Shown here: positions 1 through 64,000 of the stretch, one piece after another
Layout of the letters: every line of letters begins with the position of its first letter
Position numbering within the stretch: the stretch's first letter is position 1
Assembly: GCA_947628755.1 (NCBI GenBank)
Contig: CANRBC010000005.1
Coordinates: 53,009 to 117,008, forward strand
Length of the DNA: 64,000 bases
From: an uncultured Clostridia bacterium
GTDB taxonomy: Bacteria > Bacillota > Clostridia > Lachnospirales > CAG-274
Direction of reading: 5' to 3'
Notes under the pieces: model-generated
The model's input: the letters and a program-made list of their open reading frames with translations, nothing else
Told to the model about the DNA's origin: nothing
Database searches by the model: none
Position numbers and translations under genes: made by a program

Positions 1-137
1 AGCTCCTTAACGGGCGCTGCTCCGCTGCCGAACACTACACTCATGCCCAAGCAGATTGCTAACGCCTTGATCGTTAATGTATGCATCGGCTGCTCAATAC
101 GCTCCCATGCATATCCTATCGCTGATTTGAATTTCAT
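1..137 (-). CDS. N-terminus of a protein with signal peptide/TM segment (MKFKSAIGYAWERIEQPMHTLTIKALAICLGMSVVFGSGAAPVKE...), truncated by the window edge
   Basis: ATG at 137 (minus) preceded by AGGAGG-type RBS; open to the window edge. Confidence 0.55.
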   Translation of the reverse strand, partial: MKFKSAIGYAWERIEQPMHTLTIKALAICLGMSVVFGSGAAPVKE

Positions 138-284
138 AGGTTTACTACCTCCTTGTGTTAATTTTCTCATTATGTCATTGTCTATATGCCTGTATCTCGT
201 GCCAAACTATTTCTCTATACAGTATACCACATTTTGACTTATAAGCAAGGGATTTGTTGCTTTACGCACAGACTTTTTTGAATA

Positions 285-322
285 TAAAAAGGACACCCAC
301 TACTGTGAGTGCCTTCTACAAT
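285..322. terminator. Bidirectional hairpin terminator (GGACACCCAC/GTGAGTGCCTT)
   Basis: Stem-loop with flanking A/T runs immediately 3' of the HEPN gene. Confidence 0.6.
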
Positions 323-339
323 TGCAATTAAAAATAGCT

Positions 340-735
340 TTATAAATTTTTCCGAACTTTTTTGTACCATTTATAGGTTTCGTCATAAGCTCTTTCAAGG
401 CTTCTTATGTTCAGTGCCAAGTGAATATCATACCTACCTATCACTCCCCAGTCAGTAATCATTATAGCGTGCTCTTTTATATATTCAGGAGTATTTATAT
501 TTACACCTAGCTTATTTGCGTATTCAATTAATGACTGTATATTATGTGTATATATCTTGTAATTATTATAATCTTTACCTGATGTGTAAATTTGCTGTTT
601 AATTATTTTTTCTATGGCTTGTTGTATATGGTATGCAGCCCCTGTTCTTACACCTCTTGCCTTCGTCTTTTTATATGTTTCGATTAAAGATTTAGCCGAC
701 AGCAAATCTCCCTTTATCAAATCAACATGTATCAT
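340..735 (-). CDS. HEPN-domain protein (putative toxin partner of MNT)
   Basis: 131 aa ORF with AAYHIQQAIEKIIKQ helix typical of HEPN (substrate-binding) proteins; 4-nt overlap with upstream nucleotidyltransferase. Confidence 0.65.
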   Translation of the reverse strand: MIHVDLIKGDLLSAKSLIETYKKTKARGVRTGAAYHIQQAIEKIIKQQIYTSGKDYNNYKIYTHNIQSLIEYANKLGVNINTPEYIKEHAIMITDWGVIGRYDIHLALNIRSLERAYDETYKWYKKVRKNL

Positions 736-1184
736 TGTTCCACCTCTTTACTGAACAGCACTTCTCCATTTAAAATATCTCCTAAAATGTGACATTCCGT
801 AAGCTTATTTGAATTGAAATACAGTATATCATAATCCTGGAAATCCTTGTTTGGTACGGTATACTTAAAAAGACTGCTTATAAATTTTTGATAGCCCTTT
901 AGGGCATACATTCTGCCTCTTGGCAATTTCCCAAACACCGCTATATCTATATCGGAATGTTCGGTACACCTTTCTTCCAATGCAGAGCCGAAAAGCATAA
1001 TTTTATCTATTCTCGGGCATAGCTGCGCCGCATCGATTATGTTCTGTATATAGTCCTTTTTGATATCCGCCACTTTGATCTCTTTTCCGTTCGCTGTCAT
1101 AGATACCAATTTGCACATAAGCTCATCTCCCTCCATTGTTCTATTTATATATATTATATCACATTTCACTATTTCATCAACCAC
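732..1184 (-). CDS. Minimal nucleotidyltransferase (MNT/DNA polymerase beta-like) domain protein
   Basis: GS-X10-DxD motif (GSALEERCTEHSDID); the true start is probably downstream of the ORF start (MEGDELMCKL or MCKLVSM). Confidence 0.8.
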   Translation of the reverse strand: MVDEIVKCDIIYINRTMEGDELMCKLVSMTANGKEIKVADIKKDYIQNIIDAAQLCPRIDKIMLFGSALEERCTEHSDIDIAVFGKLPRGRMYALKGYQKFISSLFKYTVPNKDFQDYDILYFNSNKLTECHILGDILNGEVLFSKEVEQ

Positions 1185-1238
1185 ATTTTTCTCATAAGCA
1201 ATGTATTTGTTATTTTATTTTTTAGCCGCAAACATATT

Positions 1239-1268
1239 AAAGAGCGCTGCAAAATACAGCACTCTTTA
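1239..1268. terminator. Terminator of aroD
   Basis: AAAGAGcGCTG-caaaata-CAGCaCTCTTT hairpin directly after the aroD stop. Confidence 0.6.
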
Positions 1269-2045
1269 TCAGTTTTCGTTATTATATATATTTCTGTGGA
1301 CAGTCCTTATCACCGTCAAAAGGTCGCCTGCCTCCATCTGTCCCGGAGCAGACGCCTTTCTTGCTGAGCCGAAGCTGACCGCTGAGCCGAAAATTTCGCA
1401 TGAAATACGGCTTACTATCCCCCTTCCGCCCATACTCATAGTTATAATGGGAATGTCGGGGTATTTTTCATGTATGGTATCGGTCACGTCAAGAAGAGCC
1501 AGTACATCCTTATTGCTGTTGGGCATAACTGCCAGCTTGGGTATATCTGCGCCTGTTTCTATCATCTTTTTCATAATGCTTATCATATCGGCTCTGCTGG
1601 GAGTTCTTTCAAAATCGTGATTTGATATTATGACTACCACATTATTTTTATGAGCAGTATCCATTATGGACTCCACAGTCTTTTCCCCACTCATAAGCTC
1701 TATGTCCACCATATCTATAAGTCCGCTTTTTATAGCGTGTCTGTTAAGAGTGCCGTAATCTCTTGTGTTTATCTTCTGCACTCCGCCCTCTTCAATGCGT
1801 CTGAATGTAAAAAGCAAGGGAATACTGCCTATCAGCTTTCTTATGAGCTTGAGCATTTCCATAAGATTTTCCTTTTCAAGCACATTGTCGTACCAATCAG
1901 CGCGGAATTCCACAATATCCGGCTTCAATGAAGCTATGGTCATAGCCTGAGATGTTATCTCATACTGTGTATGACCTACTATCGGAAGACATATTTTGGG
2001 AATACCTTCTCCTATTCTGATATTTCTTACCTCTATGGGACACAT
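1269..2045 (-). CDS. aroD: Type I 3-dehydroquinate dehydratase
   Basis: Full-length ORF; typical EFRADWYDN, FTFRRIEEGG, NHDFERTP, PKLAVMP, ITMSMGGRGIVSRI..GSAVSFGS motifs. Confidence 0.95.
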   Translation of the reverse strand: MCPIEVRNIRIGEGIPKICLPIVGHTQYEITSQAMTIASLKPDIVEFRADWYDNVLEKENLMEMLKLIRKLIGSIPLLFTFRRIEEGGVQKINTRDYGTLNRHAIKSGLIDMVDIELMSGEKTVESIMDTAHKNNVVVIISNHDFERTPSRADMISIMKKMIETGADIPKLAVMPNSNKDVLALLDVTDTIHEKYPDIPIITMSMGGRGIVSRISCEIFGSAVSFGSARKASAPGQMEAGDLLTVIRTVHRNIYNNEN

Positions 2046-2274
2046 AAGGCAACCTCCATTTATATTTAACTGATTTTCGCTACTTATTATAACAGCGAAT
2101 TTTTATTTAGTCAAGAGAATCGCTGTCCTTTTTCTTTTATGCCATATACAGCGTAAGCCTCTGCGGAGATTTAAGTATTTTGTATTATATTGTCGAATTT
2201 TGCAGATAGTGTTTCATTGTTGGAGCATTATGTTATCTCTTATTATTAATATATAGACATTAAGGGGGTATATT

Positions 2275-3213
2275 ATGAAAAAAATTATTTCGCTGCTGCT
2301 GGCTGTGTTTATTTCCGTAACGCCTGTGCTTGCTCACAGCGGCAGAACGGATTCCAACGGAGGACACAGGGATAAAAACAATGTCAGCGGTCTGGGTTAT
2401 TATCACTATCATTGCGGAGGCTATCCTGCGCATCTGCATATAAACGGGGTCTGTCCGTATAAAAGCAGCATAAGCGCGCCAAGTACATATTCTTATCAGC
2501 CTGCGCCTACGCCAAAGCCAGCTGCGCAAAACTATACTGCGCCAAAATATGAGCCAAATAAAAACAACATATATATAATGCACTGTGCGCCGGATATGTC
2601 CGTTGGAGAAAGCTTCAGAGCAGACGCCGTTTCAAACAACAGCTCCGCTCCCATGACATGGTCATCAAGCGACAGTTCCGTAGCGGAGGTCGACGCAGCC
2701 ACAGGCATTGTAACAGCCAAGGGCATAGGCTCTGCCGTAATAACCGTAACAAACGGCTACAAAAGTCAGTCCTATACAGTCAACTGCAAGGGCTATATTT
2801 CCTACACCGATACAAAGGCGGAAATAGACGGCTTTCCAATACAGACATATAAATATAACAATGAAATATATGTAGTATGCAGCGACTTGAACAGCTACGG
2901 CTTCAAGGCAAGCTATTCAAGCGACGAGGCGGGAAGCAGAGTTGATATAGACAAAAGTACAGAATTTATAATACCTAAAGAAGTTATTGATTATCCCAAC
3001 GGAAAAATAGCATACGAGGCTATACCTACCGCCACTCAGGTTATATGCGGTCTGAATAATGCCAAATGCGTAAACGGAGACGGAATTATGTTTGTCGAAT
3101 TTACTGAGCTTTCCGCTTTGGGAAATGTTCATTACAGCGAACCCGAAAATAAATATACATTTACAACTTCTGAAAATACCATACTCTCATCCAAATACAC
3201 TATTAATTATTAA
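2275..3213 (+). CDS. Secreted YHYH-domain protein with Big2-like Ig domain
   Basis: Signal peptide; HSGRTDSNGGHRD...GYYHYHCGGYPAHLH; MTWSSSDSSVAEVDAATGIVTAKGIGSAVITVT Big_2-like segment. Confidence 0.75.
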   Translation: MKKIISLLLAVFISVTPVLAHSGRTDSNGGHRDKNNVSGLGYYHYHCGGYPAHLHINGVCPYKSSISAPSTYSYQPAPTPKPAAQNYTAPKYEPNKNNIYIMHCAPDMSVGESFRADAVSNNSSAPMTWSSSDSSVAEVDAATGIVTAKGIGSAVITVTNGYKSQSYTVNCKGYISYTDTKAEIDGFPIQTYKYNNEIYVVCSDLNSYGFKASYSSDEAGSRVDIDKSTEFIIPKEVIDYPNGKIAYEAIPTATQVICGLNNAKCVNGDGIMFVEFTELSALGNVHYSEPENKYTFTTSENTILSSKYTINY

Positions 3214-3233
3214 GACATACTGGTTTACATAAA

Positions 3234-3523
3234 AAAAGCCGAGCAATCTCGGCTTTTCAGCGTGTCGATAAAATCGACACGCTTGAAAGAAATGCTTATT
3301 GGCATTTCTTTCAGTTATCTAAGGAAGGAACCAGCCGTGTTTTCCGCAATTTAGGCATAAATGCCTAAATTACAGAAAAGTTCCTGTCCTCGGAGGAAGT
3401 AAATTCCTCCTGCGGATTAAAGTCTGCGACGCTTTTTTGCAAGCTGTTCTTTATTTTAATTCGTATTTTCTGCCATAATATTGTTTTTTCGACAGTCTGA
3501 AAAGCCGAGCAATCTCGGCTTTT
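3234..3523 (+). repeat. Structured ~242-bp repeated element (3258-3499) flanked by 24-bp duplicated terminator hairpins (3234-3257 and 3500-3523); copy 1
   Basis: Highly similar to 47111-47403; termini CAG..TGTCGA / TCGACA..CTG imperfect inverted repeats; several internal hairpins. Confidence 0.8.
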
Positions 3524-3802
3524 TTATATGTTGTGTTTATAAAAGGTAATTTATCTCTACGGCTTCCAATTTATCCGAAAAAAAATCAACGCCTGCTGTT
3601 CCGACCGCTATTTATTAATATTTGGCAATCGTTGGCATATAAATATGAAAAAATATACGAGTTCTTGCCAAATATTGCGGAAATGTTAAGACATTTGTAA
3701 TTTTATATTTATAACTTGTCGAGTTTTATTGTTTAATTTGTATATTTAACTCCTTATTTTCTACTATATTCGCAACTGTTTTTATAAATTTTGCCCAAAA
3801 CC

Positions 3803-3831
3803 TTGACACAGGCAAATATTTGGTGTATTAT
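3803..3831 (+). promoter_or_regulatory. Sigma-A-type promoter TTGACA-N17-TATTAT upstream of NlpC/P60 gene
   Basis: Exact hexamers at 3803-3808 and 3826-3831, 17-nt spacer. Confidence 0.65.
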
Positions 3832-3902
3832 AGCTACCGTAACATTTGCGTAACAATTTAGCAACAAGTTAAAATTTGCGCAACAATTAAGGAGTGATTT
3901 AT

Positions 3903-4682
3903 ATGAATAAATTGAATAGTGTTAAAAGAACCGTGGCTTTAATGATGATATTTACATCTGCATTGAGCATTAATGCATTTGCAGAGGGCAATGTATTCAT
4001 TACAGAAGCCGTTGCGACGGAGAAAAATGTATTTACACCGGAGGGAGTAGTTGCTGCTCTTCCAACAAAAAATACAGACTCTACATTATATGTACAGGTC
4101 AACTGCAGCAGCCTTGATATGAGGTCAGATTCAAATGAAAATACAAGGCTTATAAGAACTCTGCCCGATAAATACGCTCTTACTGTATTAGGCGCAGAAT
4201 ACGGCTGGGTACAGGTACAGGACGACGACGGCAACAAGGGTTATGTAAATGCCCGTTATATTACATTCCACAGAGGCGAAAAGCCAAGCAACAAGGAGCT
4301 TATTGAAAACGCAAAGGCAAAAGCCATAGTTGACTTTTCCAAAAATTACATAGGTACTCCTTATGTATGGGGCGGAACAAGTCTTACCTCCGGCGTTGAC
4401 TGCTCCGGCTTCGTATACAGTGTATACAAAAACTTCGGAATCAATCTTAACAGAAGTTCAAAGGCTATGTACAGCGGAAACGGCGTAGCAGTTTCAAAGG
4501 CTGCTCTTAAGGAAGGTGACCTTGTATTTTTCAACACCTTCGGAAGCGGCGTTTCTCATGTGGGTATGTATATAGGAAACGGTCAGTACATTCATTCGGG
4601 AAACAGCGGCGTACAGATAGCCAGTCTTTCAAGCGCCTACTCTCTCAAAACCTATGTGGGAGCAAAGAGAATATTGGTTTAA
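3903..4682 (+). CDS. Secreted SH3b + NlpC/P60 cell-wall endopeptidase
   Basis: Signal peptide; SH3b (LDMRSDSNENTRLIRTL...GYVNARYI); NlpC/P60 catalytic GVDCSGFVYSVY and SHVGMYIGNGQYIHSG; the provided ORF starts at 3894, ATG at 3903 preferred. Confidence 0.92.
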   Translation: MNKLNSVKRTVALMMIFTSALSINAFAEGNVFITEAVATEKNVFTPEGVVAALPTKNTDSTLYVQVNCSSLDMRSDSNENTRLIRTLPDKYALTVLGAEYGWVQVQDDDGNKGYVNARYITFHRGEKPSNKELIENAKAKAIVDFSKNYIGTPYVWGGTSLTSGVDCSGFVYSVYKNFGINLNRSSKAMYSGNGVAVSKAALKEGDLVFFNTFGSGVSHVGMYIGNGQYIHSGNSGVQIASLSSAYSLKTYVGAKRILV

Positions 4683-4687
4683 AAAAT

Positions 4688-4735
4688 GAAGCTGTTGCGT
4701 TATGATTTATGAAAAGGTCATAATGCGACAGCTTT
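4688..4735 (+). terminator. Terminator of NlpC/P60 gene
   Basis: AAGCTGTtGCgTTATGA...TCATAAtGCgACAGCTTT stem-loop. Confidence 0.6.
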
Positions 4736-4887
4736 ATTTGATTTAGGGGGGGGGTGTTTAGGTGAATATCGACCTTTCCTTTCCTTATCTGTAAACGTGT
4801 AATGCACGCCCCTACAAATTAGGTCAAAACCTACGCAATAGCTTGTAGGAGCAATCGAGCGTCAGCTATGGAGTTACTTATAAAACT

Positions 4888-4974
4888 GGAGACCGCAGGT
4901 CTCCCCTACGCTCATAGGTTATAAAAAACTTGAATTTTTGAATTCTTTAGCTGTAGGGGAGACCTGCGGTCTCC
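4888..4974. repeat. Intergenic 22-bp perfect inverted repeat (GGAGACCGCAGGTCTCCCCTAC / GTAGGGGAGACCTGCGGTCTCC)
   Basis: Arms at 4888-4909 and 4953-4974; each arm is also internally palindromic. Confidence 0.8.
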
Positions 4975-5045
4975 CGCTGAAGAATTCATATAATATCTCT
5001 GATATACTAACCTAAACAAAAATTCAACGCCACAGTCCCTTTTTA

Positions 5046-5633
5046 TCATATAAGTATAGGTTGTATTTGTTTTCCCTCCAGGGCGCATTTTATGGTTTCC
5101 TCTGTTTTACTGAAATCGGCTATCATTGAAAGGGGCTTTTTTTCATAGTTATCCTGCCCAAAGGGTACGAAATAAATATTTTTTCTTATAAGCAGACCGC
5201 CTATATTCTTAAGGCTTACGCCAAGAGCGTCGTTTGTGGATATGGCCAGCACAAGAGGTCTGTTGTTTCTGAGATGAGCCTTACACGCCATAGTGACAGG
5301 GGTATCCGTAATGCCGTTATTCAGCTTTGCAAGAGTATTGCCTGTACAGGGAGCAACGACCATTACATCAAGATATTTTTTCGGACCGATAGGCTCGGCT
5401 TCCCTGATGCCGCAAATTATTTTATTGCCTGTTATATCCATTATCTCGTTTCTGAAATACTCCGCTGTTCCGAAGCGTGTGTCCATGCTTTCGGCATTAT
5501 AGCTCATTATCGGATATATATTATATCCCTTTTCCTTTAAATTCCTTATCTCCTCTACCACACGTGAGAAGGTACAGAATGAACCGCATAAGCAAAGTCC
5601 TATATTCAATCCTTGCTCATACACAATAATCAC
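5046..5633 (-). CDS. dpaB: Dipicolinate synthase subunit B
   Basis: Flavoprotein-like 195 aa (GLCLCGSFCTFSRV...VMVVAPCTGNTLAKLNNGITDTPVTMACKAHLRN), directly downstream of dpaA. Confidence 0.93.
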   Translation of the reverse strand: MIIVYEQGLNIGLCLCGSFCTFSRVVEEIRNLKEKGYNIYPIMSYNAESMDTRFGTAEYFRNEIMDITGNKIICGIREAEPIGPKKYLDVMVVAPCTGNTLAKLNNGITDTPVTMACKAHLRNNRPLVLAISTNDALGVSLKNIGGLLIRKNIYFVPFGQDNYEKKPLSMIADFSKTEETIKCALEGKQIQPILI

Positions 5634-5674
5634 CTCCGTTGTATACTATGATACAAATTTTCCATAGGTGATAT

Positions 5675-6538
5675 TTACAGACCATGCACAATGTCTGTAA
5701 TAGCAGACCTTAATATTTCCGCCGCCGTATAGGGCGCTATCCTTCCCGGAAGTCCCGGACAGTACAACGCTTTTATATTAAGCTCTCTTGCATAGCTGTA
5801 ATCCACTCCTCCGGGCGCTTGGGCAAGGTCTATTATAATGCAGTCTTTTTTTACTCGCTTTAGTATTTCTCCGTTAAGCACCATAGCGGGAGCAGTATTG
5901 AATATAAAATCGTATTTATTTACGGAGCTTTCAAGGAATTTTATATCTACGGCTGTCATGCCGAAGGCATTTATATAAGCCCAATCGGATTTTTTTCTGA
6001 ATGTGACCGATACCTCTGCACCTATGCCCTTTAGCATATTTGCAAGTATTCTTCCGCAGCGTCCGCAGCCTATTACAATAACGCTGCTGCCGAAAATCAC
6101 TCTGTTGCTCTCCTGTATGGCTGTCATTACAGCGCCCTCAGCCGTAGGCACGGCATTTTGTATTGCCACCTCCTCCATATCGAAAAGGTCGTAGGCGGCT
6201 ATATTTGAGGCTGAAAATTTCCTCCTCATGCCGCTGTCTATTACGCCGCAGATTATATTCTTTATGCCGTATCTTGCCATGCTGTCCGTAAGCTCCTCCA
6301 GAGTAATGGAACGGCAGTCGTCCATATACATATTTACATTGTCCTTTGAAAGAGGTATAGGACCTATTACAATATCCGCATTTTTCATTGTACATTCAAA
6401 TCCGTCGTCGTTACAGTATTTATTTCCGTATACATTTACTCCGTAGCCGTCGTCTTTTAGAAGCTCGGATAAATATTTATATCTGTAGTCGCCGCCTATG
6501 ACGGCAAATTTAATTCTGCTCACAAAATCACCCCGCAT
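5675..6538 (-). CDS. dpaA: Dipicolinate synthase subunit A
   Basis: NAD(P)-binding core VIGCGRCGRILANMLKGIGAEV; LAQAPGGVDYSYARELNIKALYCPGLPGRIAPYTAAEI. Confidence 0.93.
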   Translation of the reverse strand: MRGDFVSRIKFAVIGGDYRYKYLSELLKDDGYGVNVYGNKYCNDDGFECTMKNADIVIGPIPLSKDNVNMYMDDCRSITLEELTDSMARYGIKNIICGVIDSGMRRKFSASNIAAYDLFDMEEVAIQNAVPTAEGAVMTAIQESNRVIFGSSVIVIGCGRCGRILANMLKGIGAEVSVTFRKKSDWAYINAFGMTAVDIKFLESSVNKYDFIFNTAPAMVLNGEILKRVKKDCIIIDLAQAPGGVDYSYARELNIKALYCPGLPGRIAPYTAAEILRSAITDIVHGL

Positions 6539-6677
6539 ATTTTAATTCTATGCAGGGTGCGGCTTGTATGATTATAACATTGTGAGCTAAAATCCCAAGT
6601 GTCGAAAAAATTGTTGCATAACCTCTTTTTTAAGGATATAATATAGACAAAATAATGTTATTAACGGAATAGGTGAA

Positions 6678-7637
6678 ATGCTTATGAAAAAAAATATCAT
6701 TCTGATATGCGTTATAATTATGTCAATGCCAAAATTGACATTGTGCGCAGATAATAAAATATTAATAGAAACCATAGATAATTCGGAAGTGATAAAGTAT
6801 TTTGTAGAAAACCTTTCGGATAACAGCTTAATTCTTTCCAACAATGGATTTGGCGAAAATACAGTAGTGGGAACGCCTTTTTCAGTAGAGTACCAAGCCT
6901 ATAATAATGAGAGTTCATATTTATTTTATTTTCCAATAATAAATAACGGAGAAATAACAACATACGCAGAGGTCAATGCGTCAACAGATAAAGGCGCAAG
7001 GCTAACGGCCGTAGGTAACTTTTATGATTATGAAGGCGGTTTGGAAAAGCTGAATGACGGAAATGTATACGCTATAATAAATGATAAAAAAACATTCAGC
7101 GACATTGCCGTTTCCGAAAATAAAGTCATAACACTCAGACCATGGCACGGCGCAAACGCAAGTGAATATGAATACGATACGCCTTATAAAGACAAAGAAA
7201 CAAAAATCGTCAATATAATGGAGCCTATCGATATAGATACATCTTCTTTGATACCTCGCACGGAGGAGGAAATAGCAATATTTGAAAATGCGCAAAAAAG
7301 CGGAAAAACAGTGGTACAACGAAATGTTGATTCACTTGGAGCGTTTAACAAAAACAACAGACTCCTTGTTCCAATAAGGGCTATGTCCGATATATTGGAC
7401 TGTACAGTTGAATGGAACAACGCAGATAAAACAGCTTGTGCAATAAAAGATAATAATACTGTCATATTCAGAGCGGGAAGTAATGAATACAGTATAAATG
7501 ACGATATTTACAGTCTTGACGTAAACGCTGAGATATATAACGGCAGTATGTTTGTGCCTATACGCGGAGTAGCCACAGCTTTCGGCGCAGATATTGCCTA
7601 CAATGTCAGAAGTAAGAATATAACTATAAGCTATTAA
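6678..7637 (+). CDS. Secreted protein with C-terminal copper-amine-oxidase-N-like stalk domain
   Basis: Signal peptide; RLLVPIRAMSDILDCTVEWN...MFVPIRGVATAFGADI. Confidence 0.75.
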   Translation: MLMKKNIILICVIIMSMPKLTLCADNKILIETIDNSEVIKYFVENLSDNSLILSNNGFGENTVVGTPFSVEYQAYNNESSYLFYFPIINNGEITTYAEVNASTDKGARLTAVGNFYDYEGGLEKLNDGNVYAIINDKKTFSDIAVSENKVITLRPWHGANASEYEYDTPYKDKETKIVNIMEPIDIDTSSLIPRTEEEIAIFENAQKSGKTVVQRNVDSLGAFNKNNRLLVPIRAMSDILDCTVEWNNADKTACAIKDNNTVIFRAGSNEYSINDDIYSLDVNAEIYNGSMFVPIRGVATAFGADIAYNVRSKNITISY

Positions 7638-7683
7638 TAAATATCCCCCGGCAAAGCCGGGGGCATAACAATATCTTGTATTT

Positions 7684-7911
7684 TTACATTTTGTATCCGG
7701 GCTTTATATAGAGGTTTTTATTATCCTCCTTAAGCTCCTTATCGTACACCTGTTCTTTCCAGTTTTCCTCGGGTATGTCCTCAATGGCAACGGATATGGC
7801 GGAACGGTCTATACCGCCCTTCTCGCTTAATGCGTCTGCCAGAATATCGGCAATATCCTTTTTGGTTTCCTCTGTTCTACCCTTATACATTTTTACAACT
7901 ATATGCGGCAT
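7684..7911 (-). CDS. 4-oxalocrotonate tautomerase-family protein
   Basis: 75 aa, Pro2 start (MPHIVVKMYKGRTEETKKDIADIL..AL). Confidence 0.85.
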   Translation of the reverse strand: MPHIVVKMYKGRTEETKKDIADILADALSEKGGIDRSAISVAIEDIPEENWKEQVYDKELKEDNKNLYIKPGYKM

Positions 7912-7928
7912 ATATTTCCCTCCTTATC

Positions 7929-8735
7929 CTAAGCGTATTGTACCTCATAAGTACCGTCTGTGTCAAATATTATATTTACCTTGTCCCCTTTGTTGAAGGA
8001 ATTATTTTCAATACTGAACCTTCTTGTACCGCCGCTTAGCTGCACCGTTATGGAGCTGTCGCTGCTGTCTGTCACCTCGACGCCGTTGTACACAGCCATG
8101 CCCTCGTTATACGCCTTTACGGCAACTATGGTATTATCGCGCAGTATAGCGGAAATATTTCTGTTTTTATACTCTGTGTTGTCTGCCCTGTCCGAATAGG
8201 TAAGTCCTATGCTCGTAAGCATATAATCATCGCCCAAGGCTCTGTTCTCGTCTTTTGTGGCGTATACGCTTATATTTTCAGTTCGCAGCTTTGACGTATC
8301 CATAGAGCGCTCAAAGGCAGCCGTCCACACGCTGTATGGAATGGGCTTGTCCTTATCCCTTTCGTCATACTGTAATTTCAGCTTGTCGTTTCCCTTTATT
8401 TTGTTTATGAGAAACTGAGCCTGCCGCAGAGTAAGATACTCCTCCGGCTCAAAGTGGTTTTCGTCCGTGCCTGCAATAAGTCCGGCTGTAAATGCGGCGT
8501 TTATGTATTTGTCGTACCATTTGTCTATGGAGGTATCCTCAAATGTGATTTTCCTGTCCATAGCGTTTATGTCCTCGGACGAATACTTGCTCAGAGCCGC
8601 CATGGCGCAAGCCTCTGCTCTTGTCACAGGCTCGTTTTCGCCAATAACGCCTGCTCTGCTGTCCGTATTTTTGCTTGGAGAGCTACAGCCTGTAATAAAA
8701 GCAAGCAATAAAATAAATAAAGTCCTTTTCAGCAT
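7929..8735 (-). CDS. SLH-domain-containing lipoprotein
   Basis: Lipobox LAFITGCSS; SLH-like EPVTRAEACAMAALSKY.., AAFTAGLIAGTDENHFEPEEYLTLRQAQFLI. Confidence 0.8.
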   Translation of the reverse strand: MLKRTLFILLLAFITGCSSPSKNTDSRAGVIGENEPVTRAEACAMAALSKYSSEDINAMDRKITFEDTSIDKWYDKYINAAFTAGLIAGTDENHFEPEEYLTLRQAQFLINKIKGNDKLKLQYDERDKDKPIPYSVWTAAFERSMDTSKLRTENISVYATKDENRALGDDYMLTSIGLTYSDRADNTEYKNRNISAILRDNTIVAVKAYNEGMAVYNGVEVTDSSDSSITVQLSGGTRRFSIENNSFNKGDKVNIIFDTDGTYEVQYA

Positions 8736-8795
8736 AGACCTTCCTCCTTTGAATAATACCTTTACATATAATCTATGCCGAAAAACCTTAAATTA

Positions 8796-10322
8796 TTACT
8801 TAAAAAAGCTGCTTACCCTTACTACAAGGGGATATTCCTCATCTCTGCTCCTCTGCTTTATGTCGATATTGGTTATTTTGTATGTCGCCTTTATGTCATT
8901 TTCAATTTCCGTCTCATAATAGCAGCTCTCCCCTATTTCCAGAAGCTCCTTTAACGTCGTTTTCTCTGTCTTAGGACCTCTTCCCCCAAGAAAAGAAGGC
9001 TTATATTCCGTAAAGGGACTTTCGGGCAGCTTATAAAATCTGAAGGGCTGTTCCTCCGAAAAAGCCGTACCGAACAAATACGAAATATATATATGGACAT
9101 AGTTAAGACCGGCATTTACGGAAAGCTCCGCCTCCAGCCATATATCCGTATCCTCAGTATACTCCACTCTTATTGTCATTACGTCATATACGGGAACGGA
9201 AAGCTCGGACAGCCTTGCGTATTCCTCCGTATTTTCACTTGAAAGAATATCTATGACCTCTTCCGGAGCTTTAACGTCAAAGAGATAATTTTTCCCAACA
9301 TTGCTTTCCTTGTCTGCGCCGAAAAGCAAAGCGCCTGCTGCCGTAAATCTGTAATATGTGCAGGGCGCATAGAGAGCAGAATCCATATATCCGCCGTCTT
9401 TTTCCGTCTCTTTCTGTACGGCTAAAAAAAACTCCAGCTCGTCATAATAGGAATAGGGACAAAGATAGCAAGGGTCTATAAGTCTGAAATAATAGCCGAA
9501 GGGCGTGAGAAACCACTTGTCTATATTGAGCCCAAGCAGAAATGAATCGGCGGAAAATGACATTGAAGCATCGTCCTTTTCGCCATTCATAATATCGGAA
9601 ATTTCAGAAAATCCCTGCCCGCCGTCATAGTATTCGCTGAATATGGCGTCTATGGGCATAGGCTCGGAAAGCCACTTGACCACATCCTGGTGCTCTATCT
9701 CACAGTAACCGCCCATAAAGAAGCAGGACAGATATTTGGCAGAGAGATTTATAGCTTTGTCCAAAAGCCACTCAAAAAGCTCTCTGTTATTCATGGACAG
9801 ATATTTTCCCGCGCCGTCGCTAAGTCTGAGAGCAGTTACGCCTAAAGAGGGCATTTTTTCAAATATTTCCGCCTCCATGCCCAGCATAAACAAATAGCTT
9901 ATATATTCCCTGTCCCAAAGGGAGATATTGCCCTTAAGCTGTTCAAGTACCTCCGACGTAGCCTCGAAATCCTCGCCTATGCGCACAACATTTGCGCTAA
10001 GCTCCGCAATCGCTCTCATATCCCTCACAAGAGGGTGGTCGTCAAGGCTGTATTCAAGTATATTGATGCCGAAGCTCTCTCCCTCTGCGCAAAGCACGGG
10101 ATACAAATTTTTATCCCTTGAGCCTGTCATTTCCACAAGAAATGCCGATGTAAGCTCGGTATTTTCTATAAAGGTCGAATAATACCATTTTCTGAAAAAG
10201 CAATTCACATATCCAATTATCTGTTTTTTCTTATTTTTACTGTATTTTTCGTATATTTCGTTAAATTTATCGAAAAAAACAGCGCATAGCTTTTCAATAT
10301 TCTTATATTTATTATCTATCAT
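8796..10322 (-). CDS. Hypothetical protein, 508 aa, possible degenerate pRiA4b ORF-3-like C-terminus
   Basis: Long intact ORF; C-terminal TTLKELLEIGESCYYETEIENDIKATYKITNI weakly resembles the pRiA4b ORF-3 fold. Confidence 0.5.
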   Translation of the reverse strand: MIDNKYKNIEKLCAVFFDKFNEIYEKYSKNKKKQIIGYVNCFFRKWYYSTFIENTELTSAFLVEMTGSRDKNLYPVLCAEGESFGINILEYSLDDHPLVRDMRAIAELSANVVRIGEDFEATSEVLEQLKGNISLWDREYISYLFMLGMEAEIFEKMPSLGVTALRLSDGAGKYLSMNNRELFEWLLDKAINLSAKYLSCFFMGGYCEIEHQDVVKWLSEPMPIDAIFSEYYDGGQGFSEISDIMNGEKDDASMSFSADSFLLGLNIDKWFLTPFGYYFRLIDPCYLCPYSYYDELEFFLAVQKETEKDGGYMDSALYAPCTYYRFTAAGALLFGADKESNVGKNYLFDVKAPEEVIDILSSENTEEYARLSELSVPVYDVMTIRVEYTEDTDIWLEAELSVNAGLNYVHIYISYLFGTAFSEEQPFRFYKLPESPFTEYKPSFLGGRGPKTEKTTLKELLEIGESCYYETEIENDIKATYKITNIDIKQRSRDEEYPLVVRVSSFFK

Positions 10323-10583
10323 ATTTAACCTCTCAATAGTCCAGTTTATATGTATTATATCAGATTATACTCTTTTCCACAAAAGAAATTTAAAAAAAAT
10401 ATATACATTTTTCAAAAAAACTTCTAATTTTTTATTTACTAATCCACAAAAAGTTGTTATAATAATATCAGAATATTTTGCGGAGTGCATAAATATTTAT
10501 ACTCTGAGGGTCTGATTTCTTATATAAGCTGTCAACCTTGTATAGGACAAGCCCTACTCAATTAAAACAAGGAGGATTTAAAA

Positions 10584-13500
10584 ATGGCAAAGATTATGCA
10601 AACTATGGATGGTAATCAGGCAGCCGCTACCGTATCTTATGCGTTTACCGAAGTTGCCGGTATTTACCCTATCACACCATCCTCACCTATGGCTGAATAT
10701 GTTGACGAGTGGGCAGCCAGAGGTAAAAAGAATATTTTTGGTCAGACAGTAAAGGTTGTTGAAATGCAGTCTGAGGCAGGTGCTGCCGGTACTGTACACG
10801 GTTCATTGGCAGCCGGTGCTTTAACTACTACATATACTGCATCTCAGGGCTTACTTCTTATGATCCCCAATATGTATAAAATTGCCGGTGAGTTACTTCC
10901 ATGTGTTCTCCATGTCAGCGCACGTTGTGTAGCAAGCCACGCTCTTAACATTTTCGGCGATCATTCAGACGTTATGGCTTGTCGTCAGACAGGCTTTGCA
11001 ATGCTTGCATCTTCTTCCGTACAGGAGGTTATGGATCTTGGTGCAGTTGCTCATCTTTCTACTATTAAGTCTAAAGTTCCTTTCCTTCATTTCTTTGACG
11101 GTTTCAGAACTTCTCACGAAATTCAGAAGATAGAGGTTCTTGACTACGACGATTTAGCTAAGCTGGTAGACTGGGACAAGGTTAAGGAATTCAAGGAGCA
11201 CGCTCTTAATCCTGAGCATCCATGCACAAGAGGTACTGCTCAGAATCCCGATATATTCTTCCAGGCAAGAGAGGCTTGTAATCCATATTACGACGCTGTT
11301 CCCGCTGTTGTTGAAGAATATATGGCAGAAATCAGCAAGCTGACAGGCAGAGAATACAAGCCATTCAATTACTACGGCGCTCCCGATGCAGACAGAGTTA
11401 TAGTTGCTATGGGTTCTATATGCGATACTATCATCGGCACTATCGACTATCTTGCAGCTAAGGGCGAGAAGGTCGGCGTTGTAAACGTTCATCTTTACAG
11501 ACCTTTCGTAGCAAGCAAGTTATTAGAGGCTATCCCCGCTACAGCTACTAAGATTGCCGTTCTGGACAGAACTAAAGAGCCCGGTTCTTTAGCTGAGCCT
11601 TTATATCAGGATGTTGCTACAGCTTTCTTCAACAGTGACAGAAAGCCTCTTATCATAGGCGGTAGATTCGGTCTTGGTTCAAAGGATACTACTCCTGCCG
11701 ACATTATTGCAGTTTATGACAATCTTGCAGCAGCAGCTCCAAAGCATCCGTTTACTTTGGCTATCGAGGATGACGTTACTAACCTTTCATTAAAGAGAGG
11801 TCCTGTTGTTGATGTTACTCCAGAGGGTACATCTAACTGCTTATTCTGGGGTCTTGGTTCAGACGGTACTGTAGGTGCTAACAAGAACTCCATAAAGATT
11901 ATAGGCGACCATACAGATATGTATGCTCAGGCTTATTTCGCATACGACTCCAAGAAGTCAGGCGGTATTACCAATTCTCACTTAAGATTCGGTAAGAAGC
12001 CTATCCGTTCACCATATCTTATCGATACGGCTGACTTTGTTGCTTGTCATCAGCAGTCATACCTCAACAAGTATGATATGACCTCCAACTTAAAGGACGG
12101 CGGCAGCTTCTTGCTTAACACTATATGGTCAGACGAAGAGCTTGATACTCACTTACCTGCAAATGTTAAGAGAGATTTGGCTGAAAAGCACATTAACTTC
12201 TATACTATCAACGCAGTTGAGATCGGTAAGGAAATCGGTCTTGGCAGTAAGTTCAATATGGTATTACAGTCAGCCTTCTTCATGATTACCGAAATCATTC
12301 CCAAGGACGACGCTATTAAGTACATGAAGGAATTCATCGTTAAGTCCTACGGCAAGAAGGGTGAAAAGATAGTCAACATGAACTATGCGGCTGTTGACAG
12401 AGGCGCAGAGGGCTACCACAAGGTAGAGGTTCCTGCAAGCTGGGCTAACGCAGTTGACGAGGCTGCTGCAGCAACAGACAGACCTAAGTTCATCACAGAT
12501 ATAGTTGACGTTATGAACGCTCAGAAGGGTGACACTCTTCCTGTATCTGCATTCAAGGGTATTGAAGACGGTACATTCGAGCATGGTACTGCTGCTTATG
12601 AGAAGAGAGGTATCGCTATAAACGTTCCTGTTTGGGATCCTTCTACTTGTATACAGTGTAACCAGTGCGCATTTGTTTGTCCTCACGCTTGTATCAGACC
12701 TTTCCTTCTTACAGATGACGAGGCTGCTAAGGCTCCCACATCAGTTAAGGCTGTTCAGGGCAAGGGCAAGGAAGCTGATTATAAGTATGTAATGCAGGTT
12801 AGTATACTTGACTGTACAGGCTGCGGTAACTGTATCGCTTCCTGTCCGTTAGCAGGCAAGACTGATCCTCTTAAGATGGTTCCTATCGACGACGCAAGAG
12901 ATCAGGTAGAAGCATGGGATTACACAATTTCACTTCCTAACAAGGAAAATCCAGAGGATAAGTACACAGTTAAGGGTTCTCAGTTCGAGCAGCCATTACT
13001 TGAATTCTCAGGCTCATGCGGCGGCTGTGCTGAAACTGCTTATGCAAGACTTATAACTCAGTTATTCGGCGACAGAATGTATATTGCAAACGCAACAGGC
13101 TGTTCTTCAATCTGGGGCGGTTCTGCACCTTCTACTCCATATACTACCAACGACAAGGGACAGGGTCCTGCTTGGTGTAACTCATTATTCGAGGATAACG
13201 CTGAGTTTGGTTACGGTATGTATACAGGCGTTAAGCAGCAGAGAGAATTACTTGCTGAAAAGGTAACAGCTATTGCTGAGGCTGACAGACCTAATGTAAG
13301 CGCTGCTGCAAAGGCTTGGTTAGACACTATGAACAAGGGCGAGGAGTCCAAGGCAACATCTGCTGCTTTAGTAGCTGCTATTGAAGCTGCAGGCGCTGAC
13401 TGCGACAACTGCAAGTACGTTCTTGCTCACAAGGATATGCTCGTTAAGAAGAGTCAGTGGATATTCGGTGGCGACGGTTGGGCATACGACATTGGCTTCG

Positions 13501-14072
13501 GCGGTGTTGACCACGTTCTTGCTTCCGGCGAGAATGTAAACGTATTCGTATTCGATACTGAGGTTTACTCCAACACAGGCGGTCAGGCTTCCAAGGCTAC
13601 TCCTACTGCTGCTATCGCTAAGTTCGCTGCTGCAGGTAAGAGAGTTCGCAAGAAGGACTTAGGTATGATTGCTAAGAGCTACGGCTATGTATATGTTGCT
13701 CAGGTATGTATGGGCGCTGACAAGAACCAGCTTATAAAGGCTCTTAAGGAAGCAGAAGCATACAACGGACCTTCACTTATAATTGCTTACGCTCCATGTA
13801 TCAACCATGGCTTAAGAACTAACTTCCACACTGAGGCTAAGAAGGCTGTTGACTGCGGTTACTGGCAGTTATACAGATATAATCCTGAGAACGAAGTATT
13901 CTCATTAGACTCTAAGGAGCCTACTGCAGACTTCAACGAATTCATCAAGGGCGAAGTAAGATATGCTTCACTTGCTAAGGCATTCCCGGATGTAGCTGAG
14001 GAATTATTCAATAAGTGTGCAGAAGACGCTAAGAGAAGACTTGCAGGCTACAAGAAGTTAGCTGAAGGTTAA
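10584..14072 (+). CDS. nifJ: Pyruvate:ferredoxin (flavodoxin) oxidoreductase
   Basis: 1162 aa; YPITPSSPMAEYVDEWAA, two CxxCxxC Fe-S motifs (CIQCNQCAFVCPHA, CTGCGNCIASCP), TPP region GGDGWAYDIGFGG, NTGGQASKATPT. Confidence 0.98.
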   Translation: MAKIMQTMDGNQAAATVSYAFTEVAGIYPITPSSPMAEYVDEWAARGKKNIFGQTVKVVEMQSEAGAAGTVHGSLAAGALTTTYTASQGLLLMIPNMYKIAGELLPCVLHVSARCVASHALNIFGDHSDVMACRQTGFAMLASSSVQEVMDLGAVAHLSTIKSKVPFLHFFDGFRTSHEIQKIEVLDYDDLAKLVDWDKVKEFKEHALNPEHPCTRGTAQNPDIFFQAREACNPYYDAVPAVVEEYMAEISKLTGREYKPFNYYGAPDADRVIVAMGSICDTIIGTIDYLAAKGEKVGVVNVHLYRPFVASKLLEAIPATATKIAVLDRTKEPGSLAEPLYQDVATAFFNSDRKPLIIGGRFGLGSKDTTPADIIAVYDNLAAAAPKHPFTLAIEDDVTNLSLKRGPVVDVTPEGTSNCLFWGLGSDGTVGANKNSIKIIGDHTDMYAQAYFAYDSKKSGGITNSHLRFGKKPIRSPYLIDTADFVACHQQSYLNKYDMTSNLKDGGSFLLNTIWSDEELDTHLPANVKRDLAEKHINFYTINAVEIGKEIGLGSKFNMVLQSAFFMITEIIPKDDAIKYMKEFIVKSYGKKGEKIVNMNYAAVDRGAEGYHKVEVPASWANAVDEAAAATDRPKFITDIVDVMNAQKGDTLPVSAFKGIEDGTFEHGTAAYEKRGIAINVPVWDPSTCIQCNQCAFVCPHACIRPFLLTDDEAAKAPTSVKAVQGKGKEADYKYVMQVSILDCTGCGNCIASCPLAGKTDPLKMVPIDDARDQVEAWDYTISLPNKENPEDKYTVKGSQFEQPLLEFSGSCGGCAETAYARLITQLFGDRMYIANATGCSSIWGGSAPSTPYTTNDKGQGPAWCNSLFEDNAEFGYGMYTGVKQQRELLAEKVTAIAEADRPNVSAAAKAWLDTMNKGEESKATSAALVAAIEAAGADCDNCKYVLAHKDMLVKKSQWIFGGDGWAYDIGFGGVDHVLASGENVNVFVFDTEVYSNTGGQASKATPTAAIAKFAAAGKRVRKKDLGMIAKSYGYVYVAQVCMGADKNQLIKALKEAEAYNGPSLIIAYAPCINHGLRTNFHTEAKKAVDCGYWQLYRYNPENEVFSLDSKEPTADFNEFIKGEVRYASLAKAFPDVAEELFNKCAEDAKRRLAGYKKLAEG

Positions 14073-14106
14073 TTCTTAAAAGTCAATATATTTATATATA
14101 ATGTAT

Positions 14107-14137
14107 AAAGGAAAAGCCCCTCTTTCGAGGGGTTTTT
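14107..14137. terminator. Terminator of nifJ
   Basis: AAAAGCCCCTC-tttc-GAGGGGTTTTTCTT. Confidence 0.75.
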
Positions 14138-14149
14138 CTTGTGGAGAAA

Positions 14150-16576
14150 TTATTCTACGCTGTATATCGCCGTCTTTGTATCGGCATCCCAGTCTACCTT
14201 TACTCCAAGAGCCTTGCCTAATGCTCTGAATGGTATGAACATTCTGCCGTCCTTTATTTCAGCCTTAACACCGTTTTCCATAACTGTCGGTGTGTTTCCT
14301 ATGTACATCAATTCGCTTCCTGCTGTGAATTTAATAACCTTTCCTCCCGCTGTTATGGATGCAGTTTTTGTATTTGCGTCCCAGTCCACAATAGAACTGC
14401 TGTCTGCATTTTCAATATCACCACCGCTTATGGCTATTGCCGCAAAACGAAGCGGAACAAGGGTTGAATTGGATTCGGGCTGTATGTAGGGAGTAACGTC
14501 CATAGCATATATTTTGTTTCCTACCGTAAAAAGATTATTTCCTATAATTACCCTTACAACATTTGATATAACATCAACATTTCCTGTTTTCTGCGTTATT
14601 TCTTCTTTTTCTTTTTCAATATCTATATTGTCTACAGCTTTCCAGCCTGCATACAACGTAAATGATTTTGTGACCTTGCTCTTAAAATCATAAAGTTTTG
14701 TACAAGCATTATCCGTGTACCAACCTGTAAATTCATATCCCTTTTTAATAGGTTCGGAAGGTTTTGTAAGTTTACTGTTCGATATTACCTTTTTACTGTC
14801 TACGGCATTTCCGCCATTAGAATCAAAGTTGATTATATAATAGGTTGTGGAAGAACCACCGCCTCCGCCACCTCCACCACCGCCGGAAGAACCGCCCGAT
14901 GAACTTCCGCCGCTTGAAGAACCGCCGCCTGATGTACTTCCACCACTTGAAGAACCGCTTCCGGAAGTTGACAAGTCAAACAGATTAACAGTATAATTTA
15001 TGCTTGTGTCATTCCCATTTTTATCCTTTAAGCCTGTTACTTCAACATCAAATTTTCCATTAAGTTCATTATCTGAAATATTTCTGGAACCAATATTAAA
15101 TATTATACATCTTGTACTGCCATAATTAGTAAAGTTCGCATCTTTGTAATTAAAATATTTTTCTGACATAGATGGAGTTGACGTATGATCCTTATTTGAT
15201 ATATTCCAAACTTTTCCATTGGATACTTTTGTTATCTTAATATTAACATCATCTACTGAAGCAACATTATATAGATTTTTATTTAATGAAATTGACCACG
15301 GGGTATTGTTATTGATTATATTTTTAGGAAAATTTCCTTGAACCGGATAGGCTATATAATCATAAAAATTCATATCTTCATTACTATCATCAAAAGATAT
15401 AACATTTGAATAATCTCCGTCAAAACCATTTACATACCCAAAAGCAGTATATAACATTTCAGGATTAAGCAACCACCTTCTGTGTCCTAAAGAACTCATA
15501 TTATATATATCATCGTCTTTTATCCACATATCAACAAATTCTTTTAAATTATTGACACTATAAGAAGTCCATGCAATATTGCTTGTGATTGTTGCTTGGT
15601 ATCCAAGCTCATAAAAATCTTGTTCCATGTCCTGTGGTTTTGATGGAGTATGTGAAAGGTTACTTAATGCAGCCATTAATACAGCGCCATGCTGAGCTAA
15701 ATCTATTTTACTTTCATCAAGCGAAACTTCATTCAGCCCTTCAACGTATCTTATAAAATTCAAATAATCCAAGCCGGTACTGACAAATTCACTGCTTAGT
15801 TTTCCTGTACTATATGGTGCAGATATTTGTGGTAACTCTATGAATTTATTAGAAACACTATTAAAATTTAATTTATTGTATTTATCTTTTATTTCGCTTT
15901 CGGTAGGCAATGCCTTTATCCATTTTGCAAACAAAATTCTGTTGTACTCTGGTGCAGCTGTGGTATCTGTATATTCATCAGACCACAGTTCATCAAGATA
16001 CCAGCCACCAAATGTACAGCCGTCTTTGGTGATATTTTTAGGTAAGATAGTTGTTGCTCCCGGTTCTACATAAACAGGTTCAACAGCACTTCCTCCATTA
16101 CTGTCAAATGTCAGCTTAATAAGTTCATTCCACTTAGCATATAATCTTAAATTTGAATCAACTATATCATCTGATGTAAATTGTTTTTCAAATGTATAGC
16201 AATCCCTAAACCAACCTTTGAATGCGTAACCTTCTTTCACAGGAACAGGCAATTCACCAATTTTGCTCCCACCAACTACAGTAATACTCTCTACATCAGA
16301 ACCACCGTTACTGTCAAATCTTACAGTATAAGTTGTAGTTGTTTCGGTTGAAGTTTCTGTCGTGGTTTCTGTAGTTGTTTCAGTAGAGGTTGTAGTAGTC
16401 GTTTCACTTGATGATTCTGTATTTTCTTCTACAGAACTATCCGATAAAACTTTATCCGGTATTTCTATTTCCGTATTGCTATTATCAATACTTTTATTTT
16501 CTGCATACCCTATATTTACCGCCGTAATTATTAGAACCAAAGACAGCAAAAAACTTACATATCTTTTTATACCCAT
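14150..16576 (-). CDS. Surface protein: InlB/Listeria-Bacteroides repeats, CAP (SCP-like) domain, Gly/Ser linker, stalk domain
   Basis: TYTVRFDSNGGSDVESITV...GYAFKGWFRD repeats; CAP-like region (LDYLNFIRYVEGLNEVSLDESKIDLAQHGAVLMA...GHRRWLLNP); SGGSSGGGGGGGGGGSS; C-terminal LVPLRFAAIAISGG.. / MFIPFRALGKALGVKVDWD. Confidence 0.85.
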   Translation of the reverse strand: MGIKRYVSFLLSLVLIITAVNIGYAENKSIDNSNTEIEIPDKVLSDSSVEENTESSSETTTTTSTETTTETTTETSTETTTTYTVRFDSNGGSDVESITVVGGSKIGELPVPVKEGYAFKGWFRDCYTFEKQFTSDDIVDSNLRLYAKWNELIKLTFDSNGGSAVEPVYVEPGATTILPKNITKDGCTFGGWYLDELWSDEYTDTTAAPEYNRILFAKWIKALPTESEIKDKYNKLNFNSVSNKFIELPQISAPYSTGKLSSEFVSTGLDYLNFIRYVEGLNEVSLDESKIDLAQHGAVLMAALSNLSHTPSKPQDMEQDFYELGYQATITSNIAWTSYSVNNLKEFVDMWIKDDDIYNMSSLGHRRWLLNPEMLYTAFGYVNGFDGDYSNVISFDDSNEDMNFYDYIAYPVQGNFPKNIINNNTPWSISLNKNLYNVASVDDVNIKITKVSNGKVWNISNKDHTSTPSMSEKYFNYKDANFTNYGSTRCIIFNIGSRNISDNELNGKFDVEVTGLKDKNGNDTSINYTVNLFDLSTSGSGSSSGGSTSGGGSSSGGSSSGGSSGGGGGGGGGGSSTTYYIINFDSNGGNAVDSKKVISNSKLTKPSEPIKKGYEFTGWYTDNACTKLYDFKSKVTKSFTLYAGWKAVDNIDIEKEKEEITQKTGNVDVISNVVRVIIGNNLFTVGNKIYAMDVTPYIQPESNSTLVPLRFAAIAISGGDIENADSSSIVDWDANTKTASITAGGKVIKFTAGSELMYIGNTPTVMENGVKAEIKDGRMFIPFRALGKALGVKVDWDADTKTAIYSVE

Positions 16577-16589
16577 TCAATATATCCCC

Positions 16590-18251
16590 CTATCCTTTAA
16601 TAGTTATAGTCTTACTTTCGCCGTCCCAATTTACCTCTGCGCCAAGGCTTTCGCCTACGAATCTCAAAGGCACCATAGTATTGCCGTTTATCAGTTTAGC
16701 GGGAACTGCAAGGGAAATATCTTTGCCGTTTACGGTTGCCGTTTCTTTGTTGAGTGTAAGAGAAATAGTTGTATCACTCTTTACAGATGTAACGGTCTGC
16801 GTTGCTCCGTCCCATTCAACAGAGGCACCCATAGCTTCAAATATAGCCCTCATAGGAACAAGCGTTGTGCCCTTTTCAATAACGGGTGACTGAGCAAAGT
16901 TCAGCTTATTATCGTTCAAAATAACCTTTATATCATCATTATTAGTTTTTGCCGGTGTATTATTTGATGTTGTCGCTGATGTCACCTCTATTTTTGAAAA
17001 ATCCCAGTTATTAATTCCGGTCATATCTGTTACAGCGTATGTTTTAACGGGATTTAAGAGTATCTTTTCTGCAAGTTCTTTGTATTTAGGTATATTTCTT
17101 TCTTCTATAATATCGTTTTCTACCAATTCGTCAGTATCCGCTGACTGAGCCCACTGAGCAGAATCACTTGGAATTACATCTCCATTTAAAAAAGGGTTAA
17201 ATAAATCCAAAATTGGAATCCAACTATCTTGTGTTATATTATCCGAATCATTATTAATAAACAATATTTCAGGAGAATACATACCATATTCTACATAATA
17301 ACGCTTTACAATATCTTTGTTTTCTGATTTATAGTTTGTAGCTTCCTCCACCAATATTAAATTATTGCGATTTCCACATTGAACAGTATAATATTTTATA
17401 TTATCCGGCTGCTGTGAATCTTTAAAAGAGAATGTGCCATTATATGTATTTATTTTAGGTGCATCATTATAATACGCCTTACAATAGGTGGTTACATATT
17501 TATTATCGCGTTTTTTATCTTCTTCTATAAGCGCAGAATTATTTTTATTTACAATTCCTTTCTCATCAGTATTGACTATGTATAATTCAGGAACATTATC
17601 ATTATTTGCATCAAATAGAAAATATCTGCACAAAGGATATTCTTTCAATTTATTTATATATTCTGTTTTAATATCTACATCTATTGAAGTGATCTTATTA
17701 TTCATATATTCATTGTCTTTTTTTATATTATCCATAATTTTTTCAATAATCTCATCTTCAATATCAATTCTTTCAATATTTTCTTTATATTCTATGTTGT
17801 ATTTTGTTTTTTCTTTAGAATATCCTAAATCATTGTATAGGCTATCCATAAAACCCGAATAGTCAATTATTTTATCTAAACATTTATCTGCCCCCGATCC
17901 TTTTTCTAAATAATATTTTGTCGGAGCTTCTTTAAGGTCATTTATCGTTTCTACATTTCCCGGTATATATATCTCCGTATTACTAAGCTTATCTTTATCT
18001 TCTTCCTTAAGCCTAAGCCAGTCATATCTAAGTTCCTTAACCTGAATACCGCAAATACTATTGGGAATTCTTATAACATATTTACCATTTTCTTCTTTTG
18101 CAATTTTTTCAAAATCTCCATAAAATATAATTCCATCATCTGATATACTCCAACCACTGGAGCCATTGTACTGATATGTCCTTGCATGAACATACAGAAC
18201 ACTGTTGAGAATAAATAAAATACCTAATAAGATTGCTAAAGTTTTTTTCAT
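16590..18251 (-). CDS. Secreted protein with C-terminal copper-amine-oxidase-N-like stalk domain
   Basis: ATG at 18251 after AAGGAGG (the provided ORF begins upstream at 18305); TTLVPMRAIFEAMGASVEWDGATQTV / TMVPLRFVGESLGAEVNWDGESKTITI. Confidence 0.85.
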   Translation of the reverse strand: MKKTLAILLGILFILNSVLYVHARTYQYNGSSGWSISDDGIIFYGDFEKIAKEENGKYVIRIPNSICGIQVKELRYDWLRLKEEDKDKLSNTEIYIPGNVETINDLKEAPTKYYLEKGSGADKCLDKIIDYSGFMDSLYNDLGYSKEKTKYNIEYKENIERIDIEDEIIEKIMDNIKKDNEYMNNKITSIDVDIKTEYINKLKEYPLCRYFLFDANNDNVPELYIVNTDEKGIVNKNNSALIEEDKKRDNKYVTTYCKAYYNDAPKINTYNGTFSFKDSQQPDNIKYYTVQCGNRNNLILVEEATNYKSENKDIVKRYYVEYGMYSPEILFINNDSDNITQDSWIPILDLFNPFLNGDVIPSDSAQWAQSADTDELVENDIIEERNIPKYKELAEKILLNPVKTYAVTDMTGINNWDFSKIEVTSATTSNNTPAKTNNDDIKVILNDNKLNFAQSPVIEKGTTLVPMRAIFEAMGASVEWDGATQTVTSVKSDTTISLTLNKETATVNGKDISLAVPAKLINGNTMVPLRFVGESLGAEVNWDGESKTITIKG

Positions 18252-18279
18252 AAAAATTTCCTCCTTAAAATTAAAATAA

Positions 18280-19854
18280 TTATATATTTTCTGATTCCAT
18301 AACATCAGAGTTATCTGTTATTTCATCAGAATTATCTGTTGTATTATCTGTGTTTTCTTCTACATAATCAGTGTTTTCATTTATTGTATCATTATCTGCG
18401 TTATCTTCCGTATCAGTATTTGATACATCAGTATTTTCCGTATTGCTGTTTACATTGTCATTGTCTGAATTGGAATTATCATCCGTATAATTTTGATTAT
18501 TATTGTCATAATTATTTTCACTTGTGTAATCACTGTCTTTATAATAGTAATCATCATAGTAATAATCATAATGATTATCATATCTGTCCGAATGTAATTC
18601 ATAATAATCATAAGGGGCTTCATAGCCATAATCGGTTGCACATTTAGGATGTTCACTTTTATCCCATTTATGGTCTGCAGACATAGCCATATCGGATTTC
18701 AGGAAATAATCCCATTGAATAAAATCTGATGGCATTTCAACAGGATCATCAAAGGTTACATCTAAATGATAATAATTATTGTTTAACTTGACTATTACCC
18801 ATGCATGACCTCCCCAGCCATACATATCACCTGCCGTTCCGGATATATATTCATTTTCTATGCCAACCATATTAAGTAACGCCATAGTTGCCTTTGCATA
18901 ACCTTCACAAACACCTGTTCTTCTTTTAAGCACATAATATGGATCGTAATCTTCTTCGGGTATTGTATTCCTTTCAAAATTATCATTATCATAATCCGTA
19001 TTTAATACCATGTAATCATGTATAGCCAACACTTTATCAAAATCACTGTCGTTTTTATCAATTATGTTGTTGATTATTCTTTTTCTTATGTTATAATAAT
19101 CTATAAACTCATCTATGTTTGAGGCATCTACATAATCATCTTCACCGGGAAAGAGAAAGTTTATATCACATTCATCATTTATATTAAAAAATTCCTTCAA
19201 TAGTGTATAATCTTCTATAGGATCACCTTCAAATTCTACCCAATTGACCATGGGGAAGTTCATTACATCCTCAAGAACTTCAGGTTTAAATTCTTCGGTA
19301 GGTATTGTCAATTTAAAAATACTTGCAATTTCATTTATATATACAATATTTTCATCTTCTAAGTAATTTTTTATATAATCACTTTTAAAATCATCAATAT
19401 TGATTTTCTTTCTTAGATCCTTATTAATAAAAGCAGTATATGTTGTCTGATCCCATTTAACATCTGCGCCTATAGCTTCGGAAACAGCTCTTAAAGGTAT
19501 ATAAAAATGCCCGTTTATGATTTGTTGAGGTACATCAGGATAGATTCTTTCAGACGTATTTTCTGCATTATTAAAACAGCCAAAACTATTTTGCCCCGCT
19601 TGTATTTCAATATCATAATCATTTCCTGTAAAAAAGGCTGCTTTGATATTTGGTTTCCATTCTACCTCATATTTCAGTTCCTCAAAAATGCCCCTCACAG
19701 GAACAAGTGTTCTGTTGTCTTTAATTATACCCTCGGCTTCAATTTCACTATCATTTACTATAACATTTACAGTTTTATAATTTTCTGCATGTACTATTAT
19801 TGTAGTAACGACACATAAAGCAATAATTATAGCCCCGATTAACAATTTTTTCAT
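18280..19854 (-). CDS. Secreted protein: N-terminal stalk domain + transglutaminase-like domain + Asp/Asn/Thr-rich tail
   Basis: RTLVPVRGIFEELKYEVEWKP; TGVCEGYAKATMALLNMVGIENEYISG...GHAWVIVKLNNNYYHLDVTFDDP (Cys-His-Asp). Confidence 0.9.
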   Translation of the reverse strand: MKKLLIGAIIIALCVVTTIIVHAENYKTVNVIVNDSEIEAEGIIKDNRTLVPVRGIFEELKYEVEWKPNIKAAFFTGNDYDIEIQAGQNSFGCFNNAENTSERIYPDVPQQIINGHFYIPLRAVSEAIGADVKWDQTTYTAFINKDLRKKINIDDFKSDYIKNYLEDENIVYINEIASIFKLTIPTEEFKPEVLEDVMNFPMVNWVEFEGDPIEDYTLLKEFFNINDECDINFLFPGEDDYVDASNIDEFIDYYNIRKRIINNIIDKNDSDFDKVLAIHDYMVLNTDYDNDNFERNTIPEEDYDPYYVLKRRTGVCEGYAKATMALLNMVGIENEYISGTAGDMYGWGGHAWVIVKLNNNYYHLDVTFDDPVEMPSDFIQWDYFLKSDMAMSADHKWDKSEHPKCATDYGYEAPYDYYELHSDRYDNHYDYYYDDYYYKDSDYTSENNYDNNNQNYTDDNSNSDNDNVNSNTENTDVSNTDTEDNADNDTINENTDYVEENTDNTTDNSDEITDNSDVMESENI

Positions 19855-19881
19855 GGTTATTACCTCCTTAGACTTTAAAAT

Positions 19882-20445
19882 TTATAATACTACTCCTCTA
19901 TATACCTCGTCCCTATCCTCCTGAGCTATGCCCAAATACCTTTTGGTGATTGTGAAGCTGCTATGATTGTATATATTCATAAGAATGGCAGGTGGAGTGC
20001 CCTTTTTCCATGCCTGGTAGCCGAAGGTTTTTCTCAGGGAATGACAGCTTATGTCGGGAATACCCGTATCGGCGCAGGCTCTTTTAAGTATTCTGTGTAC
20101 CTGCACTCTGTCTATTGGACCGTGCTTTCTTCCCTCAAAAATATATTCGCTCTGCATACCGTTTTTAGCAAAATACGTTTTTAAAGCATCTCTTATACCC
20201 TTGTTGATATATATTGTCTGTGTTTTGCCTGTTTTCTGCTCCTTAAGTTCAATATATTTCTTGAATCTGTGATTTTTAATGTCGAACATATCCGTCCATT
20301 TCAGCTTAAGTATATCGCTTATCCTCAGAGCCGTATTCAAGCCTACTGTTACCAAAAGATAATTTCTGTATTCACCTCTTTCCAGAAAATAATTCTTTAA
20401 TTTGTTTATATCCTTTACGGATCTTAACGGTTTTGCCTCTTTCAT
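19882..20445 (-). CDS. Short tyrosine recombinase (FimB/FimE-size, catalytic domain only)
   Basis: 187 aa; catalytic R (TALRISDIL), K (EQKTGKTQ), HSLR, NH, Y (TKRYLG) all present. Confidence 0.92.
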   Translation of the reverse strand: MKEAKPLRSVKDINKLKNYFLERGEYRNYLLVTVGLNTALRISDILKLKWTDMFDIKNHRFKKYIELKEQKTGKTQTIYINKGIRDALKTYFAKNGMQSEYIFEGRKHGPIDRVQVHRILKRACADTGIPDISCHSLRKTFGYQAWKKGTPPAILMNIYNHSSFTITKRYLGIAQEDRDEVYRGVVL

Positions 20446-20464
20446 AGTATTTTAACCTCCCTTA

Positions 20465-20672
20465 TGTAACGTTTTATATAATTGTGTTACCTATGCTTTC
20501 TTTTGTATGCCCAGTATTTATCAAATTCCTCTGTAAATATTGACACATCAAATAAATTATTTTATAATAATTACATAACTTGTCATTTCATAATTTACAT
20601 AATATTTTAGCCATTTAGAAATACTATTAATATTTCGTGAATGTAACACAATTATATAATATGTTGTGTGAC
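20465..20672. promoter_or_regulatory. Candidate invertible promoter (inverton): 17-bp perfect inverted repeats 20474-20490 and 20643-20659
   Basis: TTATATAATTGTGTTAC ... GTAACACAATTATATAA bracketing a consensus promoter, adjacent to a tyrosine recombinase. Confidence 0.75.
20540..20568 (+). promoter_or_regulatory. Perfect consensus promoter TTGACA-N17-TATAAT inside the inverted repeats, pointing rightward (away from the recombinase operon)
   Basis: TTGACA 20540-20545, TATAAT 20563-20568, spacer exactly 17 nt. Confidence 0.8.
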
Positions 20673-20723
20673 AAAGTGTGACATTTATCAGATATTATAT
20701 ATATTTTTTAATTAATTGCACTA

Positions 20724-20752
20724 AAAAAGGACGCCCAAAGCGTCCTTTTTAA
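20724..20752. terminator. Terminator of leuS
   Basis: AAAAAAGGACGC-ccaaa-GCGTCCTTTTT. Confidence 0.8.
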
Positions 20753-20767
20753 ATACCCTTTAACCTA

Positions 20768-23197
20768 TTAAGGTCTTACAACAATATTACATATTCTGCC
20801 TGGAACGTATATTTCCTTGACAATAGTGCCGTTTAATTTACTTCCCAGAGCTTCCTTTGCTGCTGCAAGGACAGTGTCCTTATCAGCGTCTGCAGCTACG
20901 TCGATATTTGCCTTTACCTTACCGTTTATCTGAACGGCAACATTAATTGTATCCTCCTTCAGCTTTTCCTCATCATACTTTGGCCATGTCTGTCTGAATA
21001 CGGACTCGTCATGACCGAGTACCTGCCATATTTCCTCGGCAATATGAGGTGCAAAGGGACAAAGGAGAATGGCAAGGGTCTCAAGGGAATCCTTGTCTAT
21101 ACCGCCTGCATTCTTTGCAGCGGCAACCATCTTATTTGTAAATTCCATAAAGCCTGAAATTACCGTATTGAGAGTAAGAGCCTCAAGACGTGTTGTAATT
21201 TCATATATCATCTTATGCTTAGCCTGTTCTATTTCCTTAGTAGGCTCAATTATCTTATCCTTGTATTCGTCAACGAACTTCCATACCTTGTTAAGGTATC
21301 TGTATACACCGTCTATACCGTTGTCGTCCCACTCGGAATCCAGCTCGGGAGGTCCTATGAAAAGCTCGTACATTCTGAGGGAATCGCAACCGTAGTTTTC
21401 AACCATTTCATCAGGAGAAACAACATTGCCCTTATTCTTGCTCATCTTGGCGCCGTCCTTAGTTATCATACCCTGATTGAAAAGCCTTGTAAATGGCTCA
21501 TCAAAATCAACTACGCCGATGTCATATAAGAACTTAGTATAGAATCTTGCATAGAGAAGATGCAGTACGGCGTGCTCTATACCGCCTACATACATATCTA
21601 CCGGCGCCCATTTCTTAAGAGCCTCCTTGCTTGCAAGCTCCTTGTCGTTGTGATTGTCACAGTACCTTAAGAAATACCATGAAGAGCCTGCCCACTGAGG
21701 CATTGTGTTGGTCTCTCTCTTTGCAGGCCCGCCGCAGCAGGGACAAGTGGTATTTACCCATTCGTCAATAGCCGCAAGAGGTGATTCGCCTGTGTCCGTA
21801 GGCTTATAGCTTTCTACATTAGGCAGTATAACAGGCAGCTCCTCCTCCGGTACGGGAACAATACCGCACTTCTCACAATGGATAAGAGGTATAGGCTCGC
21901 CCCAGTATCTCTGTCTTGAGAATACCCAGTCACGGAGCTTATAGTTTACGGTCTTTTTGCCAAAGCCCTTCTCTTCCATATAGTCGGGAACCTTAGCCTT
22001 GGCGTCCTCGGACTTCATACCGTTAAACTCTCCGGAATTTATCATTATACCGGGCTCTGTATATGCCTCGGTAAGATTTTCGTTTTCCTTGCCGTCCTTG
22101 CTTATTACCTGAATAATAGGCAAATCAAACTTCTTTGCAAACTCAAAGTCTCTGTCGTCATGAGCGGGAACACACATTATTGCGCCTGTGCCGTAGTCGG
22201 CAAGTACATAATCTGATACCCATATAGGCGTCTTTGCGCCGTTAAGAGGATTAATACCGTAAGCGCCTGTGAACACGCCTGTTTTTTCCTTGTCTGTCAT
22301 TCTGGAAACATTTGACTTTGTGCTGGCTTCATATATATACTTGTCCATTTCCTCCTTATGCTCGGGAGTGGTTATGTCCTTTATAAGCTCATGCTCGGGA
22401 GCAAGCACCATAAACGTTGCGCCATAGAGGGTATCGGGTCTTGTGGTATATACCTTTATCGCCTTGTCCGTACCGTCTACGGGGAAATCTATCTCTGCGC
22501 CGTAGCTCTTGCCTATCCAGTCGGACTGCATTTTCTTTACCTTTTCCGGCCAGTCCAGCTTCTGAAGGTCGTTGAGAAGTCTTTCCGCATAGTGTGTTAT
22601 CTTAAGCATCCACTGACGTAAGTTTTTCTTTGTAACCTGTGCGCCGCAGCGGTCGCATACGCCGTTTGTAGCCTCCTCGTTGGCAAGCACGCACTTACAG
22701 TTGGGACACCAGTTAAGAGGCATTTCCTTCTCGTAAGCAAGACCGTTCTTGAACATCTGCACAAATATCCATTGAGTCCACTTGTAGTATGCAGGGTCCG
22801 TAGTGTTTACCTCTCTGTCCCAGTCATATATAGCGGCTATTTCATTTACCTGTCTTTTTATATTTCTTATACTGTTTTCCGTAGATACGGAGGGATGAGT
22901 GCCTGTCTTAATGGCAAAATTCTCCGCAGGCAGACCAAAGGCGTCCCAACCCATGGGATGAAGTATTTCATAGCCCTGCAACAGCTTATATCTGCTCACA
23001 ACGTCTGAAAGCACGTAGCCTCTCCAGTGACCAACGTGAAGACCGTTGCCTGATGGATATGGGAACATATCCAGACAGTAATATTTAGGCTTGTCTGTGT
23101 TGGTGGGATTTACGGGATTTTTTTCCCATATAGCACGCCATTTTTTCTCAATTTCCTTATAGTTGTATTTAGTGCTCATTTCCAAAAATGCCTCCAT
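20768..23197 (-). CDS. leuS: Leucyl-tRNA synthetase
   Basis: FPYPSGNGLHVGHWRGY (HIGH region), KMSKNKGNVVSP (KMSKS), full length; start possibly MSTKYN, 6 codons in. Confidence 0.98.
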   Translation of the reverse strand: MEAFLEMSTKYNYKEIEKKWRAIWEKNPVNPTNTDKPKYYCLDMFPYPSGNGLHVGHWRGYVLSDVVSRYKLLQGYEILHPMGWDAFGLPAENFAIKTGTHPSVSTENSIRNIKRQVNEIAAIYDWDREVNTTDPAYYKWTQWIFVQMFKNGLAYEKEMPLNWCPNCKCVLANEEATNGVCDRCGAQVTKKNLRQWMLKITHYAERLLNDLQKLDWPEKVKKMQSDWIGKSYGAEIDFPVDGTDKAIKVYTTRPDTLYGATFMVLAPEHELIKDITTPEHKEEMDKYIYEASTKSNVSRMTDKEKTGVFTGAYGINPLNGAKTPIWVSDYVLADYGTGAIMCVPAHDDRDFEFAKKFDLPIIQVISKDGKENENLTEAYTEPGIMINSGEFNGMKSEDAKAKVPDYMEEKGFGKKTVNYKLRDWVFSRQRYWGEPIPLIHCEKCGIVPVPEEELPVILPNVESYKPTDTGESPLAAIDEWVNTTCPCCGGPAKRETNTMPQWAGSSWYFLRYCDNHNDKELASKEALKKWAPVDMYVGGIEHAVLHLLYARFYTKFLYDIGVVDFDEPFTRLFNQGMITKDGAKMSKNKGNVVSPDEMVENYGCDSLRMYELFIGPPELDSEWDDNGIDGVYRYLNKVWKFVDEYKDKIIEPTKEIEQAKHKMIYEITTRLEALTLNTVISGFMEFTNKMVAAAKNAGGIDKDSLETLAILLCPFAPHIAEEIWQVLGHDESVFRQTWPKYDEEKLKEDTINVAVQINGKVKANIDVAADADKDTVLAAAKEALGSKLNGTIVKEIYVPGRICNIVVRP

Positions 23198-23287
23198 AGT
23201 AAATTTGATTAATTATTATACACCATTTTGGCATAAAATTCAAGCACTAATGTTCTTTTTAATGTATTGTTAAATATATATTTTTAC

Positions 23288-23330
23288 AAAAAATAACCTC
23301 CGTAATTATATAAACGGAGGTAACACAATA
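23288..23330. terminator. Terminator of spoVT
   Basis: AACCTCCGT-aattatata-AACGGAGGT hairpin. Confidence 0.6.
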
Positions 23331-23346
23331 TCCTTTGTCATTATTT

Positions 23347-23889
23347 CTACTGTTCCATCTGCTTTCCGAGGAATCCTGCAGCTGTGCGCGCCAGCTTTCC
23401 CTCAACTTCGCCCATTATCTTATCGTCGCTTAGCATTACAATAGCGCCAAGCACATCGCCCTCGCTTATTATAGGAGTAATAAGCTCATGATTGTAGTTT
23501 TCATTGTCATCCTCCAATATAGGTACAAAATTGCTGTCGTTTCTGTTGGCTATATGGGTACTTCTGTTGTTTATAACCTCCTCAAGCTCCGAGCTTATGT
23601 GCTTTTCCATAAACTCCTTTTTCGCTCCGCCGGATACAGCAATTATCTGGTCCTTGTCCACAATACAGGTAATATGCCCTGCGTTTTTAGCAAGACTTTC
23701 CGCATATTCCCTTGCAAATGCTCCAAGCTCGCCTATGGGCGAATACTTCTTTAATATTATTTCTCCGTCTCTGTCTGTAAATATTTCCAAAGGGTCGCCC
23801 TCTCTTATTCTCAGCGTCCTTCTTATTTCTTTAGGTATAACCACTCTTCCGAGATCGTCTATTCTCCTTACTATGCCTGTTGCCTTCAC
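23347..23889 (-). CDS. spoVT: Stage V sporulation protein T (AbrB-like regulator)
   Basis: KATGIVRRIDDLGRVVIPKEIRRTLRIREGDPLEIFTDRDGEIILKKYSPIGEL + GAF-like C-term; GTG at 23889 after GGAGGAG RBS preferred over the longer ORF. Confidence 0.92.
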   Translation of the reverse strand: MKATGIVRRIDDLGRVVIPKEIRRTLRIREGDPLEIFTDRDGEIILKKYSPIGELGAFAREYAESLAKNAGHITCIVDKDQIIAVSGGAKKEFMEKHISSELEEVINNRSTHIANRNDSNFVPILEDDNENYNHELITPIISEGDVLGAIVMLSDDKIMGEVEGKLARTAAGFLGKQMEQ

Positions 23890-23891
23890 AA

Positions 23892-23957
23892 CAACTCCTC
23901 CTCCTTGAATTTTTATATTTATTGATGTGACTAGTATTTGTTTTAAACGGAATTTTA
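23892..23957. repeat. Direct repeat copy A (overlaps spoVT leader)
   Basis: 36 nt identical (23913-23948) to 25081-25116, with similar flanks. Confidence 0.85.
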
Positions 23958-24098
23958 TACTATAAGACAAAAGCTCAAATTTTGGAAGTTTTTAAGGTAG
24001 GCGTAATATAACATCACTTGAAATTAAACCGTAATGCTTGTATTTACAGGAAATTTGGACTTTCGGAAGCAGTATATTGTATATATTTTCATATATTA

Positions 24099-24131
24099 AA
24101 AATAGACACATCATGTATGATATGTCTATTT
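24099..24131. terminator. Terminator of fic operon
   Basis: AATAGACAcATCatgtatGATaTGTCTATT. Confidence 0.65.
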
Positions 24132-24142
24132 AATATTGAGTA

Positions 24143-24763
24143 TTATCCTTTTTCAATAGCCTCTTTTATTATTCTTACGAGATAATCATATTCCGAATAA
24201 GGTCCATCTGATGCCTTAACTAACGAATCCCTTACATAATTTGCATTTTCTCTCAAAAGCTGTTTATTCATTTTAAATCCATTTGCTTCTGCAAACTGTG
24301 TTGCAAATGTCATTACAGTCCTAGTGTTTCCTTCTCTGAAAGGATGGACCTGCCATAATGCAGCAATCAATTTGGAAAATTTGTCTGCTGTTTCATTAAT
24401 ATCAAGCTTGTCCCATCTTACTGAGTTAATATTATTAATCGCAGCCCCAACATCATTTTCTATACATCCCGGTATCGAATATCTCACGGTATCTCCGCCA
24501 AGAACCTTTTCTCCCTTTACTATGGGAACAATTCTTTCACAGCCTGCCCATTCATATATATCGCTAAATATATACTTATGAATTGCCTTTAGTCTGTCAT
24601 AGTTGAATTCATTTCCATTTATCTTTTCATCAACATCCATAAGCTTTATGTATGTTATATCCCTTTCGACCATATCCAACAGTTCTTCGTTTTTTATGCC
24701 AAAGAGATTTTTCAGAACAGGCACATCATCATATAAGTAAATATCCTTTTCCTTCATAACCAT
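24143..24763 (-). CDS. Fic/DOC-family protein (AMPylator-type toxin)
   Basis: Canonical Fic motif HPFREGNTR; 206 aa. Confidence 0.93.
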   Translation of the reverse strand: MVMKEKDIYLYDDVPVLKNLFGIKNEELLDMVERDITYIKLMDVDEKINGNEFNYDRLKAIHKYIFSDIYEWAGCERIVPIVKGEKVLGGDTVRYSIPGCIENDVGAAINNINSVRWDKLDINETADKFSKLIAALWQVHPFREGNTRTVMTFATQFAEANGFKMNKQLLRENANYVRDSLVKASDGPYSEYDYLVRIIKEAIEKG

Positions 24764-24975
24764 TAAACACTCATAGCCTTATATCTATTTATTGTAGCCT
24801 CAAGTATATCGGAAATCTCCATATTTCCAAGAATATACTCATTGACGAGTTTTTTTGTTTCCTCTGTTGGTTCAGCCGCATCCAATGTAGATATACCCAG
24901 AGCGTCATTTGCTATCTTTTCTCTTTCAACTCTGGTTGTCTCGGACACCAAATATTTTCTTTGCATAGCAATCAC
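24763..24975 (-). CDS. VbhA-like antitoxin
   Basis: 70 aa upstream of and overlapping fic; layout RxxDAxxxLxxx..EPxxExxxLVxxYIxGxMxxSDI like VbhA. Confidence 0.7.
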   Translation of the reverse strand: MIAMQRKYLVSETTRVEREKIANDALGISTLDAAEPTEETKKLVNEYILGNMEISDILEATINRYKAMSV

Positions 24976-25063
24976 CTCTTGTTATATTATAACACACATT
25001 ATACTGTATATTCAACCTGATTTTAAACAAGAGTTGTTTTATGTACTCAAAAGTTATACTCCT

Positions 25064-25124
25064 CAACTCCTCCTTGAATCTTATATTTATTGATGTGACT
25101 AGTATTTGTTTTAAACTAAATTTT
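25064..25124. repeat. Direct repeat copy B (overlaps 3' end of flavodoxin gene)
   Basis: See copy A. Confidence 0.85.
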
Positions 25125-25650
25125 CAGCCCACACAGATACTTTATTTTCGGAATTTGAAGCATCTGCGCCATGAACGGCAAGTCCTTTCCCCAACACAGC
25201 GCCCTTGCATATTTTTCTCAAATCCTGCTCACAAGAGCCAAGACCGCTGCCCTCGTGGGTCATGACCGCAAACACATTTTTGCCTGTAAAGTCCAGTCTT
25301 TCAAGCTGTGTGAAAATCGCCATAGGGAATGTTCCCCACCAGCAAGGACCGCATATAAATATATTGTCATAGTCTGCTATGCTGTCAATATATTTTTTAA
25401 GCTGAGGTCTTGCCTGTTCGTTAAGCTCCTTTTTTGCTTCGTCAATGCAGGCATAATAATCCTCGGCATATTTCTTTACCGTTTCTATCTGAAACAGATC
25501 TCCGCCTACTGCCTTTTGTATAAATTCCGCCACTATCTCCGTGTTTCCCTTTGAAATGTTCCTGATAGCGCCGTTCCAATAGTTCTCGCCCTTGCGTGAA
25601 TAGTAAATAATGATATTTTTTGCCATAATTTTATCTCCTGTCAACTTCAT
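25111..25650 (-). CDS. Flavodoxin family protein
   Basis: IIIYYSRKGENYWNG...GNTEIVAEFIQKAVGGDLFQIE; FICGPCWWGTFPMAIFTQLERLDFTGKNVFAVMTHEGSGLG. Confidence 0.93.
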   Translation of the reverse strand: MKLTGDKIMAKNIIIYYSRKGENYWNGAIRNISKGNTEIVAEFIQKAVGGDLFQIETVKKYAEDYYACIDEAKKELNEQARPQLKKYIDSIADYDNIFICGPCWWGTFPMAIFTQLERLDFTGKNVFAVMTHEGSGLGSCEQDLRKICKGAVLGKGLAVHGADASNSENKVSVWAENLV

Positions 25651-26361
25651 CTAATTTGACCATGTAACGAAATGAGCATTTCTCACGGCTATTTTCCACT
25701 GACCGTTTACCTTTACATATTCGTCCTCATAGTGTACATCGGAAGTAGATACCGCTTCGCCGTTGTCAAGTGTAACATGGGAATAGCCTATTGCCGTTGC
25801 GTGAGTATCATCTACAAGTGTAATTACCTGCTGACCGTTGAAGTGTGAGGACTCCACATAATTTTTCATTGTTCTGTCGCTTGTGGCAAATATCTCGTCA
25901 TAGCCCTTGTATTCTCCCGCAACATTGTCGCCCATATATATGCGCCATACTCCGTCGTCAGCAAAAAGCCGTGTCTGTTCGTCTATTTTGTGCTGATCCG
26001 CAAGTACCGAAAACTTGTCAAATACCTCTCTTATAGCTATTTTTTCGGCTGCTTCGTCCGTAACTGCATTGTTTGTTGTCTGCTGTGTCTGTGAAAGACT
26101 TACTGTCTTTGTCCGGTCGTCCCAGTCAACATCATAGCCGAGATTTTCGGAAACAAAGCGGAGAGGAACAAGTGTACTGCCGTTTACTATAACGGGAGCG
26201 GCATTAAGGCTTACGTCTGTACCGTCCACATTGGCAATGCTGTTGTCTATCTGCATTGTCACATTTTCGGCTGCATAAGTCTGAGCGGAAAAGCAGCCAA
26301 GCATAAGTATTGAAGTAAGTAAAATCATTCTCTTTTTCATTTCAAAGCACCTCTTTTTCAA
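25651..26361 (-). CDS. Secreted stalk-domain + NTF2/SnoaL-like domain protein
   Basis: Signal peptide; STLVPLRFVSENLGYDVDWDDRTKTVSL; C-term IREVFDKFSVLADQHKIDEQTRLFADDGVWRI SnoaL-like. Confidence 0.85.
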   Translation of the reverse strand: MKKRCFEMKKRMILLTSILMLGCFSAQTYAAENVTMQIDNSIANVDGTDVSLNAAPVIVNGSTLVPLRFVSENLGYDVDWDDRTKTVSLSQTQQTTNNAVTDEAAEKIAIREVFDKFSVLADQHKIDEQTRLFADDGVWRIYMGDNVAGEYKGYDEIFATSDRTMKNYVESSHFNGQQVITLVDDTHATAIGYSHVTLDNGEAVSTSDVHYEDEYVKVNGQWKIAVRNAHFVTWSN

Positions 26362-27227
26362 TTTACAGTCAACTTATATTGTCCCGTTCTTATTGCGGCT
26401 ATTACTCCGCCGTCTATAAGCAAATCCGTACCGTTTATAAAGCCTGCGTGTTCTCCCAGAAGGAAGGCGCCTGCTTCGGCTATTTCATCGGAAGAGCCTG
26501 TACGCATAGCAGCGGAAGAATCTATCATTCCCTGATAAGCCTCTCCTGCTGCGTTAAACTCATCATAGGCAAGGGGCGTAACTATTATGCCGGGACTTAT
26601 TGTATTTATTCTTGCTCTGCACTCTCTCCATGTGGTTGCGGCAGCCTTCTGCGCCTGCAGGTGATTTACACGCTTTGCTATTATATAAGCCGAACCCGAG
26701 TTCTGAAAGCCCACCTCTTTGATATATTCAATATCCATGAGCTCTTCAGTTGGAGTATTCAATATTTCTGCTTCAACCTCATAGGGGATATTGAACATAT
26801 AGCCTGTCTGACTTGATACTATAAGACCTGCGCCGCCCTTTGCCATTACCTTGCCGAAGGCGTCAACGGCATAGCCTGTTCCCACCATATCAAGCTTAAG
26901 AATATGCTCCGGGGAGCTTTGATTGGGCGAAGCTCCTGCCGTATCCACAAAGTATTTTACATCTCCCAAGCCGGCAGCCTTATTTGCAAAGGCTTCTACG
27001 GAGTCCTTTTCCATAGCGTTCACAATACAGGTTTCCACAGTATAGCCGCTGTATTTCAGCTCGTTTGCCGTTTTTTCAAGATTTTTCTCGCTTATGTCTC
27101 CGAGCAGTATTATCCTGCCTGCCGCAAATCTTCTTATTATTGCGGTACCCATACTGCCTGCGCCAAGTAATGCAATGACCTCTCTGTTTTCGTTCAAGTC
27201 AAAATTCATCGTTATTTCTCCCTTCAT
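26358..27227 (-). CDS. SDR-family oxidoreductase
   Basis: VIALLGAGSMGTAIIRRFAAGRI; YIIAKRVNHLQAQKAA; RINTISPGIIVTPL; GAFLLGEHAGFINGTDLLIDGGVIA. Confidence 0.9.
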   Translation of the reverse strand: MKGEITMNFDLNENREVIALLGAGSMGTAIIRRFAAGRIILLGDISEKNLEKTANELKYSGYTVETCIVNAMEKDSVEAFANKAAGLGDVKYFVDTAGASPNQSSPEHILKLDMVGTGYAVDAFGKVMAKGGAGLIVSSQTGYMFNIPYEVEAEILNTPTEELMDIEYIKEVGFQNSGSAYIIAKRVNHLQAQKAAATTWRECRARINTISPGIIVTPLAYDEFNAAGEAYQGMIDSSAAMRTGSSDEIAEAGAFLLGEHAGFINGTDLLIDGGVIAAIRTGQYKLTVN

Positions 27228-27320
27228 ATTAATATTTGTATCTGTTATAATTATAAGCCAAAATATATTGAAATTTCCAATAGAAATATGTTATAATCAA
27301 TTTAAAATATTAATAATGAG

Positions 27321-28208
27321 GTGCTGTATATGACAACCAAACAAATCGATTATGTTCTTGAACTTGCAAAGACTCTGAATTTCAGCAGAGCTTCGGAAAA
27401 TCTCTTTATAAGTCAGCCTTCTCTCACATATCAGATACAGCTTCTTGAGGAGGAAGTGGGATTTAAAATATTTGAACGTTCCGGAAGGGGCGCTGTACTT
27501 ACGCCTGCTGGAGAATACTTTTGCTCCAATCTTGTAAATATAAAAGAAGAACTAAAAAATTTAATAGAGCAAAGTCAGAACTACGGCTCTCAATATGCAG
27601 ATACTCTCAATGTCTGTCTGCCTATGCGCTCGTGTATTATTTTTTTGCCGCAGATAATGATGCAATTTGAAAGGGATATGCCCGATATTGCTTTGAATAT
27701 ATCATTTATATACGATGACAGCAGAGTTGACAGCTTTTTAAGACAGGAGCATGATATTCTCTTTGCAAGAGATTCCGAACTTATGCGCTTTTCAAACATA
27801 AAAATCAATCCTCTTTATAAAAGCAGATTTTATATTATAGCAAATAAGAATGACCCTTTGGCAAATCTTGAAGTCATTACCGAAAAGGACCTTGAAGGCA
27901 GAACATTTATGATAGGCGGCGGCTCTCCTCCCGAAATGATAGTTGTTCAGAACAGGATAATAAGCAGCGTATCTGTAAACACAATAAATTCTCTTAACCA
28001 CGATATGTCCCTTACTTATGTGGCGGCAGGAAAAGGAATCGTTCTTGCCCCGGGCTTTGCCGATGACCATAACGGCGAATTTGCTTGGATACCTTTCGAC
28101 TGTCCGGAGCATATAAATTGTGTGCTGGGCTCTCATAAAAGCGATAAAAGGCAATGCACAAAACACTTTACAGAGCTTGCGCAGGCAGCATATAAAAATA
28201 CATTGTAA
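27321..28208 (+). CDS. LysR-family transcriptional regulator
   Basis: N-terminal HTH YVLELAKTLNFSRASENLFISQPSLTYQIQLLEEEVG; divergent from SDR operon. Confidence 0.93.
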   Translation: MLYMTTKQIDYVLELAKTLNFSRASENLFISQPSLTYQIQLLEEEVGFKIFERSGRGAVLTPAGEYFCSNLVNIKEELKNLIEQSQNYGSQYADTLNVCLPMRSCIIFLPQIMMQFERDMPDIALNISFIYDDSRVDSFLRQEHDILFARDSELMRFSNIKINPLYKSRFYIIANKNDPLANLEVITEKDLEGRTFMIGGGSPPEMIVVQNRIISSVSVNTINSLNHDMSLTYVAAGKGIVLAPGFADDHNGEFAWIPFDCPEHINCVLGSHKSDKRQCTKHFTELAQAAYKNTL

Positions 28209-28250
28209 TAATTATATTTTAAAGCCTTAATATAACAGTCAATATGCTGT

Positions 28251-28300
28251 ATAAAAAAACCGACAGGCAGGTATTCGTACAAGAATACATACCTATCGGT
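28251..28300. terminator. Long terminator hairpin 3' of giant gene 1
   Basis: ACCGACAGGCAGGTATTC...GAATACATACCTATCGGT with T/A runs; near-copy at 37920-37966. Confidence 0.75.
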
Positions 28301-28419
28301 TATATTAAGAAAGACTGTCCCCATTGTGAGGGATTGGGCTCAGCAAGAGAAGAGGCATTTAAGATGCGGCAGTCTGTCTTACAATATTTTGAATAGTCCG
28401 TATACGGACAAAATACAGT

Positions 28420-31400
28420 TTATATATTTCTCCTTACATATCTGAATATAAATGTCACGGCTGAAAAGCTCATGAGAAGCAGAGCAAGGAGCTTCAAGGT
28501 ATCAGTCAGTCCATAGCCGCCTGTTTCGGGAAGAGGCGTGCCTGCTATGTTCTTAATTTCCATAGAAGCATATTCCACTCTGTTTGAGTAGTCAAGCACT
28601 CTGTACTCAGGCTCTTCCTCGTCCGTGTAATATCCGTCGGGCGGCTTAAGCTCCTTAAGCAAATACCTATCATAGCCAAGCACATCCTTGCATAAAATTC
28701 TTCCCGTATTATCTGTAATATCTATTCTTGAAAGATAATAGGTCGTATCTACACCACTATCGCTATGCACTATTGTCCTGACATAATCCGGCTCAAAGCC
28801 ACTCTCCCTGATTACATCATCCGAAAGAAGCTCCTTTACGTCGGGAGAATACAATCCGAATACTGCTCCCTCCAATACCTTTTCGCCTGTTTCATCGGTC
28901 TTTATAAGTCCATAACCCCAATTTTCCCTTGAATTCATATATCTGATATTGATATTTGATGCAGGATTATATGTAAATGAAGTATTGCGCTGAGTTATTG
29001 TTCTGCTGCCTACAACAGTTGAATTGTAGCTATATGTTTTACTGCTTTCCTCTGTAAGCTCTACAATACTGTAGGACTGAGTTATCATATTTCCCTTTGC
29101 ATCAAAATCAAAGCTCCAATTCCAAGGAGTATCGGTTTGTTCAATAACTCCCTCTGTATTAATATGCCATTGATAAAGTGAATTGAGGTCAACAGCTTCC
29201 GATACACCGCTGCCGGCAGGTACATTCAGAGTGACCTTTGTAAATGCCCTGCTATCAGCTGTCAATGCAGCAGCAATCGTATCTTGTGTATAATCGCTGA
29301 AGCTCATAGCTTCACCTAAATATATAATATAGCTGAAGGTCGTATCCTCCGAAGCGGTTATCTCTTTTCTGTCCTTATTTACAAGGGTCTTCGTAAGCTC
29401 CGGCACAGTAGGTATGCTTACGCCTACCTTAAGGGGAGTTGCAAAAAGCTGCTCCATTGTAGTTGCATCAATGGAATCGGGATTGTGTCTTTCATACCTA
29501 TAGCCAAAGGTATTCCATGCGGTTTCACCCGGCTTTGCTTTTTCATCAGCTATAGCCTTATATTTAAATGTAATAACTGCACCCGGCGGTATTTTTTCAG
29601 TAATCACAAGCCTTACTGACCTTATTGTATTCAATCCCTCTTCACTCAGACCTTCCCTGTAGTCCTTCCAATCTGAATTGCCATCAGGCTGCCAGTCCGA
29701 TTCTCCAAAGGTCGTCTTTGTGCTGTATTGTATAACAGGAGTAATTTCCATTTCAGTTCCGTCTTGTAGTTTTACAACACAACTGAAGCCTGGGTCTTTA
29801 TATAGGCTCAAAAGAAATTCGCTGCCTCTTGAAATACTTTCCGAAATTGTATTGGCGTCACCTATTTCGGGAAGATTGCTTATAAGCACAAGCCAGTTCA
29901 TATACAAATCCTCGGAATTGTTTACCGTAAGGGTATATTCCACAGGTTCATTCTTGTCCTTTATAACTATCTTGTTTTTGCTTTCACTGCCTTTTGCATG
30001 GTTGTTTTGCCCTTTGCAGTCATCGATTTCCATTTCCGATGAGGTCGGTGAGGAAATATCGGAGCTTATATAGTCTATTGCTCTTACACCTGCATTAGCA
30101 CCGCTTTCCCGTATATTTTCGCCATTGATTACAGCTCCCTCGTCATAAGACGCATTTGGTTTTAACACAGCTGTATTGTATATGGCAGGGTCGGAATTGT
30201 ATACACCCGTAGCGTTGTTTGACTGAACGGTCATTTCTACATAGCCGTTCGGAGCTATTGCCCAGCCCTCTCCTTTTGGAAAATCAATGGTAAGTGTCAT
30301 ACTATCCACGTTTTTCTTAAGGGCAACGCTGGCAGGCCGTTCAAGAGCGTTCTGATTATAACCGTATTTAATATCAAAATAGCCTTCCTTTGGCGTTCCC
30401 TTTTCAATATCCTCTGCATTAAATACTAAATCATCTTTTCTGTTTGTTGTAAGAGTAACAGATATATTGTCTTTGCCTATATTTTGCCAATCACCAAATT
30501 TAAGCAGATAATTATTATTCATCCATGAAAGTCTGCCATCTTCATAGCTGTCTTTCGTTCTGGCTTGAAAATCTCTGCTGTAGCTGTTATAGGTAACATT
30601 GCCTTTGAAATACTGAGGAAATTCCAAAGTGTCCGTAAAGGTATAACCGTCCATCATGCCTGTTCCGTCATTGTATTCCTTTACAGTCCATGTAACGGTA
30701 TTACCCTTTGTAACACTATGCCCCGTATCTACGGTTGAGCCTGTGGAGGTCACCTTTTTCTCAATGCCCGGCACAATATCGTTTCCACGATATACCGTTA
30801 CATCGGAGGCTATCCACATGGATTCGTTATTTCCTGATGTAAAGCCATGATTTCTTGCCTCGCTGTTGTCCCATAGGTATCTTTCACCGTCGTTATTTGG
30901 CGTCATCTTATTAAACGTACTTATGTTTACTGCAGTATCATTGTCAACGGCTATTTCCATTCCGCTGTTGTAAAGCTCCATAGCCGCGGCATTTACCGCC
31001 GTATCCTCGCTGTCGTATTCCGGTCCTGTAAGACATTCATAGCCAAACTGTACATAATACCCCGGCTCAAGATAAAATTTATCCTTCATGGCATCATATC
31101 CAAAGCCTGTACATGGAGTACCCTTATCGCATTCTATATCGAAGCCCATTATAACATGTCCGTTTCTGCTTTCAACACGTTTTGCCTTTACCATAGGATA
31201 ATCTCCGTTAAGTCCTATCTTTGAACCCGGTGCGGCAACTGCAAGCTCCGGTCTTGAGCTATCATGTACCATTACATTATCTTTAATATTTTCAACGCAG
31301 CCTACACCTGCCCATGAATTATAATAATCTCCAGGATTTATATCCGGATTGTTTCTCAGTGAAAAGAATGTAAAGCCCTTGGGCAGCTGGTCATATATGG

Positions 31401-34400
31401 TAGACAAATACAGCCTTGTGGTACTGCTGCTGTTCTTTATTATTGTATAATAGGCGACCATACCTCTGCTGAGAGTTGTGCCTGCCGCCTCAATATCATT
31501 CTGATAGGTAAAACGGTCCTGTCCTCTGTAATAAGTTTTAACGCTGGGCTTTGGTACTGCTGCGCTGTAATCAATATTGGCATTATACATAGTATATCTG
31601 CCTGTTTCGTATACGCCCTTCTGCAAAAATGCAAGTCCCGGGTCTGAAAGCTCGTGGCTTACTGACTTAGGATACTCCCACGCTTCAAGAGTGTTTGTAA
31701 GATAGTCTGTGCCATGAGCAGCCATATATTCCTGCCATTGTTCAGGCGTATCTCCCGGAAAATCAAGAGTCACATATATATAGAGAGAAGCGCTTGTATC
31801 TGGGAATTCAGCGCTGAAGGTGTTCTTCCATCTCATATACTGCTGTTTTATATCGGGAGTTGTGCCTGTAACATCATCTCTTGAATCAATATAGATTTCC
31901 CTACCGTCACTTACAGTATTTGGAGAAATTTCGGAGCTGCCGTTTTTTATATTTATATTTGCTCCGTTTGTACAGTATTCAATGGAAATATTGTCTGCAT
32001 ACCTCCATTCAAAGAAACCGTCGTTATATGGAAGAATGTCGAAAAAGTCGCTGCCTCTTAATATTTGCGGAGCATTGTCGACCTCATTTTTGAATTCAAG
32101 TCTGTATGTGACCTTTCGTGTATCCCTTGTTATCCTTGAAAAATCATCACTGTCAAGTATATCAAGAGCCGGTCTGCTGCCCTTCTCCGTAACTATTTTC
32201 TTGTCAAATTTAAGTGCAAAGGAATATCCGCCCTTGAAGTCGTAAAGCCTGTGGCTTGGTCTGTCACCCATCCAGCCTCTGTTGAATACCTTGCGCTTCA
32301 TAGAGCTTTCATTGCACTTCAAAAACTCAATATCGGAATATACCTTGTAATTTATTTCACATGTAAAGTTTGCGCCTAAGAAATCCTTTATATACCACTT
32401 GGCAGTTGTAGCGATTTCACCGTTGTCAAGTCTTTCAACGGTAATTCTGTCAGCATAGTAATCGCCAAACATAACGCCTCGGAATTCCCTTTTGCTTCCA
32501 ACCGCTTCATCAGGCATAAGCACATAATAATCCTTGTTGTCAGACTTGTTTGTGTAAACCTTAAGACCGGAAGTCCATTCTGCGCCCCTATTGTCCTCTA
32601 CAGGCGCAAGAAAAGCTGATACGCCTTCCATATAATCCGTTACGGGGATAACATCATCATATCCGCTGTCATTGTTATGGAAAATGACTATATCATAATC
32701 CCATACGGTATCATTGTTAAACTCATAGTCGTTTCCCATCTGATCTGTTTTTCCGTCTATTGTACCTGCCTTCTGGAGGGTTATTTCGGGTCTGAGCTTA
32801 ATACTGCCAAGATTGGAGGATATTCCTGCGTTCTTTATAACACCGCTGTCCTCTTTGCAGGCTGAAACACTATTATTATCGGCGTGCTCTATAAATACAT
32901 CGTTTATGGTATTTCCTGCCGAGCTGGAGGTATCCTCTGTACTGCCGTAATATTCGTCTCTGTCGTCTACAAGAAGCATAAATGTATTCTTAAAGCTGGA
33001 ATAAATATTAAATTCCTTAGAGCTGCCTGCGTCAAGACCCTCCGTATAATACCGCACCGTATATGTACACGGCTCTGTCACTACAAATCCAAGGGCATCA
33101 AGGGCTTCGTCTATTGAAGAATAATCTTTGTCCTTACCTATTGTATAGCTATTATTTACGTCTCCGTAAACAATATTTATATTGTAAATATCAGCATTTT
33201 CAGCATCCTGTGATATTGTTATAACAGCTTTGTCTGTAACACGGTCCGTATCGCTGTAGGAACGACTTATATAATCTCCGCCGTCTCCTGAATACTGTAC
33301 GTCAAGCGTATCTGTAGTTCTGCCGTCTACAAGTACGACGCTTTCATTATGCCTGCTGTCTGATATAAAGGCATTTTTGATTATAAATTCGTAGCGGTTT
33401 TCCTCATCACTTGCCTCTTTAAACATTTTCTCCATATCAGAGGGTCTTATATAATGATATTTATTCAGATTATCCTCAAAATAACTAAGCTCTCCACAAT
33501 TAAATGCTGAGTTGTTTTCGGCAGTTATTCTGAATATATCATCATCGCCGAAGTTCATAAACTTATCTCCGCTTGGGTCCTTTACATCATACTCATTTAC
33601 TCTTATTTTCTTAAGAGTAATATCGCCCTGTACAGAAGATAATGCTATATCGTGCTTAACGGTATATTCCTCCGGTGACCATGACTCTGCATAATAATAG
33701 TTTTCATTACAGTCTACCTTGTTTATGGCATCCTTAAGCACTACATTTGCTGCCGTATCGGGATTATCTTTTTTATAGCTTTCCTCGTCAAAAATGAGGA
33801 CTTTAGGGCCAAATATAACGTCTATGGAAGGATTGCCCATTTCAGAGCCGTTGTACGTATTATTTTTATTGAATATTTCCCATTTCAGAGTAATTGTATT
33901 ATCCTCATTGATTTCAAAATCCACACCGCCTGCTACAGATACATTGCCATTATTGAGCTTTACTCTTACAAGCTCATATTCCTCCTCGTCAATGGTAACA
34001 TATATAACATAAACGCCGCCGCCTTCACTTACAAATTCACATCTGTAATTTCCGTTTTTCTTTGCTTCCTTTATCCCTTCTCTCCAGCTTATATATGTAG
34101 GAAGCGTAAATGTGTCCTCTATATCTATGGAATTTACATAATCGCTGGCCAGACTGCGGTTAGCTCCAATCTGCGCTCCGCCGTGTTCCTCATCCTTTCC
34201 CCAAAATACCCAATAGCCTAAATTAGCCAGAGTTTTTTTGCCATCGGGAGAAAGCATCATTTTCACTTTATCTGCGGAATTATAAATTTTTTCTATAGGA
34301 TAGTGGTACTCTATGGTATTCCATACAGTTTTATGGTATTCTCCGTTTGTAAAAATTCCCTCTTCAGACAAATCATCCGTAGGCAGTATGACCTTGCCGT

Positions 34401-37400
34401 CATATCCTGCAAAGCTGTCATTGTTTCCGCCTACTCCCCATACATATAAGGTACTGTTGTCGGGCTTTCCGTTGGGATATGAAAAATCCAAGCTGATAGG
34501 AATTGTCTGTCCGCTGGGAACAGGACCTATCTCATAATAGTGATAATCTGTATTTTCCACCTTATGATAGGTAACAGGCACATTGTTGGATTCGCTTATA
34601 TTGTCTGTAAATAAACAGTCTTTACTGCACCTGAAGTAAAGTCTCAGCATACGGTTTTGTCCGTCTTGCGAAACATTAATTCTTATTTTATTCTGTTCTC
34701 CCGTAAGAAGCTCCTCTTTATCAGAAAATATCTCATAAAGTCCTTCATATATTTTTATAGGAGTTCTTCCGTCTACTCTTGTACCGAAAAATTCCTCTTC
34801 CTCCATATCCTCGGAAGGAGCGCCTTCAAGACCTGTATTATAGAAGGTAACACTTACTGCGCCCTTGTCCTTAAATATTTCAAGAGCCGCTTCAACAGTT
34901 GTGCAATCCTGAACGCTTTTCAAAGACATACACTCTGCAAAGGCATGAAGTGATACAGAAGTAATGCTTTCAATATTTTCAAATGTAACAGAGCTGACTT
35001 TTGACATGCTCAAGGCATAATCGTCAACAGCTGTGACATTATAACTGTTGTCTTCGCCTACTGCTTCGGGGATTTCAAAGCTCCCGCTTCTGTTTTCACA
35101 GGCATATACAAGCATAGCCGTTTTATCATCATTGAGCTTATACAAATCGCCTTCTGCCGAAACAAAGTATTTTCCCGCTTCTATGGTATCCAAAGGCGCA
35201 GGAAGTCCTGTAGAAGCAGTATCGCCTGTTATTTCGAGTTCATTTTCTCCTTCAAACACAAGCCTGCCTATATGCTTCTGTCCTGCCGCAAAAATATCCG
35301 ATGTAATGCTCTTACTGTCCTTGCCTATTGCCATTGTAAAATTAGTATTTACATTTGTAAATATATCTCTTGTGACAGTTTTGAGATTTGTGGAATTTAC
35401 ATAGAAGTATGAAAGCGACGGCATATTGCTAAAGGCAAAATCTCTTATCTCCTCAACCGTTGGCGGAAGTATTACCTTACTCAGAGTTGAACAGCTGTCA
35501 AAGGCTCTGTTTTTTATTGTCTTTAAATATCTGAGCTTTGAAAAATCCAAGCTCTTAAGAGCCGTCTTTGAAAAGGCATAGCCTTCTATAGTTGTAAGTA
35601 CACTGTCTTCGGGTATTATCAGCTGACTGAGTCTCTTGCAGTTTTCAAAAGCATTTCCTGTTATTGTTCCCAGAGATACAGGAAATGCAACGCTTTCAAG
35701 TCCGGAATTGTTAAAGGCTCTGTTGCTTAATTTTCCCAGACTGGGAAGCCTTGTAAGGTCTACAGACTTAAGGCTTTCCGTATTCATAAGTGACCAATCG
35801 CCTAATTCCCATACAAAATTCTTTTCTATGACGCCGTTAAAATCAATTTCGCTAAGAGATGTGCAGCCATAGAACATAGCGCCGCCATTTGAGCTAAAGT
35901 TATATCTTTCGGGCATAATTACTCTCTTAAGACTTGTACAGCCCTTAAATGTGCCTACGGCAACATTGTTGTTATTATTGCCTGTATATCCTTGAAATAA
36001 TACGCTATAGGAGCTTATTGCTGAAAAATCGATTTCCTCAAGAGAGGTACAATTCTGGAAAATACCTATGCCCATCTGATTCAAAGTGCCGCTTCCAAGC
36101 CTGAAGCTCTTAAGCTCCTTACAGCCATAAAAGGCAAAATCACCTATATAGGTACTTATTCCATTCACAATATTCACATCTCTGAGAGCCGTATTGTAAA
36201 AAGCGCCTCCCGATGCCATATCTTCTACATTTCCTGTCCTTGTGGCATATCCTATCGAATTTATTTTTATATTCTCAAAATTTATTTTTGAAAGCCTTAC
36301 ACAATTACTAAAGGCTGCTCCCTCTATAGTTACGGGATAGATCATATTTTCAGGTGTATCGAAGACCACTTCTTCAAGAGATGTGCAGTATTCAAAGGCT
36401 CTTTCCCTTATAATCATCATACCCGGCGCGTCTACATCGAAAATAACCTTCTTAAGACGACTTTCATTGCCTGCAAACTCTCCCTGCTCCATTACCTTTG
36501 TAGGAATAGTCGCAGGTCCCATATTTGTAATATGCACAGTAAGGGTATAGGACAAGTCATGATTAAGAGTAAGCTCATAGTTAGCGCTGTTTATCACCTG
36601 CTCTATGCTGAGAGGCATAATATCACAGGAAAGACAGCCGCTGTCATGTCTGTGCTCTAAATATCCGCACACAAGCTCTCCGTTTTCGTTATAGCAGCCT
36701 GTACTGTGAGTATGCTCCTCAAGACCGCATATAAATTTATCCTGTCCGTCCGTTTCTATACTGTCAGTAGTAGTTTCCGTATATTCCTCTACATAATCCT
36801 CGCTGTGAGTTTCAACCGTTGTATCGGCATCTGCTCCGCCGCCGGATATAATTTCATCGGGCACAGTTATTCCATTGTCAGGCTCGTCGGGATACTGTTC
36901 ACTGTACTTCGGCTGGTCATAATCAGCTTCACTATCATCCGTGGGGTTGCTTACAGAGCTTGATGACACAACCGTATCGGGTATAAAGAAGCCTGCGTCC
37001 TTATCAGTGGTTTCCTCGGCTTCGGCTTCTGTTGCCTCGGTTATCTCCATTTCTGTTTCGGTGATTTCCTCGGTCTCAGTTTCTGTTTCCTCATCTACGA
37101 CAACCTCTATATCACTCTCATAACATTCCTCTGTATGAGTATGCTCCTCAAGACCGCATATAAGCTCCTCACTTGTTTCATAACATTCCTCGGTGTGGGT
37201 ATGCTCGTCATTTTCCTCAAGTCCGCATACAAGAGCCGTGTTATAGGTATAGCACTCTTCGCTATGGGTATGCTCCTCCAAGCCGCATATAGTTTTTCTT
37301 TCCATTGTGATGCCCGGAAGTATAAGTATATATGTAGTTATAAACACAACAATAACGCCCATTACAGACAAAAGCCTATATCTGAGCTTATTTCTTTTCT

Positions 37401-37443
37401 GCTGTGATATAAAATTTGACGCACGCTTTAACAGATCATTCAC
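28420..37443 (-). CDS. Giant LPXTG-type surface adhesin 1 (Cys/His HTHxxECY repeats, BspA-like leucine-rich repeats, DUF11/isopeptide-type and SpaA-like domains, LPETG sorting signal)
   Basis: N-term TM/signal; five CG(L)EEHTH..ECY-like units; SpaA-like GLYSPDVKELL...LLKELKPPDGYY; C-term LPETGGYGLTDTLKLLALLLMSFSAVTFIFRYVRRNI. GTG start at 37443 (cognate to gene 2 ATG) preferred over the ORF start at 37530. Confidence 0.9.
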   Translation of the reverse strand: MNDLLKRASNFISQQKRNKLRYRLLSVMGVIVVFITTYILILPGITMERKTICGLEEHTHSEECYTYNTALVCGLEENDEHTHTEECYETSEELICGLEEHTHTEECYESDIEVVVDEETETETEEITETEMEITEATEAEAEETTDKDAGFFIPDTVVSSSSVSNPTDDSEADYDQPKYSEQYPDEPDNGITVPDEIISGGGADADTTVETHSEDYVEEYTETTTDSIETDGQDKFICGLEEHTHSTGCYNENGELVCGYLEHRHDSGCLSCDIMPLSIEQVINSANYELTLNHDLSYTLTVHITNMGPATIPTKVMEQGEFAGNESRLKKVIFDVDAPGMMIIRERAFEYCTSLEEVVFDTPENMIYPVTIEGAAFSNCVRLSKINFENIKINSIGYATRTGNVEDMASGGAFYNTALRDVNIVNGISTYIGDFAFYGCKELKSFRLGSGTLNQMGIGIFQNCTSLEEIDFSAISSYSVLFQGYTGNNNNNVAVGTFKGCTSLKRVIMPERYNFSSNGGAMFYGCTSLSEIDFNGVIEKNFVWELGDWSLMNTESLKSVDLTRLPSLGKLSNRAFNNSGLESVAFPVSLGTITGNAFENCKRLSQLIIPEDSVLTTIEGYAFSKTALKSLDFSKLRYLKTIKNRAFDSCSTLSKVILPPTVEEIRDFAFSNMPSLSYFYVNSTNLKTVTRDIFTNVNTNFTMAIGKDSKSITSDIFAAGQKHIGRLVFEGENELEITGDTASTGLPAPLDTIEAGKYFVSAEGDLYKLNDDKTAMLVYACENRSGSFEIPEAVGEDNSYNVTAVDDYALSMSKVSSVTFENIESITSVSLHAFAECMSLKSVQDCTTVEAALEIFKDKGAVSVTFYNTGLEGAPSEDMEEEEFFGTRVDGRTPIKIYEGLYEIFSDKEELLTGEQNKIRINVSQDGQNRMLRLYFRCSKDCLFTDNISESNNVPVTYHKVENTDYHYYEIGPVPSGQTIPISLDFSYPNGKPDNSTLYVWGVGGNNDSFAGYDGKVILPTDDLSEEGIFTNGEYHKTVWNTIEYHYPIEKIYNSADKVKMMLSPDGKKTLANLGYWVFWGKDEEHGGAQIGANRSLASDYVNSIDIEDTFTLPTYISWREGIKEAKKNGNYRCEFVSEGGGVYVIYVTIDEEEYELVRVKLNNGNVSVAGGVDFEINEDNTITLKWEIFNKNNTYNGSEMGNPSIDVIFGPKVLIFDEESYKKDNPDTAANVVLKDAINKVDCNENYYYAESWSPEEYTVKHDIALSSVQGDITLKKIRVNEYDVKDPSGDKFMNFGDDDIFRITAENNSAFNCGELSYFEDNLNKYHYIRPSDMEKMFKEASDEENRYEFIIKNAFISDSRHNESVVLVDGRTTDTLDVQYSGDGGDYISRSYSDTDRVTDKAVITISQDAENADIYNINIVYGDVNNSYTIGKDKDYSSIDEALDALGFVVTEPCTYTVRYYTEGLDAGSSKEFNIYSSFKNTFMLLVDDRDEYYGSTEDTSSSAGNTINDVFIEHADNNSVSACKEDSGVIKNAGISSNLGSIKLRPEITLQKAGTIDGKTDQMGNDYEFNNDTVWDYDIVIFHNNDSGYDDVIPVTDYMEGVSAFLAPVEDNRGAEWTSGLKVYTNKSDNKDYYVLMPDEAVGSKREFRGVMFGDYYADRITVERLDNGEIATTAKWYIKDFLGANFTCEINYKVYSDIEFLKCNESSMKRKVFNRGWMGDRPSHRLYDFKGGYSFALKFDKKIVTEKGSRPALDILDSDDFSRITRDTRKVTYRLEFKNEVDNAPQILRGSDFFDILPYNDGFFEWRYADNISIEYCTNGANINIKNGSSEISPNTVSDGREIYIDSRDDVTGTTPDIKQQYMRWKNTFSAEFPDTSASLYIYVTLDFPGDTPEQWQEYMAAHGTDYLTNTLEAWEYPKSVSHELSDPGLAFLQKGVYETGRYTMYNANIDYSAAVPKPSVKTYYRGQDRFTYQNDIEAAGTTLSRGMVAYYTIIKNSSSTTRLYLSTIYDQLPKGFTFFSLRNNPDINPGDYYNSWAGVGCVENIKDNVMVHDSSRPELAVAAPGSKIGLNGDYPMVKAKRVESRNGHVIMGFDIECDKGTPCTGFGYDAMKDKFYLEPGYYVQFGYECLTGPEYDSEDTAVNAAAMELYNSGMEIAVDNDTAVNISTFNKMTPNNDGERYLWDNSEARNHGFTSGNNESMWIASDVTVYRGNDIVPGIEKKVTSTGSTVDTGHSVTKGNTVTWTVKEYNDGTGMMDGYTFTDTLEFPQYFKGNVTYNSYSRDFQARTKDSYEDGRLSWMNNNYLLKFGDWQNIGKDNISVTLTTNRKDDLVFNAEDIEKGTPKEGYFDIKYGYNQNALERPASVALKKNVDSMTLTIDFPKGEGWAIAPNGYVEMTVQSNNATGVYNSDPAIYNTAVLKPNASYDEGAVINGENIRESGANAGVRAIDYISSDISSPTSSEMEIDDCKGQNNHAKGSESKNKIVIKDKNEPVEYTLTVNNSEDLYMNWLVLISNLPEIGDANTISESISRGSEFLLSLYKDPGFSCVVKLQDGTEMEITPVIQYSTKTTFGESDWQPDGNSDWKDYREGLSEEGLNTIRSVRLVITEKIPPGAVITFKYKAIADEKAKPGETAWNTFGYRYERHNPDSIDATTMEQLFATPLKVGVSIPTVPELTKTLVNKDRKEITASEDTTFSYIIYLGEAMSFSDYTQDTIAAALTADSRAFTKVTLNVPAGSGVSEAVDLNSLYQWHINTEGVIEQTDTPWNWSFDFDAKGNMITQSYSIVELTEESSKTYSYNSTVVGSRTITQRNTSFTYNPASNINIRYMNSRENWGYGLIKTDETGEKVLEGAVFGLYSPDVKELLSDDVIRESGFEPDYVRTIVHSDSGVDTTYYLSRIDITDNTGRILCKDVLGYDRYLLKELKPPDGYYTDEEEPEYRVLDYSNRVEYASMEIKNIAGTPLPETGGYGLTDTLKLLALLLMSFSAVTFIFRYVRRNI

Positions 37444-38084
37444 TGCGCTTCCCCCTTCTTGCGCTTCTATCCGATATAAAATCTGCAACAGCCGTAATGG
37501 GTATGAGATACCCAAATCCTCCTGTTCCAAAAAATTTTATTTTGTTTTGCTTATACTTTTCTTATCTTCATGCTGCTAAAATTTTTGTAAACTCGATAAT
37601 TCTATTTCCGCCCAAAGCTTCCTGTTCATTTTTGTTTGAGAATTTTAACATTTTTAATAGTTTATACATATTTTAGCACAAATTACATAATTATTCAAGA
37701 CTTTTGGCATAATTTTTTTACAAAAACCACTAATTATTAATATTCCCTTTCTAATTTGTTGTTATAATTAACAAAAAATTCACTTAAAGCCTTTTATTTA
37801 TTGAAAAATACAGCATTGACATGTCGGCGGATATTTCTCCCTTGAGGTTCATAAATACAATAATATGTATTTATCTTTATAATTATGTACTCAAGGGTTT
37901 ATTGATTGTCCTTTTATAAAAAAACCGACAGGCAGACATTCATACAAGAATACATACCTATCGGTTATATTAAGAAAGACTGTCCCCATTGTGAGGGATA
38001 GGGCTCTGCAAGAGAAGAGGCATTTAAAATGCGACAGTCTGTCTTACAATATTTTGAATAGTCCATATAGGGACAAAATACAGT

Positions 38085-41000
38085 TTATATATTTCTCCTT
38101 ACATATCTGAATATAAATGTCACGGCTGAAAAGCTTATGAGAAGCAGAGCAAGGAGCTTCAAGGTATCAGTCAGTCCATAGCCGCCTGTTACGGGGAGAG
38201 GTACTCCCTTTTCATTTTCCACGGTAAGAGTGGCAATATAGTCGGAGACTTCCGCATCTCTTTCTATATAATGAGGCTTTGTATCTCCGTAATAGCCGTT
38301 AGGCGCTTTTATTTCAAGAACAACATATTTTTCCTCACATACGCCTGTAAATCTGGCAATACCGCTGTCGGGAGTTTCCTTTGTGTCTGAAAGATAATAG
38401 TTTTTTTCTTCATACTCTACCGTAGCAAAATTCTTTTCATCTATGCCCAAGGCTTCCATTTCCTCGGAGGTCATTTGGTCTGCTTCGTTGGGAGAATAAA
38501 GACCGAACAATGCGCCTGCAAGACGGCTGTTGTCCTCCTTATCCACCTTAAGTATGTCAATACGCCAATCAGGCTTTGCATTGGCAAAGGTTATTTCCTC
38601 GTTTTTATCCTTGTTGTATACAAAGCTGTACTGTCTGTCGGGCATACCGTTTATGCTGTCAAAGGCATAATTGCCTTCATCGTCTACCTCAACGGCATAA
38701 TATGTTGCGCCTTCTTCCCATTTCCATTTTTTCTCAGTATTTTCTTGAAAGCTACCGCTGGCATAGTTGTTGTTATTCCATTCATTAACAGAACCATCTG
38801 CTAAAGAGAAAATTTCGGATTGTGAAGCACCGCTTGGAACTTTAAGAGTAATAACAGTCCAATGTTTAGCTTCATTCCACTGTTCACCAAGTTTACTTGA
38901 TATTCCATTTTCGGTATAATCGGGAAAATCTATTTTATTGCCGCTTTCACTCTTGTATATCACAAACCTATATGTTTTCTCTTTATCAGCCTTTGACAAA
39001 GAACCCTTGCTGTTTACAATAGTCTTTTTGATCTGAGGTGCGGAGGGTATCCTTACGCCGACATTAAGAGGAGCGGCAGTTGCAAAGAGATCTCCTGACC
39101 AATACCTATAACCAAAGCTGTTCCATGCAACCTGTGAAGGCTCTGCTTCTCCGTCAATTACAGCATTAAAGCTAATTTTAACGGTGGAATTGCCCTGTAT
39201 GAGCTTATCTCCCACTTCGGAATTGTCAATAACAACTCTGAGAGAGCGCGCTTTTTCAGCGAGATCGTTCCATTCCGATGTGCCTTTCCAGTCCTCATCT
39301 ATATAACTGTTACCTCCATCAGAGGAGCCGTTCTTTGTGCTGTAGCCTATTGTATATTGAGTGTTGGTAAGCGGCGTTTCCGTATTGTCCGGAGCTACTA
39401 CCTTTACCTCAATATTCGGCTCAGCAGCCAGCTTTACTTTAAACTCACTGTCTCTTGCAAGGTCCTGTCTTACAGTATTGCCGTCGCCTACAAAGGGGAG
39501 ATTATCAATGACAACAAGCTTATCCATAGCATTTTCTCCTGCATTGCTTATATTAAGAGTGTATCTGAATGTCTTTGTACTGTCGGAGAGGAAAATGCAA
39601 TTATGGTCAAGGGCGTTAGATATACCATTATTTGTATCGTTACCAACTTCAACAATTTCCTTATAAGAGGTTGTGGGTTGACCGATATATACGCTTACGG
39701 GAGCGCTGCTCTTTACGCCCTTACCGCTGTCTGTAAAAGGCTTACCCTGTGATACAAGTCTTGTATTGAAATCCTGAGTCGGTATTATATCAGCTGTGTT
39801 GATATATGTGCCTGTAGGAATATCATTAGCTGCCACAGTGGGTATATCCAGCTCGCAATAGCCTCCCGGGGGTATTGAGTAGACATTATATCCCGTTTCC
39901 CCTGACCACTCATTTATACTTACAAAATGCAACGTCAGCTTTTCTACAGTTTCACCTTTGGAATTCTTATTTTGCTCAAATTTTATTTTGATTCTGCAAT
40001 ACTTTGATGTGTTTTTATCTGTATTTGGCAAAATATACCATGCAGCAATATCCTTTTCAGTATCATCTGCTTTTATTTCAATAGGTTCTGTATCCTTACC
40101 GTTATTATTTGTAATTATTTTCAGTGAAGTATCTCCATTTTCACGTTCCTTTATTCTGAACAGAATATCTTCGCCAAGTCCATCTGCATTGCCCGACTGT
40201 AACCGAATATTTGTATGATCATTGGGGATTCCGTCTACTTTAGCAGTTCTTGCAAATATGGAAAATCTAAGGTCGCCCTGGAATTTAAAGCCCGGCTCTA
40301 AGGTATCCTCTATAACATAGTCGTACAAGGCGTCGGTGCCGTTATTGTGGGCAGTTATTTTCCATTTGACTTTACCGCCCTGCTCTGCAAAGGGAGATTC
40401 CACTGTCTTTGTTATGCCTGGTATTATTTCTCCTCTTGTAAGCTTTACATCGGATACAAGCCACTGCTTATTTACAGTATCGGCGTTAAGGTCGGTGTGT
40501 TCCGTAAAGCCCAGTTTTCCTGCATGCTCATCGCTAAGCACATCACAGCCGCCGTCATTGGGAAGCATACCGTTGGCATCCGATACGTTTACTTTTGTAT
40601 CCCTGTCTGCCTCAACTCCGTTATTTCCGTTGTCCACATATTCCATGGCGACATAGTTTACGGCGTCCTTGCCGTAGTCCTTAGACGGAGTAATCACAGT
40701 ATATGCAAACTGCGTAAATTCACCGGGACGTAAATATGGATTTTCGTTTTCATCAACGCCTAAATTGTATTCGACAGGATCGCCATCGTCAGTTATCTTG
40801 TCACCTTTTTCAAAATGGAACTTTAATCTGTTCCTGCCATCCTCTGTCTGCACTGTACCATCATATACGATATATGCCATTACAAAGGTGCCGGCAGCCT
40901 GTGTTTCGGCTCTGTTTTTCCACTTGTCAAGACCCTCGGGTACAGCAATAATATTTTGAAGCTGCTGTCCATTATCTCTGGGGGCAGTAGGCGCAAATTT

Positions 41001-44000
41001 ATTTGTTCTATCATAATTTCTTGCACCTACAAAATACCTGTTCGATGCCCAATTCGCATCGGTGCTAAAATTCTTGGCAGCGCTGTTTCTGAGAGCAAAG
41101 AACTGGAAGCCCTCAGGAAGAATATCGTAAACGGGAGCAAGAGTCATATTGGTAGTACCGCTGTTTTTTATAAAGAAATAATAGGTAACAGTATTTAATA
41201 CACCATTCATATCTACTTTACCGCCATCTAACTTTACTTCTTTATCATTAATAGAATAATGATACCTGTCCTTATCTCTGTAATATTCCAATAAATATGT
41301 ACCATCAGTAGCATAATATCCCGTTTCATAAACGCCCTTCTGCAGTATCACCTTGCCTGGTTCGGCAAGCATGTGGCTTACGGTCTCGGGCAAATTATAA
41401 ACATAGAAGGTGTTTGTAAGACGGTCGTTACCCTTTTTAGCAACATAATTATCCCAATCTGCATCTTCGGGGAATGTAAGCTTTACATAAATATATATTC
41501 CGCTGTGAGGCGGCAGTTTTATATTCACGGCATTATCCCATACAATATACTGTTGACCGGCGCTGCTCGGCAAATCAGGATTCGGAGATGTATCGGTAAT
41601 GCTCCATTCATTGCCTTTTGTTATATCGCCAAGCTGCAGCTCTGCTCCATTCGTTGCAGCATAGTCAAGTATTGATATGTTGGTATCCTTAGTCCACTTA
41701 AAGACTTCTCCCGTATTGGGAAGGGCGTCATAAATATCATTGCCCTTTACAGTTGTTTCGTTTTCGTATGGATTTGTAAGCTCCAGTCTGTATACCACTT
41801 CATTGTCGCTTCGTGTTATAGGTGTGAAATCATCGCTGTCAAGCTCGTCAAATGCCGGCTCTCCGCCTCTTTCCGTTACTATTTTCTTATCGAATAACAC
41901 AGCCGCTCCGCCTGTAAGCAAAGGAGCATAAATCCTGTGCGTCGGGTAGTCGTTTGCCCATGCTTCATTATTAACTGAAAATCCGTTGCTCTCAACCGTA
42001 GGAGTTACATATTTTGTATCGCATATTGCCTTGTAGGCAAATGTATAGCTCGTATCTCTTTGCGGCAAATCGGTAATATAGTATTTTATAAGGGTCTCAA
42101 GTCCCGAAGCAACAGAGGTTACGGTTACGGAATCCGCATAAAGTCCATTGATGTACAATCCCTTGTATTCGCCTTCTTGATTGAGTACATAATACTCTAT
42201 GCCCTTATCCGTAAGCGTAGGCAAGCCTTTACCTTCAAGCTGTCTGTTATCCTTTACAGGCACAAGAAGAGCCTGAAGCCCTGACATTTTGTCAACAAGG
42301 GGCAGCGTATCATAGACGCTTCTTCCCCTGTGGCGCAAATCCACAGCATAGTCTATTACATCGCCGTATTCTACCTTGTGTACCTCCACGCCCTCATCGC
42401 CATTACCATTTATAGTAACGCCGTTTACATATCCGCCCTTGCTTATGCCAAGGTCGTAATACACCTTAAAGGGTTCGGTATTATCCGTGTATGGGTCAGA
42501 ATCAGGGGCTGTTGTATAAAGGGAAGCTTTATTATCAGCCCACACATCAACGTCTTTAGGCCAGCCGTAGTAGTACAGTGCATCCTTCGATGGAAGATAC
42601 ATAAGGGAATTCTTTACAGTAGCTCTTATGTTGTATTTCTTTGTCTTTCCTCCGTCTAAGGAATAATCATCGGGATAGTCCCACACAAGCTTATAATTAT
42701 CATTTGCAGTAACTATATAAGCGATACTGTCAAGAGCTGACTTTATATCCTCATAATCGCCGTCTGTGCCTACTGTTATATCCTTGTTTTCACTGTTATA
42801 GCTTACATTTATATTTATATTGCCGTTAGTGAGCTTAGTTAAAGTAATAACAGCTTCTTTTGATATAATATTTTCATCTGCATCTGCACAGCCGTTGTAT
42901 GGTGTTGTTTTTCCAGTATCCGTTGCCGTAAGCTCTGCTTTATTTTTACCGTCAATGGAAACGGCTGTACTGTCAACAATAGCAGTAATAACGGCATTTG
43001 TAATTGTTACGGTCAGATATTCGCCGTCTGTTCCGTCAAAAAGCGCTTGAATATTTTCGGGCTTTATATACTGGAGATTATTTTCACTTATCGAAACAGC
43101 GTCCTCAAGCCTGTCAATACCTTTATATGGGAACAGCATGGGATTTTTAACGGTTATTACATATTCCACATCTTCACCCATATACTCAGGCTTTTCTATC
43201 ATTTCCTTGTCAAAAAGGAGCTTGCCCTCCCCTTCACCGAGAGTAACATCTGCGCTGTCCTCTGATGTCTTAGGCTCTGAGAAGGAATAGTGAGTATCGG
43301 CTGTTATATCATTGTGTATAGTGCCAACATCAGCCTTTTCGCCCATAGGCTTTGCAAGAAGAATTTCATCACCAAGGGTCAGAGTGCCCTCAATATAGGG
43401 TATTTCCGAAGTAAGGCTCTGATTTGTACTTCTCCAGCCTATGGTATATTTGCCATCCTCAGTCTTGCTCAGCCACATTGACGTAACCTTGCCGAAGCCC
43501 GTAATACGGCATATTTCGTATTCCTTATTTTCTATGCCTTCTCCTGCACAGGCATAAAGGGTCACTCCACTCTCGTCAACGACAAATCTTGTACTTTCTA
43601 TATTGATATTTTCACGCCAGTTCAATGTTTCGGGAAGTGTAAGAGTATCTGTAAAATCCACATATTTTACAATATCGCTTCCCACGTTGAGTACACTGCT
43701 TTCCTCGGCAGGCGAATATTTAACAGTATAGCTAAGTCCCTTAAGACTGCTTGTAGCCGTGTCGGGAAGTGCGCTGCTCAGACCCTCTGACAATTCATCG
43801 AAGCTAATATTATCGGCATTAAGCACTTCCTTTTCTACCTTGAATTCGGTAGGCTTTGTTACCCACTCAGGCTCCAGATAAGTATCGGAGGTTTTTATTC
43901 CATCCAATTCATTTTCGCCTGGCTTTATTACCTTGTTTTCATATTCTGTTGCTTTATCGTTGCTCAGACTTACGCCCCACACCTGCATTTTGTTTCCCGG

Positions 44001-46994
44001 CTCGGTATAATTGGGATATACAAGCTCTATTGCAGGGCTTAGAGTAGAACCATGCTCAATGTCCTTGAATTCATAATAGAATACATCGGGATCATCGGTA
44101 GATATAAGCTCAAAGCTATATCCATCTATACTGCCGATTTTTATTTCGCCTGACTTATTCTTTCTTATATATATTCTGTATACGGAATTATCGTTAAGAT
44201 TGGATACAGTGGCATTAACTTTGGCTGTATTGCCTGTATAATATTTTCCTGCCTGTTCGTCGTCTGTTATCTGATTGTCTGTTGACAATGTTATGTTCAG
44301 ACCGACACTTCCGGCAGTATCTGTATTTACATTTATTGGCAAATCGTTATCTGCTTCAGCTCCCGTATTGAAAATATCCTCTTTTACATTTTTTCCTATT
44401 ATTGTATTGTAGAAAAGATTTGAACCCTTTTCTGCACTTAAGGCAAAAACAGAAGCGGCAGCTTCTACGGTATTTTCTCCGTTTATGCTTTCAAGATTTT
44501 CCGCATTGGCAAAGGCATAATCGTCAAGAGTGATAACAGACTTCGGCTCTTCAAATGTAATCGTTTTTGTAATACTGCCCTTAAAGGCGTCCTTGCCTAC
44601 TGCCGTAACCTCATACTCATTTCCGTCTAAAGTAACATACCGAGGTATTGTTATATTCTCCGTTTCTCTTACGCCGTATACCAGTTTTAAAGCACCGCTT
44701 TCAAGCTTATAGAGATTGTCGTGTTCGTCGGTGCAGTACCTTCCGCCTTTCTCAAAGGGAGCGTTAAGATTAAGCGTCTCGCCATCTGTCTTTATATTGA
44801 AGGAAATATTTTTGTCAAATACCATGTCGGTCACATGATCCTGCACAGCAGCAAGAAATTTGCTGCTTATATATTCGGGGAATTTCCCCTTTGAAGAAGC
44901 CGTAAATACAAGTCTGAATTTGTCCGCGCCGCTAAAGGCATCAGCTGCCACGCCATATTCCGTTATATGTCCGTTTGTATTTGAGACCATTTTATCGGAC
45001 TTGTAAACTACCTCTTTAATACCCGTACAGTTAGCAAACGCCCTTGCATATATTCCGCCTATTCCTTCACTTATAACAACCTTTTCAAGAGATATGTCAT
45101 TCATAAACATCTGAGCTGAAAGAGAAGCAACATCAGGCATATTTTCAAAATCAAAATACTTGAGAGATGGATTGTCCATGAAATGAGAATACTGCCCTAA
45201 CATAAGAACACTGCTTGTCGTATTGTTTACCCATTCAACAGACTCAAGTCCGGTACATTTTGTAACAAAGCCTATATTATTAATTCCGATTATGGAACAG
45301 GGGAGCTTCAAAACCTTTACATTGTCATTTTCGCTCATAAGCGAAGAAGATAAGCTCTTGAGCAATAAGGGTGAAAGGTCAAGGACTTCAACACTTGTTC
45401 CGTTTACAATATCAGTAAGGGCTGTTATTTCGTTTTTATTATCCTCAAAGGTTATGCTTTCAAGAGAAGTACAGCCCTTGAAAAGCCTTGACAGATTGCC
45501 CGAAGCGCCTTTTGGTACAGTTATTTCCTTAAGAGAGGTACAGTGCGCAAAGCCTGTATCCTCATAGGGATTTGTGCCGAATGTAAATGTATCGCTTTTT
45601 ATATTTTCAAGAGTAACCTTTTCAAGTGATTTACAGTTTACAAAAAGCTCTCCTGTAGCTCCGCCAAGATTTTTCATTACATTATTTTCTTCAAAATCGA
45701 CATTTACGAGCTTTTCAGCGTTGGAGAAGGCTCTTTCACCTATTTTTATTACCTTTGACGGTATTTTTACAGAGGTGATGCCCGAACCGTAAAATACGTC
45801 TCCTTCATTTCCTTCCTTTGTGCCTATATATTCAAGATTATTAAGAGCTTCAATATTTACTTTTACAAGGTTTTTACAATTTTTGAATGTATTTATGCCT
45901 GTTTCTGTGATTTTGCCGTTTTCCTCAAATTCTACAGCCTCAAGAGAAGTACAGCCTTCAAAGGCGGAATTTCCTATTTTTTCAACGCTGTCCTTTACGA
46001 TTACCATTGAAATACTGTTGGCATAAGCTGATATTTCCTCGGAATTTATAAAATTCTCCGGAATTTCGCTGCCATTGAATGTCAAAGTATATGTGGCGTT
46101 GGCGTTTATGGTCAGCTTCCAGCCGTTTCCTTCCGCTGCCGTAACACTATCTGCATTGTTCAGAGCAAGAAGCATTATACTGTAGCAGGAGCTGTCATGC
46201 TTATGCTCATCAAGTTCGCATATAAGCTGACCCTCCTCGTTATAGCAAAGCTCGCTGTGCTTATGCTCCGGAAGCCCGCACAGAGGTATATCCTGCGCCT
46301 TGAGCATTTCTATTTGCTCGTCAAGGCTGTCCACAGCCTCCGTAGTGGTTTCAGTATAATTTTCCACATAGTCCTCGCTGTGGGTTTCCACAGTAGTATC
46401 TATGCCTACGGCGCTGCCCGATACTATATCATCGGGAACTATATTTTCTTCTTTTTTCGCTTCATTATGCTCGGCTGCACCGCCGGATATAGTATCGTCC
46501 TCAGGCGTTATTCTTTCCTCGTGATAGTAGAAAAATCCACTTTCAGGCAATGTTTCTTCCTCTGTTTCCACTTCAGAAGCAGTCTGCTTTTCCTCCTCGG
46601 TCACAGCCTCTGTTTCTGTCTCAGCTTCCGTTTCGGTTTTCTCATCTGCAATAATATCTATATCATTCTCGTAACATTCCTCTGTATGAGTATGCTCCTC
46701 AAGACCGCATATAAGCTCCTCACTTGTTTCATAACATTCCTCGGTGTGGGTATGCTCGTCATTTTCCTCAAGTCCGCATACAAGAGCCGTGTTATAGGTA
46801 TAGCACTCTTCGCTATGGGTATGCTCCTCCAAGCCGCATATAGTTTTTCTTTCCATTGTGATGCCCGGAAGTATAAGTATATATGTAGTTATAAACACAA
46901 CAATAACGCCCATTACAGACAAAAGCCTATATCTGAGCTTATTTCTTTTCTGCTGTGATATGAAATTTGCCGCACGTTTTAACAAATCATTCAT
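38085..46994 (-). CDS. Giant LPXTG-type surface adhesin 2 (paralog of adhesin 1)
   Basis: Same architecture; C-term LPVTGGYGLTDTLKLLALLLISFSAVTFIFRYVRRNI; N-term ~300 bp nearly identical to gene 1. Confidence 0.9.
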   Translation of the reverse strand: MNDLLKRAANFISQQKRNKLRYRLLSVMGVIVVFITTYILILPGITMERKTICGLEEHTHSEECYTYNTALVCGLEENDEHTHTEECYETSEELICGLEEHTHTEECYENDIDIIADEKTETEAETETEAVTEEEKQTASEVETEEETLPESGFFYYHEERITPEDDTISGGAAEHNEAKKEENIVPDDIVSGSAVGIDTTVETHSEDYVENYTETTTEAVDSLDEQIEMLKAQDIPLCGLPEHKHSELCYNEEGQLICELDEHKHDSSCYSIMLLALNNADSVTAAEGNGWKLTINANATYTLTFNGSEIPENFINSEEISAYANSISMVIVKDSVEKIGNSAFEGCTSLEAVEFEENGKITETGINTFKNCKNLVKVNIEALNNLEYIGTKEGNEGDVFYGSGITSVKIPSKVIKIGERAFSNAEKLVNVDFEENNVMKNLGGATGELFVNCKSLEKVTLENIKSDTFTFGTNPYEDTGFAHCTSLKEITVPKGASGNLSRLFKGCTSLESITFEDNKNEITALTDIVNGTSVEVLDLSPLLLKSLSSSLMSENDNVKVLKLPCSIIGINNIGFVTKCTGLESVEWVNNTTSSVLMLGQYSHFMDNPSLKYFDFENMPDVASLSAQMFMNDISLEKVVISEGIGGIYARAFANCTGIKEVVYKSDKMVSNTNGHITEYGVAADAFSGADKFRLVFTASSKGKFPEYISSKFLAAVQDHVTDMVFDKNISFNIKTDGETLNLNAPFEKGGRYCTDEHDNLYKLESGALKLVYGVRETENITIPRYVTLDGNEYEVTAVGKDAFKGSITKTITFEEPKSVITLDDYAFANAENLESINGENTVEAAASVFALSAEKGSNLFYNTIIGKNVKEDIFNTGAEADNDLPINVNTDTAGSVGLNITLSTDNQITDDEQAGKYYTGNTAKVNATVSNLNDNSVYRIYIRKNKSGEIKIGSIDGYSFELISTDDPDVFYYEFKDIEHGSTLSPAIELVYPNYTEPGNKMQVWGVSLSNDKATEYENKVIKPGENELDGIKTSDTYLEPEWVTKPTEFKVEKEVLNADNISFDELSEGLSSALPDTATSSLKGLSYTVKYSPAEESSVLNVGSDIVKYVDFTDTLTLPETLNWRENINIESTRFVVDESGVTLYACAGEGIENKEYEICRITGFGKVTSMWLSKTEDGKYTIGWRSTNQSLTSEIPYIEGTLTLGDEILLAKPMGEKADVGTIHNDITADTHYSFSEPKTSEDSADVTLGEGEGKLLFDKEMIEKPEYMGEDVEYVITVKNPMLFPYKGIDRLEDAVSISENNLQYIKPENIQALFDGTDGEYLTVTITNAVITAIVDSTAVSIDGKNKAELTATDTGKTTPYNGCADADENIISKEAVITLTKLTNGNININVSYNSENKDITVGTDGDYEDIKSALDSIAYIVTANDNYKLVWDYPDDYSLDGGKTKKYNIRATVKNSLMYLPSKDALYYYGWPKDVDVWADNKASLYTTAPDSDPYTDNTEPFKVYYDLGISKGGYVNGVTINGNGDEGVEVHKVEYGDVIDYAVDLRHRGRSVYDTLPLVDKMSGLQALLVPVKDNRQLEGKGLPTLTDKGIEYYVLNQEGEYKGLYINGLYADSVTVTSVASGLETLIKYYITDLPQRDTSYTFAYKAICDTKYVTPTVESNGFSVNNEAWANDYPTHRIYAPLLTGGAAVLFDKKIVTERGGEPAFDELDSDDFTPITRSDNEVVYRLELTNPYENETTVKGNDIYDALPNTGEVFKWTKDTNISILDYAATNGAELQLGDITKGNEWSITDTSPNPDLPSSAGQQYIVWDNAVNIKLPPHSGIYIYVKLTFPEDADWDNYVAKKGNDRLTNTFYVYNLPETVSHMLAEPGKVILQKGVYETGYYATDGTYLLEYYRDKDRYHYSINDKEVKLDGGKVDMNGVLNTVTYYFFIKNSGTTNMTLAPVYDILPEGFQFFALRNSAAKNFSTDANWASNRYFVGARNYDRTNKFAPTAPRDNGQQLQNIIAVPEGLDKWKNRAETQAAGTFVMAYIVYDGTVQTEDGRNRLKFHFEKGDKITDDGDPVEYNLGVDENENPYLRPGEFTQFAYTVITPSKDYGKDAVNYVAMEYVDNGNNGVEADRDTKVNVSDANGMLPNDGGCDVLSDEHAGKLGFTEHTDLNADTVNKQWLVSDVKLTRGEIIPGITKTVESPFAEQGGKVKWKITAHNNGTDALYDYVIEDTLEPGFKFQGDLRFSIFARTAKVDGIPNDHTNIRLQSGNADGLGEDILFRIKERENGDTSLKIITNNNGKDTEPIEIKADDTEKDIAAWYILPNTDKNTSKYCRIKIKFEQNKNSKGETVEKLTLHFVSINEWSGETGYNVYSIPPGGYCELDIPTVAANDIPTGTYINTADIIPTQDFNTRLVSQGKPFTDSGKGVKSSAPVSVYIGQPTTSYKEIVEVGNDTNNGISNALDHNCIFLSDSTKTFRYTLNISNAGENAMDKLVVIDNLPFVGDGNTVRQDLARDSEFKVKLAAEPNIEVKVVAPDNTETPLTNTQYTIGYSTKNGSSDGGNSYIDEDWKGTSEWNDLAEKARSLRVVIDNSEVGDKLIQGNSTVKISFNAVIDGEAEPSQVAWNSFGYRYWSGDLFATAAPLNVGVRIPSAPQIKKTIVNSKGSLSKADKEKTYRFVIYKSESGNKIDFPDYTENGISSKLGEQWNEAKHWTVITLKVPSGASQSEIFSLADGSVNEWNNNNYASGSFQENTEKKWKWEEGATYYAVEVDDEGNYAFDSINGMPDRQYSFVYNKDKNEEITFANAKPDWRIDILKVDKEDNSRLAGALFGLYSPNEADQMTSEEMEALGIDEKNFATVEYEEKNYYLSDTKETPDSGIARFTGVCEEKYVVLEIKAPNGYYGDTKPHYIERDAEVSDYIATLTVENEKGVPLPVTGGYGLTDTLKLLALLLISFSAVTFIFRYVRRNI

Positions 46995-47110
46995 TGCGCT
47001 ATCCTCCGCTTTATATACCTAAAAGAACAATATCAAGCCAAAACATTCATTATATATAGAGTATCTGAACCGTTTTATTTCTATTTGTCGTTTTCTGTGT
47101 TTCTGTAAAA

Positions 47111-47403
47111 AATCGGAAAAGTGGACTTTTCCGATTCAGCGTGTCGATAAAATCGACACGCTTGAAAGAAATGCTTTTTGGCATTTCTTTCAGTTAACTA
47201 AGGTAGGAACCAGCCGTGTTTACTGATATTTTGGCAAGTATGCAAAATATCAGTAAAGTTCCTGTCCTCGGAGGAAGTGAATTCCTCCTGCGGATTAAAG
47301 TCTGCGACGCTTTTTTGCAAACTGTTCTTTGTTTTAATTAATATTTATTGTCAAAGTATTGTTTTTTTGACAGCCTGAATCGGAAAAGTAAACTTTTCCG
47401 ATT
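47111..47403 (+). repeat. Structured ~241-bp repeated element (47137-47377) flanked by 26-bp duplicated terminator hairpins (47111-47136, 47378-47403); copy 2
   Basis: Matches 3258-3499; flank hairpin AATCGGAAAAGT..ACTTTTCCGATT differs from copy 1 flank. Confidence 0.8.
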
Positions 47404-47586
47404 TTATTAAATTACATATATTTTATCATAAATATTATAATTATTCAAGTTTTTTAGCATAATTTTTCAGTAAAATTATTAATCGGAAAAATCCATTTTT
47501 TCGATTTTTCGTTATATTTAACAAAAATAATCTCAAATATATTCAATTTATTGATAAATACAGCAGACAACACAAATTGAATATAA

Positions 47587-47626
47587 AAATACCCGATAAA
47601 GAATAAGTCCTTATCGGGATAAAAAA
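47587..47626. terminator. Terminator of macB-like operon
   Basis: CCCGATAAagaataagtccTTATCGGG plus A/T runs. Confidence 0.65.
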
Positions 47627-47706
47627 GCAGTCTATTTCAACGGAAATATCGTTTTAAAAGCATTAATGAATATATCTGTTTGTTATATTTTTCCAAATAG
47701 CCATGT

Positions 47707-48930
47707 CTATTCATATCTGAGAGCTTCTATTGGGTCAAGCCGAGCCGCTTTTTCGGCAGGGTATACACCGAATATGATGCCTATGGCGCTTGATATAGCC
47801 ACAGCTATTATAATTGATTTGACAGAGACAACGCTTTCCATACCCAGTATCGCGCCTGCAACAAGTCCTGCCAGCCAGCCGAACACTATACCGAACAACC
47901 CGCCCATAAATGTAAGTATAATGGCTTCTACCACAAACTGAAACATAATATCGCTGTTCTTTGCGCCTATTGATTTTCTTATGCCTATTTCTCTTGTTCT
48001 CTCCGTAACCGTTACCATCATTATATTCATAACTCCTATACCGCCCACTATCAGGGATATTGCCGCAACGCCGCTTATCAGAAGCGTTACTGTACCCGTG
48101 ACCTCGTTCATAGCTTCAAGCTGCTCAGTCGTGCTTTCGCATGTGTATTTTTCTGAGGTATTATGAAAATTATCGAGCATTGCAACTATTCTTTCGCTCA
48201 GTGCGTCGGTGTCGTCGGGAGCTTCCGCAACAAGAGTTATGTTGGTAAGTGTTTTTTGTCCGAATAATCTCTGCGCAGTGGATATGGGCATTACGATACT
48301 TTCAGGATATTCGTTTTCATACTGTAGTTCTGTGTCGGCATTGGGATTTTCGACTATTCCTTCAACAGTAAATTTCTGTGAGCCTTTCCATGATTTTACA
48401 GATATTTGCTGACCGATTACAGACTCATCACAGTATCCGAAAACCTTCTGCGCCGTTGTGTCCGTAATAACGACTGTTTTGCTTTTGTTGTCTATATTTT
48501 CTTGATTTATATACTCGCCATACAAAAGGTCGGGAGCCATTATATCGTAATAGTCCGCTCCCACGCCTGTTATCTGAGCTGTATTCGTTTCTTTAGGGTC
48601 AAGCAATTTTACAGAATAGTAGTTTGCCTGATAGGTGGGGGATATGTATTTTATTCCCCTAACATTTTTCAAAAGCTCATAGTCATCAAGCGTAAGCGCA
48701 TCACTCGTATACATATTTCTGGGAGAATTGCTTCTCATGGATACCGTCATTCTTCCTACGCCAAGGTCGTCAAAACGGTCTTCTATCTCCTTCTGAGAGC
48801 CATTGCCTATGGACGTTATGGTGATAACGGAAGCTATACCTATAATAATGCCCAGCATTGTGAGGAATGTCCTCATCTTATTGCTCAGAACATTTTTTAA
48901 AGCAGATTTTATATTTTCACCCAGATACAT
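47707..48930 (-). CDS. MacB-like ABC transporter permease (FtsX domain)
   Basis: NVLSNKMRTFLTMLGIIIGIASVITITSIGNG; IGVMNIMMVTVTERTREIGIRKSIGAK. Confidence 0.95.
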   Translation of the reverse strand: MYLGENIKSALKNVLSNKMRTFLTMLGIIIGIASVITITSIGNGSQKEIEDRFDDLGVGRMTVSMRSNSPRNMYTSDALTLDDYELLKNVRGIKYISPTYQANYYSVKLLDPKETNTAQITGVGADYYDIMAPDLLYGEYINQENIDNKSKTVVITDTTAQKVFGYCDESVIGQQISVKSWKGSQKFTVEGIVENPNADTELQYENEYPESIVMPISTAQRLFGQKTLTNITLVAEAPDDTDALSERIVAMLDNFHNTSEKYTCESTTEQLEAMNEVTGTVTLLISGVAAISLIVGGIGVMNIMMVTVTERTREIGIRKSIGAKNSDIMFQFVVEAIILTFMGGLFGIVFGWLAGLVAGAILGMESVVSVKSIIIAVAISSAIGIIFGVYPAEKAARLDPIEALRYE

Positions 48931-49619
48931 TAAATATTACCTCCCATAACAGCCTCGTCATTTATTTTTCTACCGTCCTTGAATGTGACTATCCTCTTTG
49001 TACAGGAGGCTACATCAGGCTCATGCGTTACCATAACGATTGTAGCGCCCTCGTCATTGAGTCGGCGGAATATATCTATTATCTCAAATGTAGACTTGCT
49101 GTCCAGATTACCAGTAGGCTCATCGGCAAGTATTACGGCAGGCTCGTTCACAAGCGCCCTAGCTATGGCTACCCTTTGCCGCTGTCCACCCGACATTTCG
49201 TTTGGCTTATGCTTTATCCTATCCGAAAGCCCTACTCTCTCCAATGCTTCCAATGCTCTTTTTCGTCTTTCCGACTTGGCAAGACCCGCATATATCATCG
49301 GCAGTTCCACATTTTCAAAGGCATTGAGCTTTGGAAGAAGATTAAATGACTGGAAAATGAAGCCTATTTTTTTATTTCTTATGGTGGAAAGCATACTGTC
49401 GGGAGTTTTGGATATATCTATGCCGTCAAGTATATAGCTTCCGCTCGTAGGCTTATCCAGACAGCCAAGTATGTTCATCATTGTGGACTTGCCTGAACCC
49501 GATGAACCCATTATCGATACAAATTCTCCCGGCTTAACCCATAGGTCTACCCCCGCCAAAGCCTCCACCTCTAGCACCCCCTGGCGGTACACCTTGGTCA
49601 GCCCTTCTATTTGAATCAT
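48930..49619 (-). CDS. MacB/LolD-like ABC transporter ATP-binding protein
   Basis: Walker A GSSGSGKST, signature MSGGQRQRVAIARAL, Walker B VILADEPTGNLD. Confidence 0.97.
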   Translation of the reverse strand: MIQIEGLTKVYRQGVLEVEALAGVDLWVKPGEFVSIMGSSGSGKSTMMNILGCLDKPTSGSYILDGIDISKTPDSMLSTIRNKKIGFIFQSFNLLPKLNAFENVELPMIYAGLAKSERRKRALEALERVGLSDRIKHKPNEMSGGQRQRVAIARALVNEPAVILADEPTGNLDSKSTFEIIDIFRRLNDEGATIVMVTHEPDVASCTKRIVTFKDGRKINDEAVMGGNI

Positions 49620-51171
49620 TGCCCATCATTCCTCCCATCATCATGTCTCTTTCGGCTCTGTCATTGTCGGTTTTCTGTTCGCCTGCATTATTACTCTGCG
49701 CTCTTATGTCTTCAAGTGTCATGCCGTCCTTTATGCTTTCAGAAACCGAGCTGAGAACTTCCTCTCCCTCGCTGAGACCCGAAACTATTTCTATAACGGT
49801 ATCATTTTCCTCTCCCGTGGAGACTTCTCTTTGACTAATCTTTGTGCCGTCGGATACAAAAACATAGCTTTTGCCGGACTTTGCGTCATTCCTGACCGCG
49901 CCCGATGAAACTGTGAGTACATCAGGCTTATCCAGAACGGTTATTTCAAGGTCGAGATTATAACCCGGCTTGAGAACATCGTCGGGATTATCAACAGAGA
50001 TTTCAACAGGAACTGCTGTTTCGCTTCCCATGTTTGTGGTAGTGGCAAGTGCGCTGTCGTTTATCTTTGTGATGCTGCCCGTGTATTCCTTGCCCTCCAA
50101 GCCATCCGATGTCATGAACACCTTCTGTCCCGTTTCAAGCAAGGGCGCATCGTATTCCTCTATGCTTGCGCTGACAATAAGTCTATTAAAGTCCGCGACC
50201 TTTAAAATAACAGTGTTTTCCTCAGTATATGTACCCTCGTCTACACAAACCTCCGTCACCTTTCCGTCTACGGTGGAGCTGGTGGAATAAACAAGCTCGT
50301 TCAAATCCTTTTTGTAGTCCGCAAGGTTATCCTGTAAGCCCTTTAATGTAAGCTGTGTCTGCTCATACTGTGTTTTGCTCTGAGTATCTCCCAACACCGT
50401 CTGCGCATCCTTAAGAGCATTCTGCGCGTCCGTTACATCATTCTGCGCAGTAGTTATGCCCAGCTTGGCATTATCCCGTTGTATAACAAGGTCGTCATAT
50501 TCCTTTTGCGCTTCGGTAAGCTGATCATTTGCTTTTTTTGCGGCAGTAACTGCGGTATCATATTCATTCTGTGTGGCGCCGCCCACAGCAAGAAGCTGTT
50601 CTAAATCACTCACTTCTTTTTCGGCATCATATACATCCTGCTGCGCGTTGTCAATAGCAGTCTGCTGTGTTGAAAGTTTTAAATCATAGCTGTCGTAAGC
50701 CGTGTTTGCATCCTGAAGAGCCTTTTCCTTTGAAGTGACTGCGCTTTTGAGCTTTGTAATCTCTGTATCCGATGCAGGCGCAGTCATACTTTTAAGCGAA
50801 AGCTGTGTGTTTTCGATTTCTCTTTCCGTATCCCTTATCTGTTTTTCAAGCTCCTCTTTTCTGTCCTCCACATCATATTCCACGAGCAGATCGCCTGCCT
50901 TTACGGTATCGCCCTCCTCAACAAGAATATTTTTTATTATATTGGTCTCGCCCTCTGCGTATACCTCTATCTCGTCTTCAAGAAGAACGCTTCCCGAAGC
51001 GGTTATTGTATTTGTGAGAGAATTTCTTGTAACTGCCTCTGTCAAAGGACGCTCCCTGTTCATATCGGACATACTGTTTTTATTTCTGATATGAGCATAT
51101 ACACCAAATCCTCCCGCGCCTACGGCAGCTATGGCAAGGGCAGCTATACCGAGCTTTATTTTCTTATTCAC
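49534..51171 (-). CDS. Efflux adaptor subunit (HlyD/MacA-like)
   Basis: N-term TM, lipoyl/coiled-coil hairpin region, beta-barrel; overlaps the ATPase gene by 86 nt; Gly-rich C-term PPGGARGGGFGGGRPMG. Confidence 0.9.
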   Translation of the reverse strand: MNKKIKLGIAALAIAAVGAGGFGVYAHIRNKNSMSDMNRERPLTEAVTRNSLTNTITASGSVLLEDEIEVYAEGETNIIKNILVEEGDTVKAGDLLVEYDVEDRKEELEKQIRDTEREIENTQLSLKSMTAPASDTEITKLKSAVTSKEKALQDANTAYDSYDLKLSTQQTAIDNAQQDVYDAEKEVSDLEQLLAVGGATQNEYDTAVTAAKKANDQLTEAQKEYDDLVIQRDNAKLGITTAQNDVTDAQNALKDAQTVLGDTQSKTQYEQTQLTLKGLQDNLADYKKDLNELVYSTSSTVDGKVTEVCVDEGTYTEENTVILKVADFNRLIVSASIEEYDAPLLETGQKVFMTSDGLEGKEYTGSITKINDSALATTTNMGSETAVPVEISVDNPDDVLKPGYNLDLEITVLDKPDVLTVSSGAVRNDAKSGKSYVFVSDGTKISQREVSTGEENDTVIEIVSGLSEGEEVLSSVSESIKDGMTLEDIRAQSNNAGEQKTDNDRAERDMMMGGMMGNDSNRRADQGVPPGGARGGGFGGGRPMG

Positions 51172-51283
51172 ATATATCCCTCCAGACTATGTATTTCGTT
51201 ATTTCATAGTACAAAAGGAAAATTAAACATATATTAGACAAAAATTAAATGAGCATTAGAAACGATTAAAAAACAATTAAAAA

Positions 51284-51320
51284 ACGGAAGCAAAGACCTA
51301 TTGCTTATACTTCCGTTTAA
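51284..51320. terminator. Hairpin terminator between permease and efflux operon
   Basis: ACGGAAGcaaagacctattgCTTatACTTCCGTTT. Confidence 0.5.
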
Positions 51321-51434
51321 AAATCTAATTGCCGTATTTTATTTATGATATATCGCCGTTGACCCTTACTGTTTCCCGACGCTGCCCAGTAAAATAACAG
51401 GAATATGCAGAATATTGTCGGCAAAAATGCTTTT

Positions 51435-52346
51435 TTACAATATATTTACCAAAGCTCCGCTTATCAAAGCAAATACCATTACAAACAGAATATACAACAT
51501 AAAATTCTTTATACCAAGCACAATTTTAAGCGCGCCGAGATTAGTTATTTTAGTCGAAGGTCCTGTTATCATAAATGCTGTGGCGGAGCCCATGGTCATA
51601 CCGTCTGCAAGCCATTGTTGAAGCAGGGGTATGGTACCTCCGCCGCAGGCATAGAGAGGAACGCCTATTGTGGCAGCCATAAGCAAGCCAAAGCCCTCGT
51701 TACTGCCGAAAAGTCTTGCAAAAGCCTCCTGGGGAACATATCTCTGGAACAGAGCTGAAAGCAGTATGCCTATGAGGAAATACGGTCCCGTAGCCCTTAT
51801 GTTCCTGCCTATATTCTTTATAAGCCTTATGAGCATATTGGGGTGAGTATCTCTGCTTGCGCCCTCGGAAAAGCCCGTAAAGTCAAAGAAATGCTTGTTT
51901 TTAAAAAATATTCTTATAACAAGTCCCGCTCCTATACCGCATATAAAACAGGATATAAAGCGTATGCAAAGAGCATATCTGCCCAAAGCCGCGCTGTATA
52001 TAAGCAGCTGTGGATTTAAAAGTATACTGCTCATCATAAAGGCGGCAAGGTAATCGTCCCTCATGCCCTTTTCTGAAAAGGCTGCCGCAAGGGGTATAGT
52101 GCCGTACATACAAAGTGGCGAAGCTATGCCTATAAGGCTTGCAGGTATGATACCCATTATTCCCAAGTGCTTGTCCTGTATTACAGACATAAGGGAATGT
52201 ATTTTCTGCTTGCCGAAAACCGATATTACAGAGCCTATGACTATACCTACTGCCCAATAAAAGAATATCTGTCTCAGCTGTATTTCAAAATAATACCATA
52301 CATATATGAATTCACGCCGAACTATTTCTGACAAAACAAAACACAT
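51435..52346 (-). CDS. DUF318/YraQ-like permease
   Basis: Multi-TM; GVPLYACGGGTIPLLQQWLADGMTMGSATAFMITGPSTKITNLGAL. Confidence 0.85.
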   Translation of the reverse strand: MCFVLSEIVRREFIYVWYYFEIQLRQIFFYWAVGIVIGSVISVFGKQKIHSLMSVIQDKHLGIMGIIPASLIGIASPLCMYGTIPLAAAFSEKGMRDDYLAAFMMSSILLNPQLLIYSAALGRYALCIRFISCFICGIGAGLVIRIFFKNKHFFDFTGFSEGASRDTHPNMLIRLIKNIGRNIRATGPYFLIGILLSALFQRYVPQEAFARLFGSNEGFGLLMAATIGVPLYACGGGTIPLLQQWLADGMTMGSATAFMITGPSTKITNLGALKIVLGIKNFMLYILFVMVFALISGALVNIL

Positions 52347-52367
52347 TCTTTCCTGCTGTTTGATTAT

Positions 52368-53837
52368 TTAATCTATACTTACCAACTGATACTCTCTTGA
52401 GCCTAAGCCTATTTCCTCTGCGTGTTCAAGAGTGTGAAGTCCGTTTCTGCTTTCTATACGGTTTACAAGAGATGCGCCGTCGCCGTCCTTTTGCTCATAA
52501 ACAAGGTCAAGACAAGCCTGATCGAGAGCAACGGGATCGGTTGAGGCGAGAATACCTATGTCGTGCATATCAGGCTCTGCAGGGTTGCCGTCGCAGTCAC
52601 AGTCTACGGAAAGGCGGTTCATTACATTAATGTATACCACCTTGCCGTCAAGATAGTCTACAACACCGCTTGTAGCGTCGCCCATGGCTTCAAGGAATTT
52701 GTCCTGTTCTCCGCCGCCCCAAGAGCTGGTGCTGGTGCCGCCGCTGTGTATCCACATTTTACCTTTGCTTGACGCAACGCCTATTGACATATTTTTGATT
52801 GCTCCGCCGTAGCCTGCCATTGCATGACCCTTGAAGTGAGCAAGGGATATAAGGCAGTCATAATTTGCAAGATGAGAGCCTACATAGTCCTTATCTATAG
52901 TAGTACCTCTTGGAGCAGGTATTTCCATAGAGTCTTCCTCGTCCATTATGTCTGCGCCCTTTTCTGTAATGGTATCAAGACCGTGATCCTTTATTACCTG
53001 CCAATGGGCGGCAGATGAGGCGCGACTTCCGCCGTAGGCTGTGTTGCACTCTACGATAGTGCCGTCTACCTTCTTAACAAGGTCGCCTATAAGCTCAGGT
53101 CTTAAATAATTGCTGGCAGGAGGCTCGCCTGTTGACATTTTCACAGCTACATTTCCCTCTGCGTTAAAGCCCAGTTTATCATATATTGCAACAAGAGCTT
53201 CGGGAGTAATGTTCTTTGTCATATATACAACGGGAGCGTTTTCATTTGTCTGCGCAACAGATGTGTTTTCATTTGACTGTGCAGCAGATGTGTTTTCGGA
53301 AGTTGTATCATTTTCAGATACAGCTGCCTTTTGTGATATAGTTATCGTTCTTTCTCCTTCGTTCCAGTCCACGTTAAAGCCAAAGCTCTCCGCAATAAAT
53401 CTTATAGGCAGCATAGTTCTGCCGTTTATAATAGTTGGAGCAGTATCAAGAGTGCTTGCATTGTCATTAAGATAAGCTGTTTCTGAATCTATGGTCAGCC
53501 TTATGACATTTTCGCCATACGTGAGAATACTTTCCCTTGTTTCGCCGTTCCATTCCACAGCTCCGCCCATATTTTCAATTATTGCCCTAATAGGCACAAG
53601 AGTTCTGCCTGAAACTATAACGGGTGTTGTACCATTACCGGAATCTATTTCTTTTTCCTCACCGTTTACCCTCATAACAGGGCTGTCGATTGTAAGCACT
53701 ATGGTGTTTTCCTCATCTGCGGCGTATGTAACGCTTTCGCCGTGTTCCCTGCCCACAAAAGCAAGAAATGCAACACAAATCAGCGCTACCGCAATTATAA
53801 ATACCGCCGCCCTTTTGATAACGAAAGATTTTGTCAT
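52368..53837 (-). CDS. Secreted stalk-domain + DUF362 protein
   Basis: Two stalk-domain half repeats; DUF362 region LANYDCLISLAHFKGHAMAGYGGAIKNMSIGVASSKGK. Confidence 0.88.
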   Translation of the reverse strand: MTKSFVIKRAAVFIIAVALICVAFLAFVGREHGESVTYAADEENTIVLTIDSPVMRVNGEEKEIDSGNGTTPVIVSGRTLVPIRAIIENMGGAVEWNGETRESILTYGENVIRLTIDSETAYLNDNASTLDTAPTIINGRTMLPIRFIAESFGFNVDWNEGERTITISQKAAVSENDTTSENTSAAQSNENTSVAQTNENAPVVYMTKNITPEALVAIYDKLGFNAEGNVAVKMSTGEPPASNYLRPELIGDLVKKVDGTIVECNTAYGGSRASSAAHWQVIKDHGLDTITEKGADIMDEEDSMEIPAPRGTTIDKDYVGSHLANYDCLISLAHFKGHAMAGYGGAIKNMSIGVASSKGKMWIHSGGTSTSSWGGGEQDKFLEAMGDATSGVVDYLDGKVVYINVMNRLSVDCDCDGNPAEPDMHDIGILASTDPVALDQACLDLVYEQKDGDGASLVNRIESRNGLHTLEHAEEIGLGSREYQLVSID

Positions 53838-54003
53838 ATTGAAGCCTCCTTTTGAAATATAAAAAATGTATTTTATTACTTTAATACTAGAACTTGAATA
53901 TGACTTTAAGTCAATAGAATTTTCGTAAAAAAATTATTAAGTTTTTATTAAAACATTCTCCGTTATTTCATTTATTTGTAGAGCAGATTAATATTTGATA
54001 CTT

Positions 54004-55026
54004 TTACTTAAGCCCAAGAGAATTTATCCAGCTGCTCACCTCATCAACAGAAGCTCCGCCGCTGAAGCGCTGACCCTCAAGCCAATTTGCGCCTGTTGTA
54101 AGACTATGCATATTTTCTGCGCTTGAACCTATGGGACTGCTGCCGGAGGTACAGAATGGAATTACGGTTTTGCCGTTAAAATCATAGCTTTCAAGGAATG
54201 TATACATTATTTTAGGCGCTTGTCCCCACCATATAGGATAGCCTATGAAAACAGTATCGTAATCTTCCATATTTTCCACCCTTCCGGAAATTTCGGGGCG
54301 GGCGGTATCGTCGTTCTGCTCTTTATTTGCGCGGCAGTCGGTATTATAGTCAAGGTCAACCTTTGTGTAAGGTATTGCAGGAGTTATGGCATATATATCT
54401 GCGTCCGCCACCTCGGCTATTTTCTCCGCTACGCCCTTTGTATTGTTTGTTGCTGAAAAATATGCCACAAGAATATTGTTGCCGCTTTCCGTTGTTGCTT
54501 CTTCGGCTGTGGTGTTTTCTGTTGTCGCCTCGGCAGAAGTCATACTTTCTGTCTGTATATCCGATTTTTTTACAATGGTTACCGTTTGTTCCTCACTGCT
54601 CCAGCTTACCTCAAGACCAAAGCTCTCGGCTATAAAGCGTATGGGCAGCATTGTTCTGCCGCCTATTATGGCAGAGGGAGTATCAAGAGTATATGGTTCA
54701 TTATTGAGATAGGCTGTTGTACTGTCTATTTCAAGATTTATATTGTTATCTCCACTCTGTAAAGCTACCGTCTTTGTGTCTGAGTTCCATTCCACACTGC
54801 CGCCTATTTCCTCAACTACGGCACGAACAGGCAAAAGCGTTCTGCTGTTGACAATAACAGGTACTGTGCCGTTTTCGTCAATGCTTTTTTCCTCGTTATT
54901 TACAAGCATAACGGGGCTGTTTATTTTAAGCTGTATTGTCAAATCATCATTCTCTGCTGCATTTACTGCTACAACCGTCATAGAAAATAACATTAATGTA
55001 AAAAGTACCAATAAGATTTTTTTCAT
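54004..55026 (-). CDS. Secreted stalk-domain + flavodoxin fusion
   Basis: Signal peptide; TLLPVRAVVEEIGGSVEWN / TMLPIRFIAESFGLEVSW; Thr/Glu linker; ILVAYFSATNNTKGVAEKIAEV...VFIGYPIWWGQAPKIMYTFLESYDFNGKTVIPFCTSGSSPIG. Confidence 0.92.
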   Translation of the reverse strand: MKKILLVLFTLMLFSMTVVAVNAAENDDLTIQLKINSPVMLVNNEEKSIDENGTVPVIVNSRTLLPVRAVVEEIGGSVEWNSDTKTVALQSGDNNINLEIDSTTAYLNNEPYTLDTPSAIIGGRTMLPIRFIAESFGLEVSWSSEEQTVTIVKKSDIQTESMTSAEATTENTTAEEATTESGNNILVAYFSATNNTKGVAEKIAEVADADIYAITPAIPYTKVDLDYNTDCRANKEQNDDTARPEISGRVENMEDYDTVFIGYPIWWGQAPKIMYTFLESYDFNGKTVIPFCTSGSSPIGSSAENMHSLTTGANWLEGQRFSGGASVDEVSSWINSLGLK

Positions 55027-55062
55027 AATATAACCTCCATTTATAATTATTCTTTTGTTCTT

Positions 55063-55576
55063 TTATTTCATTTCCTTTTCCCAGAAGCGTATTGCATTTA
55101 TTTCAAGGCTGTCTGCCAATCTTTCAAGTCCTTCGGTTTCTTCGTCGGTCAGTCTTATATTTGCCGCCTTTACCGCATCTTCAACATGGCTTATTTTGGT
55201 AACGCCTACAATGGGCAGAGTACCCTTTGCAATAGCCCATACAATAGGTATCTGAGCAGGACCTACATTAGCTCAAGCTGCATTTCTACCATATCTTTAA
55301 ATGCTGTTGGAGATGAAGCATCGGCGCATTGAGGTGTAAACTTATCGGATATGATATAGGAGTCTCTTGGTAAGCCCTTCAGAAAGCCTGCAAGTATCTT
55401 CTCCGACGTACCCATTCCGTAAGCATAAGCCGTATCCCAAAGGTCAAGCCCATTTTCCATAGCCTTATCAGAAATAGGTCTGAGAGCTTCTGATGTAAAC
55501 TCATTTCCAAAAGTTCCGTCATTTCCCCATGCCCAAGCGCCAAGAGCTATTTGGGGTAAATTTTTTTAATATTCAT
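55063..55576 (-). pseudogene. Aldo/keto reductase remnant (5' frameshift plus internal deletion)
   Basis: Fragments LALGAWAWGNDGTFGNEF..., MENGLDLWDTAYAYGMGTSEKILAGFLKG..., then GPAQIPIVWAIAKGTLPIVGVTKISHVEDAVKAANIRLTDEE in a different frame; middle of the TIM barrel missing. Confidence 0.88.
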
Positions 55577-55619
55577 TATTATTCCTCCTTAAATAATTTC
55601 ACAAATGCACGGTATAAAA

Positions 55620-56170
55620 TCATTCACTTTTCTTGGCAAAAGAAAGACATTTGCCTATAACATCACCTGTCCCAAGATATTGATATGTTGGGAACTCAAA
55701 TAGGACAGGCTTTAAGGTATTATAATTTATTTTGCCGTTACTATCCAAATGCTCCTCTGATACATAGGTATTGTCAATGGTACAAATAAAGCTTTCAAAA
55801 TTTGGCGTATTGTAAATATCTGCAACCGTACATTCCATTGTCAGAGGAGATTTGCTTATAATAGGCGTTCCCTTTTCGCCGAGTTCATAGTCAAATACAT
55901 TTGATTTATCTGTTTTTTTACCGCTGAAAGAGCCTGTATAGTCTGTTTCCTTCAAAATGCTTTCGTCAACAAGATTTATGGAAAGTTTATTTGTCCTCTT
56001 AATACATTCATTTACAAAATGAGGCTCTGCAAGACTGACAAGCACTCTGTCATGTCCTATTATGCCTATATGAGCAACAAGCGTCCATGTGGGTTTATCA
56101 TTGTTCATAGCTCCGATCACAGTTACAGGCATAGGGTACAATGCAAGAACAGAGCCGATATTTTTTTCAT
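55620..56170 (-). CDS. Flavin reductase-like protein; start codon/RBS at 56170 out of frame by one nt in an A7 tract (in-frame ORF 55620-56141)
   Basis: YPMPVTVIGAMNNDKPTWTLVAHIGIIGHDRVLVSLAEPHFVNECI..; RBS GGAGGA + ATG at 56168-56170. Confidence 0.8.
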
Positions 56171-56204
56171 ATTCAATTCCTCCTCATATAAAAACATTTT
56201 ATTC

Positions 56205-56254
56205 TGACGTTGTGTCAGTATAATTATAATACCATCATTCTGACGCTGTGTCAA
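56205..56254 (-). promoter_or_regulatory. Promoter TTGACA-N17-TATTAT (minus) with two TGACnnnnnGTCA operators
   Basis: -35 at 56249-56254, -10 at 56226-56231; dyads at 56241-56253 and 56205-56217. Confidence 0.75.
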
Positions 56255-56386
56255 TATGAAATTATAAAATTTTTCCGTTTTTCTGCAATATCATTTTTTC
56301 AAATCAATAATAATACATACGTTTCTGTACTGACTTAAAAAAAGTTATATTAAAAATCCAACAACAGTGGCAACGGGATTCTTATA

Positions 56387-56424
56387 CAAAATAGGCAGGG
56401 GATAATAATTCCCTTGCCTATTTC
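56387..56424. terminator. Terminator hairpin
   Basis: AAATAGGCAgGGGataataattCCCtTGCCTATTT. Confidence 0.7.
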
Positions 56425-56430
56425 AATTAA

Positions 56431-56580
56431 TCATTGTCCGTTAAACATAGAAGCATAGCTTTCACTTAGCGCCCTGCCCTCCTCGCCTCCGTATGTCAAG
56501 GTCGGGACAGCGCTTGCGGCAACAACGTTATTTAAACTCAGTACGGTCACTTCTATTTTTGGTTTGCCATATATTTTCAT
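56431..56580 (-). CDS. Small 49-aa protein (MKIYGKPKIEVTVLSLNNVVAASAVPTLTYGGEEGRALSESYASMFNGQ), missed by the ORF track
   Basis: Strong RBS AAGGGAGGG-acatt-ATG, 16 nt downstream of the DUF362-flavodoxin gene, followed by a terminator. Confidence 0.7.
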   Translation of the reverse strand: MKIYGKPKIEVTVLSLNNVVAASAVPTLTYGGEEGRALSESYASMFNGQ

Positions 56581-56595
56581 AATGTCCCTCCCTTT

Positions 56596-58860
56596 TTATG
56601 CAGCAGCTGTATTTACAGTCTGCGCTTCTTTCAGACTATCAATGCTGCATACAGCAGAGTCCAGCCTTATCTCATTTCCGTTTGTATCTATTCTGAAAGG
56701 CGTTACTGTCATATCGGTATCGACACTTGGTATTTCTGTGATTTTAAATCCATAAAAATACTTTGAATTTAACCTATTAATATCGCCTGAGAAGTCTTTT
56801 ATAGACGTATATACTGTATCGGTGCTTTTTATTACGGTTTTTCCGTTTGCTTCAAATATAAAGCCGACCTGTCTGTAATCAAGACTGTCAACTCCTGCAA
56901 CAAAGCTGATACCGTCTACTCCCGAAGGCTCATATACAACATCGGAGCTGCTGCTTGAAGTCGATGCTTCCGTAGAGGTCTCTGAGCTATACGCAGTAGT
57001 AGTTTCCGTAGAGGATTCCGTTTTGGGCGGAGCGCTCAGAGCAAGGCTGTCAAGCCATTCCTTTACCGCCGCAGCAGAATTTACCGCATTGTCGCCTGTT
57101 GTCCAGAAGCCTGTAAGTACATTTGCGTTAGGTACTGTATTTTTTATTCTGTTAAAGCTCGTCTGAGGAGAGCTGCTTCCGGAGGTACAAAAGGGTATTA
57201 CCTTTTTGCCGGAAAAATCGTAGCTTTCAAGGAAAGTCATTATCGCCATAGGCGTATCTCCCCACCATATAGGATAGCCTACAAAAACCGTATCATAATC
57301 TTCCATGTTGTCCACCTTTGACGAAAGCTCCGGTCTTGCGTTATTATTTTTTTCTTCTGTTGCCTGTTGAAGTATCGTATCATAGTCGTCAGAGTATTCT
57401 CTTACGGTTTTTATTGTGAACATATCGCCGCCGATATTATCGTGAATGTAATCGGCTATTTTCTGTGTATTTCCTGTTCTGGAAAACGTGGCGATAAGTA
57501 TTTTTCCTGTTTTTTCCGCATTGTTTTGCTTATCTCCCGTTTTTACAAGCTCTATTCCCTCGGACTTTCCAAGATTACGGCTATAAAGCTTATCTGCAGA
57601 ATTATTCCAATGCTCGTGAACACCTAAATTCGTTACCTTATTGCCGTTGCCGTCATAATAGACCGTACCCGACGGAGCATTTGATACAAGTCCCGCTTCA
57701 TGGAGATAATTTTCAACATTTGGATTATTTTTCAACACGCTGTTATTATTTACCACAGTCGGCTCATTTATAAGGAAATCCGCTCCTACGGAATCTATTG
57801 CCACAGGATCCTGAGAAACAAATATACTGGAGGTATAATCGTTGTTAAAAGGAGATTGCTGCCACTTTGAATTATCTGCTGTTATTGATGAGCCTTCGGA
57901 TACGGCGCAAATAAGAGCGTCAAGCATATATAATACGGTCTTGCCGCCAAGCTCATAGTTTGCCATAAGATCCGTAAGAGGACTGTATATACCCATTTCG
58001 TTTCTTGTAAGGAACTGATGAAGATTTGCGCCCTCCGGCGGACGCATGGCATTGCCGTTTATAAACGAGCCAAAATGATTTTTACCACATAATGTAATAC
58101 CATAGCTGTGACCCTTAAGGTTGGCAAGATTTATAACGTACTCCGCCTCGGTAACACAGGTGGGAATATAGTTGACTGCCCCGCTGAATTTATAAGACCA
58201 ATTAATGGGAGCATTTTCGTCTGCAGCACCTGTATCTCTTCCCACAAAATTCACGCCTTTCAGACTGCCCTCTGTACACATACTTACCATATAGTCGGGG
58301 AAAAGACGTGAAACATCATACACAGTTATATCAGAGGGTTCAACTCCTGCTTCCTCCACAAGAGAAAGCAAAAGCGCCTTTAAAAGCACAGGGTTTGTGT
58401 AGCTCATAGCAGTTTCGCCGGAGGTATCATTGTCAAAAACGGCAGAGCCGTTTATATTTGCCTTAATAGCGATTTTCTCTCCTTTTGTATAGCCTGCGCT
58501 TTTATTTCTTGCCGAATTATGAGCTTTGAAAAGGCTGTCCCAGCCCTCCTTGGATGCATCCTTGCCGCCAAGCTCAGCTATGCTGTCGTTTACCATATCC
58601 TTTATTACAGCTTCATTGAAATTATCCGTATTCCACCAGTAGCCGCTGCCGTCCCAGTCTACGGAATCGGGCTCATGAGACCATACGACACGACCCGGCA
58701 TTGCTCCTATACCCTTGCCATATACCTCATGGTTTGGAAATACATTATCCTCCGCCGTCATATTTACCTCCTCGTTTTCCGCTGCCGAGCAGCAGCTCAT
58801 GCCTGCCGCCGATACAACAGCCAGCGTTATACTCAAAATAAAGGATAAAATTTTTTTCAT
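56596..58860 (-). CDS. Secreted DUF362 + flavodoxin fusion protein
   Basis: Signal peptide; DUF362 region YVINLANLKGHSYGITLCGKNHFGSFI; flavodoxin region ILIATFSRTGNTQKIADYIHDNIGGDMFTIKTVREYSDDY...VFVGYPIWWGDTPMAIMTFLESYDFSGKKVIPFCTSGSSSPQ. Confidence 0.9.
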   Translation of the reverse strand: MKKILSFILSITLAVVSAAGMSCCSAAENEEVNMTAEDNVFPNHEVYGKGIGAMPGRVVWSHEPDSVDWDGSGYWWNTDNFNEAVIKDMVNDSIAELGGKDASKEGWDSLFKAHNSARNKSAGYTKGEKIAIKANINGSAVFDNDTSGETAMSYTNPVLLKALLLSLVEEAGVEPSDITVYDVSRLFPDYMVSMCTEGSLKGVNFVGRDTGAADENAPINWSYKFSGAVNYIPTCVTEAEYVINLANLKGHSYGITLCGKNHFGSFINGNAMRPPEGANLHQFLTRNEMGIYSPLTDLMANYELGGKTVLYMLDALICAVSEGSSITADNSKWQQSPFNNDYTSSIFVSQDPVAIDSVGADFLINEPTVVNNNSVLKNNPNVENYLHEAGLVSNAPSGTVYYDGNGNKVTNLGVHEHWNNSADKLYSRNLGKSEGIELVKTGDKQNNAEKTGKILIATFSRTGNTQKIADYIHDNIGGDMFTIKTVREYSDDYDTILQQATEEKNNNARPELSSKVDNMEDYDTVFVGYPIWWGDTPMAIMTFLESYDFSGKKVIPFCTSGSSSPQTSFNRIKNTVPNANVLTGFWTTGDNAVNSAAAVKEWLDSLALSAPPKTESSTETTTAYSSETSTEASTSSSSSDVVYEPSGVDGISFVAGVDSLDYRQVGFIFEANGKTVIKSTDTVYTSIKDFSGDINRLNSKYFYGFKITEIPSVDTDMTVTPFRIDTNGNEIRLDSAVCSIDSLKEAQTVNTAAA

Positions 58861-59040
58861 AGACTTTTCCTCCTTATGAATCTAAATTTTTTACAACATT
58901 TTTTAATAACTGTCGGACTGAGTTTTGTTATATTTGTTGTGGTATAGTGGTCTTCTCCGATAAGTGCAACTTTATTTTTATTTAATTATACAACCATAGA
59001 TTTAAAATATCAAATACGTATATTAAATGGCTTTCCATAC

Positions 59041-59069
59041 TTGAAAGGTATGGTACAAGGTGTTATAAT
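59041..59069 (+). promoter_or_regulatory. Promoter TTGAAA-N17-TATAAT for LysR gene, with dyad CCATAC-ttgaaa-GGTATGG over the -35
   Basis: Exact spacing 17; dyad at 59035-59053. Confidence 0.65.
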
Positions 59070-59091
59070 CCATATAAAGGGAGATGATAGA

Positions 59092-59961
59092 ATGGATATA
59101 AAGGTTTTATATTATTTTCTGACAGTGGCAAGAGAGGAAAGCATAACAAAAGCAGCCGAAAGGCTTTATATGACGCAGCCTCCTCTTTCAAGACAGCTCA
59201 AGGCTCTTGAGGAGGAGTTGGGAGTTCAGCTCTTTATAAGGGAAAGCAGAAAAATAACCCTTACCGAAGAGGGAATTCTTCTGCGCAAAAGAGCCGAGGA
59301 AATGGTAGAGCTTATGGAAATAACAAAAGGAGAGATTGGAACTTTAAACGATAATATAAGCGGAGATGTTTATATAGGCGGCGGAGAGACCGAGGGTATG
59401 AGGCTCGTAGCAAAAGCCACAAAAAAGCTGCAAAATAAATATCCGAATGTAAAAATACACCTATACAGCGGTCACGTCGAGGATATATCGGAAAGAATAG
59501 ACAGGGGACTTCTGGATTTCGGAATATTTATAGAGCCTGCGGATATGACAAAGTATGAGCACATAAAGCTCAGAACAACAGACGTGTGGGGAGTGCTTAT
59601 GCGAAAAGACGATCCCCTTGCTTCAAAAGGATTTGTAACGGCAGACGACCTTGCCGCCTTGCCTATAATTTGCTCAGAGCAGTTTCGTAAAGAAATGCTG
59701 GGACTTTCGGGAGGAGAATTCAGCAAACTTAATATTGCGGCTACATACAATCTATTATATAACGCTTCACTTCTTGTTGAGGAAAAAGTTGGCTGCGCGC
59801 TGTGTATAGACAATATAATAAACTGCGGAAGCGACAGTCCTCTTTGCTTCAGACCCATAGAGCCGCGCCTTGAGGTAGGGCTTAATATAGGCTGGAAAAA
59901 ATATAAGACATTTTCTAAGGCTGCCGCAGTTTTTCTGGAAATTCTCAGAGAAAGCATATAA
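59092..59961 (+). CDS. LysR-family transcriptional regulator
   Basis: YYFLTVAREESITKAAERLYMTQPPLSRQLKALEEELGVQLF; ATG at 59092 preferred over the 59041 ORF start. Confidence 0.95.
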   Translation: MDIKVLYYFLTVAREESITKAAERLYMTQPPLSRQLKALEEELGVQLFIRESRKITLTEEGILLRKRAEEMVELMEITKGEIGTLNDNISGDVYIGGGETEGMRLVAKATKKLQNKYPNVKIHLYSGHVEDISERIDRGLLDFGIFIEPADMTKYEHIKLRTTDVWGVLMRKDDPLASKGFVTADDLAALPIICSEQFRKEMLGLSGGEFSKLNIAATYNLLYNASLLVEEKVGCALCIDNIINCGSDSPLCFRPIEPRLEVGLNIGWKKYKTFSKAAAVFLEILRESI

Positions 59962-60036
59962 AATATTTTAAGATATAGCAATACTGAGCATAAAAATACG
60001 ATACGAATTTGCTGCAGCATTAAATCAAGCCTTTTC

Positions 60037-60474
60037 TCAGGGTTCAGTTATTGTTTTTTCATTCATTTCAAAAAGCAGCTCGTCACATTGAGATAAGCTC
60101 AGCCTTTTGTTAAGAGCAAATATTATAATGCTGTCTCTTTTATTTCGGGAATAAAGCTCCCCTGCCTTTGCCACTCTGAGAAGTCTCTGGGCGTCCTGTA
60201 ACTCAAGACCCATACTGAATATAAGCTGAATGATTTTATCTCTTGAAGGGTTTTCCTTAACGCCCGAAAAAATCTGATAGCCGTATATCTGGTCTATGCC
60301 TGAGCGCTTTATTGCCTGGTTTTTTGTGATATTGTATTTAACAAGGAGCTGTTCCAGAAATTCTGAAAGCTGCATATCTATCATTTCATCGGCATTTTCC
60401 TCTATGTAGTCCTTTATATCGTCCTGAGCCTTAAGTATTTTCAAAAGCTCGTCTGTGGTTTTTTGAATATCCAT
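60037..60474 (-). CDS. XRE-like helix-turn-helix protein
   Basis: FLEQLLVKYNITKNQAIKRSGIDQIYGYQIFSGVKENPSRDKIIQLIFSMGLELQDAQRLLRVAK. Confidence 0.8.
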   Translation of the reverse strand: MDIQKTTDELLKILKAQDDIKDYIEENADEMIDMQLSEFLEQLLVKYNITKNQAIKRSGIDQIYGYQIFSGVKENPSRDKIIQLIFSMGLELQDAQRLLRVAKAGELYSRNKRDSIIIFALNKRLSLSQCDELLFEMNEKTITEP

Positions 60475-60541
60475 GTTTACCGCCTCCTAAAAATATGATA
60501 TAATATATTTTGTAAAAAATCAATATTCGGGAGAAATAAAA

Positions 60542-61593
60542 ATGTCTATACTTGCCGACCAATATGAGCTTGAACAATATAAAATACTTGAAAATCTGGA
60601 TAAAAAGGGAAATGTCCGCCTTGCGCGGGATACAAGAGACAACAGCCTTTGGGTAATAAAAGCCGTATCTCAAAGCTCAGCGGAAATATACAAACGTGTT
60701 GCAGGAATAAGCTGTGACAGTATCCCCTTTATAAAAGATATACTTAACGACGGCAATAATTATTATGTCATAGAAAAGTATATCGAAGGCTCGGAGCTTA
60801 TAAAAAAAATAAATGAAATCGGCAATTTGCCCGTATATATGGTCACGGATATAATGAAGGATATATGCGACGCCATGTACATACTTCATTCAAAGGGAAT
60901 AATACACAGGGATATAACGCCCTCCAATATAATAATAACCAACTATGGCAGAGCAATGCTTATAGATATGGACATATCCCGTATAAGAAAAAAGGATACC
61001 TACCACGATACCTCCGTGCTGGGTACGGCAGGCTATGCCGCTCCGGAGCAGTTCGGCTTTGCTCAGACCGATGTAACGGCGGATATTTATTCCTGCGGCG
61101 TCGTAATGAACGTTATGCTTACGGGAAGGCTGCCTGCAGATAAAAAATACAAGGGCAAAATAGACTACATAATAGAGCGCTGTACAAGCATAGACCCTAA
61201 AGAACGCTACCGCTCGGCAGGAGAGCTTAAAACGGCGCTTATACGCTCCGAGGGACTTACAACTACCTTGACAAGCTCCCCGGCTTCAGGGGCGGTGGAC
61301 TTGAAAGAGCGGCAGCGGTCATTATTTATACGGCAGTAGCTATTTTATTATCCTTAGCCGTGCTGACTCTTGCTATTTTAGGCGATGTAAAAGCCGTTGC
61401 CATGTATATTGTAATGGGTATATTCACGCTTCTGTTCCCCTTACTTATTGCAGGCAATTATCTCGACTTTATTGACAGAATATCTCTTGTGAAAAACCGC
61501 AGCAAGCGTTTCAAGCAAACTTTATGCTGTTTGCTTGCCTTCGGCGAATTTACTCTGAGTATGTTCCTGTTGATTCATTTTTTTGCAGAATAG
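60542..61593 (+). CDS. Hanks-type Ser/Thr protein kinase with C-terminal TM segments, frameshifted near 61250
   Basis: Kinase motifs HRDITPSNIII, DMDIS, GTAGYAAPEQF; ORF 60542-61339 ends out of frame; frame +1 continues NYLDKLPGFRGGGLERAAAVIIYTAVAILLSLAVL... to 61593. Confidence 0.8.
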
Positions 61594-62137
61594 AGGAAAA
61601 TTTGTGTTTTATATTAAAAAACTCTATGTCGTTTTTTCGGCTGCGGCAATGGTACTGTTGTGCTTTGTACCGATATGCAACAACATATATACCCCTTCGG
61701 TATATCCTTTGTCCCTTTGGGGACTGTTCGGAAAATATTTGCTGCTTATACCCTTTATAATAGTTCTTGATACCTTTCTCGACGGCTTTTTGTTTATGCG
61801 CTTTAAATTCAATTTCGTATTCGGCGAGTTCTGGTGTCTTGTACTTTTCTATCTATACTGCCGTCTTGCCGTATATGGCTATGGCTTAAGCAATATGCAC
61901 CCTACCTTCTATATAGCCTTTATACCGGGCGCAGTTGTTTCTCTTCTTGCCCTGAGTATAAGAGAATGCGACAACTCCGGAATGTCATGGATAAATAAAT
62001 ATGACCTTATATGGCTTATATTCTTTGGTATAGCGGGAATATTGATAATTTTAAGATGTATTATCATGAAAAATGTTCCCTCTTCGCTTTACATCTTTGA
62101 CGACGCTATATCGAAAGCGGCAATGTACACACAATAA
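61583..62137 (+). CDS. Hypothetical polytopic membrane protein
   Basis: 184 aa, several TM segments, overlaps the 3' end of the kinase reading frame. Confidence 0.6.
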   Translation: MQNRGKFVFYIKKLYVVFSAAAMVLLCFVPICNNIYTPSVYPLSLWGLFGKYLLLIPFIIVLDTFLDGFLFMRFKFNFVFGEFWCLVLFYLYCRLAVYGYGLSNMHPTFYIAFIPGAVVSLLALSIRECDNSGMSWINKYDLIWLIFFGIAGILIILRCIIMKNVPSSLYIFDDAISKAAMYTQ

Positions 62138-62233
62138 CAGTAAATACTTGGTAGGGGTATAGATAAACTTAGTAAAACTTAATGATTTGGCTTATTGAAA
62201 GAAACAGAAAAATTATTAAATTTCAAATAAAAA

Positions 62234-62296
62234 AACAGATAAATTGTTTCGATCTTTGAGGCTCCAATTGCCTCAAGAGGAAACATTTATCTGTTT
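62234..62296. terminator. Long hairpin (AAACAGATAAA...TTTATCTGTTT, inner TTGAGGC/GCCTCAA)
   Basis: Near-perfect nested dyad after the membrane-protein gene. Confidence 0.5.
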
Positions 62297-62437
62297 CAAT
62301 GATAGTATAGCATATTCTCTGACAGAAGTCAATCTATGTATTTGCTCTATAATATATTATTTAACTTTTCTTGACTTTTAGCTACTGTTATAATAAAATA
62401 AATATACAGAGGAATACAGCTATACGAGGTTAGGAAT

Positions 62438-63406
62438 ATGGAAACAAACACACCTGTTTCAAGAACAATAGATACGGCATACAGAAATCCCAAGCTCGAC
62501 GAAGCCTGCAAGAAGGTATTGTCATTTAAAATAATACTTGCTCATATTCTGAAGGGCTGTCTTGAGGAATTTAAGGACATAGATGTAAATGACATAGCGG
62601 AAAAATACATTGAAGGAAAGCCTCTTGTATCGGAAGAAGCCGTTCATCAAGACGAAGGAATTGCAATAGACGGTAAAAACACAGAGGACAGCTCCATAGA
62701 CGAAGGTACCGCAAGATATGATATACTTTTTGACGTATGTATTCCCGTATCAAATGAACAAGTAAAGCTTATAATAAACATAGAGGCGCAGAGCCGGATA
62801 AAGTCTTGGCGCAATCTGCTCAGAAGAGCAAGATACTACTGCGCACGTATGCTTTCACATCAGTACGGCAGAGAGTTTGTAAACAGCGAGTATGAAAATA
62901 TCAAAAAGGTAATTTCTATATGGGTGCTTACAAATCCCTATGCAGAAGTCAGAAATACAATAACAAGAGTTCATCTTGCGCAAACAAATCTGGTAGGAAA
63001 TGTTCCAAATCTTAAAGAGCATTACGACACAGACGAGGTTGTTCTTGTCTGCCTCGGCGGAGAAAAGGACGACAACTATTCGGGACTTCTCAAAATGCTT
63101 GATGTACTGTTTTCCGAAAGCGTAAGCATAGATACCAAGAAACAAGTGCTAGAAAGTGAATATGATATAATGATGAGTGAGGAATTACAAACGGAGGTGT
63201 ATGAAATGTGTGATTATAGCTTAGGTGTATATGATAGAGGCGTTGAGAAGGGTATGGCACAAGGTATGGCACAAGGTGCAGAGAACAAGTTACTGGAAAA
63301 TATCAAGAGTGTTATGGAAGGATTAAGTATGCCTTTGGAAAAAGCATTAGAGTTATTGAAAGTGCCAAAATCCGACTATGCCAAGTATGAGGAATTGCTT
63401 AAATAA
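62438..63406 (+). CDS. Rpn-family / PD-(D/E)XK nuclease (transposase-like) protein
   Basis: RYDILFDVCIPVSNEQVKLIINIEAQ (D...ExQ core), C-term EKGMAQGMAQGAENKLLENIKSVMEGLSMPLEKALELL. Confidence 0.88.
   Translation: METNTPVSRTIDTAYRNPKLDEACKKVLSFKIILAHILKGCLEEFKDIDVNDIAEKYIEGKPLVSEEAVHQDEGIAIDGKNTEDSSIDEGTARYDILFDVCIPVSNEQVKLIINIEAQSRIKSWRNLLRRARYYCARMLSHQYGREFVNSEYENIKKVISIWVLTNPYAEVRNTITRVHLAQTNLVGNVPNLKEHYDTDEVVLVCLGGEKDDNYSGLLKMLDVLFSESVSIDTKKQVLESEYDIMMSEELQTEVYEMCDYSLGVYDRGVEKGMAQGMAQGAENKLLENIKSVMEGLSMPLEKALELLKVPKSDYAKYEELLK
63206..63406 (+). CDS. Candidate intragenic C-terminal small protein (in-frame internal start), Rpn-S-like
   Basis: GGAGG at 63193-63197, 8-nt spacer, ATG 63206 in frame with the nuclease gene. 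Confidence 0.5.
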   Translation: MCDYSLGVYDRGVEKGMAQGMAQGAENKLLENIKSVMEGLSMPLEKALELLKVPKSDYAKYEELLK

Positions 63407-63455
63407 AAAGACACCAAAAGGCAGAGCAGCAATGTTCTGCCTTGTTTTATATTTT

Positions 63456-63850
63456 AAAGCGTAAGCATAGATACAAAGAAACAAGTGCTGGAAAGTGAAT
63501 ATGATATAATGATGAGTGAGGAATTGCAAACGGAGGTGTATGAAATGTGTGATTACAGTTTAGGTGTATATGATAGAGGCGTTGAAAAGGGTGCAGAGAA
63601 CAAGTTACTGGAAAATATCAAGAGCGTTATGGAAGGATTAAGTATGCCTTTGGAAAAAGCATTAGAGTTATTGAAAGTGCCAAAATCCGACTATGCCAAG
63701 TATGAGGAATTGCTTAAATAAAAAGACACCAAAAGGCAGAGCAGCAATGTTCTGCCTTGTTTTATATTTTAAAGCGTAAGCATAGATACAAAGAAACAAG
63801 TGCCGAAAGATGAATATAATACAAAGATGAGTGATGAATTGCTCAATAAT
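63456..63850 (+). repeat. Tandem duplication of the 3' end of the nuclease gene (second copy 63456-63770, truncated third 63771-~63850)
   Basis: AAAGCGTAAGCATAGATAC recurs at 63117, 63456 and 63771; copy 2 lacks 24 nt (GMAQGMAQ). Confidence 0.9.
63545..63721 (+). CDS. Stand-alone duplicate of the nuclease C-terminal domain (58 aa from SD-preceded ATG; ORF track start 63485)
   Basis: GGAGG 63532-63536 + ATG 63545; translated sequence nearly identical to the nuclease tail. Confidence 0.6.
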   Translation: MCDYSLGVYDRGVEKGAENKLLENIKSVMEGLSMPLEKALELLKVPKSDYAKYEELLK

Positions 63851-64000
63851 AATCCACCTATGAAACGGGTGGTTTTTCATTTTTTGGTATAGTCCTGTGT
63901 GATTTATAGTTATAAAGTTATTTATGGCTCTTTAAATTTTTCTGTGTATTCAACAACTTCTGACAGATAATGCAAAAATCACATTTTCTGCGGCATTCGA

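Follow-up and report, generated by a model that had tools for sequence, protein, structure and literature searches.

Can a promoter that points away from a neighbouring tyrosine recombinase gene be turned around by that recombinase, and is the recombinase gene then itself among the genes that are switched? The question is raised by a short intergenic segment in the window, i.e. the whole stretch of 64,000 nucleotides that was analysed, which derives from an uncultured Clostridia bacterium. The organization of the locus and its comparison with related genomes point to an invertible-promoter phase switch with the recombinase as first gene of the operon that it switches, a reading to which we assign a probability of about 0.85. 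An invertible-promoter switch is of a known kind; what appears to be new is the position of the invertase inside the operon that it switches.

The invertible segment, its recombinase and the operon

The core of the locus is a perfect 17-bp inverted repeat, with a proximal arm (TTATATAATTGTGTTAC, 20474-20490, plus strand) and a distal arm (GTAACACAATTATATAA, 20643-20659, minus strand), that encloses a segment of 152 bp (20491-20642) which is found inverted in relatives. Extension of the pair to 20468 and 20665 gives 23 bp at 91%. The segment carries a promoter of exact consensus, TTGACA-N17-TATAAT, on the plus strand (20540-20568; -35 hexamer at 20540-20545, -10 hexamer at 20563-20568, spacer of 17 nt), which points away from the recombinase, an orientation that is referred to as OFF. 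The perfect repeat, its 152-bp interior and the exact promoter had been described in an initial annotation of this DNA, and we recovered them at the same coordinates. In 3000 approximately dinucleotide-preserving shuffles of the region 20446-20760, a perfect inverted repeat of at least 17 bp appeared in 0.03% and a perfect promoter in 0.3% of the cases, and none of the 3000 combined a perfect promoter with an inverted repeat of at least 14 bp. Chance as the origin of the repeat is ruled out by these shuffles together with the recurrence of the arrangement across loci (see below). The whole window holds only two perfect promoters with a spacing of 16-18, and the one in the segment is the sole good consensus match near the recombinase. 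With respect to structured RNA, no Rfam family was found in the window.

Downstream of the promoter as it is presently oriented lies a putative bidirectional leuS terminator, recognized by its inverted repeat (AAAAAGGACGC-CCAAA-GCGTCCTTTTT, 20724-20750), which separates the switch from the upstream leuS. It would end the OFF-state transcript, for which a length of 183 nt without a long reading frame is predicted, and it would insulate the operon from leuS. In-silico inversion of the segment moves the -35 hexamer to 20593-20588 and the -10 hexamer to 20570-20565 on the minus strand, where the promoter faces the recombinase as had been foreseen in the initial annotation; the -10 hexamer then ends 120 nt upstream of the recombinase ATG instead of the approximately 115 nt proposed, and a leader of about 113 nt would result. 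Similarly, the distance between the left repeat and the start codon had been put at some 20 nt and is in fact 29 nt.

The repeat arms had been viewed as partial dyads, but the paralogues support a better reading, in which the core site consists of a 9-bp half-site, a 7-bp spacer and a second 9-bp half-site (e.g. TTAACACAA-TTACATA-TTCTGTTAA in L003), so that the proximal repeat represents the inner half-site and spacer of a recombination site. The inner half-site and the spacer match between the arms of one locus and differ between loci (the inner half-site variants being GTAACACAA, TTAACACAA, CTACACAA, GTGACACAA and GCGACTTAA), as one would expect of modules that each retain their own sites. 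Immediately beyond the distal repeat there is an accessory direct repeat, GTGACA...GTGACA, with a period of 10 bp (20668-20683, copies at 20668 and 20678). Direct repeats of this type (TGTCRC-N4-6-TGTCAY) are found outside the distal site in 12 of the 28 family loci introduced below and beside the proximal repeat in none of the 28. One idea is that they form a fixed accessory site that gives direction.

The first gene of the operon (19882-20445, minus strand) encodes a tyrosine recombinase of 187 aa that comprises the catalytic domain only and is, judged from its sequence and position, the likely invertase of the switch. Its ribosome-binding site (AAGGGAGG, 20456-20463, minus strand) lies outside the invertible segment, in the stretch that separates the ATG from the proximal repeat. 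The protein was said to possess all catalytic residues, and this was borne out by a match to the Pfam family Phage_integrase (PF00589, E = 1.4e-26) and by the invariance of R41, K71, H135, R138, H161 and Y170 in 13 relatives. These residues and the fold place it within the tyrosine recombinases: the predicted structure (mean pLDDT 84) matches XerA (5hxy, 6e-9), the Tn1549 integrase, XerH and lambda integrase. The best curated models are those of XerA and XerC/D, followed at lower scores by FimB/FimE, and all of them remain below their cut-offs. The XerA-like model (NF040815) gives 82.5 bits against a cut-off of 220, with the 263-aa model matched at 100-263 only. The FimB/FimE models (NCBIfam PRK09870 and PRK09871) give 33.0 and 33.1 bits against cut-offs of 221 and 222, so that the initial designation FimS-like is appropriate for the working mode of the locus and not for the family membership of its recombinase. 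The N-terminal core-binding domain is absent, as it also is in FimB-type invertases.

The operon consists of four nearly abutting genes on the minus strand and ends at 14150. The recombinase gene is followed by three genes for proteins that are probably secreted, as called by eye from their signal-like N-termini. The first (18280-19854) has copper amine oxidase N and transglutaminase domains, the second (16590-18305) a copper amine oxidase N domain, and the third (14150-16576), which is the last before a convergent gene, List_Bact repeats combined with CAP and copper amine oxidase N domains. The gap of 28 nt between the recombinase and the first of these genes contains a ribosome-binding site of its own and no terminator, and no other conserved promoter was found for the recombinase or the surface genes. 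Outside the switched operon, the window also encodes a surface protein of 3036 aa with an LPETG sorting signal at its end (28420-37530).

Recurrence and orientation in related genomes

The layout of the switch recurs in two paralogues within the host genome and in ten more cases in four congeneric genomes. At the level of the family, a search of 48 genomes yielded 41 matches in 19 genomes, and we counted 28 family loci that have the repeat together with a promoter deviating from consensus at no more than one position, including one (L010) whose imperfect repeat, with one half-site mismatch, was judged by eye. The promoter is exact at all 12 positions in 26 of these loci and its spacer measures 17 nt in all 28, and the segment is strongly divergent between loci except for the promoter and the repeats. 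In the host's family, recombinases of the subfamily almost always come with a switch of their own immediately before the start codon. The three more distant recombinases of the host genome (L004-L006) have no comparable repeat and promoter. In the host genome the exact 14-bp site occurs only in the recombinase modules and in copies at contig ends, and elsewhere a single site with one mismatch is present. A genus-wide search for orphan switches, with a pattern that had a fixed gap of 100-130, returned 0 matches; as its spacing was ill chosen and it missed the known loci as well, this result carries no weight. Two complete modules of switch, recombinase and cargo succeed one another at L155:362-4827, both with repeats of their own and an OFF promoter, and EF-Tu comes next.

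Two matters on which the initial annotation had pointed to related genomes, the conservation of the repeats and the orientation of the promoter, are answered by this comparison. Relatives with the recombinase have retained the repeats as well, and of the 28 loci 25 have the promoter directed away from the recombinase (OFF) and three towards it (ON; L029/L154, L034/L162 and L041/L145). In the host's own genus all 13 loci are OFF. The excess of OFF over ON has a p-value of 3e-5 under equal odds, in a test that ignores shared ancestry and is weakened by it.

The clearest evidence for inversion comes from orthologous loci. The flanks of L152 and L154, from two species, align directly (8097-8716 to 255-875 at 88% and 7873-7946 to 30-103 at 80%), whereas the segment at 7927-8119 aligns in reverse to 272-79 with 87% identity; between the repeats the identity is 85.2% in the inverted versus 48.6% in the direct comparison, the latter being equal to background. 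Likewise, the segment is inverted between the colinear flanks of L155 and L162, which are syntenic with EF-Tu downstream, with an identity of 71%. In addition, L145 matches L148 and L149 over 61 bp in inverted orientation. These alignments indicate that the segment was inverted in the course of evolution between orthologous loci, in species other than that of the window, and the two orthologous inversions between colinear flanks lend support to the original proposal that inversion of the promoter acts as an ON/OFF switch. The locus thus has the attributes of an inverton: inverted repeats paired around a short intergenic segment, a promoter that according to its consensus match can drive the neighbouring operon in one orientation only, and both orientations, as observed between related species.

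Predicted self-limiting expression and competing explanations

In the proposed mechanism, the 187-aa recombinase would bind both inverted sites and invert the 152-bp segment. In the orientation of the window (OFF) the promoter would fire into the leuS terminator, whereas after inversion (ON) a single transcript, starting with the leader described above, would encode the recombinase and the three secreted proteins. The ON state would be self-limiting because the recombinase that is made in it flips the segment and so tends to restore the OFF orientation; ON would be transient and OFF would accumulate. Catalysis by the 187-aa recombinase, transcription, the self-extinguishing dynamics and the route to ON are the elements of this scheme that we infer. 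The 25:3 excess of OFF loci fits a self-extinguishing ON state, and could instead result from selection or shared ancestry.

In the OFF state the recombinase has no conserved promoter, and the step from OFF to ON therefore needs another source. The return could proceed via leaky expression or via a related recombinase acting in trans, and the candidate sources are leakage, a weak promoter seen in the window only and paralogues with near-identical sites. The weak promoter matches the consensus at 10 of 12 positions and faces the recombinase in the OFF orientation of the window, and therefore OFF may be leaky. A conserved weak OFF-state promoter was rejected as a route back to ON, as the single 10/12 match in the window is absent from the paralogues.

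The need for another source of recombinase in the OFF state also bears on the foremost alternative, which holds that the segment is invertible but is flipped chiefly by a paralogue or some other recombinase in trans, the local one being mainly a passenger or acting elsewhere. The host paralogues at C45 and C2 have almost the same half-sites, several further copies of the C45-type switch lie at contig ends, and RecV of Clostridioides difficile acts on several distant switches (PMC5903667). However, a switch adjoins nearly every subfamily recombinase in the host's family, and the sites vary by module and yet match within a module, which suggests local pairing. We consider this alternative unlikely, albeit one to be reckoned with.

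It is considerably harder to maintain that switch and recombinase together form a small mobile element, with the repeats as its recombination sites and inversion as a by-product of a transposition-like activity. The block of terminator, switch and recombinase is evidently moved or copied as one piece: it is duplicated alone in G003 (95.6% over 804 bp), and the homologue of the window's block, L137 (86% over 809 bp), occupies another genomic site, with an upstream gene other than leuS, and its similarity stops at the recombinase stop codon. Moreover, the C45-type block has at least six partial copies in the host genome, several of them at contig ends that break within the switch, so that the assembly has collapsed a module that exists in multiple copies. 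The recombinase, however, is not enclosed by the repeats, which are both situated upstream of it, the block ends showed neither terminal repeats nor target duplications, and several loci are syntenic between species, adjoining a HAD-phosphatase gene or tRNA genes, which makes this explanation very improbable. Least probable of all is the absence of a switch in the host species, with the outward promoter making a short noncoding RNA up to the terminator and the repeats serving as binding sites or being relics: the predominance of outward promoters in the family and the genus, the T-rich terminator-like stem that is present just past the distal repeat at many loci and the predicted 183-nt transcript would agree with it, but the three ON loci and the X-shaped inversion between orthologues speak against it, as do the lack of a long reading frame in the RNA and the divergence of the segment outside promoter and repeats.

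One may tentatively suggest that the cassettes of about 800 bp, each with a terminator, a promoter that can flip and a recombinase, act as mobile pulse switches that limit themselves, and that they have spread between sites and genomes and have come to precede different surface or polysaccharide operons. Among the genes that follow the recombinase are some for BspA-type leucine-rich repeat proteins, lectin/cohesin/dockerin proteins, copper-amine-oxidase-N proteins and small XRE-like regulators (L129, L131 and L139), as well as polysaccharide-synthesis operons (L143, L144 and L151, according to their translations). At several loci there is no same-strand cargo downstream of the recombinase. A stem-loop with compensatory changes in the stem and an invariant loop around TTTTCATGTTC was observed right after the recombinase stop codon in L003, L010, L012, L009 and L016, and may act as a terminator or attenuator ahead of the cargo. 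Given the cargo-less loci or this putative terminator, the recombinase may in some cases be the only gene under the switch.

Several other repetitive elements were encountered. Beyond C45 itself, copies of the C45-type switch end are present in contigs C21 (end), C24, C25, C40, C17 and C49 of G000, several of them exactly at a contig end. Short palindromic intergenic repeats of the ATCGACCCTTCCACC type, abundant in the genus, occur at L002:1-228 and at about 70 places in G000, and often flank C45-type modules. The window itself contains MITE-like elements of about 290 bp (3232-3525 and 47109-47405), which have nested terminal inverted repeats and share an inner hairpin (TGAAAGAAATGC/GCATTTCTTTCA).

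Relation to known phase switches

Among the phase switches with which we compared the locus, expression of the recombinase comes from outside the switch, whereas more than two dozen loci here place the invertase first under the promoter that it flips. The fimS system of E. coli type 1 fimbriae with FimB and FimE has in common with the locus a short promoter segment between inverted repeats, its inversion by a small tyrosine recombinase and the control of surface proteins. Transcription of fimB and fimE starts outside the fimS switch, whereas the recombinase described here comes first in the operon that the flipped promoter would drive. The Hin/hix system of Salmonella resembles the locus in that the recombinase gene and the promoter switch form one compact unit; Hin is a serine recombinase whose expression is not switched by the inversion. 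The hin gene differs in being inside the inverted segment (PMC5903667). As to the bias of fim, ON cells make more FimE, which biases back to OFF (PMC2784873; PMC9993118), and this arises via a longer and more stable fimE mRNA in ON cells (PMC2784873). The similar bias of fim is thus reached by a route other than the recombinase-in-operon design proposed here.

In the ipuS-ipuA system of uropathogenic E. coli, a tyrosine recombinase gene is found directly beside a 260-bp invertible promoter of a surface-protein operon (PMC6083910). There, however, the promoter drives ipuR-upaE away from ipuA, and ipuA, whose 3' end overlaps the element, is not the gene that is switched (PMC6083910). The RecV switches of C. 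difficile (cwpV and flagellar) are similar in having a clostridial XerC/D-type tyrosine recombinase and short intergenic invertible segments ahead of surface-gene operons, but RecV serves several sites that are not adjacent to recV, and in cwpV the flip affects a terminator and not a promoter (PMC2784873, PMC5903667). Inverton group 139 with invertase group 35 of gut Clostridia shares the adjacency of a tyrosine-type recombinase and an inverton, mostly in the class Clostridia (PMC11892184); compared by description, it differs in that the nearby invertases are enriched in a non-regulatable position (PMC11892184). The same survey of gut invertons reports nearby invertases to be generally 'non-regulatable', i.e. 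not placed under the inverton promoter; the one possible exception concerns a group in which restriction specificity subunits are abundant (PMC11892184). No precedent for an invertible-promoter operon that begins with the gene of its own invertase was found in the open-access literature. With the invertase under the promoter that it flips, a switch of two states would become a device with negative feedback, for which a bias to OFF is predicted, and it becomes a testable question whether the coupling of an invertase to its own switch produces brief ON pulses of surface proteins. Being small, recurrent in uncultured gut Clostridia and different in their sites, the cassettes could supply orthogonal flip switches for the laboratory.

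Among wider relatives (Lachnospiraceae and others, L053-L127), most recombinases have no upstream repeat, and about nine have repeats matching at 17-20 of 20 positions at the same place, mostly with ATGTAACA-like half-sites and with no consensus promoter. In other families of the order (L177-L202), recombinases of the same subfamily are preceded by repeats of 17-24 bp that have TTGTGTTACAT-like half-sites and are located at roughly -190 to -44. The segment between them contains no promoter and has a terminator stem (GCGAAGATGAA..TTCATCTTCGC) whose T-run is on the strand directed away from the recombinase, in a single orientation throughout the loci seen. The related recombinases in these families may have a terminator that can flip where the others have a promoter, an arrangement that resembles the terminator logic proposed for cwpV (PMC2784873).

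Follow-up and report, generated by a model that had tools for sequence, protein, structure and literature searches.

A putative Rpn-type nuclease gene with a conserved internal translation start, and a free-standing copy of its tail, in an uncultured Clostridia bacterium

The window analysed here, a 64,000-nucleotide stretch of one contig from an uncultured Clostridia bacterium, carries close to its end a predicted nuclease gene, rpnL, that includes a second, in-frame translation start in its 3′-part and is followed by copies of that part. The features of the region are listed below, where energies are those of predicted pairing with the anti-Shine-Dalgarno (anti-SD) sequence.

62426 to 62430, + strand: SD sequence of the full-length start, GAGGT, 7-nt spacer, −7.1 kcal/mol
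62438 to 63406, + strand: rpnL, predicted PD-(D/E)XK (PDDEXK_2/Rpn-type) nuclease gene, 322 aa, ATG start, from PF12784 and conserved residues
63163 to 63171, + strand: perfect extended −10 sequence TGATATAAT upstream of the internal start, tentatively a possible internal promoter
63193 to 63199, + strand: internal SD GGAGGTG, −13.3 kcal/mol, conserved in the family
63206 to 63406, + strand: rpnS, from the in-frame internal ATG (63206 to 63208), 66-aa C-terminal product, predicted antitoxin
63251 to 63274, + strand: two 12-nt repeats GGTATGGCACAA forming a 4-aa repeat block, which varies by multiples of 4 aa in relatives
63418 to 63443, + strand: terminator-like hairpin 3′ of rpnL, then GTTTTATATT
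63456 to 63770, + strand: tandem copy 2, with the upstream region, SD, rpnS and terminator but minus 24 nt (two repeats)
63502 to 63510, + strand: TGATATAAT in copy 2, possible rpnS2 promoter
63532 to 63538, + strand: SD of rpnS2, GGAGGTG, −13.3 kcal/mol
63545 to 63721, + strand: rpnS2, intact stand-alone 58-aa copy of the tail, ATG at 63545, without MAQG repeats
63733 to 63758, + strand: terminator-like hairpin 3′ of rpnS2
63771 to 63842, + strand: third copy, truncated, with only the region upstream of the SD before it diverges, and no antitoxin ORF

The 322 aa product of rpnL matches PF12784 with E = 3.4e-5 and 24.1 bits, which is under the curated cut-off of 27.4, and the curated Rpn model TIGR01784 with E = 0.05, also under the cut-off. 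Matches among 11 relatives number 9 for PF12784 and 6 for TIGR01784 (best E value for the latter 2.1e-8). In 69 divergent homologues D95 and Q118 are invariant and E116 is present in at least 90%, and these three are likely to be the catalytic residues of the predicted nuclease. The predicted structure is of moderate quality (pLDDT 68.9); a fold search with it returned PD-(D/E)XK matches that were sub-significant (top hit MspJI, E = 0.02), and a sequence search of the PDB with the gene product found nothing relevant. On its sequence, the gene is a member of the broad Rpn/PD-(D/E)XK group, as a preliminary description of this DNA had proposed, the Rpn assignment being based on profile matches that are sub-threshold or belong to relatives and on the architecture of the locus rather than on direct sequence homology with the Rpn proteins of E. 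coli.

The same description had placed GGAGG (63193–63197) 8 nt (63198–63205) ahead of an in-frame ATG within this gene, giving a 66 aa product (MCDYSLGVYDRGVEKGMAQ...), and every one of these elements was recovered. Predicted anti-SD pairing makes the internal SD the stronger of the two (−13.3 vs −7.1 kcal/mol for the full-length start). At the 345 in-frame internal ATGs of the 64-kb window, a background drawn from long open frames on both strands with spurious frames included, SD matches of 7 nt occur at 2 and of at least 6 nt at 5. Because 7-nt matches are found at window sites of this kind, the SD and ATG of a single gene are not decisive.

Homologues were gathered from the same genus up to phylum level, and 111 full-length genes aligned at window Met257 were reduced to 70 clusters with <70% identity in the nuclease domain. 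An SD was scored where a match of at least 6 nt lay 4–12 nt from the start, and a synonymous null was generated by resampling codons from each gene's own usage in 200 trials. An SD is present at the site in 54 of the 70 clusters, against a null mean of 12.1 and maximum of 21, a null that counts clusters as separate despite their shared ancestry and for which comparison column by column is the safeguard. Elsewhere in these genes an SD precedes only 6 of 564 in-frame ATGs, and the mean anti-SD energy is −10.7 at the site, −5.8 for the null and −3.0 for those ATGs. In the column scan 0.78 of rows have an SD at Met257, while the 305 other columns average 0.015 with a maximum of 0.09; nothing stands out except Met257 and the columns right beside it, which have the SD in common.

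An SD and ATG could also arise by chance from conserved amino acids, with no internal product made, as the peptide motif E-V-x-x-M-C-[ND] is conserved and its Glu-Val pair is always encoded as GA[AG]GT. This explanation is already contradicted by the 54 clusters observed where synonymous resampling yields 12, and by the codon for Glu253, which lies inside the SD: all 48 rows have GAG there, against 16–56% GAG in the 26 other Glu columns. The SD is also kept while the residues encoded there vary (EEV, KEV, KEA, RRI and KDV), and the only residues that replace Met at the start are Val (GTG) and Leu (TTG), the sole exception, L049, being poorly aligned. ATG, GTG and TTG are all initiation codons. 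An SD due to chance or to the amino acids was accordingly rejected as highly improbable. Common descent explains the conservation poorly because synonymous sites should be saturated at the distances found in this family. The simplest reading is that the internal start is real and held by strong purifying selection across the family, and that translation from it is functional. At the level of sequence, the proposal of a gene within a gene has strong support from conservation of both SD and start codon, over 70 divergent clusters, well beyond what the amino acids need.

Close relatives of the genome are uncultured Clostridia assembled from 'Lapin' (rabbit) samples, presumably gut. Plasmid and phage collections contributed one plasmid and three unannotated phage records with no informative names, and two viral scans for further relatives returned no new ones. 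The extended −10 sequence makes an internal promoter at 63163–63171 plausible in the window gene. A family-wide internal promoter was rejected, as −10 and −35 scores are without clear excess over synonymous resampling.

The small protein opens with MCDYSLGVYDRGVEKG, and its MAQG repeats begin after residue 16. Tails in the close clade are 54, 58, 62, 66, 70, 78 or 90 aa long, in every case 54+4k. Helices are predicted in the full-length protein at residues 248–276, 280–296, 300–306 and 311–321, with low confidence at 263–283. Neither the tail nor the orphan copy matches PF14261, and neither has a significant match to any Pfam model. Three loci from the same genus that belong to a different Rpn-like nuclease subfamily (L096, L097 and L098) have a nearly identical C-terminal tail SANTLLANIRSIMQNLGISLEKALEVLNIPTSDYAKYEELLK, with AAGGAGG preceding the internal ATG, and the tail seems to have been shuffled between nuclease subfamilies.

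The preliminary description had missed the tail copies and terminator-like hairpins downstream of rpnL. The duplicated unit extends from approximately 87 nt upstream of the internal start codon through the tail and the hairpin at 63418–63443, and the period from copy 2 to copy 3 is 315 nt. Relative to the parent tail, rpnS2 has 4 synonymous changes and lacks exactly 24 nt, equal to two repeats. A GTG at 63485 was considered as the orphan start and rejected as it is without an SD. The contig ends at window position 64000, and further downstream copies could exist.

A downstream orphan tail was found in about 10 of 106 relatives, a set that includes close duplicates and is limited to loci whose downstream sequence extends for 600 nt or more. 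In six parent/orphan pairs pN/pS is 0–0.38 and the orphan copies appear to remain coding, though gene conversion could contribute to the low values. The repeat numbers of orphan and parent are unequal in some pairs (0/2 in the window, 2/5 and 3/0). A rule that orphans always mismatch the parent was rejected, since tail lengths are equal in several pairs (L011, L164 and L170). The 95% identical orthologue L010 in genome G006 retains the orphan unit only as a decayed remnant, AAAATATAAGCATAAATACAAAAAGTGCTT, downstream of position 1051, which suggests that orphan copies are gained and lost quickly. In Selenomonadales, a gene with a long GMAEG-type repeat tail (L025:177–1493) has immediately behind it an orphan tail, MAVPSFEDVYQEG..., that is almost the same in sequence, and its internal ATG has GGAGGG ahead of it, the same logic in another branch. 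The rpn loci often lie at contig ends, in the window and in many relatives. This is what would be expected if near-identical tails broke short-read assemblies, and it makes the copy numbers underestimates.

Two further genes are present in the same genome. One (contig C6:54646) is full-length, with five repeats and a downstream tail copy that has two; the other is 5′-truncated and has three repeats. The five-repeat paralogue (L005, C6:52649–55957) adjoins a VirD4/TraG-like coupling ATPase and conjugation-type ORFs, and for this reason is probably located on an integrative conjugative element. Three gene copies in one genome, one of them near conjugation genes, together with tandem tail units and the Pfam name of PF12784, 'nuclease family transposase', might indicate a PD-(D/E)XK transposase that left the tandem tails behind as traces of its own movement. 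A repeat search of 61900–64000, however, found no close flanking inverted-repeat pair, and Zhong et al. (PMC10327210) report neither ends nor target-site duplications of rpn genes and judge transposition highly unlikely. Mobility of the gene would also leave the conserved internal start unexplained, and we regard a transposase as very improbable.

The architecture is that of the E. coli RpnL/RpnS systems (rpnA–E and rpnP2) described by Zhong et al. (2023, PMC10327210), where the C-terminal tail of a PD-(D/E)XK protein is also made separately from an RBS and start inside the gene. Dependence of RpnS translation on this RBS and start, its action as an antitoxin and the presence of downstream copies have experimental backing there in E. 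coli. The hallmark of RpnS given in the same text is a set of 4-residue repeats 8–20 residues past the internal start, varying in number between strains, and the window tail agrees in having 4-aa repeats soon after its start. A free tail copy lies downstream in E. coli rpnE-ypaA as in the window, and ypaA has one 4-aa repeat more than the rpnE tail and its own AAGGAG; whereas the window copy lies behind a terminator-like hairpin, the E. coli copy directly follows the stop codon. DUF4351-type (PF14261) RpnS proteins, in which the tail domain forms a separate small gene (PMC10327210), resemble rpnS2 in being free-standing, but the window tail and orphan have no PF14261 match. The same paper includes a Gram-positive rpn gene, from C. 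difficile, for which expression of RpnS in E. coli requires the predicted RBS and internal start, and for which the sections consulted describe neither a downstream orphan nor a toxicity test. The earlier suggestion of the same logic in a Firmicute holds at the sequence level, but it is not new, RpnS of C. difficile having already been shown by Zhong et al.

The window nuclease is of PDDEXK_2 type. A profile of 69 sequences compared by hhalign with the single sequence of E. coli RpnE gave a probability of 2.4%, and in this single-sequence comparison no homology to the RpnE domain was detected. For this reason, transfer of the mechanism from E. coli is a transfer over a large distance. The SD strengths, intact catalytic residues and predicted helical tail fit the E. 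coli mechanism, and the locus is very probably an Rpn-type toxin-antitoxin gene-within-gene composed of an RpnL nuclease and an intragenic RpnS antitoxin. By analogy with Zhong et al. (2023), from which we infer the toxicity of RpnL, neutralisation by RpnS, specificity for repeat number and an antiphage role, RpnL (322 aa) would be a toxic PD-(D/E)XK DNA nuclease. The stronger internal RBS and the ATG at 63206 would supply extra copies of the 66 aa helical tail, RpnS, which would pair with the identical tail of RpnL and keep the nuclease off until phage infection or another stress released RpnL from it. Duplication of a unit of upstream region, SD, tail and terminator has given rise downstream to the free-standing rpnS2. 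Its product may add to the amount of antitoxin or, should the repeats have to match as they do for E. coli RpnC, may differ in specificity.

Internal initiation could also be real and the small protein not an antitoxin but a subunit with a structural or activating role, like Cas11 in relation to Cas10d/Cas8b. Intragenic Cas subunits are a precedent (PMC11899642), and the tests for selection indicate a need for the small product without revealing its function. However, the RpnA, RpnB and RpnP2 pairs tested by Zhong et al. (PMC10327210) behave as toxin and inhibitor, and the free extra copies of S and hypervariable 4-aa repeats match an antitoxin. A subunit role is accordingly considered improbable, and an antitoxin preferred.

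Zhong et al. (2023, PMC10327210) had already described the principle, an instance in a Gram-positive bacterium, the repeats and free copies downstream, and a literature search found no later paper on the Clostridial Rpn branch. What is added is nucleotide-level selection on the internal antitoxin start across a whole family, obtained independently of expression data. This result covers genes of the PDDEXK_2-type branch from uncultured gut Clostridia and related bacteria, and carries a system that was known by experiment in E. coli and for a single C. difficile gene over to a distant branch. In addition, the window holds RpnL and a nearly identical orphan antitoxin that are two repeats apart, making repeat specificity testable. 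For RpnC of E. coli, neutralisation requires that the numbers of 4-aa repeats match (PMC10327210), and for this reason mismatched copies would differ in specificity. Free downstream copies with another repeat number might then represent different specificities and not mere spares, a speculative view to which we give a minor but appreciable chance. If it is true, mismatched copies could guard the cell from rpnL alleles brought in by mobile elements, or from its own toxin after repeat slippage, which would permit rapid change in repeat number.
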